This document shows, one piece after another, positions 1-39,909 of a stretch of 39,909 bases of DNA. The stretch lies in IMG/VR virus record IMGVR_UViG_3300023442_000007, positions 1-39,909 of that record. The stretch is one strand, 5' to 3'. The stretch is from a virus. Below the pieces are notes generated by a model. It ran no database searches. It was given only the letters and a program-made list of their open reading frames with translations, and was not told the origin of the DNA. The first letter of the stretch is position 1, and the number at the start of each line of letters is the position of its first letter. Position numbers and translations under genes: made by a program.

Positions 1-256
1 AAATATACAACATAAAACAAGGTAAATTTAAGCACTATAATCCATTAAATGTTTAACAATATTATAATAAAGATATGAAAACAGTTGGTTATGTGTTTAG
101 ATTATTAATTAATGTTAATAAGATTACTCATACAGTTCAGAATGTTATTGATAAAAAGGGTGATATTTTTCCTGCTTTAATTCCTTTTAGTAAGCCTACC
201 TGTTTATATGGCATGGAAACATTAAAAAGCGAAGGAACAATATTTGTTGTAGAGGG
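1..256. repeat. Left copy of the 256-bp contig end overlap
   Basis: These bases match 39654-39909 except at 56 (A against C), 115 (T against G) and 130 (A against C). The most economical reading is a circular genome, or a permuted one assembled as circular, written with its ends overlapping. The overlap lies inside the primase gene. The left copy has an in-frame TAA at 54-56 that the right copy lacks, so the right copy is the better sequence. All three differences are G:C to T:A changes and all change the protein, as expected of read or assembly error near a contig end. Confidence 0.9.
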
Positions 257-617
257 TGAAAAAACCGTAGATGCTTTTAAAAGCATAGTTCCAACTGCAC
301 AAGTAATAAGTTGGGCAATGGGAACAAAAAGCGTAAGGTATGCTGATTTTAACTGTTTACCTAAAAATAGAAAGTATATATTAATTCCAGATGCTGACTA
401 CAAGAATATACACGGAACGCTTACTCCAAAGCCATTTAACGAGCAATTAGGCCATATCGCCATGCAAGAGGTGGCAACAAGGCTTCCAGAGCCTTTAAAG
501 GTTCGTATATTGAACACAAGCGAAATGGGGGCTATTAAATCTGGTTGGGATATAGCAGATAGTAATTTTACAAAAGAAGAATTAAAAGATTGGTTGCTAA
601 AAACATGGAAGAACTAG
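1..617 (+). CDS. DnaG-like primase, C-terminal part (Toprim domain); gene starts at 39287
   Basis: This is the continuation of the primase that begins at 39287. Across the closed junction (39287-39909 plus 257-617) the coding length is 984 nt, giving 327 aa without a frameshift. The Toprim fold is visible: a glutamate motif in VVEGEKT (near 240-260) and an aspartate motif in ILIPDADY (near 380-400), the metal-binding residues of primases and topoisomerases. With the N-terminal zinc finger this predicts an enzyme that makes RNA primers on phage DNA. The apparent stop at 54-56 comes from one base that differs in the other copy and is probably an error. The gene end overlaps the helicase start at 605 by 13 nt, suggesting translational coupling. 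Confidence 0.88.
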
Positions 618-2296
618 AAATTAGAGTTAAAGAGAAAAACAATAAAATAGAATATGATGATACTTTTTTCCAATGTTTAGGGTTCTATGGAAAGGGTTAC
701 TATTTTTATCATAAGCCAACTGGTCAAGTATGGAATTTTACAGCTAGAGAGATGCTTGGCAAAAGTAATTTGATGATGATAGCACCATTATTTTGGTGGG
801 AAAACGCCTTTCCTAAAAAAACATCTAATACAACAGATTGGGACGTGGCACTTGACTGTATTTTAAGAATACAAGAAAAAGTTGGTATTTTTGATATAGA
901 TTGTGTTCGTGGTCGTGGGGCTTGGATTGATAACGGAAGACCTGTTTTACATTTAGGCAATAAATTAATTTTTGATGGAAAAAAGGTTAGTCCAGAAGAA
1001 GTTGAAACTGATTATATTTACAGAAAAGGTGCAAGCCTATCAGTTGATTATGGCACAGTTTTGCCAACAGAAGAATCAAGAAAACTAGTTTACACCTGTA
1101 AAATGGCACGTTGGGAAAAAGAGTCGTATGGTGACTTATTAGCAGGGTGGTTGTTTTCTAGCTTAGTATGTGGTGTTATGCCATTCAGGTCGCATGTATA
1201 TTTAACTGGTGAATCAGGTTCAGGTAAATCTTGGGTTATGGATAATATAATTGCTATAGTAATGGGTAAAATGCCATTAATGTGTAGTTCTAAGACATCT
1301 GAAGCAGGTATTCGTAAAATGCTTAAAAACGATGTTAGACCTGTTATATTTAATGAAACAGAGGCAGCAGGTCAAGCTGATAAGAAAAGGCTACAAGGTG
1401 TATTTGATTTGGCAAGGGCTGCATCTGATGAACATGCTGCACCAATTCTAAAGGGTTCTGGTGATGGAGAAAGTTTTATTTGTAGAAGTTCGTTTTTATT
1501 CGCCTCTATAAATAAATCCATATCACAATATGCTGATGAAAATAGAACAATATTTTTAGAGTTGTCAGGCTCTCCTAAAAATGCAACACAAGAAGAAAGA
1601 AATACTGATAATAATAATTTTAAAGAACTTGAAAAAGCGTGTATTGAATTATTCACCAAAGAATTTGTTGGTAGCTTATTAACTAGGGCTGTAAAACTTA
1701 TACCTGTAATGCGTAGAAACCATGAAATATTCTCTGATATTGGAGCAAAGTTAACTGGTTCAAGGCGTACAGGTGCATCTATGGCTATGCCTTTATGTGG
1801 ATTGTATGGGTTAATGAGTGAAGAAATAATTACAGAAGAAAAGGCAATAGCTTTTATTAAGAAATATGCAGCGGAAACTAATAAGGATGAAGTCGTGGAT
1901 AGTCAAGAACAACAATGCTTAGATAAACTATTATTTACTGAAATAACCTGCGAAGACAAACATGGGTTTAGAAACAATGTGCAAGTAGCAGAGGTTATAT
2001 CAATACTTAAAGATAATAGAAATATAGATGGCTGGGATACTGTTAAACTTGCTCAAACAATGAAATCAAGAGGTTTGATGATTAAAGATGAATATGTGTG
2101 GCTTGCAGGTAAAAATGAAGCTATGCCTTCAAAATGCTATTCTGATACAGAATTTTCAAGTAGTTGGAAAGAGGCAATTAAGAGAATAGATGGTGTTGAG
2201 TCGTTTAGAACCACCCATTTTTGTTCAACATTAAAAACTACAGGTATAAAAGTACCGCTTGAATTGATATTTAATAAAGGAGAAGTGAGTGAGTGA
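605..2296 (+). CDS. Phage replicative helicase / P-loop ATPase (DUF927-like)
   Basis: The 563-aa protein has a Walker A motif GESGSGKS near residue 200, an acidic Walker B-like stretch VIFNETEA about 45 residues later, and a sensor-like FLFASIN segment. This is the arrangement of DUF927/primase-helicase ATPases of phages and plasmids. The N-terminal part carries RGRGAWIDNGR, a motif I know from phage primase-helicase proteins. I place the start at ATG 605, overlapping the primase end by 13 nt; a TTG at 590 would add five residues. Paired with the primase it should form the phage priming and unwinding unit, probably loading the host polymerase because the genome has no polymerase of its own. 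Confidence 0.82.
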   Translation: MEELEIRVKEKNNKIEYDDTFFQCLGFYGKGYYFYHKPTGQVWNFTAREMLGKSNLMMIAPLFWWENAFPKKTSNTTDWDVALDCILRIQEKVGIFDIDCVRGRGAWIDNGRPVLHLGNKLIFDGKKVSPEEVETDYIYRKGASLSVDYGTVLPTEESRKLVYTCKMARWEKESYGDLLAGWLFSSLVCGVMPFRSHVYLTGESGSGKSWVMDNIIAIVMGKMPLMCSSKTSEAGIRKMLKNDVRPVIFNETEAAGQADKKRLQGVFDLARAASDEHAAPILKGSGDGESFICRSSFLFASINKSISQYADENRTIFLELSGSPKNATQEERNTDNNNFKELEKACIELFTKEFVGSLLTRAVKLIPVMRRNHEIFSDIGAKLTGSRRTGASMAMPLCGLYGLMSEEIITEEKAIAFIKKYAAETNKDEVVDSQEQQCLDKLLFTEITCEDKHGFRNNVQVAEVISILKDNRNIDGWDTVKLAQTMKSRGLMIKDEYVWLAGKNEAMPSKCYSDTEFSSSWKEAIKRIDGVESFRTTHFCSTLKTTGIKVPLELIFNKGEVSE

Positions 2297-2477
2297 AATT
2301 TGTACTCGTTGTAATCGCAATCATGGGTGTTTTGGTTTTACATTCCCTTATATCAAAATTGGTAGAAAAGTATTTCTTTGCCACCCATGTTACAAAAAGT
2401 GTAAAGAAAAGTCATGTGGACATAATAGTATGATTAAAGAGTTGTTAAACAAACTATGGGAATACAGACAAACATAA
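2289..2477 (+). CDS. Small four-cysteine zinc-finger protein
   Basis: This 62-aa protein carries CTRC near the N terminus and CHPC plus further cysteines in the middle, so a zinc ribbon is likely. The start is a GTG at 2289, about 5 nt after AAGGAGA, and it overlaps the helicase end by 8 nt, so it is probably translated from the same message. It ends the rightward replication operon. Its function is unknown; nucleic-acid binding would fit the context. Confidence 0.62.
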   Translation: MSEICTRCNRNHGCFGFTFPYIKIGRKVFLCHPCYKKCKEKSCGHNSMIKELLNKLWEYRQT

Positions 2478-2791
2478 GACACTTAATGTATCATATAACG
2501 ACCCTTAAACGCCTTTATGCACTATATATGAACCATTAAGCTATTTTTATGTGTATAGAGTTTAGTCTAAAACTTATGCAATTAACCGTGTAAATGTAAA
2601 GTGTGATATTAGATTAGTCAGGATATACCCTGCAATATATAAATGCAAAAAATACCTTAGAGTATATATTAACAATAAAAAAAAGGAGCAGTTGCAACCA
2701 CTCCTTCTTGTTCCTAATCATGATTGCTGTTAATTCATCTTTAACTACCATTACAAAGATAGCCTTTGATTAGCAACCCACTTAAGGGAAT
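2478..2791. other. Intergenic region between converging operons
   Basis: About 310 bp with no convincing gene on either strand. The rightward primase-helicase operon ends on its left and the leftward early operon on its right. The only clear element is the terminator at 2672-2706. I see no strong T-tract terminator for the rightward operon; the same hairpin followed by a weak CTTGTT may serve it. Confidence 0.6.
2672..2706 (-). terminator. Intrinsic terminator of the leftward early operon
   Basis: On the minus strand, arms AAGGAG (2701-2706 read in reverse) and CTCCTT (2683-2688 read in reverse) enclose a further self-complementary core GTTGCAAC. They are followed directly by a run of eight T. 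It lies 86 bp past the last leftward gene and is the clearest intrinsic terminator in the genome. Confidence 0.75.
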
Positions 2792-3094
2792 CTATTTAGA
2801 TAATTCACTAAGTAATCTATAGCCCTCTAATGCCCAAATTTTATTACGAGCATTTTCTCGTGCAATTTTACGCCCAATTTCTTGGTCAAAGTTTTCAGAA
2901 CTTGCACAGGCAGATTCACCAACTACTTTAAAACCATTTTTAAGAGATAATGCACAAACAGTTAAAGTTGTATCTGGAAAAACATAATATGCCTCATTAA
3001 CAATAGTTGCATCAATTAATTCTGGTGTGATTCTAGGAGCAGTTAAGCCTTTTTCTACAATTTCATTTTCAATTTTAGTTTCGTTATTCATCAT
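2792..3094 (-). CDS. N4 gp49 / Sf6 gp66 family phage protein
   Basis: This 100-aa protein shows the conserved core of the N4 Gp49/Sf6 gene 66 family: a TVCALSLKNGF stretch, then GESACA, then EIGRKIARENA and a terminal WALEGY motif. The family is widespread in early regions of Gram-negative phages and has no established biochemical role. It is the last gene before the early terminator and has its own candidate promoter at 3128-3156. Two consecutive ATG codons open it; either may be used. Confidence 0.85.
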   Translation of the reverse strand: MMNNETKIENEIVEKGLTAPRITPELIDATIVNEAYYVFPDTTLTVCALSLKNGFKVVGESACASSENFDQEIGRKIARENARNKIWALEGYRLLSELSK

Positions 3095-3127
3095 TCTATC
3101 TTTCTATCTAAGTTTAAATTTATATTT

Positions 3128-3156
3128 ATAATACAACTTCACAATATGAAATGCAA
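3128..3156 (-). promoter_or_regulatory. Candidate sigma70 promoter before the gp49-like gene
   Basis: Read on the minus strand: TTGCAT, 17 bp, TATTAT, placed about 35 bp before the 3094 start codon. Both boxes and the spacing fit sigma70. AT-rich DNA makes chance matches common, so this is only a candidate. Confidence 0.4.
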
Positions 3157-3158
3157 AG

Positions 3159-3341
3159 TTATTTACTGTTGTTATTTTTATATTTCTCATGTGTACAACT
3201 ATCCATACTTGTAAAATCTGCCATAGCTATTGGTAAGTCATACTTGTTATTTTCCTTATCAGCTTCACTTAACCGCCTGTAACAATCCTCTGTACAAAAC
3301 TGGCTGTTGTTGCAAAATGTTTTATCTTTATATGTTATCAT
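3159..3341 (-). CDS. Small cysteine-rich phage protein
   Basis: This 60-aa protein has cysteines at FCNN, FCTEDCYR and near the C terminus (SMDSC), suggesting metal binding. I know similar small early phage proteins with an N-terminal T-F-C motif, but none with a function. It has a good ribosome site (AAGGAG, about 9 nt before ATG), and its start overlaps the stop of the upstream gene in a TAATG junction. Confidence 0.65.
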   Translation of the reverse strand: MITYKDKTFCNNSQFCTEDCYRRLSEADKENNKYDLPIAMADFTSMDSCTHEKYKNNNSK

Positions 3342-3682
3342 TATTGTTTCTCCTTATAATCAATCATATCACTAACAGCTTTTTTAAATGATGCCAAATT
3401 ATCTTTAAACATATGGCTTCGTTTACCCATAGTGATTTTACCACCAGTTGTAGGCATATCCCATAAATAATAACCAATTAAATTCTCAAAGCCTGTGTAC
3501 CTCTCTAAAATTGTATCAAATACCTCTACAATGCTATCCATTAAATGACCGTCAATAGCTTTAGCATAAGTACCATAATCTTGATGTAAATTCTGCATAT
3601 CCTCGTTTATTTTGTCATACTTTTTGTATAAATCTTCATACAGCTCTAAAAACTCAAATATTTGTTCTACTTCTTTATTCAT
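3341..3682 (-). CDS. Hypothetical early protein, 113 aa
   Basis: Unrecognised. The protein is mostly helical by composition, acidic in the N-terminal half, and has no membrane segment or motif I can name. It starts in a TAATG overlap with the upstream 19-residue micro-ORF and ends in a TAATG overlap with the downstream cysteine-rich gene, so it sits in a translationally coupled chain. Confidence 0.65.
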   Translation of the reverse strand: MNKEVEQIFEFLELYEDLYKKYDKINEDMQNLHQDYGTYAKAIDGHLMDSIVEVFDTILERYTGFENLIGYYLWDMPTTGGKITMGKRSHMFKDNLASFKKAVSDMIDYKEKQ

Positions 3683-3741
3683 TAGTCATCACTCCATATA
3701 AACCAACCAACTATTAAACTTATTATAAAATAACTAACCAT
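3682..3741 (-). CDS. Putative 19-aa membrane microprotein
   Basis: A very short frame begins at ATG 3741 just after GGAG and encodes one hydrophobic stretch (SYFIISLIVGWFIW) with an acidic end. Its TAA overlaps the next ATG (TAATG), the same junction used by its neighbours. The ribosome site and exact coupling favour a real microprotein or a leader peptide that couples translation. No homolog is known to me. Confidence 0.45.
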   Translation of the reverse strand: MVSYFIISLIVGWFIWSDD

Positions 3742-3756
3742 TTAAAAATCTCCTAT

Positions 3757-4221
3757 TTAAAATTTAACACTAACGCCAAATACAATAGTAACTGGTAAAT
3801 CTGTTTTACTAGTCTTGACTGCTGGAGTTGTTAGTTTTGAATATAAGCCTGTTTTATTATGTTTAATCTTACCATAAATAGCAGGAACAGCACCTTCATA
3901 ATAAGAAGTTTCTGTATAACCAATTCCACCACCCATTCCTACTGTATATTTATCATAACACCAATTATATTCACCTGTTACCATAGCAAGTTTCATAGGT
4001 TTATTAAAACTTTCACGACCAATTGCAATTGAACCACCATAGCCAAACTTGCAACTATTTGAGAGGTATTCTAAGCCTCTAATTCTGTTATTCCAGTTAT
4101 AACCACCTTGTTTAGCATACTTAGTTGTTAGATGTGTAGTAAACCCACTAAACAGCACTCCAACTTCTCCTGCATAAGCATTACCATTTAGCATTGTTGC
4201 TAGTATTATTGTTTTAATCAT
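3757..4221 (-). CDS. Exported protein, predicted outer-membrane beta-barrel
   Basis: I choose ATG 4221 over the upstream ATG at 4236 because GGAG lies 9 nt before it. The first 17 residues then form a signal peptide (one lysine, hydrophobic core, cleavage after NAYA). The mature part alternates polar and aromatic residues, is rich in Gly and Tyr, and ends in phenylalanine after VFGVSV, the C-terminal signature used by outer-membrane barrels for assembly. The length (about 137 mature residues) suits an 8-stranded barrel. An early phage gene of this kind could alter the host surface and block superinfection; that is inference. It could also be a periplasmic protein. Confidence 0.6.
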   Translation of the reverse strand: MIKTIILATMLNGNAYAGEVGVLFSGFTTHLTTKYAKQGGYNWNNRIRGLEYLSNSCKFGYGGSIAIGRESFNKPMKLAMVTGEYNWCYDKYTVGMGGGIGYTETSYYEGAVPAIYGKIKHNKTGLYSKLTTPAVKTSKTDLPVTIVFGVSVKF

Positions 4222-4251
4222 TTTGTATTTCTCCATATATATAATAATTCA

Positions 4252-4509
4252 TTACTCATCTTGTTTTACCTCTTCATAAGTTTCGTTAAATATATCTAAT
4301 CTACATGGGTATATTTCACCCTTAATTCCTTTAATGATATAATCACCAACATTAGCTTTCATGCTACCCTCTAAAGTTCCTATAATTAAACAACCTTTAT
4401 CTAAAGATATTCCTCTATCAGTACCACTAGCTAAAGCCAATATCTCTTGTGAGTTTTGACCATTCCATTGCAATGCTTCAATAACAACTGGTTTCTTCTT
4501 GTATTTCAT
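4252..4509 (-). CDS. PGDYG-type small phage protein
   Basis: This 85-aa protein has the pattern of a common phage family: an N-terminal YKKKPVVIEALQW, a central LEGSM, then VGDYIIKG and YPCRLDIF, ending in a TYE segment. Homologs occur in very many phages and are usually called PGDYG-domain or hypothetical proteins; function is unknown. Its start lies inside the end of the methyltransferase gene (32-bp overlap). Confidence 0.72.
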   Translation of the reverse strand: MKYKKKPVVIEALQWNGQNSQEILALASGTDRGISLDKGCLIIGTLEGSMKANVGDYIIKGIKGEIYPCRLDIFNETYEEVKQDE

Positions 4510-5176
4510 CTTGTTTACTTTCTGTTATACGTTTAGTTGCAATATCAAAGTATTCTTTGTCTAATTCAATACCTATAAAATCTCTGTTTAAATTATTACA
4601 AGCGACTCCAGTTGTGCCAGAACCCATAGTAAAATCTAAGACTGTATCACCAATATTACTAGAATTTTCAATCAAAACTTCCAATAAATCAATAGGTTTT
4701 TCTGTAGGGTGCAATTTATTTTTAACATTTTTAAAGTTAAGGACAGAACGAGTACCACAATTATTTATTTTCTTAGCTTTACCCTTTCTAAAAAATATAA
4801 TGTACTCGTGGCTATCCATGTAATACATGTTAGTTATACAATTGTCTTTTGCCCAAACTAATGTTTTAAATATATTAAACCCTGCTTTAGAAACCTCAAT
4901 AAGCATTTTGCTTAGGTTTTTATTATTAGTAAATAAGTATCCATGTGAACCTTCTTTTAAAATCTTATGCAGATATTTTAAATAATCACTTTCTTTTAAA
5001 TTGTTATGTTTGAATATTTTACCATCTTTTGATAGTTTTGTTTTTAACATACCACCTGTACCCCCAGAGCAACCCCTTGAGGTAACTAAGTATGGAGGGT
5101 CTGTTAAAACCATATCAATACTATTGCTAGGTATTTTTTGCATTGCCTCTAAGCAATCTCCGTGTATTAATTTCAT
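4478..5176 (-). CDS. DNA adenine-N6 / cytosine-N4 methyltransferase, beta class
   Basis: This 232-aa protein carries the catalytic motif DPPY at residues 26-29 and, much later, the AdoMet-binding motif FTMGSGTTG followed by IGIELDKEYF. Having the catalytic motif before the AdoMet motif defines the beta class of amino-methyltransferases. No restriction enzyme gene is nearby, so it is an orphan enzyme, most likely protecting phage DNA from host restriction or marking it. The recognition sequence cannot be read from the protein. The gene lies in the early operon with 32 bp overlap into the PGDYG gene. Confidence 0.9.
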   Translation of the reverse strand: MKLIHGDCLEAMQKIPSNSIDMVLTDPPYLVTSRGCSGGTGGMLKTKLSKDGKIFKHNNLKESDYLKYLHKILKEGSHGYLFTNNKNLSKMLIEVSKAGFNIFKTLVWAKDNCITNMYYMDSHEYIIFFRKGKAKKINNCGTRSVLNFKNVKNKLHPTEKPIDLLEVLIENSSNIGDTVLDFTMGSGTTGVACNNLNRDFIGIELDKEYFDIATKRITESKQDEIQEETSCY

Positions 5177-5178
5177 AT

Positions 5179-5421
5179 CTACGCCTTTTCTTGAACTTGT
5201 TTAAAGTCAAAACTTATATCATTATCTAACATGTATTGAGTTAGTTTATCATATTCATCTGCCTTAGCTTGCAATGCTTCGTGGTTGTTTACACACTTTA
5301 TAACCTCTATTACATAGTCGTTCTTCTCGTTAGAGTCTACGTGAGTTAATATAGGTTTGTTGTTACTATTAAATATGGTGTTATCGTCACATATCCAAGG
5401 AGTTTCTTTATGTTTAGTCAT
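5179..5421 (-). CDS. Hypothetical early protein, 80 aa
   Basis: The central VIKCVNNHEALQAKADEYDK segment resembles a helix I recall in many small phage proteins that end with 'NNHEAL' and a coiled coil. No function is known. The start is supported by GGAGAATG upstream and a TAATG-type junction with the preceding gene; it ends 2 bp before the methyltransferase start. Confidence 0.62.
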   Translation of the reverse strand: MTKHKETPWICDDNTIFNSNNKPILTHVDSNEKNDYVIEVIKCVNNHEALQAKADEYDKLTQYMLDNDISFDFKQVQEKA

Positions 5422-5651
5422 TAATCATTCTCCTTTGGTATTCCTAGTTTTTTATCTAGAACTGTAGTTAAAACAATACTTATACAGTAGGCTATAAAAG
5501 AAAGAATTATTAATCCTACTGATATTTTTGTAGTTATGTAAGGGTTTTCTATAAAATTTTGGTATAATCTGTACACCAAATAACCTAAAAAACCTATTAG
5601 CGATACTGATGAAATTGTTAATGTAATCCTCTCCATTAATGTGTATTTCAT
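5421..5651 (-). CDS. Two-helix membrane protein, 76 aa
   Basis: I start the gene at ATG 5651, preceded by AAGGAGA 8 nt away; a longer open frame up to 5711 lacks such a site and overlaps a zinc-finger micro-gene. Two hydrophobic segments (about residues 12-30 and 40-62) are separated by a short loop, and the tail is basic. Small inner-membrane proteins of this shape are common in phage early regions. Function unknown. Confidence 0.55.
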   Translation of the reverse strand: MKYTLMERITLTISSVSLIGFLGYLVYRLYQNFIENPYITTKISVGLIILSFIAYCISIVLTTVLDKKLGIPKEND

Positions 5652-5652
5652 A

Positions 5653-5751
5653 TTATTTATTCTCCTTTGGTGGGTAAAGTTTTTCATGCTTACCACAAAT
5701 TGTACATTCAAAAAGTTTAAATCTACTATCGCTTGTGTGGCAAAATCTCAT
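5653..5751 (-). CDS. 32-aa zinc-finger micro-protein
   Basis: The frame begins MRFCHTSDSRFKLFEC and continues with TICG and a terminal LYPPKE. The cysteine/histidine spacing and the LYPPKE ending match a tiny protein I recall from several Gram-negative phages, so it is probably real. Its stop codon sits 1 bp before the next ATG, and the AAGGAGA ribosome site of that gene lies in its last codons. Confidence 0.6.
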   Translation of the reverse strand: MRFCHTSDSRFKLFECTICGKHEKLYPPKENK

Positions 5752-5762
5752 ATTATGTTGGT

Positions 5763-6125
5763 TTATTCATTTATTCCATCTCCCTCTGTTATTTGTTTTA
5801 TTGTAAGAATAACTCCATCAATATTGACTATATGTTTCAAATCATCTAGTAAACAGCTCTTAAATTGACTGCTAAGACACCCTGTAGTTCCATCTGGATA
5901 AAGCCACGTTGCTACAAACCAAGTTCTTGGCTCTTTGTATTTTTCTATTAGGTCATAAGGGTGTGGGTCTTTTTCATCAATAAAATTACCCTCTGTATAC
6001 CAACTCATCTTATTACCTTTAGCTTCACCAATTAAAATATTATTTTCTTTAAATCCTATAACCCAGTATTTCTCACCATTACGCATTTTGTAGTATCCAC
6101 TACCCTCAAAAACAAACTTACTCAT
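5763..6125 (-). CDS. Hypothetical early protein, 120 aa
   Basis: An N-terminal GSGYYKMRNGEKYWVIGF segment followed by a HPYDLIEKY motif is typical of a family of small phage proteins with a beta-rich N-terminal domain. I know no function. It overlaps the upstream gene by 4 bp, as in a coupled operon. Confidence 0.65.
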   Translation of the reverse strand: MSKFVFEGSGYYKMRNGEKYWVIGFKENNILIGEAKGNKMSWYTEGNFIDEKDPHPYDLIEKYKEPRTWFVATWLYPDGTTGCLSSQFKSCLLDDLKHIVNIDGVILTIKQITEGDGINE

Positions 6126-6346
6126 TGCTTTGTTGCCTTTCTTATTATTTGCTGTACTTGTAAACTTAAACCATCTGCAACTTTAATAGCATGCTCAACT
6201 GGTATTGCTAAAAATATAAAATCTCCGCTTGTTGTTTCAATTGATAACGAAACATTATAATCTTTTATTGCTTCGTTGTAGCACATACCTACTTGACAAC
6301 CTTTGAATTGTGCTAGGTTATCCATGTTTCCTATATCTTTACTCAT
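6122..6346 (-). CDS. Hypothetical early protein, 74 aa
   Basis: The start is taken as ATG 6346 because AAGGAG lies 6 nt before it; an upstream GTG at 6352 would overlap that site. The protein has a beta-rich middle (VSLSIETTSGDFIFLAIP) and a C-terminal helix. Unrecognised. Confidence 0.6.
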   Translation of the reverse strand: MSKDIGNMDNLAQFKGCQVGMCYNEAIKDYNVSLSIETTSGDFIFLAIPVEHAIKVADGLSLQVQQIIRKATKQ

Positions 6347-6569
6347 TATCACTCCTTAGTTTTTTAATTGCTATTGCACATTCTAAATGGTCATCACTTG
6401 CGAAGCCACCTTGCATATCACTACAGATTTTTAAGCATTTATCAATAGTTTCATTCCGTACTTGTTCTAACAAATCAACTATAGATAACTCAAAACCATA
6501 ATGACATTCAGCATCTTTTCCGTATATTTTCAGTATTAATTCTTTTGCCAATTCTTCACTTCTACTCAT
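6339..6569 (-). CDS. Hypothetical early protein, 76 aa
   Basis: A short helical protein with three cysteines and acidic N-terminal helices; no motif is recognised. GGAGG stands 7-11 nt before the ATG, within the end of the upstream repeat-protein gene. Its own end overlaps the next start by 8 bp. Confidence 0.6.
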   Translation of the reverse strand: MSRSEELAKELILKIYGKDAECHYGFELSIVDLLEQVRNETIDKCLKICSDMQGGFASDDHLECAIAIKKLRSDNE

Positions 6570-7227
6570 GACTTGCCTCCTCCATAAATGATTTTAATAA
6601 CTTTACACTGTTATCTGGACGCTTTCCTGTTTTACAATATATTAATAGTAATTTTATTTTAGCAGCCATAGCAGAAGCCCAAGCAGAATCAGCAGCACAA
6701 GAAGAAGCATCAAAATCTCTAGCAGAAGCCCAAGCAGAAGCACTAGCAGAAGCACTAGCAGCAGCACAAGAAGAAGCACAAGAAGCATCAAAATCTTTAG
6801 CAGAAGCCCAAGCAGAAGCACTAGCAGAAGCACAAGAAGAAACACAAGAAGAATCAGAATCTCTAGCAGAAGCACTAGCAGAAGCACTAGCAGAAGACAA
6901 TTCTGCATTGGTTGTTAATCCATTAGCATAATTTCTAGCTACTACCAATGCACTAATACTTCTTTCATCTTCCATTAAATGCTCTACCTGTTTAGCACAA
7001 TCAACAGCAAAATGTCGCCATAGCAGATAATACTTATCGTCTACAACTCTTAAAGCCCATAGTGTATCCTCATAATCATTACTATTATATATTTGCTCAA
7101 AAGTTATAGGTGTATCTTTGCCATATTTTTTAATACCGCCTAAATTTTTTGCTAGTTTTTTATAACTATCTACACAAGCTTCATTTTCTTTTAATTGTCT
7201 AAATGTTGTTGTGATTATATGTTTCAT
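6562..7227 (-). CDS. Phage protein with a long Ser-Ala low-complexity segment
   Basis: This 221-aa protein has an ordinary N-terminal domain (about residues 1-108). It is followed by about 80 residues of ASASA dipeptides broken by AWASA and RDFDAS-type units with several cysteines, then a short basic C-terminal domain. Phage proteins with such Ala-rich runs are known from early regions, but their role is not. The DNA of the segment is nearly repetitive, and a second minus-strand frame stays open through it (6654-6908) and would encode a leucine-rich hydrophobic peptide; that frame is probably a by-product. The gene overlaps its neighbours by 4 and 8 bp. Confidence 0.72.
   Translation of the reverse strand: MKHIITTTFRQLKENEACVDSYKKLAKNLGGIKKYGKDTPITFEQIYNSNDYEDTLWALRVVDDKYYLLWRHFAVDCAKQVEHLMEDERSISALVVARNYANGLTTNAELSSASASASASARDSDSSCVSSCASASASAWASAKDFDASCASSCAAASASASASAWASARDFDASSCAADSAWASAMAAKIKLLLIYCKTGKRPDNSVKLLKSFMEEASHE
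6661..6903 (-). repeat. Degenerate repeats encoding Ser-Ala units
   Basis: Hexamers of the form GCACTA/GCAGAA and longer units containing AATCTCTAGCAGAAGCCCAA recur in this coding segment. They are built from a 6-bp period with inserted units, so slippage could change copy number without breaking the frame. The repeats explain the Ser-Ala tract in the overlapping gene. Confidence 0.7.
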
Positions 7228-7427
7228 GACTGCACACTTTCTATATAATTTCTGAAGTCATTCCTTATATCATCTGTTTCTGTAATAACCATTTCAAGCT
7301 GTGTGCCTAAATCATTATTCATAACAACCAGTTTTTCAATATAATCATTTAATATGAAATATGCTAAACCTGCTAGTAATAATATAAACACTATGAAACT
7401 AGCTAATACGCTTTCTAAATCACTCAT
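7224..7427 (-). CDS. Single-pass membrane protein with coiled coil, 67 aa
   Basis: A hydrophobic helix at about residues 8-27 (SVLASFIVFILLLAG) is followed by a charged, heptad-like stretch. This resembles small phage membrane proteins and Rz-like topologies, but the gene is far from the lysis genes and no function can be named. AAGGAG lies before the start, which overlaps the upstream stop by 1 bp; the end overlaps the Ser-Ala gene by 4 bp. Confidence 0.65.
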   Translation of the reverse strand: MSDLESVLASFIVFILLLAGLAYFILNDYIEKLVVMNNDLGTQLEMVITETDDIRNDFRNYIESVQS

Positions 7428-8332
7428 TATTTTATCTCCTTGAATTTACCTTTATCATCTAAACCATAAAAAACATTTTCTTTTAGTCCTCTGCAACCAA
7501 TTTTACCAGTTACTACTTTTATAGGCTTATTGTTTTTGAAAAATGTTAAAGCAATAAGCGTGCCTTTAACTCCTTTTACTTTGGAGTTTTCACCACAAGA
7601 TACTGCTACTCCGTATTTACCGTTTATTGCCTGCTGGTTAGAGTTACCTGATGATGCCTGCTTACTATAGCTACCTGATGATGCCTGCTGGCTATAGTTA
7701 CCTGATGATGCCTGCTGGTTAGAGTTACCTGATGATGCCTGCTGGTTAGAGCTACCTGATGATGCCTGCTTACTATAGTTACCTGATGATGCCTGCTTAC
7801 TATAGCCAGCTGATGATGCCTGCTGGCTATAGTTACCTGATGATGCCTGCTGGCTAAAGTCACCTGATGATGCCTGCTGGCTAAAGTCACCTGATGATGC
7901 CTGCTGGTTAGAGTCACCTGATGATGCCTGCTGGTTAGAGTCACCTGATGATGCCTGCTGGCTAAAGTCACCTGATGATGCCTGCTGGTTAGAGTTATCA
8001 TTTATATCTAATATATCTAGCATATAACCACATGTTTTATTAATAAAAGTACCTAGTTCAAGCTTGGCTTCAATTTTAATATAACCAAATGATATTTTGT
8101 TATCTTTTTCAACTTCTTTGCCAACGCTAACTTCTGCAAACTCAATCAAATTACAATTACTATCTAACAAATCATAGTAACATAAAACATCTAATGGGTT
8201 GTAACAGGCATGAAATCCACTTTCACAATTAACAACTTTACCTTTATGTTTATATTCTTTACCAACTTCATATTTAAACCCTCTACATGTTAAATCTTTA
8301 TTAAATGCTTTATATGCCTTTTTTGTTTTCAT
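7427..8332 (-). CDS. DUF7666-like protein with 14 nonapeptide repeats
   Basis: The 301-aa protein starts with a conserved phage domain (about residues 1-110: YKAFNKDLTCRGFKYEVG, then CESGFHACYNPLDVL). It then carries about 14 copies of a 9-residue unit of the form QQASSGDSN, and ends with a conserved C-terminal domain beginning GKYGVAVSCGENSKVKG. Related phage proteins have the same plan with other repeat units, so the middle probably forms a regular beta-type solenoid or stalk of variable length. Repeats differ mainly at two positions (DF, DS, NY, SY and others). The role is unknown. GAGGAGA precedes the start. Confidence 0.75.
   Translation of the reverse strand: MKTKKAYKAFNKDLTCRGFKYEVGKEYKHKGKVVNCESGFHACYNPLDVLCYYDLLDSNCNLIEFAEVSVGKEVEKDNKISFGYIKIEAKLELGTFINKTCGYMLDILDINDNSNQQASSGDFSQQASSGDSNQQASSGDSNQQASSGDFSQQASSGDFSQQASSGNYSQQASSAGYSKQASSGNYSKQASSGSSNQQASSGNSNQQASSGNYSQQASSGSYSKQASSGNSNQQAINGKYGVAVSCGENSKVKGVKGTLIALTFFKNNKPIKVVTGKIGCRGLKENVFYGLDDKGKFKEIK
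7622..7999 (-). repeat. 27-bp tandem repeat array, about 14 units
   Basis: The unit contains GATGATGCCTGCT in nearly every copy, with variation concentrated in the remaining 14 bp (GGTTAGAGTTACCT, GGCTAAAGTCACCT, TACTATAGTTACCT). Twenty-seven is a multiple of three, so gain or loss of units keeps the reading frame. The array is coding and has no spacers, so it is not a CRISPR. Confidence 0.9.
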
Positions 8333-8544
8333 TATTTTATCTCCTCAAAACGATACTCATAAATAGGAAAATCACTTTTTTCCCAGCGAGTTGTCATTTT
8401 ACCAGCAGAGTCCCTAATTTTTTTCTGTGTTAAAGAATAATTGCCCTCTTTATACATTTTATAGCAATAATTAGCTTTTTCGTTTAATTCTTTGTTGTAT
8501 TTTCTATCAACTGGTAAGTATCCTGTATGATATATTTTAATCAT
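8332..8544 (-). CDS. Hypothetical early protein, 70 aa
   Basis: A small basic protein rich in Tyr and Lys, without a recognised motif. It has AAAAGGA before its ATG and ends in a TAATG-type overlap with the nonapeptide-repeat gene. A weak promoter-like pair (TTTACA, 17 bp, CATACT on the minus strand) lies in the 60-bp gap upstream. Confidence 0.6.
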   Translation of the reverse strand: MIKIYHTGYLPVDRKYNKELNEKANYCYKMYKEGNYSLTQKKIRDSAGKMTTRWEKSDFPIYEYRFEEIK

Positions 8545-8604
8545 GTTATTTAATTCCTTTTAATTTAAACTAAGTATGGTAGACAATTAAACTATTGTAA
8601 ACCT

Positions 8605-8832
8605 TTATTTTTCTTTTAGTAATAAGTGTGTGACTTTATAGCCACTCTCCTTAAGCTCTTTCCACGTTGGCTTGATTGTTACATCTCTATACCAACCTTT
8701 ATCATGTATATTTGTACGTTTACTGTTTAAATTTATAGCCCTTTCTATTGCTTCATGCTTTGTGTTTGAAATAGTGTTTTCTATTACTGTTCCATTTATG
8801 CTTATTGCGTATCTGTTAGCTGTGTATTTCAT
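8605..8832 (-). CDS. Hypothetical early protein, 75 aa
   Basis: The sequence suggests a compact alpha/beta fold: an N-terminal strand pair (RYAISINGTVIENTIS), a helix (KHEAIERAINLNSK) and a C-terminal VTHLLLKEK segment. No family is recognised. AAAGGATAAATA precedes ATG 8832; the 12-bp sequence GGATAAATAATG is also found 34 bp upstream, a small duplicated leader. Confidence 0.6.
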   Translation of the reverse strand: MKYTANRYAISINGTVIENTISNTKHEAIERAINLNSKRTNIHDKGWYRDVTIKPTWKELKESGYKVTHLLLKEK

Positions 8833-8926
8833 TATTTATCCTTTACCTTGTTAAGTGCTTTTAGCCATTATTTATCCTTATACGCCCCATAAGGTCTTCT
8901 AGTTTTTTCACGTATTTAATTGATGT

Positions 8927-9079
8927 TTACAATGCCTCTGTAAGTGTGGTTATCTTGCTTTCTAGTTCGTTAATTTCTTCTTCATATATCTCAAATTGCA
9001 TTGTTGGATTACACCACATGCAGCCATCTCCTACCATTTTTTGTGCAAAGGTACATTTACATTCTGTTATATGTTTCAT
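8927..9079 (-). CDS. Small protein with CxC and CxxC motifs, 50 aa
   Basis: Starting at ATG 9079, directly after the stop of the preceding gene (TAATATG junction), the frame encodes CKCT near the N terminus, then CMWC, and an acidic coiled-coil-like tail (EIYEEEINELESKI). Four cysteines suggest a small zinc-binding head. The ribosome site GGTGAGG lies in the end of the upstream gene. It is short, but the spacing and composition support it. Confidence 0.52.
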   Translation of the reverse strand: MKHITECKCTFAQKMVGDGCMWCNPTMQFEIYEEEINELESKITTLTEAL

Positions 9080-9080
9080 A

Positions 9081-9260
9081 TTACCTCACCATATCTATTT
9101 TAATATCACATTCAACACTTTCACCAAATATTTCAAATAAATATTCATCTGCTTCCTCTTGATATTTTTCAGCTAAATATTCAATGTCATCACTACAACT
9201 ATCAATTGTAAAATCTTTTAATATTTTTATTGTAATTTCACCATGTATATTAAATCTCAT
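9081..9260 (-). CDS. Hypothetical acidic protein, 59 aa
   Basis: The frame from ATG 9260 follows GAGGTGAATTAAA, a strong ribosome site inside the end of the upstream gene, and ends 1 bp before the next ATG. The protein is acidic (EYLAEKYQEEADEYLFEIF). No family is recognised. The plus-strand frame over the same DNA has no ribosome site and runs against the operon. Confidence 0.52.
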   Translation of the reverse strand: MRFNIHGEITIKILKDFTIDSCSDDIEYLAEKYQEEADEYLFEIFGESVECDIKIDMVR

Positions 9261-9261
9261 T

Positions 9262-9477
9262 TTAATTCACCTCACTTGCTACTAAATTTTCTGTCAATAA
9301 TGCTATTTGTTTTAATTGTATTATAGCCTCATCTAATTGTTCCTCAATACTCTTTATTTCAACTGCTACAGTATCAGGATTCAATGCTAACCTATCAAAC
9401 AAGGCTATTGTTTCATTTAAATGCTCTGCCCTTAGTCTTAGTTCAGTTGTTTGTAGTAAAAGCTCTAATTCGTTCAT
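9262..9477 (-). CDS. Coiled-coil protein, 71 aa
   Basis: Nearly the whole protein is predicted helix with leucine heptads (LELLLQTTELRLRAEHL, then IKSIEEQLDEAIIQLKQI). It may form a small dimer or bind a host coiled-coil protein. No family is recognised. Its start overlaps the upstream stop in a TAATG junction. Confidence 0.6.
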   Translation of the reverse strand: MNELELLLQTTELRLRAEHLNETIALFDRLALNPDTVAVEIKSIEEQLDEAIIQLKQIALLTENLVASEVN

Positions 9478-9752
9478 TATACAATATCCCTATTAAGTTC
9501 AGTTAATAATCTAAGTGTATTTTTACTTGCCTTTTTAATTATTTGTTTTTTAATAATTGCTAACAAAGCTAGTTGCATTGATATAGTACTATCTTTTGAA
9601 TATCTAGCAATATAATAACGCCCACACATCCAGCCATGTTTTGATATTTTATAAACATTATTTTCAGTTACGCCTAAAAATTCAGCTGTTTCTTTTGTGC
9701 CTATTTTTTGCTTTACAATGCTCCCATGTATTCCATATATAATTATTTCCAT
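9477..9752 (-). CDS. Small protein with possible helix-turn-helix, 91 aa
   Basis: I start at ATG 9752, with AAGGAG 9 nt upstream; the open frame extends to 9800 inside the cytosine methyltransferase gene but without such a site. The stretch GTKETAEFLGVTENNVYKI (about residues 19-37) fits a helix-turn-helix of the kind that reads DNA in small phage regulators, followed by a basic C-terminal half. It could regulate the early operon. The match is by pattern only. Confidence 0.55.
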   Translation of the reverse strand: MEIIIYGIHGSIVKQKIGTKETAEFLGVTENNVYKISKHGWMCGRYYIARYSKDSTISMQLALLAIIKKQIIKKASKNTLRLLTELNRDIV

Positions 9753-10603
9753 TTTAAAATCTCCTTTATTATTGTTAATGTCATTCCATTGCCAATGCAT
9801 GACAAGCTTTTATTTAAACTAAAACCAGTTTGTAAAGTAGTATATCCAACTGGTAAAGTTTGTAATTTCTCAACTTCTTGTAATGTTAAGTTTCTATATT
9901 TTCCCTCTCTATTAGTTATTTTGATTTTAGTTGCAGCCCTTGCAGCAGGTAAACAGCTAAATCTACTATGAATATAATAAGCCCTATCCTGTTGCGAATT
10001 ATAACCTTTCCCGCTAACGTCAAATTGAATATAATTTTTAGTTTCCTTGTAATTATACTGCTTATAACATTCTGTATATGGCAGTTTTTTATCAATTATA
10101 TCAATAATACGTAAATATTTATTATTAATTGGTTGCATATCCCAGTTAAACCAATAAAACCTGTCTCTATTTTGTGCAGAAACCAAGTTGCTATTTATTC
10201 TAACTGGTTGCACCCCTAGCAATTCACTTATAATATTATGATATTTCGTTTTAGTATTTACATTCTCAAGTAAAAATTTTATTTCAGGGTTTATTTTTCT
10301 AACATAATTTAAGATATCAACAAAACTATAAAATAAACTTGATTTTTCACCGCTTAATCCAGTAGCATTATTATTAGCAATACTTAAATCTTGGCAAGGC
10401 GTTCCAGCAATAATTAAATCTATTTCATGCCAAGGTATATCCCACTCACGCCAATTTTTTATATCACCTACCTGTATAATGTTATTATGGTTTTTTTCTG
10501 CTATTGCTATTGCATAACTATCTATTTCGCTTGCATAGTATTTGCCTTGTGGTATTGCAACCCTAGCCGTTGCTATGCCATCGCATAAACTTAGTGTAGC
10601 CAT
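9743..10603 (-). CDS. C5-cytosine DNA methyltransferase (Dcm family)
   Basis: The 286-aa enzyme shows the ordered motifs of 5-methylcytosine methyltransferases: LSLCDGIATARVA (AdoMet site, motif I), TPCQDLS with catalytic Cys70 (motif IV), LLENVNT (motif VI), QNRDRFYW (motif VIII), the LTLQEVEKLQTLP region before the end, and GNGM (motif X). The target-recognition region is short, as in phage solitary enzymes. No restriction enzyme is adjacent, so it probably shields phage DNA or alters its reading. It is the second methyltransferase of this early operon, of a different chemistry from the one at 4478. Confidence 0.93.
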   Translation of the reverse strand: MATLSLCDGIATARVAIPQGKYYASEIDSYAIAIAEKNHNNIIQVGDIKNWREWDIPWHEIDLIIAGTPCQDLSIANNNATGLSGEKSSLFYSFVDILNYVRKINPEIKFLLENVNTKTKYHNIISELLGVQPVRINSNLVSAQNRDRFYWFNWDMQPINNKYLRIIDIIDKKLPYTECYKQYNYKETKNYIQFDVSGKGYNSQQDRAYYIHSRFSCLPAARAATKIKITNREGKYRNLTLQEVEKLQTLPVGYTTLQTGFSLNKSLSCIGNGMTLTIIKEILKWK

Positions 10604-10608
10604 GTTAT

Positions 10609-10797
10609 TTATTTCTCCTCTATTGGATAAGATTCAGGCGTGCTAAAACCATTTTTATACCATTTTAATAATAAAGCCCCCTGTTTGTTAGCTAACTGTA
10701 AATTGCTAGCTATTTGTGAATCTATTACTTCATTATCCATTGTTATTATTATTTCATATTTTTCATTAAACTCTTCTATTTGTAAATTATATTTCAT
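10609..10797 (-). CDS. Hypothetical early protein, 62 aa
   Basis: Small protein with an N-terminal strand pair and a helical middle (ASNLQLANKQGALLLKWY); unrecognised. AGGAG lies 11 nt before the ATG, and it ends 5 bp before the cytosine methyltransferase start, so the two are probably co-translated. Confidence 0.6.
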   Translation of the reverse strand: MKYNLQIEEFNEKYEIIITMDNEVIDSQIASNLQLANKQGALLLKWYKNGFSTPESYPIEEK

Positions 10798-10803
10798 TTT
10801 TAA

Positions 10804-11475
10804 TTAACTCCTTTTAGGCATTACAAGTGCTTTGCCGTATTTATTGGTTATTTCAATGGCACTATTTGAGTTAATGTATAAAAATTCTATTTCATCATTA
10901 CTTAAATTAGCAAAATCTATATAAGTTTTATCTAATGCAACAAATCCTTCTTTAAAATAAACTGGTACAGATTTATTGCCATATACACTTTTATGTTCAA
11001 TTATTGTAAAATCATTTTTAAGTGACTGTTTATATTTTGTTGCTTTACTAACATCAATAAATAAACGCTCATAATCTGGGAACGTGCCAATATCATTACC
11101 AATACTATTCATATTTGCATCATAAAAATACCCTTTTTTAAGTTCATAGTCATTTTTAGCAACATGTAATCTATGCCCATCTGTTGCTACAATGTCGTCA
11201 CCAGTGCAATAAACATATTTTAGATATTGCCTTGCATCTTTCTTACAAACAGCTTTTGATACCCATTGAAAGCTATTTTTAGGCTTTGCAGGTAATCGCG
11301 GCATAAATTTCTTATATAATGGTGCTATGGTCTTTATAGCATCTACATCACCGCCTAGTTTTTCAACCAGTTCAGGCAATAATTCCATAATTGCAGCACC
11401 GTTCATGCTATTCATTTTATTAGCTTGTGTTGCTAATTTATTTATAGTTTGCCTTGACTTTTCGTATGTATTCAT
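10804..11475 (-). CDS. DNA sliding clamp (DnaN beta)-like phage protein
   Basis: The 223-aa protein has an N-terminal helical part (about residues 1-65), then a domain that contains ATDGHRL at 97-103, preceded by WVSKAVCKKDARQYLKYV. ATDGHRL is the hallmark of the middle domain of the bacterial beta clamp. The length is about 60 percent of a bacterial clamp subunit, so it would carry one or two clamp folds at most. Homologous small clamp-like proteins occur in phages without a polymerase. It may help recruit host polymerase, mimic the clamp, or bind it. The motif is clear; function is inferred. The leader AAGGAAATAAACAAAATG matches neighbouring genes. Confidence 0.68.
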   Translation of the reverse strand: MNTYEKSRQTINKLATQANKMNSMNGAAIMELLPELVEKLGGDVDAIKTIAPLYKKFMPRLPAKPKNSFQWVSKAVCKKDARQYLKYVYCTGDDIVATDGHRLHVAKNDYELKKGYFYDANMNSIGNDIGTFPDYERLFIDVSKATKYKQSLKNDFTIIEHKSVYGNKSVPVYFKEGFVALDKTYIDFANLSNDEIEFLYINSNSAIEITNKYGKALVMPKRS

Positions 11476-11495
11476 TTTGTTTATTTCCTTTTTGT

Positions 11496-11564
11496 TTATA
11501 TTCCAAGCGTCATAATATAGCTTATTGCTAATATGATGCTTATTATTGTTATGTATAGTTTCAT
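11496..11564 (-). CDS. Putative 22-aa membrane microprotein
   Basis: ATG 11564 begins 1 bp after the stop of the upstream gene (TAACATG), and the frame encodes almost only hydrophobic residues (LYITIISIILAISYIMTL). It ends 20 bp before the clamp-like gene, and that gene's ribosome site lies just after its stop. Placement in the tight operon supports it; length and lack of a strong ribosome site do not. Confidence 0.4.
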   Translation of the reverse strand: MKLYITIISIILAISYIMTLGI

Positions 11565-11565
11565 G

Positions 11566-11928
11566 TTAAAAATATACTTTCACTTTGCTAACCGCTCTTT
11601 TAAGTTCGTTTGGCTCGCTGTATTTGTCTTTTGCCTCTTCTTTTGCGGTACTGGCGTACCAATCACCATAATTTATGCTAAGAGTAGCATTATATTTAAT
11701 TGGCTCTTTGACAAAACCTTTTACAATTAAAAATGCTATAATGTTAACATCATTAGAAAATGTTAAGTCTTTTAATTTTCTAATGGCTTCATTTACTATA
11801 TGCCCTGTAATATCTTTTAAAACTTCTAACTGATAGTATTCAGAGTCGCTATAACAGTTTGTAGATATGGTTATATTTTCACCTTTTTTTGCTATTGTGT
11901 GGCTTGTGTTTTGTGTTATATCAATCAT
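11566..11928 (-). CDS. Hypothetical early protein, 120 aa
   Basis: The start is set at ATG 11928 because of the leader AAGGAACTGAATAAAATG shared with the next upstream gene; the open frame up to 11970 overlaps that gene without a ribosome site. The protein looks alpha/beta, with a long central helix (LEVLKDITGHIVNEAIRKLK) and a lysine-rich end. Unrecognised. Confidence 0.58.
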   Translation of the reverse strand: MIDITQNTSHTIAKKGENITISTNCYSDSEYYQLEVLKDITGHIVNEAIRKLKDLTFSNDVNIIAFLIVKGFVKEPIKYNATLSINYGDWYASTAKEEAKDKYSEPNELKRAVSKVKVYF

Positions 11929-11947
11929 TTTATTCAGTTCCTTTTTA

Positions 11948-12274
11948 TTAAAAATTATAATCAAAAACAAAACAATCTAATTCACTACATATTACCAATG
12001 TTTCTTCTTGTATTGCTTCCATGATTTCTTTTAAATTCTCATTATCTGTTAAATATCCATAATCATTTATAAATGCTTCTATATCGCTTTTATCTGTTAA
12101 ATCAAATTCAACATAGCTAATATCTATGTCTAATGGGTAAAATTCAACTGGCTGCTCTAATTCATTATAAAAGTCTATAATTGCTTCACATGCTTTGAAT
12201 GAAAAGTTATCTCTATCAATACGCTTCATAGCTTGTTTTAGTTCTGTTGCGTCTATTGTGCTTATTAATGCCAT
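11948..12274 (-). CDS. Hypothetical acidic protein, 108 aa
   Basis: First gene after the strong early promoter at 12317-12345. The start ATG 12274 is chosen because AAGGAACTAAATAAAATG precedes it; the frame stays open to 12334, but that would include the promoter's transcribed leader. The protein is acidic (LDIDISYVEFDLTDKSDIEAF), of a charge often seen in phage inhibitors that mimic DNA, though this is only a charge argument. Confidence 0.58.
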   Translation of the reverse strand: MALISTIDATELKQAMKRIDRDNFSFKACEAIIDFYNELEQPVEFYPLDIDISYVEFDLTDKSDIEAFINDYGYLTDNENLKEIMEAIQEETLVICSELDCFVFDYNF

Positions 12275-12316
12275 TTTATTTAGTTCCTTTTTTGTATGCT
12301 TATTTAATATATTATT

Positions 12317-12345
12317 ACAGTAAATCAGTACCAAACACTTGTCAA
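12317..12345 (-). promoter_or_regulatory. Strong sigma70 promoter for the leftward early operon
   Basis: On the minus strand TTGACA (12340-12345) is followed after 17 bp by TACTGT (12317-12322), placed about 45 bp before the first early gene. The box GTTGACAAG is shared with the minus promoter at 39136-39163. It reads away from the iteron island. Confidence 0.7.
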
Positions 12346-12427
12346 CACTTTTTTTATTTATTTTTGCCTATTCAATGATATCAATGGGTTAGCAAAAAAA
12401 AGGTAACAGTGGGGTATTTTGTGCTAA

Positions 12428-12767
12428 ATATTGACACCTTCCGCACTCAGTATGGATAAATAGCACTTTTGAGGCTAAAAAGGTATTTTTGAGTCTGAGA
12501 TATTGACACCTTTACTACTCATGCTAGTTTTTTTGCCTATCTTGTACACCTTATCTGAAGTATACAATGACCAGTTTCTGCGGAAGGTGTCAATATTGGT
12601 ATTTTTGGGAAAATTGGTATGTATATATAAAAGACTCTTCTTAGTTGTATACAAGAAATTCTCCACGAGGCTATATATATATATATTGTTACTTTTTAAA
12701 GAAATATATATATATATAGGGGTATTTTGTTCAAAAAAGCTAGGGTTTCTGCGGATGGTGTCAATAT
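12428..12767. repeat. Four 18-bp iterons, ATATTGACACCTTCCGCA
   Basis: Copies lie at 12428-12445 (+), 12500-12517 (+, differing in the last five bases), 12579-12596 (-, identical to the first) and 12750-12767 (-, one mismatch). The two minus-oriented copies share a longer match that includes GTTTCTGCGGA. GGTATTTT occurs next to or near each at 12413, 12482, 12598, 12721 and 12777. Opposed pairs suggest binding sites for a dimeric or iteron-reading protein. Confidence 0.85.
12671..12719. repeat. 17-bp perfect AT inverted repeat
   Basis: CTATATATATATATATT (12671-12687) and its exact reverse complement (12703-12719) are separated by 15 bp. The arms could extrude as a cruciform or melt easily. 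The palindrome sits between iteron 3 and iteron 4, where an unwinding element would be expected. Confidence 0.9.
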
Positions 12768-13087
12768 TTCAAAAAAGGTATTTTTTCCAAACAGGGGTGT
12801 TACTTTTGGCGGATTTCTGCCGTTTTGAAAGTCACCATTTGTAACCCATTGGTTTTATTAATGTTTTTATATTGGCTGTATATGGGCCTTGTGTTGCCTT
12901 ATGTTTCTGTGGGCTATATTGTGTTATCTGTATGGCTTATTGTTGCTTATTTTGGTTGTTAGGGGGGTATAAAGGCAATATACACAACGCGCGCGACTTT
13001 AAAACCACAAATACTGTTAGCAAAACAAAGACCATAGAGAATACTCAAGTATTAAAAAAGCACAAAAAAAATGACTCATAAAATTAA

Positions 13088-13297
13088 TTACAAGTCAAGT
13101 ATTAATTTACAATTATAAAATAGCGGCACTTTATCATCGTTAAATTTTGATATTGCAAGTTGCGTATATACAACAATATTTAAACTGGCATCGTTAGATT
13201 GAATATAGGTCTTGCCATCGGTACAACTTGCGGTTGCTTTTGCGTTTAAAATACCATTTAAGGTATAAATTTTGCATTTCTTTTCAAATATTTCCAT
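13088..13297 (-). CDS. Hypothetical early protein, 69 aa
   Basis: Beta-rich by composition, with four cysteines and an N-terminal basic patch (EIFEKKCKIYTLNG). AAGGAAAAGAAA lies before the ATG. It is the last gene of a short leftward cluster right of the iteron island. Unrecognised. Confidence 0.55.
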   Translation of the reverse strand: MEIFEKKCKIYTLNGILNAKATASCTDGKTYIQSNDASLNIVVYTQLAISKFNDDKVPLFYNCKLILDL

Positions 13298-13308
13298 TTT
13301 TCTTTTCC

Positions 13309-13470
13309 TTACATGTAATAAATTATAGTTGGTATTGCAACTTTAAATAGAAAATATAAAAAGAATGCAATTAATAATAGAACACTGGCAACTTGCAACT
13401 TGAACTTTAAGATTGACTTTTTGCGATATTCTCTGATTTGTTTTTCTGTGGGGCTGTATACTGGTTTCAT
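13309..13470 (-). CDS. Small membrane protein, 53 aa
   Basis: The second ATG (13470) is used because GGAG lies 8 nt before it; the first ATG at 13476 is too close to that site. A basic amphipathic N-terminal half (KQIREYRKKSILKFK) leads into one hydrophobic helix (VASVLLLIAFFLYFLF). A positively charged start with one membrane helix suggests N-in topology. The leader AAAGGAGATATGAAAATGA is almost identical to that of the next upstream gene. Confidence 0.55.
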   Translation of the reverse strand: MKPVYSPTEKQIREYRKKSILKFKLQVASVLLLIAFFLYFLFKVAIPTIIYYM

Positions 13471-13493
13471 TTTCATATCTCCTTTATATTTGT

Positions 13494-13667
13494 TTAAAAT
13501 TGTGATTTTAGTATTCTAATTAATTTTTTATTAAGAAACATGTATTCTTGTCTGTGCGATGCATCTCTTATACTTTTCAAACAAGAAACTACTTCTTGGT
13601 CATCAAGTGCAACTTCTGGCAAAATATTAAATTGTGATACTATGCTTAAAAATTCGTTATATGTCAT
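13494..13667 (-). CDS. Hypothetical early protein, 57 aa
   Basis: Start at the second ATG (13667) by the same logic as its neighbour, with GGAG 8 nt upstream. The protein is helical (YNEFLSIVSQF, then QEVVSCLKSIRDAS) with a basic end. Unrecognised. It is the first gene behind the promoter at 13701-13729. Confidence 0.52.
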   Translation of the reverse strand: MTYNEFLSIVSQFNILPEVALDDQEVVSCLKSIRDASHRQEYMFLNKKLIRILKSQF

Positions 13668-13700
13668 ATTCATATCTCCTTTATTAATTGTTTATAGCTA

Positions 13701-13729
13701 ATTGTAACACAGTATTACATAATAAACAA
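13701..13729 (-). promoter_or_regulatory. Candidate sigma70 promoter for the small cluster right of the iterons
   Basis: Minus strand TTGTTT, 17 bp, TACAAT, about 35 bp before the 13667 start codon. The -10 box is good, the -35 weak. Confidence 0.5.
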
Positions 13730-13759
13730 ACTTTTATTATTTTATTTTCATTATTATTT

Positions 13760-13903
13760 TAACTGACATATAGCCGTGCAAAATCCTCAAAGCGTCAGTT
13801 ATTTATATATTAGGCTTTGCTTATGTGACCCCCCCCCATCGGGATTTTCCCGCAGAGCCTCCTAGTGTTTGTGAGAGGTTGGTATGCCCCAATCCCTCAC
13901 AAA
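13760..13903. other. Three consecutive hairpins with a C9 run
   Basis: Hairpin 1: TAACTGAC (13760-13767) with GTCAGTTA (13794-13801). Hairpin 2: AGGCTTTGC (13812-13820) with GCAGAGCCT (13852-13860), one G-T pair; its loop holds CCCCCCCCC (13829-13837) and a small GGGA/TCCC stem. Hairpin 3: 15 pairs between 13868-13882 and 13889-13903, one mismatch, 6-nt loop. The DNA is more GC-rich than the surroundings and carries no gene. T-tracts are not placed for a terminator on either strand (an A9 run follows hairpin 3 on the plus strand). It may be a structured RNA, a packaging site (terS is 930 bp away) or a regulatory element. Confidence 0.65.
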
Positions 13904-13934
13904 ACAAAAAAAAAGCAAACTGGCGATAAACAAG

Positions 13935-14285
13935 CTAGGTTTTTTGTGGCGGATTAGAAGGCTTAGGATTTAGCATGTAATGTTCAGAGAAGGATAGAGC
14001 GTCAATAAGTTGAGCAAAAACAAAGTCTTCTTCTGTAACGAACCAGTTTTTGTTGGTATAGCTCATATTGGCATTTCTAGGTATATTGAAGAGGCACATA
14101 GGGTTGACACGTTTTGCAGACGAGCGAATTAGAGTACAAATAGGAAGGTCTGGATTATCAACGAAGTCGCCAATAGGGTCAACTGCTTCAAAGTCAATAG
14201 TGACATTTTTATAGCCAACCTTTGTTAGACGGTTGTGTAATTTTCTATTAAACTGTAGGATAGGAACTTGTGATAATTTTTTCAT
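13935..14285 (-). CDS. Hypothetical protein, 116 aa, divergent from the packaging genes
   Basis: No family recognised. The N terminus is basic (LHNRLTKVGYKNVTI), the middle resembles a compact alpha/beta protein, and the last ten residues are proline-rich. It is the outermost leftward gene, transcribed from a promoter in the gap it shares with the rightward late region, and so might control late genes; there is no direct evidence. Confidence 0.6.
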   Translation of the reverse strand: MKKLSQVPILQFNRKLHNRLTKVGYKNVTIDFEAVDPIGDFVDNPDLPICTLIRSSAKRVNPMCLFNIPRNANMSYTNKNWFVTEEDFVFAQLIDALSFSEHYMLNPKPSNPPQKT

Positions 14286-14310
14286 GTTAAATCTTTCGTT
14301 GTTTAAAGTT

Positions 14311-14339
14311 ATAATAAAGTACTTGCAAAATTAAATCAA
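14311..14339 (-). promoter_or_regulatory. Candidate sigma70 promoter, leftward
   Basis: Minus strand TTGATT, 17 bp, TATTAT, 26 bp before the 14285 start. No equally good rightward promoter was seen in the same gap; TTGCAA-17-TAGGAT at 14323-14351 is the best rightward match but lies against the 14358 start codon. Confidence 0.5.
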
Positions 14340-14357
14340 GTAGTTTAGGATATACAA

Positions 14358-14834
14358 ATGAAAAAGAGAAAGATAAGACAGGTTGTAGGTTGTAAGCGGA
14401 TAACTTATAGACCGAGTGTTAAGACACTTCGCAAGAGGTGTGTAAGAGCAATTGAGAGAGAAGGTTTTACATTGATAGGTCGTAAGGATATAGAATATTA
14501 CATAAGAGCATTAAAGTTAAAGCTATTTTCAAAGAGCAGGAAAAAGGGTGGAGCAGAGCGTGCTATAATTTACAGGGAGGCACAATTAGATGAATATGAT
14601 TTTGGATATGGTAAGGTGAGGGCAAAGTCAAGAATGCGTACATTGGGGTTCAATCAAGGTTCATTTGAGAAGAACATAGCCCAGTTAATATATAAGTTGC
14701 GTTGTGGGGAGAAGGTAAAGGGATTTGATTTAGTGCCTACCAAGAAGGTAAAGAGTCATCCTGCCTTGATACATGTTATGGATTTAGAAGATGGCATTAC
14801 ATTATGTGTGCAATTAAAGCAAGTTAAGAAATGA
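14358..14834 (+). CDS. Basic protein preceding the terminase genes, 158 aa
   Basis: First gene of the rightward late region. The N-terminal 70 residues are strongly basic (MKKRKIRQVV, then LRKRCVRAIERE and KSRKKGG), typical of a nucleic-acid-binding protein. No family is recognised. It overlaps the TerS start by 4 bp, so its product may take part in packaging or late regulation. Confidence 0.65.
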   Translation: MKKRKIRQVVGCKRITYRPSVKTLRKRCVRAIEREGFTLIGRKDIEYYIRALKLKLFSKSRKKGGAERAIIYREAQLDEYDFGYGKVRAKSRMRTLGFNQGSFEKNIAQLIYKLRCGEKVKGFDLVPTKKVKSHPALIHVMDLEDGITLCVQLKQVKK

Positions 14835-15391
14835 CAATAGATAAACGTAAGTTTGCTAGTTACATAGCTACTGGATTAAAGCCTATGCAAGCTTACGTTA
14901 AGGCTGGTGGTTCAGATACAGAGGGTTGCAAGTCAAATGCAAGTAGGTTGTCACGGAACGAGGTTGTTCGTGGATATGTAAACGAGGAATTGCAGAACAA
15001 AGTCCTTAACGGAATGGTTAAGTTGCCAGATTTAACAGAGAAGGCTATAAATAAGCTTGGCGAGTTAATGGATAGTGATGATGAGCGGATATCGCTTAAT
15101 GCCAGTAAAGTAGTGTTGGATAAGGCTAGGGATTTCTTACCTAGAGAATTAAACGTAAAACATAGTAGAGGTGATAATGAGCAAACGCAAGCAATCGGAA
15201 AACTTGAAGACATCGCAAAAAAACTCCTTTCCCAAGCAAATGACGGAGGAGGAGCTGCTTATACTATCATTGAAGGAATTAGAGAAGAGCAATCCAGAAG
15301 CGTTGACGCAGATATTTCAGAGCCTGAAGGAAGTGAAGAACATACAGGCGGAGTTATACAAGCCGAACAAGAAACAGAAACTGATACATGA
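14831..15391 (+). CDS. Terminase small subunit (TerS)
   Basis: The N-terminal segment (KFASYIATGLKPMQAYVKAGG, then NASRLSRNEVVRGYV) has the form of terminase-2-type small subunits, where a helix-turn-helix reads the packaging site. A central helical region would form the ring, and an acidic C-terminal tail follows. TerS recognises the phage DNA and hands it to TerL. The last 215 bp overlap the TerL reading frame in another phase, an unusually long overlap for a terminase pair. Confidence 0.8.
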   Translation: MTIDKRKFASYIATGLKPMQAYVKAGGSDTEGCKSNASRLSRNEVVRGYVNEELQNKVLNGMVKLPDLTEKAINKLGELMDSDDERISLNASKVVLDKARDFLPRELNVKHSRGDNEQTQAIGKLEDIAKKLLSQANDGGGAAYTIIEGIREEQSRSVDADISEPEGSEEHTGGVIQAEQETETDT

Positions 15392-16709
15392 TTTAGGTTT
15401 AACAGCACGTCAGCGGTTATTTCTAGCAGGAAACAGAACTGGTAAGACATTTTCAGGTTGTATGGAGGTAAGTTATCACCTAACAGGTATATATCCAAGT
15501 TGGTGGAAGGGCAGGAGGTTTGATGAGCCTACAGATTGTTGGGCTGCATCTGACACTGCACAATCAACAAGGGATATTCTGCAAAACACATACATGGGTG
15601 GATTAAAAGCTTGCGATTATGGAACTGGAACAATCCCAAAGGATAAAATAGAAGATGTTGTCATGGCTCGTGGTATAGGTGACAGCATTGATAATATTAG
15701 GGCTAGACATGTAAGCGGAGGGGTTTCAACCTTAGGTTTTAAGTCTTATGACCAAGGAAGGCATAAGTTTCAAGGTACGTCACGTCACATTATTCACTTA
15801 GATGAAGAGCCTGAATTTGGTATTTACGAGGAGTGTATTCTTCGTACAGCTACAACCAGAGGTTTAGTGTTACTAACAATGACTCCATTGATTGGATTAA
15901 CAGAAATGGTTGAGTGGTTTTGGAATTCTGACGTTGATGAAGGTGTGGTTACTAATGGAAGAACAATGGTTCAGGCTTCTTGGGACGACACAGACCACTT
16001 AAGTCAGGTTGAAAAAGACGAATTACGTGCTTCATTACCTGCTCATGCATTAGAAGCAAGAGAAAAAGGTATTCCTTCAATAGGAGAGGGAATGGTTTAT
16101 CCTATAGCAGAAAGTGAGATAGTCTGCGATAGATTTGAGATACCACAGTGGTATAAGCAGTTTTATTCACTTGATTTTGGTTGGAGCCCTGACCCAACTT
16201 GTAGTTTGTTCTTTGCTTATGACCCAGAAACTGATATGCTATATATTACCAAGGAATACTCACAGAACGAGGCAACACCAAAGCACCATGCTTCAAACAT
16301 GTATAGACTAGGTGCAGATTGGATGAAAGGCGTAGCTGACCCATACGGTGGTAAAGCAAGAGGTCAAGCAGACGGTGAAACATTAATACAGAAATATAAT
16401 GCATGTGGATTGAAGCTTGATTCGGCTGATAGAGGATTTAAGTTGAATGGAATTATAGATGTGTTAGAATTAATGCGTGCTGGTAGATTGAAGGTATTTG
16501 GAGATTTAGAGGGTTTTTGGCGTGAATTTAGGAAATATTCATACGATAAGAACGGAAAACCTAGAGATAAAGATGACCACTTTATGGATTGTCTTAGATA
16601 CGGAGTAGTAAGTGGAATGGACGTTATGACTAGTAAGAAGGAAATAGAGTCACGAGGTTGGGGAAACTTATTTAGAAGCAGAAAAAGACCGAATTGGAGA
16701 ACAGTTTAA
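15177..16709 (+). CDS. Terminase large subunit (TerL)
   Basis: A 510-aa packaging motor and nuclease. The ATPase part shows the deviant Walker A GNRTGKT near residue 85 and Walker B IIHLDEEP; the C-terminal nuclease shows YSLDFGWSPDPT and a late DHFMDCLRYG motif with metal-binding aspartates. It cuts concatemeric DNA and pumps it through the portal. ATG 15177 is preceded by GAGGTGATA, an excellent ribosome site, placing the start 215 bp inside terS; an internal ATG before EEELLILSL has no such site but would still overlap. The sequence is of the P22-like podovirus kind. Confidence 0.93.
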   Translation: MSKRKQSENLKTSQKNSFPKQMTEEELLILSLKELEKSNPEALTQIFQSLKEVKNIQAELYKPNKKQKLIHDLGLTARQRLFLAGNRTGKTFSGCMEVSYHLTGIYPSWWKGRRFDEPTDCWAASDTAQSTRDILQNTYMGGLKACDYGTGTIPKDKIEDVVMARGIGDSIDNIRARHVSGGVSTLGFKSYDQGRHKFQGTSRHIIHLDEEPEFGIYEECILRTATTRGLVLLTMTPLIGLTEMVEWFWNSDVDEGVVTNGRTMVQASWDDTDHLSQVEKDELRASLPAHALEAREKGIPSIGEGMVYPIAESEIVCDRFEIPQWYKQFYSLDFGWSPDPTCSLFFAYDPETDMLYITKEYSQNEATPKHHASNMYRLGADWMKGVADPYGGKARGQADGETLIQKYNACGLKLDSADRGFKLNGIIDVLELMRAGRLKVFGDLEGFWREFRKYSYDKNGKPRDKDDHFMDCLRYGVVSGMDVMTSKKEIESRGWGNLFRSRKRPNWRTV

Positions 16710-17066
16710 ATGGCTAACACAGTATATGACATGTCAAGCAAGAGTTTTGGTGAAGAATATAAGAAATTAACAATTGTAAGCGGTGATATAGCTATTTTTC
16801 TATTACCTAAAGATGCAATGCTTACAGTTCAGTTAAATGCTAATACAACATCTGATACATGTGAATTATTTGGCTCGGTAGAAGAATACAAGGTTATTAA
16901 TGCTTCTTTAAATGTTAGTAACCATGTATTAGAGAAAAGCATAATTGGTAGTAAGATTTTAAGAACTGTTGAACATGGTGCTACATCATACGCTATTAGC
17001 GTGACAGCAGGAACTTATGTTGCTAGAATTAGAGTATTAAGAAACGGTGCTATTTACAAGGGGTAA
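16710..17066 (+). CDS. Hypothetical structural-region protein, 118 aa
   Basis: Unrecognised small protein between TerL and portal. The pattern is beta-rich, of the type seen in small head or neck proteins: alternating strands (VSGDIAIFLLPKDAMLTVQL, then YAISVTAGTYVARIRVL). The start follows the TerL stop directly, with GGAG in the last TerL codons. It ends 1 bp before the portal start. Confidence 0.65.
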   Translation: MANTVYDMSSKSFGEEYKKLTIVSGDIAIFLLPKDAMLTVQLNANTTSDTCELFGSVEEYKVINASLNVSNHVLEKSIIGSKILRTVEHGATSYAISVTAGTYVARIRVLRNGAIYKG

Positions 17067-17067
17067 T

Positions 17068-18813
17068 ATGTCTAAAAAGATTTTAAATAAGGTTTTAAAG
17101 AATTTTAAGAAAGATGTTGACTCTTTTCAGTATACTGAATGGAGAATACAGGCAGCAGAAGACCAAGATTTTTATGACGGAAGGCAAATAAACGCAAAAG
17201 ACCTTAAAGAGTTAGAAGATAGGGGTCAGCCTTCAATAACTATTAATGAGGTTGCTCCAAAAGTAGACAGCCTTTCAAATCAAGAAATTCAGAACCAAAC
17301 CAAGATAATTTATAACAGTAGGTCGTTTGATAAAGAATTTGAGGTTTTGGCTGACTCAATGACTACTCTTGCATTAAATGTTCAGAGCAACGCAGATACT
17401 GTTTATGAAATTAGCGATGTATTTGTTGACCAGTTAAAAGCAGGTATAGGTTGGTTAGAGGTTGGCTTTGATGAAGGAATGATTACAACAAATCGTGTTC
17501 AGCCATTTATGGTTGTGTGGGATACAAATGATGAAACACCACAATTAACTGATAGTGACCACGTTAGCAAGATGAAATGGTTTTCAGTTGATAAGGCTAA
17601 GATGTTATTTCCTAAAAAGGCTAACGAGATATCAAAATTGTTTGATAATGATGAAAATGGAAATATACTAGGTGTTGTTGGAAGTCAACAGCCTTCAACT
17701 GGTAAATATACATTAAGCGGAAGTGATAGAGAGCCATTCTCATTTTTAGACCAGAAAACTAACAAGATACTTATAATTGAGCAACAATACAAAAAGCCAA
17801 GCACTAAGTACAGATATGTAAACGAGGAAGGGCAACAAAAAGAAACATTCAGCCTTGCCTTTGCAAAGAAAAACGTAATTAAAGATAGTGAAATACAAAC
17901 TATACATACATTTGAGATATGGCGTGCATTTTTCACAGAGAATATTTTGTTTGAGAATTTACCACACGATGTTCAGATAGGTGATTTTACTATTATACCA
18001 ACAATACATAAGAGAGAAGACAGAACTCATGTACCTTATGGTGTTATTACTAATAGTAAAGACCCACAAATAGAATTAAATAAACGTAGAAGTAAGACTT
18101 TACACCTTATGAATACTAAAGGTGTTGTTTACGAAGACGGTGCAGTTGACGACATTGATGTTGTTGCTAGTGAGATATCAAGACCTGATTACATGATTAA
18201 GGTAAACAAAGGTAAGGCATTTGATATTCAAGACAACTTAGCACTTGCAGACAGCCAAAATTCGGTTATGTTGCAGTCTAAAGAAGACATAAGCACAACA
18301 ATGGGTGTGTTTAATGAGAATATAGGACAACAAACTAATGTTACTAGCGGTGTAGGAATACAGAGAAGGCAGTCAGCTTCTATAGGTAACAAAGGATTTG
18401 CATTTAATAACTTCAATAGATTTAAAAAGAGATTTGGAGTTGTTTTAGGTCACACAATGCAAACAGTATTTAGTGAACAGTATTTATTACAGGTGTTTGA
18501 TGAAGCTGGAGAATCAATTATACTTAACAAGCCTTATGAAAAAAATGGTAAGCAGTATTTTGAGAATGATTTATCAACACTATTTTTCGGTGTAACAGTT
18601 GCACAGATACCTAATTTTGAAGCAGACCCTGAAGTGTTAGCAGAGAACCTGACTAACATGGCTATGAATGGTCAATTACAGATTGTGCTTCAATCACCTA
18701 CTTTGGCAAAACGCATGGGATTGAGGGATATTGAAGAAATCCAGCAAGAAATGCAAGATGCAGGAGGTATTCCTTCCCCTGAACAGGCACAGGACGGAAC
18801 AGAACAACAATAA
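17068..18813 (+). CDS. Portal protein (P22 family)
   Basis: The 581-aa protein starts MSKKILNKVLKNFKKDVDSF and continues with WRIQAAEDQDFYDGRQ and ITINEVAPKVDSLSNQEIQN, the N-terminal signature of P22-type portals. A long middle and a glutamine-rich C terminus follow. Twelve copies form the ring through which TerL packs DNA. I take ATG 17068, 1 bp after the previous stop; upstream in-frame codons lie in the preceding gene. Position directly after terL agrees. Confidence 0.9.
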   Translation: MSKKILNKVLKNFKKDVDSFQYTEWRIQAAEDQDFYDGRQINAKDLKELEDRGQPSITINEVAPKVDSLSNQEIQNQTKIIYNSRSFDKEFEVLADSMTTLALNVQSNADTVYEISDVFVDQLKAGIGWLEVGFDEGMITTNRVQPFMVVWDTNDETPQLTDSDHVSKMKWFSVDKAKMLFPKKANEISKLFDNDENGNILGVVGSQQPSTGKYTLSGSDREPFSFLDQKTNKILIIEQQYKKPSTKYRYVNEEGQQKETFSLAFAKKNVIKDSEIQTIHTFEIWRAFFTENILFENLPHDVQIGDFTIIPTIHKREDRTHVPYGVITNSKDPQIELNKRRSKTLHLMNTKGVVYEDGAVDDIDVVASEISRPDYMIKVNKGKAFDIQDNLALADSQNSVMLQSKEDISTTMGVFNENIGQQTNVTSGVGIQRRQSASIGNKGFAFNNFNRFKKRFGVVLGHTMQTVFSEQYLLQVFDEAGESIILNKPYEKNGKQYFENDLSTLFFGVTVAQIPNFEADPEVLAENLTNMAMNGQLQIVLQSPTLAKRMGLRDIEEIQQEMQDAGGIPSPEQAQDGTEQQ

Positions 18814-18866
18814 ATGCCTAAAACTAGCCCTCCCCTATTTATATAGGACGGCAATGGAGAAAACGA

Positions 18867-19769
18867 ATGAGTGAAGAAAATGCAGTAGAAGAAAATAGTA
18901 ATCCCTCCCTTGAAGGTGATGATGTTAGCTTAGAAGATATATTTAATAGCTTTGACAACGATGTTGGAATGACTTCCCACAGAGAAGGCGAACCTAAAGA
19001 AGATAAAAAAGAAGTTGACGAAAAACCTAACAAGACGGAAGAAAAAGAAGCTACTAAAGACGAAGAAGAAACTAAAGATGAAGATACTGGCGAAAATAAA
19101 GATGAAGACGTAAAAAAAGAAAAAGACGAAGCTGTTGAGCGTTTGGAAAAACGATTAGCGGATACTCGGAAAGCTTTTGAGCGTTCTAATCAAGCAAACC
19201 AAAAGGTACTTGAAAAAGTTGCTAATGGTGAAGCGTTGACAGAAGAAGACTTGAAGAGCCTTGCATCAGAAGCACCTGATAGTGCCGATGGTATTGCAAA
19301 ATTAGTGCAAGAGGTTAATGATGGACTTCCAATTGCGAAAGCTGTTGTTATTCAGATGAGCGGAAAAACTGAAGCAGAAATTGATGCTGATGTTGAAGCG
19401 TTTAATGAATTGGCAAATGTTGACACTAAACTTATAGCACAACTTCAGGATACGCCTATTAGTGAGCGAGCAGCCTTTGTAATCAAACGTGGTGGCGAAC
19501 TTCGTGGTGTTTTTGAAACAGTTAAAGAACATGGTGGTAGCGTAACAGCTGCACTTTCAGATATAGAAGCAGTATCAACACGTAAACTTAATAAAATTAA
19601 GGCTGACGTTAGGGTTGAGATTGAAAAAGAGTATAAGGAGAAATACAAAGACTATGTTGTATCTTCTAGGACTTCTACTAAATTCTCAAGTTCTGGTTCT
19701 AATGTTGAAAAGCCAAGTTCTAATAGTATAGACTACTCTGGTGTATCAATGAGTGATATATTGGAATAA
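18867..19769 (+). CDS. Scaffolding protein
   Basis: A 300-aa protein with a very acidic, lysine/glutamate-rich N-terminal third (KEDKKEVDEKPNKTEEKEA), a long helical middle and a Ser-rich C terminus. Composition and position between portal and capsid are those of podovirus scaffolds, which co-assemble with the capsid protein and leave before or during packaging. GGAG stands before the ATG. No sequence motif proves the assignment. Confidence 0.72.
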   Translation: MSEENAVEENSNPSLEGDDVSLEDIFNSFDNDVGMTSHREGEPKEDKKEVDEKPNKTEEKEATKDEEETKDEDTGENKDEDVKKEKDEAVERLEKRLADTRKAFERSNQANQKVLEKVANGEALTEEDLKSLASEAPDSADGIAKLVQEVNDGLPIAKAVVIQMSGKTEAEIDADVEAFNELANVDTKLIAQLQDTPISERAAFVIKRGGELRGVFETVKEHGGSVTAALSDIEAVSTRKLNKIKADVRVEIEKEYKEKYKDYVVSSRTSTKFSSSGSNVEKPSSNSIDYSGVSMSDILE

Positions 19770-19795
19770 TATTAACTTAAAAGAAAGATAAGAAG

Positions 19796-20911
19796 ATGGC
19801 AGTACCAATTACTAGTGCTTCTGATTTGAACGATAAAAAAATTCGTACTCTTGTTGCTAAAGAATATATCAATGGAAATCCTTTCCGTTGGGCAATGGGT
19901 AGTTCTGAAAATGACATTATTCAAATGGAAGTCAATTTAGAAAAAGGGGCAGGTGATAAAATCATATTCAACTTACTGAATGCATTTAACCCTGCAAACG
20001 TAAAACGTGGTTCAGAGCAACTTGAAGGTAGTGAGCAAGACTTAAAATACAGTACAGATTCTGTTACTGTTGATTATGTTCGTTACGCAGGTAAAGTTGA
20101 GCAAGCTAAACTAGTTAGAGCAAGAACACCTCTTGAAGTAGCAGGTTTACTACGACCACAAATCACAGATGCACAAACTCAAATATACAGAGATGATATT
20201 ATTAAGCAGTTTGCTTCTGGATACTTAGATATAGAAACTACAGCAGGTGCAGGTAGTACGATTGATTCAGGCGATACTTCTCCTGATAGAACTCGTATGT
20301 TAGCAGGTGCAACTGATAGTAACTATAGTTCAACACTAAGTACAGCTTTAGGTAATGTTGATTCAACCGCTGATAAACTAAGTTTAGCAATGGTTCGTAT
20401 AGCACGTCAAAAAGCACTTAATGTTGCTAAGTTCTCTGCTGGTAATACAACAAGAAAGATTCGTCCTTTCCGTGTTGTTGACCAAAATGATGCATTAGTT
20501 GAAACATTTGTTATGTGGCTTGACCCTATTTCTGCAACTCACTTATCAGCAGATGCAGAATTTAAAGCGTTACGTGATGACCGCAGAACTAACGGTATTT
20601 CTCTACCATACTTTAATGGTGCTAAATTCCTTGGTGAAGCTGAAGGAACAATGTTCTACATAATTGAAGAATTAACCAAAATTGGTCACTTGACCGCTGG
20701 TGCAAGTTCTTCTTCAGTAGCAGTAAACCTATTTACAGGTGCACAAGCTATTGGTGTAGGTATTGCTGACTTTGGTGAGTTTGCAGAGCGTGATATGGAT
20801 TACAAAATGCATATCGGTGTAGCACATACAATTATTCGTGGTATTAAAAGGTTATCCTTTGATAGTGTTGATAATGGTGTTGTGTTCGTATTCGCATCAC
20901 AAGAACTTTAA
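19796..20911 (+). CDS. Major capsid protein (Phage_capsid_3 / DUF4043-like)
   Basis: This 371-aa protein has GAGDKIIFNLLNAF, then GSEQLEGSEQDLKYSTDSVTVDYVRYAGK, and near the end a VAHTIIRGIKRLSF segment. These resemble the HK97-fold capsid family once called DUF4043, common in podoviruses and N4-like phages. It follows the scaffold gene, as expected. It should be the most abundant virion protein; no protease gene is seen, and no N-terminal propeptide is evident. Confidence 0.8.
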   Translation: MAVPITSASDLNDKKIRTLVAKEYINGNPFRWAMGSSENDIIQMEVNLEKGAGDKIIFNLLNAFNPANVKRGSEQLEGSEQDLKYSTDSVTVDYVRYAGKVEQAKLVRARTPLEVAGLLRPQITDAQTQIYRDDIIKQFASGYLDIETTAGAGSTIDSGDTSPDRTRMLAGATDSNYSSTLSTALGNVDSTADKLSLAMVRIARQKALNVAKFSAGNTTRKIRPFRVVDQNDALVETFVMWLDPISATHLSADAEFKALRDDRRTNGISLPYFNGAKFLGEAEGTMFYIIEELTKIGHLTAGASSSSVAVNLFTGAQAIGVGIADFGEFAERDMDYKMHIGVAHTIIRGIKRLSFDSVDNGVVFVFASQEL

Positions 20912-20926
20912 TAGGAGGATATAAAA

Positions 20927-21220
20927 ATGTATCTAACAGTTGATGGAACTAAAGAGATTGGTGCTGTAAAGCATTTATCTCATGTTGTAACTGCTGCGGA
21001 AGCTACCGCTGCTGTTATAGTAATAACAATCAATGATTTGCCTTCAGTAGAAATCTACCAAAGTCAAGTCTTTCGTTCTGGTGTTAAAATTGTAGATGGA
21101 AGTACATATACTACTTCTGGAAGCGTTTTAACAATTACAGAAGATGCTACCACACCAACATGGGCATTTACAGCAGGTGATGTTGTAATGCTTGTTGCGG
21201 CAGGTCGTAGCGTAGAGTAA
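20927..21220 (+). CDS. Small structural protein, possible head decoration, 97 aa
   Basis: Beta-rich, Val/Thr/Ala-rich sequence (VVTAAEATAAVIVITINDLP, then SGSVLTITED) as in phage decoration or Ig-like domains. A near-perfect ribosome site AGGAGG lies just after the capsid stop, suggesting strong translation. No family is recognised. A G-rich then C-rich stretch at 21227-21250 after its end can fold into a weak hairpin. Confidence 0.6.
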   Translation: MYLTVDGTKEIGAVKHLSHVVTAAEATAAVIVITINDLPSVEIYQSQVFRSGVKIVDGSTYTTSGSVLTITEDATTPTWAFTAGDVVMLVAAGRSVE

Positions 21221-21267
21221 AACACAGGGGGGTGTAAAAACTCCCCACCTTATTTAAAGGAGAAGAG

Positions 21268-21897
21268 ATGAACGTACAGCAAATAGTTGATAGAATACTA
21301 GAATTTGGATTAGACGAAACAGATGCAGATAATTCTTTAGAAACTCGCATTTTAAATGATGTCAACGAGGTTTACAAACAGGTACAGAACAAACTTGCTC
21401 CTATAGCTTTTAATGAATATGGTGTAACAGAAGATGTCACAGTAACAAGTGGCGTAGGAACTGTTACAGACCATTTATATAGCTATACTGTTTTTGATAA
21501 GACTAATAAAAGGTTTTTAGATAAAACAACAGTTCTTCATTTAGAAGAAGAAGACCCTGAACTTATAACTACAGGAAGTCCTAATGTTTTCTATATAACA
21601 GGTCTTACTACAATAAACACATATCCGATAGCAAGCCAAACATTAAGGTTTAGATATTACCCACTAGTTAATGAATTACTCATTACAGACTTAGAGGGTT
21701 CTATAAGAGTTCCTGTTCATTTACACAATGTGTTAGTTGAGGGTGGAAATTATTTAACTTCTTTGCGTGAACAAGGATTCCATGATAGACTAGATAGAGG
21801 AGAAAAGCTAAGAAATTGGTTAGACTCACAAGCAATGCTTACAGGATACATACTTAATAAGAGCAATATACCTAAAAGGGTTAAATACCATGACTAA
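21268..21897 (+). CDS. Head completion / head-tail adaptor protein (P22 gp4-like role)
   Basis: A 209-aa protein in the position of the podovirus tail accessory or adaptor gene, between capsid and nozzle. The N-terminal part is helical (QQIVDRILEFGL), the middle beta-rich with FRYYPLVNEL, and the C-terminal part again helical (HNVLVEGGNYLTSLREQGF). Such proteins bind the portal and anchor the tail. The call rests on position and overall pattern. AAAGGAG precedes the ATG. It overlaps the nozzle gene by 8 bp. Confidence 0.6.
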   Translation: MNVQQIVDRILEFGLDETDADNSLETRILNDVNEVYKQVQNKLAPIAFNEYGVTEDVTVTSGVGTVTDHLYSYTVFDKTNKRFLDKTTVLHLEEEDPELITTGSPNVFYITGLTTINTYPIASQTLRFRYYPLVNELLITDLEGSIRVPVHLHNVLVEGGNYLTSLREQGFHDRLDRGEKLRNWLDSQAMLTGYILNKSNIPKRVKYHD

Positions 21898-23719
21898 AAG
21901 ACGTTTCAGAAGGGGTAACTTTAGTATTGTAGATATACCTGCTCCAGTTTCTCTTATGAAGACTTCTGAAACAGGTATTGACATGAGTATTAAGTATGCA
22001 GTTGATATTGAGAACTTGCTACCAACAAAGAAACGTAGGCTTAGTAAACGTAGCGGTTTAACAGATATATCATTAACAGGCATAACCACAGGCGAGAAAA
22101 TCGTTGCAGGAACTTCATTAGGGCTTTCAGACGGCACATTTAAGCTTGTTGTGGCAACTGATGCAGGCAAAATATATACAAGTAACACAGGTTTAACAGC
22201 TTGGACTGCTACAAAGACAGGCTTAACAACTACTGGAACATACCGATTCGCATACTTTGATAGTAAATTAGTTATAGTTAATGGTATTGATAACAATATG
22301 TACTATGACGGAACTTCAATAGTTGATATAAGTGAATTTGTTGATGACTCATTAGCAGGGGTATTCACAAAGGTTGACGCAGATACATTCACATTTACTG
22401 ATGGTGCTTCTAGGGGTACTACCGATTACCCAGCAGGAAGAAAAGTAAGGCTATATATGGATAGTTCTGCAACTTATGTTAGTGCAGTTGTTTTGTCTTC
22501 AACAGGAACTACAGGTGGAACTATAACGGTTAATTTAACAACAAGTGCAATAACAGGCACAGTTATAGATGCAGTATGGTATGAAGATAAACCGCCTCCA
22601 TTTAGCTTTATTTACGCTGCACATAATAGATTATATGCACTATCAGGTGGGGAATTAAAAGCAAGAACTTACAGAAACCTTGATACATCTAGTAATTTAA
22701 CAGTGTTTTACACAGATAGCACAAACAATGTTAATGGTTGGTTTAATCAGACAACGCAAGAAGTTGCTTTTATAAACATGGAAAACAAGCATGTAGAAAA
22801 CGATGAATTTGTAGGTATATCCTTATTTCAGAGCAAGTTAGTATTCTTTGGAAGAAACAATACACAAGTATGGAGCGGTACTAATCCGACAGGTGGTTCA
22901 GACCCATTAGTATGGACTAGGACTTTTAATGTAGGTTGTATAAATGGGAACTTGATACAAGAGGTAGATAATGATATACTGTTTTATACACAGGGAGAAA
23001 TAAGGTCATTTAGCATAGTAACAGTAACAAACGACCTTGAAAGTAGCCAAGAAAAAGGGTCTAATATAGCTGAAAGAGTTAGTAATCAGGTTAAAAAGTT
23101 AATATCTACTGATACTCTTTATAAAACAGCGAGAAGTTTTTTATATCCTGCAGGGGGGTTTGTTGGGTTTAAATTACCAGAAGAAGTCCATATAAGAATA
23201 GAAGAACAGGATTTTGATGGCTGGGTTAGGTTTACACAGTTATTTAAGCAATGCACAGACTATAGCGTTGCACCAAATGGGAAGATGTATATGTTTTTTG
23301 AAGAAACAACTTATGTTTATGACGATTTAAACAATGTTGGCTCTGATAATTTAGTTGCAATAAGAACTTCTTGGACAACACCATTTATTCAACCGAAAAA
23401 GGGTAGAATATTTGCAGGAAAATATTACCAGTTAATAACAGAATCTGGAGATACAATGCAAGTTAGCGTTACAAGATATAAAGACAATTCAACTTGTAAC
23501 TCAAAAAAAACAACAGTTATTACCAATCCTGCTAAAAGTGGATATTGGGACGAGATGTTTTGGGACGTGGATTTTTGGGATTGTGCAGATGATGCAGTAA
23601 TACCAACTCAAGAGGATAAATTTATGTCAGAAACTATAGCTTATAATATAACAACTGAAAACACTTTGGCAGACGTTCATTTTGTTGGATTAAGAATATA
23701 TGGTAGGGGTGAAAGATAA
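21890..23719 (+). CDS. Tail nozzle / packaged-DNA stabilisation protein
   Basis: The 609-aa protein begins with an IENLLPTKKRRLSKRSGL segment, the typical opening of podovirus nozzle proteins (T7 gp12 and P22 gp10 type). It continues with repeated beta-strand blades such as YRFAYFDSKLVIVNGIDNNMY and HNRLYALSGG. This suggests a beta-propeller-like nozzle at the tail tip that keeps DNA inside. Late DEMFWDVDFWDCADD repeats an aromatic pattern seen in this family. It overlaps both neighbours (8 bp and 1 bp). Confidence 0.78.
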   Translation: MTKRRFRRGNFSIVDIPAPVSLMKTSETGIDMSIKYAVDIENLLPTKKRRLSKRSGLTDISLTGITTGEKIVAGTSLGLSDGTFKLVVATDAGKIYTSNTGLTAWTATKTGLTTTGTYRFAYFDSKLVIVNGIDNNMYYDGTSIVDISEFVDDSLAGVFTKVDADTFTFTDGASRGTTDYPAGRKVRLYMDSSATYVSAVVLSSTGTTGGTITVNLTTSAITGTVIDAVWYEDKPPPFSFIYAAHNRLYALSGGELKARTYRNLDTSSNLTVFYTDSTNNVNGWFNQTTQEVAFINMENKHVENDEFVGISLFQSKLVFFGRNNTQVWSGTNPTGGSDPLVWTRTFNVGCINGNLIQEVDNDILFYTQGEIRSFSIVTVTNDLESSQEKGSNIAERVSNQVKKLISTDTLYKTARSFLYPAGGFVGFKLPEEVHIRIEEQDFDGWVRFTQLFKQCTDYSVAPNGKMYMFFEETTYVYDDLNNVGSDNLVAIRTSWTTPFIQPKKGRIFAGKYYQLITESGDTMQVSVTRYKDNSTCNSKKTTVITNPAKSGYWDEMFWDVDFWDCADDAVIPTQEDKFMSETIAYNITTENTLADVHFVGLRIYGRGER

Positions 23720-24546
23720 TGAGTACTAAGCAATATAACAGACCAGATACTGCAACACCAGTAGACGGTGAAACAGGTCTAACTAATAGGGATAAATTCC
23801 AAGTTAAGTCTGCGACCATACCAAAAATACCAATTTCTTCAGAAGACCATGATAGTGAGTTTAATTACCTTATAGATGCTGTTAATGAACTTTATGATAC
23901 AGCATTATCTGGAACTGTTCCTGATAATTCTATTACATTAGCTAAGTTATCTCATTTAGGTAATGGTAGTATTTACATTATGAGTGCAACTGGAGTTCCT
24001 ACTGAATTAACAGTAGGTAGTAGCGGAGATGTTCTTACCATTGCAGGTGGTGCTGCTAGTTGGGCTGCACCTTCAGCAATTCCTACTGGAACATTAGCAC
24101 CATATGGTGGTACTACTGCTCCTACTGGTTATATATTTGCAGACGGCTCAGTTGTTAGTAGAAGTACATATTCTGCACTGTTTGCAGTATTCAGTACAAA
24201 CTATGGAGCAGGTGACGGCAGTACTACTTTTGGATTGCCAGATTTACGTGGTATAGTACCTGTTGGTAAAGATAATATGGGTGGAACTTCTGCAAATAAC
24301 ATTACTAGCACACAAGCAGACGTTTTAGGCGGTAATTTTGGTTCAGAGAGTCATACTTTAACAACATCTGAAATTCCTGCACATACTCATACTTATGATA
24401 AAACTTCATTAACATATAATGCAGCAGGCGGTGGAACTACAGTTGGTCAGACAATAACAGGTACTGCTTCAGGTTCAACTGGTGGTGGTAGTTCACACAA
24501 CAACGTACAGCCATCAATATTCTTAAACTATATAATTAAGACATAG
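23719..24546 (+). CDS. Tail fibre protein with phage tail collar domain
   Basis: In the C-terminal half, GTLAPYGGTTAPTGYIFADG and later FGLPDLRG, VPVGKDNMGG are the classic tail collar domain. The end HNNVQPSIFLNYIIKT is the standard fibre tip terminus. Such proteins contact the host surface. The N-terminal part (about residues 1-110) is likely the attachment region. It overlaps the nozzle gene in an ATG/TAA junction. A second, longer fibre is encoded at 29106. Confidence 0.88.
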   Translation: MSTKQYNRPDTATPVDGETGLTNRDKFQVKSATIPKIPISSEDHDSEFNYLIDAVNELYDTALSGTVPDNSITLAKLSHLGNGSIYIMSATGVPTELTVGSSGDVLTIAGGAASWAAPSAIPTGTLAPYGGTTAPTGYIFADGSVVSRSTYSALFAVFSTNYGAGDGSTTFGLPDLRGIVPVGKDNMGGTSANNITSTQADVLGGNFGSESHTLTTSEIPAHTHTYDKTSLTYNAAGGGTTVGQTITGTASGSTGGGSSHNNVQPSIFLNYIIKT

Positions 24547-24553
24547 GAGTAAA

Positions 24554-25384
24554 ATGGGATTATTTAGAAATTTAACAGACGGAGTTGGTTTAACAAGACG
24601 TGAAACACTTGACATTGATGTTGCAGGTGCATTTAATCCTATAGAATTTGTTAATGACATAATGGGAGTATCTGGAAACCGTGAAGAGTTTACCAGACCA
24701 GATGGAACAAAAGGCGTTAGATTTGTTGCAAAAGGTGCTACTAAAGAACAACAAGATTTCATTAAATTGCTTACAGATGAAGTTCAAAGCTATATTGGAG
24801 ATGTTACCGAATTAACAAGAATCGGTGCAGCGATTAATAATGAAGCATTTGACCCTGTTATTAATTCATTGCGAGCAAATAATAAAGATGTAAACGAACG
24901 AGCGTTTAGAAACAGAAGTAGACTTGAAGAAGAAACACTTGCTAGGCGTGGAATTGAAGACTCAACTTCTGCGACAGAGGTTCGTCAACAACGTGGTGCT
25001 GATATGGTTCAAACAGAGGTTGACCAAGAACGTGAACTAGTATTAATTGCAGAGCAGTTGCGTGACCAACAAATTGCTAGAAGTGGGATAGGTTTAGGAG
25101 CGGTATCTGGAGAGCGTGGAACACTATCAAATTCTGCTGAAAACCAAAAAACAGGTAGCATTAATTTTGCAACAGGGCAACAACAATTAAGCTTAGCGGC
25201 ACAACAGGCAATGCAACAGGACAGAATAGCAGCTAATCAACAGCAAGGTAAGGCGTTTACTGATACTGCATTAAATTTTGCAACAGGAGGCTTTAGTAGT
25301 TTGTTAAATTTCGGTCAACAAAACGCAAACCCAACGCAATCTAACGGAAGAACAAAATTCCAAAATATATTAATAGGAGGTTAG
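24554..25384 (+). CDS. Internal virion / ejection protein 1 (P22 gp7-like role)
   Basis: A 276-aa protein with an N-terminal Gly/hydrophobic part, a long helical middle (RNRSRLEEETLARRG, then QQRGADMVQTEVDQEREL) and a Gln-rich C-terminal half (LSLAAQQAMQQDRIAANQQQ). Short-tail phages carry such Gln/Ala-rich proteins in the head and eject them with the DNA to build a channel in the envelope. Assigned by composition and its place as first of three genes between fibre genes. Confidence 0.65.
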   Translation: MGLFRNLTDGVGLTRRETLDIDVAGAFNPIEFVNDIMGVSGNREEFTRPDGTKGVRFVAKGATKEQQDFIKLLTDEVQSYIGDVTELTRIGAAINNEAFDPVINSLRANNKDVNERAFRNRSRLEEETLARRGIEDSTSATEVRQQRGADMVQTEVDQERELVLIAEQLRDQQIARSGIGLGAVSGERGTLSNSAENQKTGSINFATGQQQLSLAAQQAMQQDRIAANQQQGKAFTDTALNFATGGFSSLLNFGQQNANPTQSNGRTKFQNILIGG

Positions 25385-25395
25385 TTTACTATCTA

Positions 25396-26817
25396 ATGAA
25401 ACATTTAAAAGAATCTAAAGTTGACTTAATAGGCTTAGGTGAAAACTCAAAACTTGGAATAGGTAAAACTGAAAATATTAATATTCCTACACAAGCAGAA
25501 GCTGTTGCAAGCCAACCTAGTACTAATATGAGTCCGATTGAGGCTGATTTAAGAGAAATGCTTGGTGTAGAACTGGACGGTCTAGGAGATGCTACTACTA
25601 AAATAAGCACAGGTTTAAGTCTTGGTAAAAGTGACTCTCTATCTAATAGAGCAAGAGGAATTATGCTAAGAGAAGAAGGTTTAAGCGGATTAGACAAACA
25701 AGCCAAGGTAAAGGCTATTTTTGAAATTGCTAAACAGAAGAACGCAGATAGAAAACAAGCTATGTTGGAAAACACAGCCAAAGTAAAGGCTATAAGTGAC
25801 AGTTTTAAAGAAAGACCACAAGAAATAAATAGTGGTATAGGTCAGGCAATTTCATTTGCTAGGCAGGGTAGACCAGACCAAGCATACAAGATAATTGAAG
25901 ATGTTGCAAACGCAGCAACTATGAAGGCAGGAATTAAGTACGTTGTTACAGGATTTGACCCAGAGAGCCTAAAAATAGACGGCTTTACTCAAGAAGTTGA
26001 TGCTAATGGTGAAAAAGTAGGGGAAGCTAAACTTTTACAAAATGAAACAGTGCAAACATTATTCCAAGGTGTAGATATTTCTGATTCATTAGGCAAGGCA
26101 GAGGCACTAAGACAAGAAGCTATTAATAAATCTAATGCTGATACAGCTGGAAGAGAGAATATTCTTGGTAGAGATTTAACACAACAAGAGCGTGAGATAC
26201 AGGCTGGAGTTGCAAAACCTATTACACGTCAGGAAACTGGTGGGGTAGGAGAGTTTGAACTTGAAAAAAGTGCAAAGTCTGCAAGCCAAAAGGAAAACAT
26301 ATCTATAATTCAATCAAGCGAAGACCTGCTTGGTGGTATTGAAAGTATTAAGAGATTTTTAATTGAAAATCCAAATAGTATTGGAGGGGTTGGTAAATTA
26401 AGCACAGCCTTTGATGCACTTGTTGAAGGGTATGTAGCACCAATTACTTCAATTGCTAATAATGATTTTGAAAAAGGATTAATTACACCTGAAATTCTTT
26501 CTAATATAACAAATACTGGTGCGAGTGCATTATTTACTCTTGAAACTGCTTTGGCATATAATATAGCTAAATCACAAAACCCAGACGGAAAAATATCTAA
26601 TGCAGACTTTGAAAACGCTAGGTTACAAGTTAATTTAACAGGTGTTCTTGCAACTAATACAGGAGTATTAAGACAGTTGTCAGTTTTAGAATCTATGACA
26701 AGGGAAAAATTAAATTTAGCTAGAGGTAGAATTGAGCAACCTATTGGTTCAAATGTATCTAGCCCATTCCTAGAAGCAGTTAAAAAAGCAAGAGAAAAAA
26801 AGAAGGGTAGTAAATAA
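25396..26817 (+). CDS. Internal virion / ejection protein 2
   Basis: A 473-aa, largely helical protein with charged segments, Gly-rich spots and no catalytic motif. It resembles the second ejection protein of P22-like phages (gp20 role) in position and composition. AGGAGG lies 15 nt upstream of the start. The stop overlaps the next ATG (TAATG), so the two should be made in coupled amounts. Confidence 0.62.
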   Translation: MKHLKESKVDLIGLGENSKLGIGKTENINIPTQAEAVASQPSTNMSPIEADLREMLGVELDGLGDATTKISTGLSLGKSDSLSNRARGIMLREEGLSGLDKQAKVKAIFEIAKQKNADRKQAMLENTAKVKAISDSFKERPQEINSGIGQAISFARQGRPDQAYKIIEDVANAATMKAGIKYVVTGFDPESLKIDGFTQEVDANGEKVGEAKLLQNETVQTLFQGVDISDSLGKAEALRQEAINKSNADTAGRENILGRDLTQQEREIQAGVAKPITRQETGGVGEFELEKSAKSASQKENISIIQSSEDLLGGIESIKRFLIENPNSIGGVGKLSTAFDALVEGYVAPITSIANNDFEKGLITPEILSNITNTGASALFTLETALAYNIAKSQNPDGKISNADFENARLQVNLTGVLATNTGVLRQLSVLESMTREKLNLARGRIEQPIGSNVSSPFLEAVKKAREKKKGSK

Positions 26818-29105
26818 TGCCTAAAATGTCATTAAATGATGTATTGGATAATCTTGACGATAATGAGTTAAAACTACTTGAAACAGGCGGTTTTGACTCT
26901 CTTTCAAACGAAACTGCACAGGTTTTTGCTGATAACCTTGATGAAGAAGGTATGTCACAACTAGAGGGGTATATTAACTCTGTAAATTCAACAAGAAAAC
27001 CTCCGTTAGAATCTGGTCTTACACAGAAAATGGTTAACGAGGTTCAGGCTAGTGGTTCTATATCAGGAGATGTTCCTCCAGAGTTTGCTCAAGGTGCTGC
27101 ATTTAGCAAAATAGGAGAGTCTGTTTTTGGTGACGAGCCTTTATCAAACATATCTGGAGGAGATTTATCATTAGCAGGTCAGGCTATTGCTAGAGAAGGA
27201 ATAGAAACTGGTGCTAGTGTTGCAGGATTTGGGCTTGGTACTATTTCACCTATTAAGTTTTCTCCAACAGTATTTAGTGGTGCAGCAGAACTAGGTGCAA
27301 GGAAAGTAACAAGGGCTTTAGGATTAAGAGGGGAAGCACCATTTATATCTGATTTAGCAGAGGTTGCAGCAGGAGAAGCCTTAGGAATAGGATTTGAAAA
27401 TTTTTCAAGACTATTAACCCCTTATTTACCTAAAAAGGTTAGTGAGGCTATTAAGACTGGTGAAGGAAGGCTTTATGATGACCCAGAAAGCAGAATCTTA
27501 GATGTTATGATTGGCGATAAAAGGATTAAATCTTCTGAATTGGTACGAAAACTAGATAAAGAAGACCAAGTTTTAGTTCCCTCACAACTTACTGGTGGAC
27601 AACTAGGAAGAGAAGAATCAGAACTACTTGCGGAGAAATCAGCACAATCAGAATTTACAAGGGGAACTTCTTTCTTTAAAAAACTCAATGAAAAAGCATT
27701 AAAGAAACGTGGAAACGAAATATTACAAGGAATTAAACCTGTAGAATTTGATAATACTAATTTTTCAAATGCATTTAATAATATAATAAATGATAGGGTT
27801 TTACAGATTAATGGATTGATAAAAAAAGATGGGCAACAAATGTCAAGGGCTGTTCTACGCTCTGGTGACAAAGAGGTAATTGATATATCAAGTTTTGAGG
27901 GTGGATTTGAAGAATTGGTTAATATATTTAAAAATGGGAAAATAGCGTTCTCAAAAGATGGTGTAGACCAACTACCAATTCTAGGGATAGATAGAAAAGA
28001 CTTAAACGGTGCTTTTACAGAGATATTAAATTCTATCAGGAAAACTCGTATAAATGATAAAGGTAAAAAGGAAAGCTTTATACCTGAATCTATATCACTT
28101 AAAGACTATGATGCATTAACATCAAGAATAGATAAATTAAAGGGTAAGTTTGCAGATAGCTTGGTTACTCAAAGACAGTTGTCAGGCGTTATATCAAGGT
28201 TTGAAAAAGAAGTTTTAGACCCTATAGTTTCTGCTAGTGCTAAGAATGACTTCAACGCATCTATGGTTCTAGCAACACGTCAAAAAATTAGGCTTGATAT
28301 GGAAGAACGCTCAAGGCTTTTAGATACCAAGACTGTTGGATTTGCAGGAAAAAATGAGTTATCTCAACAGAGAAAATCTAAGGGTGGCTCAAAAATAATA
28401 AAAAATGCTTTATCAGATGCCGAAAGTTTTAAACAAATAGAAAAAACCTTGGTTGAAATTGGAGATACTAATTTATTACCTGCTATTAGAAATAATTTTG
28501 TTGTTGATTTATGGACTAACAAGTCAGTTAAAAATGTTCGTGACTCTAGGCTTGGAAGTGGAGTTGAACTTAATGGTGAAAAGCTAGGTAAATACCTTGC
28601 ACAACCTGAAAATAGAGAGTTAGTAAAAGCTGTTAAAGGTGAAAAATACCTTGAAAACTTAGACCAAGTGAGTGAATGGTTAAGGATACGTGATAGCGAC
28701 CCAGTATTGATTGGCAGTCTTCCGTTAGATGCAACTTCTGGTGGTGAAGCTATTGCCACTACACTTGGTAAAAAAATAGTTGCAAAATTAGGTCGTCATT
28801 CTTTAAGGGATAAATCTCTTAGTGTGGTTTTACTGAATAACATAGCCAAGCGTTTATTTGGAAGAAAATACTCTGAAACAGAGTTGATATCAAAATTAAC
28901 AGACCCTAAGTTTTTGGAGAAATTTGATACAGCATTAAATACTGGAATAACAGATGTTTTTGCTTTTGATAGATTTAATGCTATACTTAGAGAGATAGGT
29001 GAACCTATCACTAGACAAAGTTGGGAAGCTTTTGTTGATATGGCACAATCAGGTAAACTAGATGTAATTGAAGAAGATTTAATAGACGAAGAAGGAGAAC
29101 AATAA
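26817..29105 (+). CDS. Internal virion / ejection protein 3 (P22 gp16-like role)
   Basis: The 762-aa protein has an N-terminal acidic region, a Gly-rich hydrophobic segment near residues 125-185 (TGASVAGFGLGTI, AAGEALGIGF) that could insert in membrane, and a long helical remainder. This is the build of large ejection proteins that help DNA cross the inner membrane. I see no lysozyme or transglycosylase motif. Third of the ejection genes; it ends immediately before the long fibre gene. Confidence 0.62.
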   Translation: MPKMSLNDVLDNLDDNELKLLETGGFDSLSNETAQVFADNLDEEGMSQLEGYINSVNSTRKPPLESGLTQKMVNEVQASGSISGDVPPEFAQGAAFSKIGESVFGDEPLSNISGGDLSLAGQAIAREGIETGASVAGFGLGTISPIKFSPTVFSGAAELGARKVTRALGLRGEAPFISDLAEVAAGEALGIGFENFSRLLTPYLPKKVSEAIKTGEGRLYDDPESRILDVMIGDKRIKSSELVRKLDKEDQVLVPSQLTGGQLGREESELLAEKSAQSEFTRGTSFFKKLNEKALKKRGNEILQGIKPVEFDNTNFSNAFNNIINDRVLQINGLIKKDGQQMSRAVLRSGDKEVIDISSFEGGFEELVNIFKNGKIAFSKDGVDQLPILGIDRKDLNGAFTEILNSIRKTRINDKGKKESFIPESISLKDYDALTSRIDKLKGKFADSLVTQRQLSGVISRFEKEVLDPIVSASAKNDFNASMVLATRQKIRLDMEERSRLLDTKTVGFAGKNELSQQRKSKGGSKIIKNALSDAESFKQIEKTLVEIGDTNLLPAIRNNFVVDLWTNKSVKNVRDSRLGSGVELNGEKLGKYLAQPENRELVKAVKGEKYLENLDQVSEWLRIRDSDPVLIGSLPLDATSGGEAIATTLGKKIVAKLGRHSLRDKSLSVVLLNNIAKRLFGRKYSETELISKLTDPKFLEKFDTALNTGITDVFAFDRFNAILREIGEPITRQSWEAFVDMAQSGKLDVIEEDLIDEEGEQ

Positions 29106-31247
29106 ATGACAACACTAAAAGACGGAAGCTTCTTAGACGGTGGCGGTGGAACTGGAGATGTTGTAGGTGCTTCTTCTTCAACAGATAACGCTATACCACG
29201 CTTCAACGGAACTACAGGCAAGGTTATTCAGGGTAGCAATGTAATTATCAGCGATACAGATGTTATGACAGGTGGTAATGCAGGTGGAATGGAAATGTCT
29301 AGGTTGGCAGGTTCAACTTTTTCTACAATACAACACTCACAAGATGTATTTCATTCAGCAGGGGTTGTTGCAGGTGGAATGATTACTGATGATACAGATG
29401 GAACAATAACAATATCAGCAGGTAACGGATTAATTCGTGCAACTGATAGCGACACAGCAGAGATTATGTTCATTAACTGGTCGTCGGAAGCAGGTGCTAA
29501 TGTGGCACTTACTGACGGTTCTATGAATTACATATACATTGAATATAATGCAGGAACTCCACAGGCTGTTGCAAGCACAACTAAAAGAACTCAATTTAAT
29601 ACTAACATATTACTTGGTACAGTTCATCGTAATGGAACGACATTACATATTACTGCAAATACTGTGCAACATGTAGGCGACCATGCGTTACAAATGATAA
29701 GAAGACTAGCAGACACAAATCCGTTTGCAAGAGTATCGGGTGGAATGATATCTGAAACTGGAACTAGAAATATAGCTGTAACAAGTGGCTCTTGGTGGGA
29801 AGGTGTAACTTCATTTACTACGGCTGCATTTGATAGTTCTGGTGCTGATACGTTTATTTACTACTACCAAGACGGTATAGGTGGATTTACTGCGGTAACA
29901 GCACAATCTCAAATTGACAACACTCAATATGATGACGGAACAGGAACTTTAGCAACATTATCTAATAATAGATACAATGTTAGTTGGGTGTATATAGGTC
30001 AGGACGGAGAAATGTATGTATTGTATGGCTCTTCAAGTGGCTCATTAACAGTTGCACAAGATGAAAAAGCACCTTCTGCATTGCCACCACATTTTGCAGA
30101 AAATCATGCTAGGTTGGTTGGTAAGGTTATAACCATTAAATCAGCTTCAACTTTCACTTCAATTGAATCTGCGTTTACTAGTGAGTTTACACCTTCAGTT
30201 GCAACTGACCATGGAAGCTTAATTGGATTAGCAGATGATGACCATACACAATATCACAACGATGCAAGGGCTTTGACTTGGTTAGGCACACGTAGTACCT
30301 CTGATTTACCTGAAGGAACGAATTTGTACTTTACTGGTGTTGAACGTACTAAGTTGACAGGTATTGAAACAGGTGCAACAGCTGACCAGACAGGTGCAGA
30401 GATTAAGACTGCGTATGAATTAGAACTAGATACTAATGCTTACACAGATGCAGAGAAGACTAAGCTAGCAGGAATAGAAGCATTAGCAGACGTTACAGAT
30501 ACAATAAACGTAACAGCTGCAGGTGCTGCGATGACTGCGAACAATCTTTCAGATGTTGCGGTTGCTGCAACAGCACTAACAAATATAGGTGGTATAGGTG
30601 CAGCAACTACTGATACTCTAACTAATAAAACATTTGATGCTAATGGGGTTGGTAACAGTTTAAGCAATGTTGATTTAAGTGCAGATGTAACAGGTACAGC
30701 ACCAGTTGCTAACGGAGGAACAGGTGCTACTACATTAACATCAAAAGGTATATTATTTGGTAATGGTACTACTGCTATAGGTGCTACTGCTGTTGGTACT
30801 AGTGGACAGGTTTTAACTAGTAACGGAACAGGTGTTTCACCTACTTTTCAGACTGCGGCTGGTGGTGGTACACTACTAGGTTCTGCATTTACATCAAGCG
30901 GTAGCTCTACTTCAGGAACAGGAACTGTACAAATATTAAGTGTGGTTTACACACCAGTTTCTGCAACTTCAACAATATATTTATTAGCTACTGCTATGTG
31001 GTATGTTAATAATAATACACATGGGGTTAGCTTTACACAGACTGGTGGCACAGGTACTTTTGCTACAGGCTCTTCAGGGACTGTTTCACAAAACTCTGCC
31101 GCTTCTAACATAGGATACGGCATAGGGCGTAATTCACAATTTAGTAACACCTCCACAAACGCTACTACATTTAAGTTTAACGCAACTGGAGGAGGAAGCC
31201 GTACCAGTTACGGACCATCTAGTTTAATATTATTGGAGGTTGAATAA
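29106..31247 (+). CDS. Long tail fibre protein
   Basis: A 713-aa Thr/Ser/Gly-rich protein. It contains DHGSLIGLADDDHTQYHNDA, a motif of phage fibre stalks, then LYFTGVERTKLTGIETGATADQT and YTDAEKTKLAGIE, a repeated element also known from fibres. The N-terminal part includes GDVVGASSSTDNAIPRFNGTT, common in fibre stems. The C-terminal 130 residues are glycine/threonine-rich and probably form the trimeric receptor-binding tip. The next gene may encode its chaperone. GGAG precedes the start. Confidence 0.82.
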   Translation: MTTLKDGSFLDGGGGTGDVVGASSSTDNAIPRFNGTTGKVIQGSNVIISDTDVMTGGNAGGMEMSRLAGSTFSTIQHSQDVFHSAGVVAGGMITDDTDGTITISAGNGLIRATDSDTAEIMFINWSSEAGANVALTDGSMNYIYIEYNAGTPQAVASTTKRTQFNTNILLGTVHRNGTTLHITANTVQHVGDHALQMIRRLADTNPFARVSGGMISETGTRNIAVTSGSWWEGVTSFTTAAFDSSGADTFIYYYQDGIGGFTAVTAQSQIDNTQYDDGTGTLATLSNNRYNVSWVYIGQDGEMYVLYGSSSGSLTVAQDEKAPSALPPHFAENHARLVGKVITIKSASTFTSIESAFTSEFTPSVATDHGSLIGLADDDHTQYHNDARALTWLGTRSTSDLPEGTNLYFTGVERTKLTGIETGATADQTGAEIKTAYELELDTNAYTDAEKTKLAGIEALADVTDTINVTAAGAAMTANNLSDVAVAATALTNIGGIGAATTDTLTNKTFDANGVGNSLSNVDLSADVTGTAPVANGGTGATTLTSKGILFGNGTTAIGATAVGTSGQVLTSNGTGVSPTFQTAAGGGTLLGSAFTSSGSSTSGTGTVQILSVVYTPVSATSTIYLLATAMWYVNNNTHGVSFTQTGGTGTFATGSSGTVSQNSAASNIGYGIGRNSQFSNTSTNATTFKFNATGGGSRTSYGPSSLILLEVE

Positions 31248-31546
31248 TGGATAAAGAACAAAAACTAGCAAGGGCTATGAACAGTATACTACCTAAAGGT
31301 GGTTGGAGCTACGCACAAGACAAATTGAGTTTTGAGGTTGGGGTAAAAGTACCAACTAAAGCACAGATAGACGCACAAATTGCTAAAGATAAAGCTAATG
31401 AACCTATAAAATCACAACTAATAAAACTTGATAACATAATTTCAAGAGATAAGGAAGATTTTGCCAATGATAATCAGCTATCTCTTGATTCTGTTAGTCA
31501 GGCTGTTGTTATTAAGAAAATAGCATTACGTGGAAAGATAAAGTAA
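31247..31546 (+). CDS. Small protein after the fibre gene, possible fibre assembly factor
   Basis: A 99-aa, basic, helical protein (KAQIDAQIAKDKANEPIKSQL) starting in a TAATGG overlap with the fibre stop, with GGAGG just upstream. Small genes directly downstream of fibre genes often encode fibre chaperones; this one is assigned only by position and helical pattern. Confidence 0.55.
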   Translation: MDKEQKLARAMNSILPKGGWSYAQDKLSFEVGVKVPTKAQIDAQIAKDKANEPIKSQLIKLDNIISRDKEDFANDNQLSLDSVSQAVVIKKIALRGKIK

Positions 31547-31608
31547 TTATATATATTATTTTAGGTGCTATATGGAGAGTTATTGATGGTAGTAGTTTTG
31601 CTCCTAAA

Positions 31609-31944
31609 ATGTGGCATTTAATACCTGTTTTAGCTACTCCTTTAGTGTATATATTTAGTGATGTTTATACTACTTTAGCTTGGATTATAGCCACAATATC
31701 ACTATTGGACGGTTTTAAGGATTGGACTGACTATGGTTACATGGCTATGAGGTATACAGGGTATGCATCTTTAGTAGTTGCATTAACAGATGTTAGCACA
31801 TTATATATAATTGCAGGTTTTTTGTCAGGAATGTGTTATCCTATAGGTGCGACATTAAAAAAGAGATTTAAAAATTTTAAATACACAGTAATATGCGAGT
31901 TTATTGCAGGTGGTTTAATGTATAGTTTTATTATATTAAAATAA
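31609..31944 (+). CDS. Polytopic membrane protein, possible holin; true start uncertain
   Basis: At least three hydrophobic segments (HLIPVLATPLVYIFS, TLAWIIATISLL, LYIIAGFLSGMCY) and a hydrophobic end. The first ATG of the frame is 31609, but the frame is open further upstream and the preceding codons also read like membrane protein (YIILGAIWRVIDGSSFAPK). That stretch has no ATG, GTG or TTG; GGAAAG before an ATT at 31546 is the nearest ribosome-like site. So the real start may be a rare codon or the region may hold a base error. Near the lysis genes it may be a holin-type protein. Confidence 0.6.
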   Translation: MWHLIPVLATPLVYIFSDVYTTLAWIIATISLLDGFKDWTDYGYMAMRYTGYASLVVALTDVSTLYIIAGFLSGMCYPIGATLKKRFKNFKYTVICEFIAGGLMYSFIILK

Positions 31945-32068
31945 GAAAGGTTTTCAAATGGGTTACGCATGGCGAAGTTTTAGGCTTATTTACTAACCAA
32001 GAAAACAGGGATATATCAATATAACTGTACTAAATTGAAACTAATTAAATTTATAAAAGGGTAATAAT

Positions 32069-32356
32069 ATGACCACTAAAAAAGATAAGAACGATATGTC
32101 ACAATTTGAACTCGGAGGATTTTTTGCACGTATTGAAACTGCTATTGATAGCATGAGTACGCAACTAGCACAGGTTATACGTGACCACTCTGCTATTCAT
32201 AAAGACCATGAAGAGCGTATACGTGCTATTGAAACTGAAGGTGCTAAAAAAAATGACGTTGATGAACTTCGTAAAACTATCTGGAAGATAATAGTATGGA
32301 TTGCTGCTAGTGGTACTGGCGGAGTTGCGATATTAAAACTAATGGGAGGAATATAA
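32069..32356 (+). CDS. Holin-like protein with coiled coil and C-terminal membrane helix
   Basis: The 95-aa protein has a helical, charged N-terminal part (RIETAIDSMSTQLAQVIRDH, then IHKDHEERIRAIE) and one hydrophobic helix near the end (IIVWIAASGTGGVAIL). This resembles XhlA-type lysis proteins and other C-tailed membrane proteins placed before endolysins. Its stop overlaps the lysozyme start, with GGAGGA in its last codons. With the protein at 31609 it is one of two holin candidates. Confidence 0.6.
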   Translation: MTTKKDKNDMSQFELGGFFARIETAIDSMSTQLAQVIRDHSAIHKDHEERIRAIETEGAKKNDVDELRKTIWKIIVWIAASGTGGVAILKLMGGI

Positions 32357-32772
32357 TGTCTTTTATTGATATGGCTAATCGCTTTATAAAGAACCATGAA
32401 GGTATTTCTTTAAAACCTTATATAGATACTATGGATAAAATGACTATAGGTTATGGGAGAAATTTAGATGATGTTGGTATATCATTGCAAGAAGCAGAGT
32501 TTCTTCTTGAAATAGATATACATAGAAGTATTAATGAAATTAAACTTGTAATACCTGACTTTGAAGGGTTGTCAGAAGTACGAAAAGCCGTGCTTATAGA
32601 CATGATTTTTAATTTAGGAATGACAAAGATTAAAAAGTTTGTTAAAATGATACAAGCAATAGAAGATAAAGACTGGGGTCAAGCTTCGTTTGAGATGTTA
32701 GATTCTGATTGGGCGGTTCAAGTAGGTGAGCGTGCAAACTTTTTATCCAGAAAAATGAAAGAGGGTATATAA
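32356..32772 (+). CDS. Endolysin, T4-type lysozyme (GH24)
   Basis: This 138-aa enzyme has Glu15, Asp24 and Thr30 with exactly the spacing of the T4 lysozyme catalytic triad (E, 8 residues, D, 5 residues, T), within NHEGISLKPYIDTMDKMTIGYG. It hydrolyses the glycan strands of peptidoglycan to free progeny. There is no signal peptide or signal-anchor, so release probably depends on a holin. The start overlaps the holin-like gene and the stop overlaps the next ATG. Confidence 0.93.
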   Translation: MSFIDMANRFIKNHEGISLKPYIDTMDKMTIGYGRNLDDVGISLQEAEFLLEIDIHRSINEIKLVIPDFEGLSEVRKAVLIDMIFNLGMTKIKKFVKMIQAIEDKDWGQASFEMLDSDWAVQVGERANFLSRKMKEGI

Positions 32773-32948
32773 TGAAAAAACTATTAGATTTAATTAAATT
32801 GGTAAACACAAAAAAACGTAAAGCTGTTTTATTAGCCGTACTAGCACTGTTAGCAAGTTTGGCTGATTTAACTACAAACACATTTGATGATAGTATAACT
32901 AAAAAACTAATTGAACTGGCTACTAGCATTGAAGTGGTTAATGAATAA
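32772..32948 (+). CDS. Small protein between endolysin and spanins, 58 aa
   Basis: The ATG at 32772 overlaps the lysozyme stop (TAATG) and the frame ends directly before the ATG of the inner-spanin candidate. It has a basic N terminus, a hydrophobic segment (AVLLAVLALLASLADL) and an acidic end. Placement within a fully packed lysis operon makes it credible. It could be a further holin/antiholin or a structural protein. Confidence 0.6.
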   Translation: MKKLLDLIKLVNTKKRKAVLLAVLALLASLADLTTNTFDDSITKKLIELATSIEVVNE

Positions 32949-33155
32949 ATGTTTAAATCCTTGCTTGCAATTATATCTAATTTGCTTAGTTATATCAATG
33001 TTTCTCGTAGCATTGAGCTTGGTAGGTTACGTGAAAGAGAGCGTGTTAAAACAGAGTTTGAATCAAAAAAGGCGTTAGTTGATGAAATACGTAGGAATAA
33101 TCCTGATGGTGATGATGTTAAATGGTTGTACCCACCAAAAGATGATGACAAGTAG
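32949..33155 (+). CDS. Inner-membrane spanin candidate (Rz-like), 68 aa
   Basis: An N-terminal hydrophobic helix (LLAIISNLLSYI) is followed by a charged helix (RLRERERVKTEFESKKALVDEI), the basic plan of an i-spanin that spans the inner membrane and reaches across the periplasm. It is shorter than lambda Rz. The gene encoding a lipoprotein starts inside it in another frame, the arrangement of Rz/Rz1 pairs, and that is the main support. Confidence 0.55.
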   Translation: MFKSLLAIISNLLSYINVSRSIELGRLRERERVKTEFESKKALVDEIRRNNPDGDDVKWLYPPKDDDK

Positions 33156-33279
33156 TGATTATTGCGGATATATATATCCTATATACATATCCAAACCAGC
33201 AATAGATAAATTCAATAAGAATGATAATATATTAATACAAAACCATAACGCAAATTATTTTAAATTATGTGAAAAATAG
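33082..33279 (+). CDS. Outer-membrane spanin lipoprotein (Rz1-like), embedded start
   Basis: From ATG 33082, inside the preceding gene, the frame encodes a lipoprotein signal (YVGIILMVMMLNGC) with lipobox LNGC and Cys16, then a 50-residue periplasmic part. Such embedded lipoprotein genes behind an endolysin are the o-spanins of phages of Gram-negative hosts; with the i-spanin they fuse the two membranes in the last step of lysis. A TTG at 33079 could add one residue. Its length fits. Confidence 0.68.
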   Translation: MKYVGIILMVMMLNGCTHQKMMTSSDYCGYIYPIYISKPAIDKFNKNDNILIQNHNANYFKLCEK

Positions 33280-33312
33280 CAGTACCCAATATTAATAATA
33301 AAAGGTAAGTGT

Positions 33313-34158
33313 ATGTATTTAACTTGTAGAGTGTGTAAGAGGATAAAACTTACTGAAGAATATGAATACAGAAAAGATACTGGTAAACATAGAACTGAAT
33401 GCAAGGATTGTCGTGTAACAGTTAATCGTATGAGGCGTAAAGGTGAGCCTAATATAAAAGATACTGGTTTATTCTTTACAGACCCACATATGCCATTCCA
33501 CCACCCAGATATGATACCGTTTTTATCTTCCGTAGACGATGTTTATAAGCCTAAATGGTTCGTTTGTGGTGGTGATGAATTTGATAATCATTGGGGTAAC
33601 TTCCACCAGATAGACCCAAGTGTTCCTAATCCTGATGCAGAGCTTGAAATGGCTAGAGATGCTATGGTAGAGCTAGCAGGGCGTTTCCCAAATGTTCAAG
33701 CAGTTATATCTAATCATGGAGATTTAGCACTTAGAAAGTGTGTTAAAAATAATTTCCCTAGCCAACTATCACCTACATATCACGAAATAACACAAGCTCC
33801 TAATACTTGGACATGGCAAGAGAAGGTGCGTATAGGTGATGTAGTATTTGAACATGGTGATAAAGCTACAAGTGCTAACCCATTTATACATGCAAGCAAT
33901 GCTAGTTTATTTTTAGGTGAGCCTGTTAAAGTAATGATGGGGCATAATCATTCAAGGTTTGAGCTTATAATGAATAGATTTGGTTATGATAATATATGGG
34001 GTGCTTACGGTGGGTGTTTAATAAACTTATCCTTACCTGCATTTAAGTATTGGCGTAGTAAACCAGTAGCATTAGGTTGTGTTGTATTTTTAGATGGTAT
34101 GCCTAAACATATACCTATGAGATTAGACATTCACGGTAGGTGGACTGGAAATTTATAG
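33313..34158 (+). CDS. Metallophosphoesterase fused to an N-terminal zinc ribbon
   Basis: The first 40 residues carry Cys5, Cys8, Cys30, Cys33 in a zinc ribbon of the type usually found at the start of phage HNH or endonuclease VII proteins. The rest has the metallophosphoesterase motifs in order: D57-P-H59, GDEFDNH (87-93), N134-H135, H181-G-D and GHNH (210-213). These would bind two metal ions and cleave phosphoesters, perhaps nucleic acid brought by the ribbon. The gene is late, after the spanins, and has its own gap. The substrate is unknown. Confidence 0.8.
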   Translation: MYLTCRVCKRIKLTEEYEYRKDTGKHRTECKDCRVTVNRMRRKGEPNIKDTGLFFTDPHMPFHHPDMIPFLSSVDDVYKPKWFVCGGDEFDNHWGNFHQIDPSVPNPDAELEMARDAMVELAGRFPNVQAVISNHGDLALRKCVKNNFPSQLSPTYHEITQAPNTWTWQEKVRIGDVVFEHGDKATSANPFIHASNASLFLGEPVKVMMGHNHSRFELIMNRFGYDNIWGAYGGCLINLSLPAFKYWRSKPVALGCVVFLDGMPKHIPMRLDIHGRWTGNL

Positions 34159-34191
34159 AAAGAATAAACAATAAAAGTTTGGAGGTTATAT

Positions 34192-34362
34192 ATGAAAAGA
34201 GCAACTAGATTATTTTTAGATGTATTAATAGTATGTATGATATTTATAGGTACATATTATGCAAGTAACTTGTTTTATAACGAGGGTTTTGAAATAGGCT
34301 TGCAAAGTGGGTTTGAGCAGGGTTATAGTATTGCTATGTTTTTTGCTTGTAGAGAAGTATAA
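34192..34362 (+). CDS. Small single-pass membrane protein, 56 aa
   Basis: ATG 34192 follows GGAGGT and opens a frame with a basic start, a hydrophobic helix (LFLDVLIVCMIFIGTYYA) and a short Gly-rich tail (EIGLQSGFEQGYS). Last gene of the rightward region; its end overlaps the end of the opposite VRR-NUC gene by 29 bp. The ribosome site makes it likely real. Function unknown. Confidence 0.6.
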   Translation: MKRATRLFLDVLIVCMIFIGTYYASNLFYNEGFEIGLQSGFEQGYSIAMFFACREV

Positions 34363-34744
34363 TTTTATCAAAATCATCATTTGAATCACATATACCAGAT
34401 ATTCCACCACGTTCCTTTACCATTTTAAGGAAAGAGCGTTGTTCACCTGTTGCTCCATAGCTTCCATTTTTATCCTTTTTAACCTCAATAGCTGTAAAAA
34501 CTCCTACCTCTTTACCAATCATATCTTTTGTTATTTTAATGGTTGTTATACCAATCTGGTCAGAGCCGCCTTTGATATTCCCCAAACCAAATCTTAAAAA
34601 CATTATGTTAGTAAGTATTTGCTTACCATTTAGTTTCATAGGCTTACCACGGTAAGCACTCCCAATATTATTTTTAAATAAAAGGCATTTACTTTTTACT
34701 GCATGTAATACTAGGTTTTGTTCTACTCTTTTTTCACTAGTCAT
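34334..34744 (-). CDS. VRR-NUC domain nuclease
   Basis: The 136-aa protein has GGSDQIG, then FTAIEVKKD and the later GATGEQRSFLKMVKERGG, which is the VRR-NUC fold (aspartate, E-x-K and Gln of a PD-(D/E)XK active site). Stand-alone phage VRR-NUC enzymes act on branched or flapped DNA. It is the last gene of the leftward recombination operon, after the helicase. It overlaps the rightward 34192-34362 gene tail to tail, so the operons collide here without a spacer. Confidence 0.85.
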   Translation of the reverse strand: MTSEKRVEQNLVLHAVKSKCLLFKNNIGSAYRGKPMKLNGKQILTNIMFLRFGLGNIKGGSDQIGITTIKITKDMIGKEVGVFTAIEVKKDKNGSYGATGEQRSFLKMVKERGGISGICDSNDDFDKIILLYKQKT

Positions 34745-35045
34745 TTGTACAGCTTTCTATATTAACAAATTCTTCTATTGAATTTACTTTTTTTCCATTA
34801 ATATCTAATGACTCTTTGCCAAACTTATTCTCAAACACAAACCAGTTCAAAGCTCCAATATGTATTCCAGTTGTTTTTGCTACAACATCAACCATGCTAT
34901 CAAACTCTTTAAATATTAAATCAAAAAAATCACAATCTGGTTGAACACCCAAAATTCCTCTTGATAAATCAATATAAATAACATCATTTAATCTTTTCAC
35001 ATCTTCAAGCATTGCTATTAGCATTATAGTTTTTTCTTTATTCAT
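34737..35045 (-). CDS. Hypothetical protein between helicase and VRR-NUC, 102 aa
   Basis: Unrecognised acidic protein with helical segments (LIAMLEDVKRLNDVIYI, then FKEFDSMVDVVAKT). It overlaps both neighbours (4 and 8 bp), so it is co-translated with the helicase and nuclease and may be a partner or accessory subunit. Confidence 0.65.
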   Translation of the reverse strand: MNKEKTIMLIAMLEDVKRLNDVIYIDLSRGILGVQPDCDFFDLIFKEFDSMVDVVAKTTGIHIGALNWFVFENKFGKESLDINGKKVNSIEEFVNIESCTND

Positions 35046-36574
35046 CTTCTTTTTCTCCTTCTAGTGTTATATTTATAATAAGCCCAACCTTCTTTGTGAC
35101 CTCTTGCATCTGCTATTTCTTGGCAACCTTTAAGTGTATCACGTAATTCTATCCCTGTCTTGTTTTTCCACTGTATTTCAGCCCAACCGTTTTTATATTT
35201 CATTGTTCCTTCAATTCTAACTAGGTCTGTAAACGATTCAACTGTGCGTATTTCCTTCTTAACAGCCTCTTTGTGTTCTTTTGAGTTAATTAGATATAGT
35301 TCACCCTCAACTTCTTTAATATCCTTCCCATTGGCTTTGTACTCGTATTGACAGTACGGACAGCGTATAGACGGTCTATGAGGACTAAAACACTTTGGAC
35401 AACGCTTTATAGTTATTGAGTCATCTTCTGTTTTAGAGCGTTTCTTTTTCTTTTCTTCATTAAGCGACCATTTCCTTTCTTCATCTGGTAACAAATGTTG
35501 TTCATAATTTGAACCGTGGTCTAATATTAATGCATATTTCTTATCTGAAGCTTTAATAGAAGCTAATCTACCCTCCTGTGTGCTTAAATCAAAACCTTTA
35601 GCATAAACGGTTCGTAATCCACGACCCCACCATTGAATAACCCTTGAAAGAGAGTTACTAACAGTTAGCAATGAAACAACCTCAATAGCAGGCAAATCAA
35701 AACCCTCACCAAATAAATCAACATTGCTAAGTACTAATATTTTACCCTCTTCAAATTCTTTAATGGCGGTATCACGCTCTCTAAGAGGTGTTTTTCCGTC
35801 TAAGTGCTTTGCAGGTATTCCTTCTTTGTTATATCTTTCAACTATTTTCATTGATTGCTTTACATTACGTGCAAATATAACATTACGCTTACCCATAGCA
35901 TGTTTTTTGTAATACTCAATATTGTCACCTACTATGCGTGACTCAAAATTAGCCTTTTCTAGTGACTTCTTAGTGTACTCACCATTTGATATTAATAGTT
36001 CGCTGGTATCAATAACACTTGGAGCATAATATTTAAAGTCAACCAAGTAACCTTGCTCAATGAGCCATTTTGTTGTGCAAACTTCAACTATTTTATCAAA
36101 GTATTTCCCTAAAGAGCGTCCATCTAAGCGTATTGGAGTAGCAGTAAGACCGATATGTACCGAATTACTGTACTTTTTAAACACTTTATCCCATTGGTTC
36201 GCAGCCAGATGTTGTGATTCATCCCAAAATACTACATCAGGAATAGGTATATCATCAACACGGTTAACCAATGTATTAATACTAGCAATTTGTATTGGGT
36301 TTTTTTCAGTATATCTTTTCCCACCTTGTATGAAAGAAGCTTGTAAATCATGGCTTAAAAATGTATTTGAAGTTTGCGATATAAGCTCACGTCTATGACA
36401 AATAAATGTAGAAGTTTTACCTTTAACGTAACACCTTTGTGCCAAATCAGAAGATATAGCCGTTTTACCTCCTCCAGTTGGTAGAACAAGTAAAACACGC
36501 TTATTACCACCTTTTAATGAGGAAATAATGCCTTCTATAGCTTTCTTTTGATAATCTCTAAGTATGAACTTCAT
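35042..36574 (-). CDS. Superfamily 2 DExH helicase with C-terminal zinc finger
   Basis: 510 aa. The protein starts at the Q-like FILRDYQKKAI motif, followed by Walker A LPTGGGKTA, DESQH (motif II), GLTATPIR (motif III), and in the second RecA domain VIFARNVKQS, LSNVDLFGEGFDLPA and QWWGRGLRT (motif VI). A zinc finger CPKC-CPYC lies near residues 395-415, then a basic tail. This is the build of phage type III/UvrB-like helicases used in branch migration, recombination or replication restart. It is immediately followed by a nuclease gene; together they may process branched DNA. Confidence 0.9.
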   Translation of the reverse strand: MKFILRDYQKKAIEGIISSLKGGNKRVLLVLPTGGGKTAISSDLAQRCYVKGKTSTFICHRRELISQTSNTFLSHDLQASFIQGGKRYTEKNPIQIASINTLVNRVDDIPIPDVVFWDESQHLAANQWDKVFKKYSNSVHIGLTATPIRLDGRSLGKYFDKIVEVCTTKWLIEQGYLVDFKYYAPSVIDTSELLISNGEYTKKSLEKANFESRIVGDNIEYYKKHAMGKRNVIFARNVKQSMKIVERYNKEGIPAKHLDGKTPLRERDTAIKEFEEGKILVLSNVDLFGEGFDLPAIEVVSLLTVSNSLSRVIQWWGRGLRTVYAKGFDLSTQEGRLASIKASDKKYALILDHGSNYEQHLLPDEERKWSLNEEKKKKRSKTEDDSITIKRCPKCFSPHRPSIRCPYCQYEYKANGKDIKEVEGELYLINSKEHKEAVKKEIRTVESFTDLVRIEGTMKYKNGWAEIQWKNKTGIELRDTLKGCQEIADARGHKEGWAYYKYNTRRRKRR

Positions 36575-36585
36575 AACTTCTCCAA

Positions 36586-36783
36586 TTAAAATTTTGGTAT
36601 TTCAATACTTAACTCGTTAGCCAATAAGGTAAGTTTTTCGTGGTATTTATAAGGTATATATCCACCACAACCTGTTGGCTTTTTAAACTTCCACATATTA
36701 ATAGTGCTACGAGGAACTCCTATTCTACTTGATAGCTTTGAAGCACCACCAAGTAGATTTATTATAATTACTGCATTACCCAT
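36586..36783 (-). CDS. Small helix-turn-helix protein (Cro/carph-isopro-like), 65 aa
   Basis: The segment INLLGGASKLSSRIGVPRST followed by INMWK is a helix-turn-helix of Cro-like small proteins, with a basic region after it. It may be the regulator acting on the divergent promoter region at 39100-39286, or on the iterons. Size and pattern fit; targets cannot be told. AGGAG precedes its ATG. Confidence 0.7.
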   Translation of the reverse strand: MGNAVIIINLLGGASKLSSRIGVPRSTINMWKFKKPTGCGGYIPYKYHEKLTLLANELSIEIPKF

Positions 36784-36791
36784 ATTTTCTC

Positions 36792-37241
36792 CTAAAACGG
36801 TATATCAGAGTCACACTCTGCTTGTGCTGTATTAACGCTCATGTCAACATCTTGCTTAGTTACTTCAGCCTTGGTTACGTTTTCTTGGTAGCCTTTATTA
36901 TCACCGCCTTTACTTCCAAGCATTTCCATTTTGCCGCCAAAATCAATAACAACTTCTGTTGAATATCTATCTTGACCTTCTTTGTCTTGCCACTTGCGAG
37001 TTTGTAACTTACCCCTGAAATATAATTTATCACCTTTATTTACATACTTCTGAACCACGTCTGCAAGCTTACCAAATACGACAACTTTATGCCATTCAGT
37101 TTTTTCTTGTTGTTCACCTTGTTTGTTTTTCCATCTTTCAGAAGTAGCAAGTGATATATTAGCAATATTATCACCAGATGTTGTTTTTCTGATTTCAGGG
37201 TCTTGTCCTACGTTTCCTACTAGTGTTACTTCGTTAGCCAT
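36792..37241 (-). CDS. ssb: Single-stranded DNA-binding protein (SSB)
   Basis: The start [18 protein letters not shown] is the typical OB-fold beginning; [14 protein letters not shown] and [11 protein letters not shown] follow in normal order. The C terminus ends in DSDIPF, the acidic tip that recruits host replication and repair proteins. ATG 37241 is chosen over the upstream ATG at 37286 because GGAGA lies 9 nt before it. It coats single strands for replication and recombination. Length 149 aa is normal. Confidence 0.95.
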
Positions 37242-37254
37242 TTTATTTATTCTC

Positions 37255-37824
37255 CTAAACATTAATTTTAATTCTTTTAATTCCAAAATCTTTTAGCTTT
37301 ATTTTGCACATTCTAAGGTCTTGATGATGAAAAACTATACCCTCTATATCTTTACCAGTTAGCCATGCTTTTAATCCAACAAAATCTCTTGGTGGCTGGT
37401 CTTTAAACACAAGTATTTTACTATTATGAAATACTAATTGATGTTTTTCATACCCCTCAATACCACCTTGCGATTTTTTACCTACTAATTCACATGTTCC
37501 ATCTATAATTTCAGTATTATGAAAAGCTTCCTTGAAATACTTGTCTTCTTTTTCTTTGAAATCAACCTTTAACCAACCAATCCTTTTGCCAGTTTTTTCG
37601 TCTATATTAATTTCTATAAATCCTAAAGGTGCAACTTTATTCTTTTTAACTTCACGCCTCTTATATAAGATTCCATTTTCAACCATTGCACACATACCAT
37701 CTAACTTTCTAGTTGCAACCCCCTCACCTTTAAATACCCATAGGCATTCTTCATTTTGAATATCTAAAACTTTACTTCTATCACCATTCCAATCACGTTG
37801 AAACATTGTTGGTACTTTTTTCAT
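37255..37824 (-). CDS. RNA ligase 1 (RLIG1/DUF5565) family nucleotidyltransferase
   Basis: This 189-aa protein has the ligase nucleotide-binding lysine in K40-L-D-G43, basic residues after strand two (KRREV, 55-59), GTCELVG at 109-115, EGIVFHH at 161-167 and the metal-site KIK at 174-176. GTCELVG, the Gly-rich GGIEGY and EGIVFHH parallel elements of the eukaryotic RNA ligase RLIG1 (C12orf29), so I assign it to that family. It lacks a DNA ligase OB domain. RLIG1 seals 5'-phosphate to 3'-OH RNA ends; here it might mend host-cleaved RNA or serve as the nick sealer of phage DNA. It lies between SSB and the recombination genes and is led by AAGGATATAG. Confidence 0.8.
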
Positions 37825-37834
37825 ATCTATATCC

Positions 37835-37894
37835 TTATACGTTTGATTTAATTTTTACTGTGTTCCTGTCACCTGTGTTATTATTTTCATCCAT
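37835..37894 (-). CDS. Putative 19-aa hydrophilic microprotein
   Basis: ATG 37894 directly follows the stop of the preceding gene (TAAATG), and GAGGAGATAAATAA provides a good ribosome site. The product is Asn/Asp-rich at the start and basic at the end. It may only be a coupling leader for the ligase gene, whose own site lies 10 bp later. Confidence 0.38.
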   Translation of the reverse strand: MDENNNTGDRNTVKIKSNV

Positions 37895-38425
37895 TTATTT
37901 ATCTCCTCTTAATTTTTTAATTTCATTCCAGTTTGCAGTTGCAATAGCTTTATCTTCAGCAGATAGTTTTGCACCCCACTCTTTAACATCTTTAGCCTTA
38001 ACTCCATCTTTAATTATTTCAGCTTTATCACGACCTTTAGGTAGCAATTTAACTGTATAAGGCTTTTTGCTTTTACTACTAGCTGTAAGTGAAATAGTAA
38101 ACGAAGATTTTATATCTGACATGTGGCTAATTCTAATTCCACCCACATTCTGACCTGCATATTTAACAGTGTCATCTCTGAATAACGTCATTGATTTACC
38201 AATATACTTATTACCATCACTCCCCCAAGCATTAACCATAACTCTTCTCATTGACTTGCATGGTTTCCACGGTTTGCCATTATCATTATTATAATGTATA
38301 GCAACTGGTTGGTCGCCTGCTAGTAATTTAAGTTCTGTTATTGTAATATTGATTGAACCTGCAAATAAGTCATCAGCATTAAGTTGGTCTGATTTTGCTT
38401 CAATGGTTTTTGTTAAGTCTTTCAT
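37895..38425 (-). CDS. Conserved phage protein next to YqaJ exonuclease, 176 aa
   Basis: Starts MKDLTKTIEAKSDQLNADDL and continues with GDQPVAIHY, GKPWKPCKSMRRVM and GGIRISHMSDI, a pattern that occurs beside YqaJ-type exonucleases in many phages of proteobacteria. The role is not known to me; by position it could be the annealing or ssDNA-handling partner of the exonuclease. It is downstream of, and overlaps, the exonuclease gene by 4 bp. GAGGAGA precedes its ATG. Confidence 0.75.
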   Translation of the reverse strand: MKDLTKTIEAKSDQLNADDLFAGSINITITELKLLAGDQPVAIHYNNDNGKPWKPCKSMRRVMVNAWGSDGNKYIGKSMTLFRDDTVKYAGQNVGGIRISHMSDIKSSFTISLTASSKSKKPYTVKLLPKGRDKAEIIKDGVKAKDVKEWGAKLSAEDKAIATANWNEIKKLRGDK

Positions 38426-39099
38426 AATGTTATCTCCTCTTCAATTGTTCGTTCTGTTAAAATGGTTTTGTGAGATTTTATGTTCTCATGGAAGTTGTTA
38501 ATAATATTTTCTACGTCTTTATTAAATAACTTAACAGCCTCTAATATAATTCCTTGCTTTTCTTGGTCTTCTTCAACCCTAATAACAGCCATAGGTAAAC
38601 CGCCGCTATATTGAATATAGTCAATCCACTTTCTTCCAGATACAAGCATTGCAGTATGTATTTGAATATCATGGTCTGAAGGAACTTCCCAATTTGCTAT
38701 AGTTTGTATTTGGTATTTTTGCAATCTTGATTTTATCTCAATTAAACCTTCTTCTCCCACCAATCCGTCAGGTGAATATCCTAAATCAAAACCGTGTTCG
38801 CTATTAACAATAAAACCAACCTCTTTAACTTCTGCAAAATTATCGTTATATAAATTACGTGCAATAACTTCGTCTGCACAGCCACGCAACATATCATCAT
38901 TAATATATGAAGGCTCAACATAATTAGTAATACGCTGTGCAGCCATTTCAAATGCATGAGTTTTGGTTTTGGCATTATTAGCAATCTTATATTTAGGCGT
39001 AATAATGTTCTTCATTTCACTTGCTGTAATAACTCCACAACGAGCCTTGAACCATTCTTCGCTACCTTGTGTCATTTTATCAAATACTTTTATTTTCAT
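38422..39099 (-). CDS. YqaJ/lambda-exonuclease family recombination nuclease
   Basis: The 225-aa protein begins with QGSEEWFKARCGVITAS, continues with LGYSPDGLVGEEGLIEIKSR and ends the core with DHDIQIHTAML. These provide the aspartate, E-x-K and glutamine of the PD-(D/E)XK active site of the YqaJ family. Such enzymes chew the 5' strand of double-stranded ends to start recombination with an annealing protein. It is the first gene of the leftward replication/recombination operon, just after the promoter at 39136-39163, and has AGGAAAT upstream. Confidence 0.92.
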   Translation of the reverse strand: MKIKVFDKMTQGSEEWFKARCGVITASEMKNIITPKYKIANNAKTKTHAFEMAAQRITNYVEPSYINDDMLRGCADEVIARNLYNDNFAEVKEVGFIVNSEHGFDLGYSPDGLVGEEGLIEIKSRLQKYQIQTIANWEVPSDHDIQIHTAMLVSGRKWIDYIQYSGGLPMAVIRVEEDQEKQGIILEAVKLFNKDVENIINNFHENIKSHKTILTERTIEEEITL

Positions 39100-39135
39100 G
39101 TTTATTTCCTAATTAATTCGTACACTGTATAAACC

Positions 39136-39163
39136 ACTATACGCATTTTAAAAACCTTGTCAA
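39136..39163 (-). promoter_or_regulatory. Sigma70 promoter, leftward (recombination operon)
   Basis: Minus strand TTGACA (39158-39163), 16 bp, TATAGT (39136-39141), about 37 bp before the exonuclease start. It shares GTTGACAAG with the early promoter at 12317-12345, hinting at a common mode of control. Confidence 0.7.
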
Positions 39164-39172
39164 CATAAATAT

Positions 39173-39193
39173 GTTTGGTTTCCAAACTTTTTT
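39173..39193. promoter_or_regulatory. Inverted repeat GTTTGG-TTT-CCAAAC followed by T6
   Basis: Placed between the two divergent promoters. It could be an operator for a small phage regulator, such as the 36586 or 9477 helix-turn-helix proteins, or a weak terminator on the plus strand. Confidence 0.5.
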
Positions 39194-39196
39194 CTA

Positions 39197-39223
39197 TTGA
39201 CTAATGAAACTAATAGATATAAC
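39197..39223 (+). promoter_or_regulatory. Candidate sigma70 promoter, rightward (primase operon)
   Basis: TTGACT (39197-39202), 15 bp, TATAAC (39218-39223), about 64 bp before the primase start. The boxes are good, the spacing slightly short. Confidence 0.5.
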
Positions 39224-39286
39224 CTAGGTTGAACAATAACAAACAAACACGTAAAAATGGCGTGTTATATGAATAAGGGCTATAAT

Positions 39287-39909
39287 ATGAGATACAATGT
39301 AAACGAAATAATATCTAATAATCCATTAGAAGTTATTATATCTAAGTATACCAATCTAAAGAAAAACGGCTCTGAATTTGTCGGGATATGTCCGTTTCAC
39401 GATGAACGTACTCCTTCCTTTCAGGTAGTGCCAAATAAGGGGTTTTTTTACTGTCAAGGTTGTGGTTCTGGAGGAGATGTAATTGCATTTATTAGAAAAA
39501 TACATAACTCTTCTTTTTGTGAAGCCTGTGAAATCCTAAATGGTAAAACTACAAATACAAAAGTAACAAAATTAGCAATAGCACACAAAGATATATATGA
39601 AGATTATAAAATAATTGGCGGTTTAATAGATATAAAGCCTTGTAAAAAAATAAAAATATACAACATAAAACAAGGTAAATTTAAGCACTATAATCCATTA
39701 AATGTTTACCAATATTATAATAAAGATATGAAAACAGTTGGTTATGTGTTTAGATTATTAATTAATGGTAATAAGATTACTCCTACAGTTCAGAATGTTA
39801 TTGATAAAAAGGGTGATATTTTTCCTGCTTTAATTCCTTTTAGTAAGCCTACCTGTTTATATGGCATGGAAACATTAAAAAGCGAAGGAACAATATTTGT
39901 TGTAGAGGG
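39287..39909 (+). CDS. DnaG-like primase, N-terminal part (CHC2 zinc finger); continues at the left end
   Basis: Starts at ATG 39287. The first 75 residues hold the CHC2-type zinc finger of bacterial and phage primases: CPFHDERTPSF, then YCQGCGSGGDVIAFI, giving C, H, C, C ligands. The Toprim core begins where the window stops (VVEG) and is complete at the left end of the window (to 617). Whole length after joining: 327 aa, short for a primase, without a helicase-binding domain; the helicase is the next gene. No strong Shine-Dalgarno: GAATAAGGGC lies upstream. Confidence 0.9.
   Translation, partial: MRYNVNEIISNNPLEVIISKYTNLKKNGSEFVGICPFHDERTPSFQVVPNKGFFYCQGCGSGGDVIAFIRKIHNSSFCEACEILNGKTTNTKVTKLAIAHKDIYEDYKIIGGLIDIKPCKKIKIYNIKQGKFKHYNPLNVYQYYNKDMKTVGYVFRLLINGNKITPTVQNVIDKKGDIFPALIPFSKPTCLYGMETLKSEGTIFVVE
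39654..39909. repeat. Right copy of the 256-bp contig end overlap
   Basis: Same sequence as 1-256 except three bases (C 39709, G 39768, C 39783). This copy keeps the primase frame open and so is probably the correct version. Confidence 0.9.

Follow-up and report, generated by a model that had tools for sequence, protein, structure and literature searches.

RNA ligases of the RLIG1 family have been described from human cells and from a virus. In human cells, RLIG1 (C12orf29) has been connected with RNA integrity during oxidative stress (PMC9931718), and Yasminevirus RLIG1 has a solved structure (PDB 9c6l/9c6m), in which residues K73, D75, R89, E174, H195, E240, and K253 matter (PMC11494293). 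The same 2024 PNAS paper places RLIG1 homologs in bacteria and viruses, includes a 'C. phage RLIG1' among its constructs, and describes a trial of bacterial and viral homologs on tRNA halves with 5'-phosphate and 3'-OH ends, which several of the homologs ligated (PMC11494293). Phage and bacterial members of the family had, in other words, been described before, and the protein reported here adds one more. In bacteria, ProFaNA found tRNA genes in >20% of DUF5565 (RLIG1) neighborhoods (PMC10364804), and jumbo phages are known that carry RNA-repair sets including TROVE and cREC (PMC7824862). A further point of reference is the T4 pair of Rnl1 and Pnk, which repairs tRNA against PrrC; Rnl1 is a lysyl-AMP RNA ligase, and the ligase reported here probably works similarly, in the same class of repair.

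The window, as we call the whole 39,909-nt stretch analyzed (IMG/VR record IMGVR_UViG_3300023442_000007), is probably a complete genome closing on itself, given that its two ends (1-256 and 39654-39909) overlap by 256 bp at 98.8%, with 3 mismatches. On its minus strand lies an ORF that, by sequence and structural model together, is established as a new, minimal RLIG1-family member with a complete predicted active site. The ORF and all of the motifs listed for it by a first-pass annotation made from the sequence, namely KLDG (residues 40-43), GTCELVG (109-115), EGIVFHH (161-167), and KIK (174-176), are present; upstream of the start codon is a plausible ribosome-binding stretch (AAGGATATAG), and the GC content of the gene (31%) is close to that of the genome (34%). 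The ligase and its motif residues, matched to Yasminevirus RLIG1, are as follows.

37255-37824, minus strand: predicted ATP-dependent 5'-3' RNA ligase of the RLIG1 family, NTase core only (189 aa, ATG start)
37696-37707, minus strand: motif I, K40-L-D42-G, with K40 the predicted adenylylated lysine (K73 in Yasminevirus, K57 in human RLIG1; PMC11494293)
37657-37659, minus strand: motif Ia, R56 (R89 in Yasminevirus RLIG1)
37489-37491, minus strand: motif III, E112 (E174 in Yasminevirus RLIG1)
37426-37428, minus strand: motif IIIa, H133 (H195 in Yasminevirus RLIG1)
37342-37344, minus strand: motif IV, E161 (E240 in Yasminevirus RLIG1)
37303-37305, minus strand: motif V, K174 (K253 in Yasminevirus RLIG1)

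Searched against Pfam-A, the 189-aa protein matched a single family, RLIG1 (PF17720, formerly DUF5565), with 28.1 bits and an E-value of 1.2e-6, above the gathering cut-off of 25 bits. PHROG 14301, annotated as 'RNA ligase', matched residues 1-184 at 2.5e-45, and NCBIfam held no model matching the protein. The Yasminevirus RLIG1 chain was matched by the window protein alone at 3.2e-10 (phmmer) and by an eight-sequence profile at 1.2e-22; haemagglutinin matches to the same profile (0.005 and weaker) were taken as chance. An AlphaFold2 model built on a 106-sequence alignment (pLDDT 95.5, pTM 0.86) displayed the RLIG1 nucleotidyltransferase fold with no extra RNA-binding domain. With this model, Foldseek returned 12 matches in the PDB at E<=0.001, all of them chains of the Yasminevirus enzyme (9c6l/9c6m; best E-value 7e-11, TM 0.79 by query length), and the next in rank was T4 Rnl1 (2c5u) at an E-value of 0.39. 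Because the profile, solved-structure, and fold tests all yield RLIG1 only, with the adenylation-core fold in place, the RLIG1/DUF5565 identity proposed in the first-pass annotation stands, as does its exclusion of T4 Rnl1, T4 Rnl2, and DNA ligases. T4 Rnl1 membership was rejected on the lack of a significant sequence or fold match and of a C-terminal RNA-binding domain, T4 Rnl2 membership on the lack of a PF09414 match, and membership of the ATP-dependent DNA ligases on the lack of a PF01068 match in the protein or the genome, of a second domain in the model, and of a significant fold match.

Two qualifiers in the same annotation did not survive comparison. Its statement that the overall length matches RLIG1 is contradicted by the numbers: the window protein has 189 aa, whereas the Pfam model spans 324 positions and the Yasminevirus chain 277 residues; the ligase is ~90 residues shorter than that chain, with little beyond the nucleotidyltransferase core. 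Its label of a eukaryotic type is misleading since all of the relatives we found are phage or bacterial, and the family is not especially eukaryotic.

The window protein and Yasminevirus RLIG1 share the same fold, the same seven catalytic residues, and the lack of an added RNA-binding domain, but differ in length and are only 18-22% identical where the folds align; unlike the window, Yasminevirus additionally carries numerous tRNA genes and a candidate Pnk (PMC11494293). All seven key Yasminevirus residues have aligned counterparts in the window protein (K40, D42, R56, E112, H133, E161, and K174), which do not vary across 139 sequences, except for H133 (138 of 139). This invariance is partly built in, as T38, K40, D42, G43, D75, T78, and W84 (window numbering) fell inside the peptide patterns used for fetching relatives, so that only R56, E112, H133, E161, and K174, which lie outside those patterns, provide independent evidence. 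Human RLIG1 is likewise a PF17720 protein, and its K57, D59, E195, E250, and K263 have counterparts here, but it is a longer protein that carries an additional segment (residues 81-111; PMC11494293). A protein this small and free of an added RNA-binding domain might have been expected of a ligase-fold adenylyltransferase whose function has been lost or altered (e.g., to protein or small-molecule AMPylation); we regard this as highly improbable, as the ligation motifs, including E161 of motif IV and K174 of motif V, are invariant in the 139 sequences, and Yasminevirus RLIG1, which similarly lacks an RNA-binding domain, ligates RNA (PMC11494293).

Relatives of the ligase are widely distributed. 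A tblastn search of annotated phages recovered 20 records with near full-length matches, all below 60% identity, including Cellulophaga phage phi10:1, mycobacteriophages (e.g., Thyatira and Collard), Nocardia phage NTR1, Burkholderia phage FLC9, and a 636-kb uncultured phage. The gp057 of phi10:1 and the RNA ligases of mycobacteriophages Thyatira, Gengar, Collard, and Paola are similar in length to the window protein and 38-39% identical to it over nearly their full length (tblastn), but their gene neighborhoods differ, with no operon in common. While a single-sequence scan of viral contigs yielded no relatives, an alignment-based profile scan succeeded, placing relatives in at least 340 contigs of viruses and at least 81 of bacterial genomes, of which 80 were kept from each set. 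Each of the 106 aligned members matched RLIG1 alone in Pfam, and the window protein grouped with viral contigs L009-L014.

In the window, the ligase sits in a minus-strand operon ordered as YqaJ-type exonuclease, phrog_11517 protein, ligase, single-strand DNA-binding protein (SSB), a 65-aa protein, helicase, a 102-aa protein, and a resolvase-like nuclease, with a promoter-like TTGACA-16-TATAGT (39163-39136, minus strand) upstream of the YqaJ gene. The placement of the ligase between SSB and the YqaJ block was thus read correctly at first pass, with the phrog_11517 gene intervening on the YqaJ side. The recognizable neighbors, and a phosphoesterase discussed below, are listed here.

38422-39099, minus strand: YqaJ-type exonuclease, first operon gene (PF09588, 1.6e-13)
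37895-38425, minus strand: phrog_11517 protein (PHROG), between YqaJ and the ligase
36792-37244, minus strand: SSB, next gene downstream of the ligase (PF00436, 2.2e-38)
35042-36574, minus strand: DNA helicase (phrog_16, 1.1e-97)
34334-34744, minus strand: endonuclease/Holliday junction resolvase-like protein (phrog_93, 2.4e-13; phrog_5702, 4.2e-6)
33313-34158, plus strand: metallophosphoesterase (phrog_221, 4.8e-26)

Several other features of the window were noted. A primase-side ORF at 39257 runs on at the window start, and two proteins (6562-7227 and 7427-8332, minus strand) carry low-complexity tandem repeats of SASA type and QQASSGD type, respectively, with long alternative-frame ORFs inside their genes. 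Two DNA methyltransferases of N6/N4 and C5 type (4478-5176 and 9743-10603, minus strand; the assignment of ORFs to Pfam families was inferred from sequence) are possible anti-restriction genes.

Such an operon invites the reading that the ligase serves phage DNA, sealing nicks or RNA-DNA junctions after YqaJ/SSB recombination or in replication, and so takes the place of a DNA ligase. Consistent with this, no ATP-dependent DNA ligase (PF01068) was found in the genome; nor was a second ligase of any kind seen in the Pfam scan of ~40 window proteins or in the DNA ligase search, as the first-pass annotation had also reported, and PF01068 exceeded the cut-off in just 2 of 50 virus records containing relatives. 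Small phages commonly rely on the host DNA ligase and often lack their own, and the missing gene is for that reason weak evidence. Against a DNA role, the model contains neither an OB domain nor any other DNA-ligase domain, and human RLIG1 leaves both nicked DNA and splinted nicks unsealed (PMC11494293; PMC9931718). The position in the YqaJ-SSB-helicase operon is, moreover, not conserved: it was unique to the window genome in our sample, yqaJ or SSB homologs were detectable in only five other ligase loci (all at least four genes away), and one locus sharing yqaJ-phrog_11517 with the window (L169) has no RLIG1-family ligase in the slot. DNA nick sealing, one of the two roles put forward at first pass, is thus unlikely, and the operon position may instead represent a lineage-specific route to expression.

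Across 122 ligase groups, scarcely any neighbor family recurred, and when the two genes flanking the ligase on either side were tallied by Pfam and PHROG family in ~70 viral groups, no dominant partner emerged, so the gene seems to travel by itself. Standing alone is its commonest state elsewhere, and neighbors of RNA type (Ro60/TROVE, RtcB, Rnl2, phosphoesterases, and tRNA) are a minority: within two genes of the ligase, RtcB, TROVE, and a phosphoesterase were each tallied just once in the ~70 viral groups (raw counts). At the scale of whole records, RtcB and AAA_33 kinases were each present in 3 of 50 and a metallophosphoesterase in 6. TROVE/Ro60 was likewise found in 3 of 50 (a raw count over a nearly identical set, with L088 replacing L074), each time ~3 kb or less from the ligase; it adjoins the ligase in a 26-kb contig (L088), lies 1-2 kb away in a 96-kb contig (L078), and in a 71-kb contig (L087) lies ~2 kb away, with a phosphoesterase at ~4 kb. 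In the phage record of L072, RtcB is the next gene after the ligase, and a second RtcB was observed near the other end (L072:4987-6761 and record G037, 36903-37886). Of 74 viral ligase groups, 6 had tRNA genes (again a raw count); in L007 and L057, tRNA arrays lie within ~1-3 kb of the ligase. The richest surroundings were seen in six Chryseobacterium/Weeksellaceae loci (L105, L106, L109, L112, L115, and L117), apparent RNA-repair islands in which an Rnl2-type ligase (in L115:4965-5978, matching the Rnl2 profile at 9.2e-23) lies immediately upstream of the RLIG1-type ligase. Their other parts, which vary by locus, include a cyclic-phosphate cREC protein, two ATP-grasp proteins (R2K and RimK), a metallo-beta-lactamase, a nucleoside hydrolase, a phosphoesterase, exoribonucleases, TROVE, and several tRNA genes. 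This minority of RNA-type neighbors points to RNA, not DNA, as the substrate.

Of the two roles first offered, it is therefore RNA repair that is favored, by the RNA-type neighbors in relatives and by the human RLIG1 data. We consider it likely that the window protein is a stand-alone RLIG1-type sealer that re-joins 5'-phosphate/3'-OH breaks in RNA, probably tRNA, made by host defense or stress nucleases, with the physiological substrate inferred. Weighing against an RNA role, the recognizable operon neighbors are DNA recombination proteins, and neither a tRNA gene nor an RNA-repair partner was found in the window. By analogy, ATP would adenylylate K40, the AMP would be transferred to the RNA 5'-phosphate, and the 3'-OH would then attack to seal the strand. 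The RNA re-joined during infection would be that of the host or the phage, with tRNA anticodon loops the most plausible substrate. The ligase may act directly on breaks already carrying a 5'-phosphate and a 3'-OH, because no kinase, cyclic-phosphate-processing, or RtcB gene was found in the apparently complete genome (kinase, RtcB, and TROVE were absent from the ~40 window proteins scanned with Pfam, a set that includes only a minority of the structural genes).

Candidate cutters would be Toprim nucleases (AriB of PARIS among them) and VapC toxins. PIN-domain VapC toxins leave 5'-phosphate/3'-OH ends. AriB cuts tRNA to give confirmed 3'-OH ends and, as expected from a two-metal mechanism, 5'-phosphates (PMC12409363), so a ligase without a kinase could reverse cuts of this class directly. 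PrrC-type cuts would require healing by host enzymes or by the phage phosphoesterase. In another reading, RNA is repaired only together with host end-healing partners (a kinase and a 2',3'-cyclic phosphatase) or the metallophosphoesterase at 33313-34158, and PrrC-type breaks are handled too. A phosphoesterase near an RLIG1-type ligase does recur (the Chryseobacterium islands, L056, L087, and L135), and the window encodes one; the N-terminal stretch of that protein resembles part of endonuclease VII-type proteins (phrog_1035, 1.4e-4). The window phosphoesterase is, however, encoded on the opposite strand in a different, lysis-side gene block, and its family (phrog_221) is a general one among phages; its partnership with the ligase is unsupported on these grounds, and none of the other ligases was found to have a close homolog of it alongside. 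The first-pass annotation saw no polynucleotide kinase, and none was found in the scanned proteins, but the partnership that it suggested with this phosphoesterase cannot be shown. We accordingly rejected the pairing as an established fact, and a T4-type Pnk-Rnl repair system was also rejected, with the phosphoesterase as a candidate only. Overall, dependence on healing partners appears unlikely.

Returning to the stand-alone sealer, we tentatively raise the possibility, speculative at the level of the family, that phage RLIG1 proteins are single-gene counter-defenses dedicated to 5'-phosphate/3'-OH cutters of tRNA and rRNA (AriB/PARIS, VapC, and other Toprim nucleases) with no need for healing enzymes, the animal enzyme belonging to the same phage-rich family. 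In the literature examined, we found no phage RLIG1 tested in infection, and human RLIG1 is still without a firm physiological substrate. The window ligase illustrates the phage side of the family in minimal, clean form, and if phage RLIG1 rescues infection from tRNA-cutting defenses, it would offer a simple genetic assay for ligase recognition as well as a small RNA ligase for laboratory work.
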